Assembly (NCBI GenBank): GCA_021779635.1
Contig: JAJYAH010000572.1
Coordinates: forward strand, 1 to 5,088
DNA: 5,088 nt
Direction: 5' to 3'
From: Pseudomonadota bacterium
GTDB lineage: Bacteria; Pseudomonadota; Alphaproteobacteria; Rhizobiales; Xanthobacteraceae
A program made the translations under genes and the position numbers. Shown in pieces: positions 1-5,088 of this stretch. The notes below the pieces were generated by a model. It worked only from the letters and a program-made list of their open reading frames with translations, made no database searches and had not been told where the DNA came from. The number at the start of each line of letters is the position of its first letter. Positions within the stretch are counted from its first letter, which is position 1.

Positions 1-230
1 TGCGTTTCGAGCCCGGCGTTTTCACCACCAAGCCGTTCGTGCACGAATACTGGGAGGAGGTTTACCTGATCTCGGGCGATCTCACGGTCGGCAACGACGA
101 GCAAGGCAACGGCGGAGAATCCTTCGCGCCCAACACCTACGCCTCGCGGCCGCCTGGCGCCTGGCACGGCCCGTTCAAATCCGAGAAGGGCTGTCTGCTA
201 TTCGAAATACACTATTTTGATCCAGCCTGA
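1..230 (+). CDS. Cupin-domain protein, 3' part only (ChrR-like small cupin)
   Basis: This is the C-terminal part (75 full codons, reading from base 3) of a gene that begins outside the window; the stop is TGA at 228-230. The visible protein is one cupin beta-barrel half. Motif 1 reads H-E-Y-W-E-E-V-Y-L-I-S-G, which keeps the first His, the Glu and the final Gly of the cupin signature, but Tyr stands where the second His of HxH usually is. Motif 2 reads P-P-G-A-W-H-G-P-F, which keeps the Pro, Gly and metal-ligand His. A 'GCLLFEIHYF' strand near the end is typical of ChrR-type and small stand-alone cupins. Such proteins bind a divalent metal and act as dioxygenases, isomerases or sensors, and the substrate cannot be read from this fragment. 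The gene converges on the catabolic operon and lies 24 bp from its end, so it may belong to the same pathway, but nothing proves this. The first ATG visible in frame, at 39, falls inside the domain and is not the true start. Confidence 0.85.
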   Translation, partial: RFEPGVFTTKPFVHEYWEEVYLISGDLTVGNDEQGNGGESFAPNTYASRPPGAWHGPFKSEKGCLLFEIHYFDPA

Positions 231-242
231 CGCGCTGATCCA

Positions 243-267
243 CGCGGCGCACTCTTAGTGCGCCGCG
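243..267. terminator. Bidirectional hairpin between convergent genes
   Basis: There is a perfect 10-bp inverted repeat, CGCGGCGCAC (243-252) and GTGCGCCGCG (258-267), with a 5-nt TCTTA loop. It sits between the cupin stop (230) and the end of the minus-strand operon. The loop contains the operon's last stop codon (TAA on the minus strand, 255-257), and the right arm encodes the final Ala/His residues. Neither side has a strong T-run (GGCCGAAAAGTCTT follows on the plus strand), so it is not a classical intrinsic terminator. Position and symmetry still favour a role in ending or separating both transcripts, or in protecting their 3' ends. Confidence 0.55.
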
Positions 268-1451
268 GCCGAAAAGTCTTGCATCACAGCTGACTTGACA
301 ACCCGCGCCTTGCGAGTCGTCGCCGGCGTATTGCGGCTGCGCCCGATGAAGCGCGGCACGCCTGCACTAACGACCGCGCCAATCGCGGCAATGTCGCCAT
401 TCTTGATCGCATCAAGTGCCGTGCCTTGCGTGCCGCCATCCGGCGCATCGAGCAATACGATATCGGCGGCATGGCCCGCTTTCAGGAAACCACTGTCGAG
501 CCGATAGACTCGCGCATTGTTGCCGCTCGCGGCGCATATCGCCTGTTCCGGCGTCATGCTCGTGAGGCTCGCAAGATGCGCCAAGGTGTAGAGAATGCCG
601 AGCGGCATGATGCCGCTACCGGTCGGCGTGTCGGTCGCGATGATGAAGCGGTCGAACGCGTTCAACTCCAGCGCAAGCTTGCCGCACAAAAGCGTCGTTC
701 GCAGATTGCCCGCTGTGCAGACCTGAAGTGCGATCTCACTCTCCCGGATTACGCGCTCGAAATCGCGATCCGGCATGGCCGTCGGCCCACCATTGATATG
801 GAATGAGACATGCGGGTGCATCTTCAGAAGATGATCGCCGGTGATCGCGCCGGAACCGGGAATCGATGATCCGCCGGTATGGCAGGTGGTGATCAGACCG
901 GCCGCCTTGGCGCCGGCCACAAGCGGCACGTAATCATACGCTGTCTTCACCGCGCCAAAACCCGCCTTGGCGAGGCCGACGCCTTTCTTGGCGAGTTCGA
1001 CGAAATCTTCGTCCTTCAGGCCCGGCTCGAGAATGACAGAGCCGGCAATCACGCGCATACCGCCGGGGCGATAGTCAGCAAAGCAGCGCTGCGCCGCGAT
1101 CGCCAGCGCCTTAACGCCCTCCGCGTCGCGGGGCCGGCCCGGCACATGCACTTCGGAAGCCGAGATCGACGTAGTCACGCCACCGTGCAGATAGCTTTCG
1201 AGATAGCCGACCGTGCGCTGCCGCGGCGTGTAGTCGCCGAACGTAATGTGCACGTGAGAGTCGATCAGGCCGGGAATCGCAGTCATGCCGCCGGCGTCGA
1301 TCACCACATCACAGGCCTCGACGACGGAAACATCTGCCGTCCCGGCGCTAACAATCTTTCCGTCATGCGCCACAACCGTGTCGCCGTGAATGAAAGGGGA
1401 GCGCCAGTCGCCGGAAACAATTGTTCCGAGATTGGTGATTGCGACTCTCAT
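255..1451 (-). CDS. Enamidase-like metal-dependent amidohydrolase
   Basis: This 398-residue protein belongs to the amidohydrolase superfamily. It resembles Eubacterium barkeri enamidase (Ena, nicotinate fermentation), which hydrolyses 6-oxo-1,4,5,6-tetrahydronicotinate to 2-formylglutarate and ammonia. Stretches shared with Ena as I remember it are SGDxxSP near residue 13, GDYxPRQ (72-78), LHGGVTTxIS (88-97), PGRPxDAxGxKALAI (104-118), HTGGxSIPGS (191-200), HINGGPTA (218-225) and SRNTP (372-376). Predicted metal or catalytic residues are His66 and His68 (HVH after beta-strand 1), Lys162, His191, His218 and Asp274 (ATDTP). The N- and C-terminal strands (1-55 and 320-370) form the usual beta-sandwich around the TIM barrel. 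I chose the ATG at 1449-1451 because GGGGAGG lies 5 nt upstream and the family similarity starts there. A longer in-frame reading to 1652 only overlaps the upstream gene in another frame. The gap to the upstream monooxygenase gene is 14 bp, so the two are co-transcribed. The exact substrate is unknown; a cyclic amide, lactam or enamide fits best. Confidence 0.9.
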   Translation of the reverse strand: MRVAITNLGTIVSGDWRSPFIHGDTVVAHDGKIVSAGTADVSVVEACDVVIDAGGMTAIPGLIDSHVHITFGDYTPRQRTVGYLESYLHGGVTTSISASEVHVPGRPRDAEGVKALAIAAQRCFADYRPGGMRVIAGSVILEPGLKDEDFVELAKKGVGLAKAGFGAVKTAYDYVPLVAGAKAAGLITTCHTGGSSIPGSGAITGDHLLKMHPHVSFHINGGPTAMPDRDFERVIRESEIALQVCTAGNLRTTLLCGKLALELNAFDRFIIATDTPTGSGIMPLGILYTLAHLASLTSMTPEQAICAASGNNARVYRLDSGFLKAGHAADIVLLDAPDGGTQGTALDAIKNGDIAAIGAVVSAGVPRFIGRSRNTPATTRKARVVKSAVMQDFSAAAH

Positions 1452-1456
1452 ACTAA

Positions 1457-1463
1457 CCTCCCC
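1457..1463 (-). promoter_or_regulatory. Ribosome binding site deciding the amidohydrolase start
   Basis: GGGGAGG on the minus strand lies 5 nt before the ATG at 1451, inside the 14-nt gap after the monooxygenase stop codon (TAG, 1466-1468). It sets the start at 1451 and rules out the in-frame extension that runs back into the upstream gene. Confidence 0.8.
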
Positions 1464-1465
1464 GC

Positions 1466-2944
1466 CTAGTGTTTCACCTCGCCAAGTTCGTCGCTGAGAC
1501 TGTACGAGGCCATCAGGTTTTCGACCATCGCGGTTGCGGCGTTCCAGTCGTAGGTGCGGAAACTGTGGCCTGCCGTGACGAAACGCGCCCCCGCATAGAA
1601 CATCTCGTATTGCTGGTGACGAGAACCGAATTCGGAACCCACTGCGTCCCAACAGGCTTTGAGGAATTTCACCTTGTCCTCCGGCTCTAGATTCGCAGCA
1701 CGCTGGGTGGTGTGGATGATTTTGTTGAGCATGGGATCGCTAAAATCCTTGATCGAGGACGGCAGCATGATCATCGCGCCACCAGAGAGTTCGCGGATCG
1801 CATTGATGAACTGCGGATAGAGATCCTGCGTCAGCACCTGGGCCGAATACATGAAGTGCTTGTTGGGCACCCAATATTCGCCGGCCTTGGAGCCACTCGC
1901 TTCCATGCCCGACAGCATCGCTTCCACCATCGCGGCCTGCGCGGCCATGTAGCCGAGCTTCTCGCCAACGGACGGAATATTGGTGGTGCCGATCGCCTCG
2001 GTCAGCCGGCGGGCGAGACCGGCGAGAAAACGGAGCTTCACCGATAGACGGATTTGCGCCTGATAGTTCTGGTACGAGTGGCCCCAGGTATCGTGGAACT
2101 GCTGCCGACAGACGTCGGTGTCGCGGTAGACGAACAAGCGGTCCCAAGGCACCTTGACGTCATCGAAATAGATTAGCGCATCGTTCTCATCGAAACGCGA
2201 CGAGAGCGGATTGTCGAAGACAGATACCGCCGCGGCTTCATAGGACTTGCGCGACAGCACGCGGATGCCCTTGGCATTCATCGGCAGCGCGCAGGAAAAG
2301 GCAAGGTCTTCTTCGCCTGGTTTCAGCGGCTGCAAGTTGGCGACCAGCACCTCATTGGCCATGATCGAGGACGTTCCGAGCATCTTCGCGCCGCGGATCG
2401 TGATGCCGGTCGAGTCTTCATCGACGATGCGCGCGACAAGGTCCGGCACCTGATCGCCCCAGTTCTTGGCGCGTTCGGCTTGTGGATTGATGATCACATA
2501 GGTGAGAAACAGGTCAGTCTTCGTGGCGTAATCGACATAATCTTCGAGCGCCTTGGCCCGCTGCGGCCCATGCTTTCGGAAAACCTCAATGCCCATGCGC
2601 TGGCCGATCAAGGCGGACGCGACATGATCCGGCGAGCGGCCCATGAAGCCGAAATGTACGCGCGACCAGGCCTGCAGCGCCTTACGCCGCGTCACCATTT
2701 CCTCGTAGCTCCTCGGCATCTGCCAGGCGCGGTTGACGCGGCGGTTGGAACCTTCGGGCATGAAGGTCATCAATTCGATATTTTCTGGTTTCGCCTGATA
2801 GTCGTAGAGCGCGGCCGAGGACTGCACTACGTTGTGGAACGCGGGATGCGCCGTGACATCCTCTACCAAAGTACCATCGATGTAGACCGTGCGCCCGTCT
2901 CGCAAGGATGCGATGTGCTCGGCACCCGTCTTTGCAACCGTCAT
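1466..2944 (-). CDS. HpaB-family FADH2-dependent monooxygenase, oxygenase component
   Basis: This 492-residue cytosolic protein belongs to the 4-hydroxyphenylacetate 3-hydroxylase (HpaB/PvcC) family of two-component flavin monooxygenases (E. coli HpaB is 520 aa). These use FADH2 from a separate reductase to hydroxylate phenols and related rings. Shared landmarks are the N-terminal LRDGRxVYIDG (14-24), THPAF-like (AHPAF, 32-36), WSRxxxGxMGRSPD (93-106), NPQ (153-155), the mid-region GAKMLGTSS (185-193), NPLSSRFDEND (245-255), VPWDRLFVYRD (265-275), LPSS (394-397) and WDAVGSEFGSRHQQYE (432-447). The Arg of the substrate loop is kept (Arg103), but His107 and Tyr149 replace the Tyr and His that E. 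coli HpaB uses (Tyr117, His155), so the substrate is probably not 4-hydroxyphenylacetate. The Cys ligands of the related 4-hydroxybutyryl-CoA dehydratases are not evident. Start: the ATG at 2942-2944 has GGAG 6 nt upstream; a GTG at 2954-2956 would add MERN but overlaps that site. The gene is in the operon between the PF06684 gene (55 bp gap) and the amidohydrolase. No reductase gene is in the window. Confidence 0.92.
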   Translation of the reverse strand: MTVAKTGAEHIASLRDGRTVYIDGTLVEDVTAHPAFHNVVQSSAALYDYQAKPENIELMTFMPEGSNRRVNRAWQMPRSYEEMVTRRKALQAWSRVHFGFMGRSPDHVASALIGQRMGIEVFRKHGPQRAKALEDYVDYATKTDLFLTYVIINPQAERAKNWGDQVPDLVARIVDEDSTGITIRGAKMLGTSSIMANEVLVANLQPLKPGEEDLAFSCALPMNAKGIRVLSRKSYEAAAVSVFDNPLSSRFDENDALIYFDDVKVPWDRLFVYRDTDVCRQQFHDTWGHSYQNYQAQIRLSVKLRFLAGLARRLTEAIGTTNIPSVGEKLGYMAAQAAMVEAMLSGMEASGSKAGEYWVPNKHFMYSAQVLTQDLYPQFINAIRELSGGAMIMLPSSIKDFSDPMLNKIIHTTQRAANLEPEDKVKFLKACWDAVGSEFGSRHQQYEMFYAGARFVTAGHSFRTYDWNAATAMVENLMASYSLSDELGEVKH

Positions 2945-2950
2945 GTTTCG

Positions 2951-2954
2951 CTCC
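2951..2954 (-). promoter_or_regulatory. Ribosome binding site deciding the monooxygenase start
   Basis: GGAG (within GGTGGAG) lies 6 nt before the ATG at 2944. It overlaps the alternative GTG at 2954-2956, and that GTG has no purine-rich site of its own. The ATG is therefore the better start. Confidence 0.65.
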
Positions 2955-2999
2955 ACCAGATGCTTTGGTTGTTAGTCTGGCCGGGGACCGGCAAAACGA

Positions 3000-3596
3000 T
3001 TAAGTCAGTCCATCCTGACCTTTGATGTCAGCGGCAGACAGGCCGCCAACCCGATGATTTGGCCGGCCGCGCGTGGCGTAAACAGCGATAATCGCGATCT
3101 CGTTCGGCTGCGGCGCATCCGGCAGTGTCAAGGTCATGCCATCGTAATGCGAACGCACGTAAAGCGCATCCTTGTGCGCCAGGGGAATGTCGATCATCGC
3201 GCCCGGCGATGCGCGCTTGGTCATCGACGAAATCCATGCCTTGCCGCCGCCGACCGCCTCACGCATCACATTGCCAAATACGGTGGTAAGCATGGCGTTG
3301 CCATGCTCCTGCTCGCCATTGATACCAACCACCGCGGCCTTGCCATAGCTCACTGCCCGGTCCGGCGCCAACAGTCGCACAGCGATTGAGCAGATTTCGC
3401 GCCCGATCGCCTCGCTCGCTTGCGTCAGCGGCGACAGATCGTGCACGAAACGACCGGCAAAGGGATTGTCGATGATCGCAACCGCCGCCGCCTTGCGCAG
3501 CGGCGGCACCGTCTCGCGCGCGTCTGCCGATCGAATCTCGTCAACAAACGTCATTAGACGCTTGATTCGTATGGTGTCGGCGTCCAATTCGGTCAT
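3000..3596 (-). CDS. Amino acid synthesis family protein (PF06684, former DUF1185)
   Basis: This 198-residue cytosolic protein has no signal peptide or membrane segment. It matches the PF06684 'amino acid synthesis' family by several blocks I recognise: RKAAAVAIIDNPFAGRFVHDL (34-54), SYGKAAVVGINGEQEHGNAM (83-102), GGGKAWISS.TKRASPGAMIDIPLAHKDALYVRSHYD (116-152) and GRPNHRVGGL (177-186). Despite its name, no reaction is established for the family that I know of. Its members often sit beside amidohydrolases, flavin monooxygenases and ABC transporters in proteobacterial catabolic clusters. The conserved Lys, Glu, His and Arg residues in the GKAA, GEQEHGNA and AHKDALYVRSHYD blocks look like an active or ligand-binding site (inference). 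The start at 3594-3596 follows GGGAGGGG by 5 nt; a TTG at 3617 would add seven residues, but it precedes that site. This is the first gene of the minus-strand operon and is divergent from the binding-protein gene. Confidence 0.88.
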   Translation of the reverse strand: MTELDADTIRIKRLMTFVDEIRSADARETVPPLRKAAAVAIIDNPFAGRFVHDLSPLTQASEAIGREICSIAVRLLAPDRAVSYGKAAVVGINGEQEHGNAMLTTVFGNVMREAVGGGKAWISSMTKRASPGAMIDIPLAHKDALYVRSHYDGMTLTLPDAPQPNEIAIIAVYATRGRPNHRVGGLSAADIKGQDGLT

Positions 3597-3601
3597 CGTC
3601 G

Positions 3602-3609
3602 CCCCTCCC
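3602..3609 (-). promoter_or_regulatory. Ribosome binding site of the PF06684 gene
   Basis: GGGAGGGG lies 5 nt upstream of the ATG at 3596. Its strength and spacing choose this ATG over the in-frame TTG at 3615-3617. Confidence 0.75.
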
Positions 3610-3645
3610 GATCGCAAAACTATCTTCCACAGTTACATAACTCAC

Positions 3646-3692
3646 GAAGCTTTTCAAGCTCGCTTTCTGATGCTAAGCTTCACGCAAGCGAG
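3646..3692. promoter_or_regulatory. Cluster of AAGC/GCTT inverted repeats, possible operator or enhancer
   Basis: Two interlaced 7-bp perfect inverted repeats are visible: GAAGCTT (3646-3652) with AAGCTTC (3675-3681), and CTCGCTT (3659-3665) with AAGCGAG (3686-3692). A tight one, AGCTT-TTC-AAGCT (3648-3660), lies within. AAGC starts at 3647, 3656, 3675 and 3686. Relative to a start site near 3752 predicted from the sigma-54 motif, the block covers about -106 to -60, a usual place for an enhancer-binding activator. It is also close to the start of the minus-strand operon. Which protein binds, if any, is unknown. Confidence 0.4.
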
Positions 3693-3724
3693 GCCTGAGG
3701 AGTCTGCTTGGGCATACTTCTCGA

Positions 3725-3741
3725 TTGGCACAAGGATCGCA
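3725..3741 (+). promoter_or_regulatory. Candidate sigma-54 (-24/-12) promoter
   Basis: TTGGCAC at 3725-3731 and TCGCA at 3737-3741 match the sigma-54 consensus TGGCAC-N5-TTGCA with one mismatch (C for the second T of the -12 element). The invariant GG (3727-3728) and GC (3739-3740) have exactly the required 10-bp separation. Transcription would start near 3752, giving a leader of about 23 nt with the ribosome binding site at 3762-3767. Sigma-54 promoters need an NtrC-type activator and often serve nitrogen assimilation, which fits uptake of a nitrogenous compound. Confidence 0.55.
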
Positions 3742-3761
3742 GGAAAGAAACGCGACGAACA

Positions 3762-3767
3762 GGGAGG
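3762..3767 (+). promoter_or_regulatory. Ribosome binding site deciding the binding-protein start
   Basis: GGGAGG lies 7 nt before the ATG at 3775. The reading frame stays open back to 3466, but only this start gives a protein that begins with a normal signal peptide. Confidence 0.8.
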
Positions 3768-3774
3768 TTTCCGC

Positions 3775-5004
3775 ATGACGTCCAGTTTGACCAAGGTGCT
3801 CGGTGCAGCGGGGCTCGCGGCGGCGCTGTCGGGAATCATCGCAAGCGGCCCCGTTCACGCGGCGAGCGCCGAGATCGTACTGGGCGCCATTGTGCCGTCG
3901 AGTGGCCCATTCGCCGAATGGGGCCGCACCAATACGGCGACACTGCAAATGCTGGAGAAACAGGTCAACGATGCTGGTGGTGTCAACGGCGCCAAGTTAC
4001 GCATCGTGATCCTCGATGACGCTACCAAGCCGGCGCAGGCGACCAACGATCTTCGCAAACTCGCCGGCGACGATCACGTGCTCGCGGTGGCCGGCCCGCT
4101 GACCTCGAGCGCGGCGGAGGTCACCTTCCCGGTCGCCAACGAAATGAAAGTCGTTGCGACATCGCAGGCTTCGTCAAAGCCCGGCGTAGCCAAGAACAAC
4201 CGCCCCTGGGCGTTCCGAAATACCATTGACGAAAGTGTGCTCGGCCGCGCCACCGTGCCGTATTACAAGAAGGCCTTCAACATCAAGAGCGTGGCGATCA
4301 TCTTCGACGCGAAGGACGCAACGGCCGCCACGGTCGGCAGTAAGATCATGCCCGGTCTGATGAAAGAAAACGGCATTGAGGTTCTCAACGCCAACGATCC
4401 GCTGTCCTTCAACACCGGCGACCTCGACGTCAGCGCGCAGGTGACCAAGATCAAGGCGCTCAATCCTGACGGCGTCGTCGTCAGCGCCGACTACAGCCAG
4501 GCCGTCACTGTGATTCGCGAAATGAAGCGTCAGGGCGTGATCAAGCCGGTTGTCGGCTCAACACAGCTGATTTCGTCCGCTATCCTGAAAGCCGCGCCCG
4601 AGATTCCGATCGTGGCACCCGCGACCTTCTACGCCAGCATGCCCGGCGACAAGCCGCAGACGTTTGTTAAGGAACTGACGCCGCTGTTGCACAAGATATC
4701 CGGCCTGCCAGCCGAGATCGAACCCTCAATGTACGACGCCAATATCTACGAAATCGGCAGCATCTATATCGATGCGATCAAGAAAGCCGGCGTTACAGGT
4801 AAGCCGGAGGACCTCGAAGCCGACCGCACGAAAATTCGCGACTACATGACAAAGCTTTCGGGCTTCCCCGGCCTCGGCGGCCCGATCGCTTTCAACCAGG
4901 ATGGCGATGCAATCAAGGCATTCTACATCGTGCAGGGCCAGAACGGTGCGTGGGAATCGAAAGTCCGCGGGTGCAGCGCGCCGGATGGCAAGCACGGCTG
5001 CTGA
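3775..5004 (+). CDS. Periplasmic ABC transporter substrate-binding protein (LivJ/LivK-type, Peripla_BP_6)
   Basis: This 409-residue precursor is the binding protein of a branched-chain amino acid/amide-type (HAAT) ABC importer, which captures a ligand in the periplasm and delivers it to membrane permeases. Residues 1-29 form a signal peptide: Lys7, a hydrophobic Ala/Leu/Gly core, and VHA before the cleavage site (ASA at 30-32 is an alternative). The mature part opens with the family hallmark IVLGAIVPSSGPFAEWG (34-50), then VNDAGGVNGAKLRIVILDD (64-82) and GPLTSSA (107-113), where LivJ-type proteins contact the ligand backbone with Ser/Thr. The length suits the family. These proteins bind amino acids, amides, urea or aromatic acids, and the sequence alone does not say which. 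The only two cysteines, 400 and 409, lie in the C-terminal tail and could form a disulfide. The gene is divergent from the catabolic operon and shares its control region, so its ligand is probably that pathway's substrate (inference). Permease and ATPase genes are not in the window; they may follow beyond the right edge. Confidence 0.93.
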   Translation: MTSSLTKVLGAAGLAAALSGIIASGPVHAASAEIVLGAIVPSSGPFAEWGRTNTATLQMLEKQVNDAGGVNGAKLRIVILDDATKPAQATNDLRKLAGDDHVLAVAGPLTSSAAEVTFPVANEMKVVATSQASSKPGVAKNNRPWAFRNTIDESVLGRATVPYYKKAFNIKSVAIIFDAKDATAATVGSKIMPGLMKENGIEVLNANDPLSFNTGDLDVSAQVTKIKALNPDGVVVSADYSQAVTVIREMKRQGVIKPVVGSTQLISSAILKAAPEIPIVAPATFYASMPGDKPQTFVKELTPLLHKISGLPAEIEPSMYDANIYEIGSIYIDAIKKAGVTGKPEDLEADRTKIRDYMTKLSGFPGLGGPIAFNQDGDAIKAFYIVQGQNGAWESKVRGCSAPDGKHGC

Positions 5005-5066
5005 ATTCATGAAAGATCGTCATGGCTAGGCCTGTCCTGGCCGGTCACGCCCTTCTTTCATGGAAT
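5005..5066. repeat. Composite palindrome after the binding-protein gene, Bradyrhizobium-type intergenic repeat
   Basis: An outer stem pairs 5005-5016 with 5054-5066 (12 bp, including CATGAAAGA with TCTTTCATG, and one bulged G at 5063). It encloses an inner stem, GGCTAGG (5024-5030) with CCTGGCC (5036-5042), with one G-U pair and loop CCTGT. The central part (about 5018-5054, CGTCATGGC...TGTCC.GGCC...CACG) looks like a diverged copy of a palindromic intergenic element I remember as highly repeated in Bradyrhizobium and Rhodopseudomonas genomes. It starts right after the stop codon. It may stabilise the binding-protein mRNA end or attenuate readthrough into downstream transporter genes. No T-run follows, so a simple intrinsic terminator is unlikely. 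The last bases to 5088 show nothing I can call. Confidence 0.6.
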
Positions 5067-5088
5067 CTCCAAATAGATGCCCGGCGCA

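Follow-up and report, generated by a model that had tools for sequence, protein, structure and literature searches.

The linkage of the genes for a PF06684 protein, an HpaB-type oxygenase and an enamidase-like amidohydrolase is conserved: all three are present in 21 distinct loci (22 entries, with L146 repeating L004), several of which are closely related, so that these are not 21 independent cases. Because the same three proteins recur in these loci in five gene orders, their grouping exceeds chance, and the conservation of the trio across genomes, which the earlier note on this DNA had named as a check, is borne out. We consider it somewhat better than an even bet (probability roughly 0.55) that the operon found in the window, i.e., the whole 5,088-nucleotide stretch analyzed here, represents an oxidative branch of enamidase-type N-heteroaromatic catabolism in which the PF06684 protein acts right after, or together with, the enamidase-like enzyme.

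Gene layout and protein families in the window

The trio is encoded on the minus strand and consists of the PF06684 protein (198 aa, 3000..3596, with the start codon at position 3596), the HpaB-type oxygenase component (492 aa, 1466..2944) and the enamidase-like amidohydrolase (398 aa, 255..1451). The common direction and the gaps of 55 bp (2945-2999) and 14 bp (1452-1465) noticed previously agree with the open reading frame coordinates, and the family assignments are confirmed by Pfam and solved relatives. Purine-rich stretches precede the starts of the trio genes, and a weak terminator-like hairpin is located where the PF06684 gene ends (3002-3021, minus strand; 7 sites compared with 5.0 expected from shuffles). 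A 178-bp, presumably regulatory intergenic region (3597..3774), in which a search for the sigma-70 consensus gave no match, separates the trio from a divergent plus-strand gene (3775..5004) encoding a branched-chain-amino-acid-type ABC substrate-binding protein (LivJ-like, Peripla_BP_6; Pfam 168.8 bits), downstream of which two permease and two ATPase genes are found in related loci (L005). At the opposite end, the window cuts a plus-strand gene, convergent with the amidohydrolase gene, leaving the C-terminal end (3..230) of a small ChrR-like cupin that scores 23 bits against Cupin_7, below the cut-off of 27; the full-length copy in L005 likewise falls just under this cut-off (25.9 bits).

The HpaB_N (281 bits, residues 6-272) and HpaB C-terminal (183 bits, residues 279-478) domains span the whole oxygenase, and its best solved relatives are 4-HPA 3-monooxygenases. 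The presence of both domains, together with a PF01613 flavin reductase encoded nearby in the near-identical locus L001, beyond the window (family assigned via L005), identifies the protein as a group D two-component, FADH2-dependent flavin monooxygenase. Assignment as a true 4-hydroxyphenylacetate 3-monooxygenase HpaB was rejected, with scores below the NCBIfam equivalog cut-offs (293.5 against 885.2 and 289.5 against 480.2 bits). A role of the HpaB homologue as a CoA dehydratase/isomerase is of low probability, such relatives scoring 83-91 bits compared with up to 260 for hydroxylases.

The amidohydrolase contains an Amidohydro_1 domain (50.6 bits), and its best solved relative is the enamidase 2vun (332.9 bits over residues 3-384). 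Six positions, H66, H68, E142, H191, H218 and D274, which we take to be candidate metal-site residues of the superfamily, are invariant in 19 aligned proteins except for Gln at position 66 in L015. The window protein is 44-47% identical to proteins of the other enamidase class, and 20 class-fixed differences (12 vs 7 proteins) separate the two classes. Among these is Lys162, shared by the 12 members of the window class that were aligned, where the 7 members of the other class and 2vun have the Glu of the GEVG motif, presumably a bridging residue. As judged from the alignment, the window protein is a member of a separate enamidase subclass.

The PF06684 family (DUF1185, AA_synth), for which a single search gave more than 5,000 homologues and two structures are solved (2qtp and 3byq, both relatives of the window protein), has no apparent settled reaction; its link to amino acid metabolism was deduced from adjacent branched-chain amino acid transporters. 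The window protein scores 211.7 bits in Pfam (cut-off 27), its structure model has a pLDDT of 93, and the alignment reveals the invariant residues N44, K86, H98, R112, K127, H141, R148, S149, D152 and R182. A Pfam search at E 0.001 returned AA_synth only, without Rid (YjgF/RutC) membership, and the Foldseek matches of the model at E 0.001 were confined to its own family, Rid-like matches appearing only in a second look.

Neighborhoods of the trio and co-occurrence across genomes

The closest relatives of the window locus additionally carry genes for a flavin reductase, LivHMGF, MarR, a cupin and DUF2848. Genes in related loci were identified by tblastn and with a codon-based caller; the latter placed some starts wrongly and recovered hardly any genes in low-GC Bacillus loci. 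Two of the shared neighbors anticipated in the earlier note were found: among the 32 loci with HpaB at least 60% identical, a flavin reductase is encoded near HpaB in 9, and in 17 a homologue (at least 60%) of the Liv-type binding protein lies no more than 8 kb away. The third, aldehyde dehydrogenase, is encoded in only one of the 21 trio loci (L005, two copies). The cupin is found within 8 kb in 9/32 of the same loci and in 39/41 loci with HpaB at 50-60%, and DUF2848, the structure model of which matches fumarylacetoacetate hydrolase (FAH) folds, in 8/32 and 32/41, respectively. In the 20 HpaB loci that have an enamidase, flavin reductase, DUF2848 and cupin each occur within 8 kb in 8. Across 80 loci, HpaB adjoins an enamidase in 20, an amidase in 23, a CN_hydrolase in 7 and none of these amide-hydrolase families in 30; two such families are never found together (0/80), so that three unrelated families replace one another.

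A 6-hydroxynicotinate reductase (matches of at least 150 aa) was detected in none of the 21 trio loci, with 13-21 kb of each covered, and in none of L001-L080. Given this absence from the DNA covered, we reject a classical reductive nicotinate operon, in agreement with the earlier claim that the operon is no plain copy of that pathway, and makes an oxidative route the better fit. Genes of the Mo-hydroxylase family, which includes N-heteroarene hydroxylases, are present in the DNA covered for 6/21 trio loci. The oxidative part of the earlier reading, degradation of a nitrogen-containing ring, is consistent with these observations. Comparison with other genomes calls for two corrections: enamidase homologues also occur outside clostridia, and PF06684 is not special to this operon.

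In a sample of 297 genomes of Bradyrhizobium's order, enamidase homologues are encoded in 57, in some beside a 6-hydroxynicotinate reductase (a label that here and below rests on depositors' names), and PF06684 is present in 56 of these 57 compared with 98/297 overall. In Neobacillus' phylum (299 genomes sampled), all 11 PF06684-bearing genomes have an enamidase homologue; both genes lie within the examined stretch in 10 of the 11, and the reductase is found beside the enamidase in 8. Thus, PF06684 accompanies enamidase homologues generally, and this is a stronger result than the trio itself.

The association with HpaB is seen in one class. Across the 297 genomes, HpaB (E 1e-80) is encoded within 10 kb of 8 of the 12 enamidases of the 62%-or-more class and of none of the 50 in the 42-47% class; seven of the eight are within 2 kb and the eighth is a 40% homologue. 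HpaB is present in 10/12 genomes of the former class (8 at 52% or above) compared with 41/297 overall. Several loci of the 42-47% class contain two adjacent PF06684 genes, and two such loci (L126 and L127) also encode a 6-hydroxynicotinate reductase; the 459-aa protein of L126 is so named by depositors in the plasmid collection and received no Pfam or NCBIfam name. One PF06684-enamidase cluster encodes a succinate-semialdehyde dehydrogenase, with no HpaB annotated in that stretch.

Possible pathway and alternative explanations

In the favored scheme, the binding protein and LivHMGF would import an aromatic N-heterocycle, the ring of which would be oxidized by HpaB, as its family suggests, with FADH2 supplied by the flavin reductase, the gene of which is only a few genes distant in the closest relatives. 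The enamidase-like enzyme would hydrolyze the resulting cyclic or N-acyl enamide to an enamine or imine, and PF06684, right after or with it, would most likely speed conversion to a carbonyl compound and ammonia. In the window's own clade, the cupin and DUF2848 (predicted FAH fold) would probably finish the breakdown of the carbon skeleton. We propose PF06684 as a candidate enamine/imine-handling partner of the enamidase-like enzyme. The scheme is favored by the recurrence of the trio, the link of HpaB to one enamidase class, the co-occurrence of PF06684 with enamidase, the lack of 6-hydroxynicotinate reductase in the trio loci, the mutual replacement of amide-hydrolase families beside HpaB and the FAH-fold match of DUF2848; in addition, the accessible part of one report describes a PF06684 protein, TgnF, as an aid to one step in the breakdown of trigonelline (PMC7913881). 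A tentative extension, to which we give distinctly less than even odds, is that the PF06684 proteins as a family deaminate enamines or imines (or act as tautomerases) and work alongside ring-opening enzymes that cleave enamides, both in the reductive degradation of N-heteroaromatics and, in the case of this operon, in an oxidative one. The family would then be a RutC counterpart for ring nitrogen other than that of uracil. Somewhat less probable is that PF06684, rather than catalyzing the next step, serves as an accessory factor (an activator, a scaffold or a trap for a tautomer) or decarboxylates 2-formyl dicarboxylates that arise once the enamide is hydrolyzed. The paired PF06684 genes, two pairs of which accompany 6-hydroxynicotinate reductase, speak for such roles, as does the nature of 2-formylglutarate (in the nicotinate pathway) and of the formylsuccinate inferred for trigonelline, beta-aldehyde acids that could decarboxylate; TgnF is also described as stimulating succinic-semialdehyde oxidation (PMC7913881). 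However, an active site would account for the many invariant charged and His residues more readily than a scaffold would.

The substrate could be a hydroxypyridine, which we regard as doubtful: HpaB would yield a pyridinediol, the cupin would open the ring, the enamidase-like enzyme would remove an N-acyl group, PF06684 would deaminate the enamine and DUF2848 would cleave an acylpyruvate to central metabolites, in a pathway that resembles kpi but is assembled from other families. The frequent cupin and DUF2848 genes near HpaB and the predicted FAH fold favor this route, but of the 20 HpaB-enamidase loci only 8 have DUF2848 and only 8 the cupin within 8 kb, and we know of no dioxygenase activity for this cupin, ChrR being the single solved match at E 0.1 (E 0.0013). 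The reaction types parallel those of the 4-hydroxypyridine kpi pathway (monooxygenase, ring-opening enzyme, hydrolase and FAH-type hydrolase), as far as the accessible part of its description extends (PMC7356986). Pyrrole-2-carboxylate is a less probable substrate still, although three enzymes and a reductase would close the route, which is the situation in those trio loci that lack the cupin and DUF2848. HpaB and the reductase would form 5-hydroxypyrrole-2-carboxylate, the keto form of which is a cyclic enamide, the enamidase-like enzyme would open the ring, and PF06684 would deaminate dehydroglutamate directly to 2-oxoglutarate and ammonia; this product and ring opening would match those of the known pyrrole-2-carboxylate pathway. 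The UbiD encoded in the Neobacillus HpaB cluster L074 has as its nearest match 6h6v, which we take to be HmfF, a five-ring (furan) decarboxylase. In the accessible part of a review, the group D two-component enzymes include pyrrole-2-carboxylate monooxygenase (EC 1.14.13.130; PMC6165268). Against this route, the cupin and DUF2848 are left without a role, and the succinate-semialdehyde dehydrogenase of the cluster without annotated HpaB points to another product. The open literature searched yielded no documentation of Xanthobacter tagetidis on pyrrole-2-carboxylate; the organic substrates named in the accessible part of its genome note are limited to thiophene-2-carboxylic, acetic and ketoglutaric acids.

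It is very improbable that the amidohydrolase is a ring-cleaving dioxygenase rather than a hydrolase. Such an activity is described, in the accessible part of the report, for KpiC (PF01979, 28% identical to enamidase), which cleaves the ring of 3,4-dihydroxypyridine while adding two oxygen atoms (PMC7356986), and the Lys162 substitution throughout the aligned class is in line with it, but the 44-47% identity to the other enamidase class and the retained His, Glu and Asp positions (save for Gln in L015) argue for a hydrolase.

Returning to the oxidative enamidase branch, the open literature searched, with most subscription papers outside its scope, yielded neither an HpaB-enamidase operon nor a PF06684-enamidase partnership. 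The association of PF06684 with enamidase hints at a biochemical job for this orphan family, and its recurrence in two distant groups narrows the open function to a short in vitro test. The HpaB-linked operon suggests that an oxygen-dependent route has taken over the enamidase step. Such a route would be a further, modular means by which ammonia is freed from aromatic nitrogen rings in soil.

Comparison with known systems

To our knowledge, the Rut uracil pathway (RutA, RutB, RutC) shares none of the three protein families of the trio. In the trigonelline pathway of Acinetobacter baylyi (tgnABCDEF), TgnA is a luciferase-type oxygenase, and we know of no enamidase-type amidohydrolase there. The likeness to this pathway consists in a two-component flavin oxygenase acting on an N-heterocycle, amide/enamine hydrolysis and a PF06684 protein, the homology of TgnF being taken from the accessible part of the source (PMC7913881). 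The accessible description of the kpi 4-hydroxypyridine pathway of Arthrobacter sp. IN13 includes a flavin monooxygenase, the enamidase-related amidohydrolase-family enzyme and an FAH-type hydrolase, whereas KpiB is an alpha/beta hydrolase, KpiA (41 kDa) is smaller than HpaB, and no PF06684 protein is named (PMC7356986). The reductive nicotinate pathway of the Eubacterium barkeri type shares with the window operon an enamidase-type amidohydrolase and one or more PF06684 proteins; some of its loci also have a Liv-type transporter and a MarR regulator in common with it. It differs in that the window operon combines HpaB and flavin reductase without 6-hydroxynicotinate reductase, and in that the window enamidase belongs to the separate subclass marked by 20 fixed differences, including Lys162.

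The trio and its conservation

The window contains five clear reading frames. Three of these, all on the minus strand and with Pfam matches above the cut-off, form the trio: genes for a PF06684 protein (3000-3596), an HpaB-type oxygenase (1466-2944) and an enamidase-like amidohydrolase (255-1451), in this order and separated by 55 and 14 bp. A Liv-type binding protein gene (3775-5004; Pfam above cut-off) is divergent from the trio, and the tail of a convergent cupin gene (3-230), cut by the window end, scores below the Pfam cut-off. Among solved proteins, enamidase 2vun aligns along the entire amidohydrolase at 332.9 bits, vs 33 bits for the next. At 3002-3021, where the PF06684 gene ends on the minus strand, a weak hairpin is followed by a T-rich tail and may be a partial terminator within the operon.

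The top match of the genome scan was a Bradyrhizobium metagenome-assembled contig with the same locus (L001; four complete proteins at 98-100%). Among the best 80 of 155 loci kept from the scan with the HpaB protein, 32 have HpaB at 60% or more. Within 8 kb, 20 of the 32 carry enamidase, 21 carry PF06684 and 18 carry both; loci truncated by contig ends were counted as well. The full trio, each protein at >90% length and with minimum values of 55% for HpaB and 60% for enamidase, was found in 22 rows representing 21 distinct loci and five gene orders, namely the order of the window (10 loci), HpaB-enamidase-PF06684 (2), PF06684-enamidase divergent from HpaB (7) and two further orders with one locus each. 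The conserved trio anticipated in the earlier note is real, and more conserved than could be known from a single sequence; its recurrence in five rearranged orders points to a functional bond and not just to inherited neighbourhood.

Neighbours of HpaB and candidate substrates

The closest relatives of the window also encode a MarR regulator, two Liv permeases, two ABC ATPases, a PF01613 flavin reductase, a cupin and a DUF2848 protein. These additions are not universal: flavin reductase, cupin and DUF2848 are each found within 8 kb in 8 of 20 HpaB-enamidase loci. Flavin reductase had been expected among the shared neighbours and is indeed one at this frequency, whereas aldehyde dehydrogenase, also expected, was found in one of the 21 trio loci: L005 has two such genes, at least ~4 kb past DUF2848. 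DUF2848 (PF11010; L005:13707-14384), whose function is unassigned in Pfam, has a predicted fumarylacetoacetate-hydrolase fold, the predicted model (pLDDT 93) matching structures of that family such as Cg1458 (4dbf, E 1e-10). DUF2848 is a recurring neighbour of HpaB in proteobacteria, Bacillaceae and a Streptomyces.

The 41 loci with HpaB at 50-60% often contain flavin reductase (39), cupin (39), DUF2848 (32) and amidase (21), and neither enamidase nor PF06684 was found within 8 kb in any of them. All seven loci with HpaB under 50% (six Bacillaceae, one Streptomyces) encode a CN_hydrolase. Across the best 80 of 155 loci, the hydrolase beside HpaB is an enamidase in 20, an amidase in 23, a CN_hydrolase in 7 and none of these in 30, with no two together in any locus. 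Despite L137 and L140, which were found through enamidase, lie outside the 80 and have enamidase and amidase ~3 kb apart, this alternation suggests that the HpaB product contains an amide-like C-N bond.

Several other contexts were observed. In Neobacillus niacini (L074:4808-15799) and a Streptomyces (L080:9420-17851), HpaB, flavin reductase, DUF2848, cupin and CN_hydrolase are clustered, with a UbiD-type decarboxylase close by. HpaB at 61-62% is found beside a cytochrome P450 in L018, L024 and L028 (scanned in L018; same gene family in the other two), with a ferredoxin-reductase-like protein also in L018 and L028; this is a further HpaB context, the trio not being found in the examined stretches of these loci.

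With regard to the substrate, a hydroxypyridine-like compound, on which HpaB, cupin, the enamidase-like protein, PF06684 and DUF2848 would run a sequence resembling the published 4-hydroxypyridine (kpi) pathway, leaves no enzyme gene of the window's clade without a role, and we regard it as a tentative, rather unlikely candidate. A pyrrole-2-carboxylate-like substrate, for which the trio and a reductase would be enough, is still less probable; the known oxygenase is listed among the group D flavin monooxygenases. The UbiD protein upstream of HpaB in Neobacillus L074 has as its closest solved structure 6h6v, which we take to be a five-ring decarboxylase.

Two classes of enamidase

Among 297 genomes of Bradyrhizobium's order, 57 encode an enamidase homologue (E 1e-60), in 12 places at 62% or more (first class) and in 50 at 42-47% (second class); such homologues are not restricted to clostridia. 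HpaB (E 1e-80), present in 41 of the 297 genomes, is located within 10 kb of 8 of the 12 first-class enamidases (7 within 2 kb; one is a 40% homologue) and of none of the 50 second-class ones. Of the 12 genomes with a first-class enamidase, 10 encode HpaB at any location, in 8 of them with at least 52% (Fisher p 4.8e-8 and 9.6e-6, phylogeny uncorrected). Second-class locus L129 contains a more remote HpaB homologue (27-28%) with a flavin reductase ~6.4 kb away.

Nine of 12 second-class loci examined contain PF06684, and four (L126, L127, L128, L131) a 459-aa protein whose homologues were named 6-hydroxynicotinate reductase by depositors, together with a Mo-hydroxylase (3/4) or UPF0280 (3/4); alphaproteobacteria thus have reductive nicotinate clusters of this kind. 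On a Fuscovulum plasmid, Mo-hydroxylase, 6-hydroxynicotinate reductase, UPF0280 and PF06684 are consecutive, with no enamidase match on that plasmid. Five other loci, L121-L125, combine enamidase and a pair of PF06684 genes with nucleoside hydrolases, an isochorismatase-family hydrolase, a MarR regulator and an ABC transporter (18-kb stretches with enamidase at ~7.8-9.7 kb; families scanned in L121 or L122 alone), an arrangement suggestive of uptake of a nucleoside or riboside and entry of its base into an enamidase route. Twenty positions are fixed differently between the classes (12 vs 7 proteins), including Lys162 (codon at 966-968), which is Glu in all seven compared second-class enamidases and at the aligned place in 2vun. 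This is presumably the site where amidohydrolases have a bridging Glu or a carboxylated Lys, and Lys162 may be a carboxylated-lysine metal bridge.

First-class enamidases distant from HpaB retain the pairing with PF06684. On a plasmid of Agrobacterium vitis the pair adjoins a gene annotated as FAD-dependent monooxygenase, and in Mesorhizobium it is clustered with a Mo-hydroxylase and succinate-semialdehyde dehydrogenase (source gene tables incomplete). Six genomes probed via their HpaB loci gave an enamidase match in five, HpaB-adjacent in one; the two genes are on separate contigs in Xanthobacter tagetidis, Roseococcus and Rhodopseudomonas 2.1.18 and ~10.5 kb apart in Aquabacter, and PF06684 adjoins enamidase in all four. 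Mo-hydroxylase-family genes (28-30% to the nicotinate-type one) are found in the stretches of 6 of 21 trio loci. One hydrolytic module may thus be fed by different ring-oxidising enzymes. Aquabacter spiritensis (L023:9980-15322) has two different HpaB genes (62% and 59%) with amidase, cupin and flavin reductase, the PF06684-enamidase pair lying ~10.5 kb from the first.

PF06684 as a companion of enamidase

Of the 297 genomes of Bradyrhizobium's order, 98 encode PF06684 (E 1e-25), among them 56 of the 57 with enamidase (p 2.7e-32). PF06684 is located within 2 kb of 10 of 12 first-class enamidases; in the second class, at least 32 of 50 have it within 12 kb. The bond is one-sided there, since in 42 PF06684 genomes enamidase was not found at E 1e-60. 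Neobacillus' phylum was sampled with 299 genomes, of which 11 encode PF06684 (E 1e-20) and 14 enamidase, the latter including all 11 (p 1e-17); both genes occur in 11 of 12 stretches examined from the 11 genomes, with 6-hydroxynicotinate reductase also in 8. The exception, L197, stops near a contig edge, and its genome (G344) has an enamidase match on another contig. Given this co-occurrence in both groups, PF06684 is a regular companion of enamidase.

The earlier note placed PF06684 in this operon, where it is present; it is not special to it, accompanying enamidase homologues generally. The direction of that interpretation as a whole holds, with its enamidase and PF06684 points corrected. 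The most useful result is this general PF06684-enamidase partnership. In a previous description, PF06684 is tied to amino acid metabolism via adjoining branched-chain amino acid transporters (PMC2954203), and the window likewise has a branched-chain-type transporter gene near PF06684.
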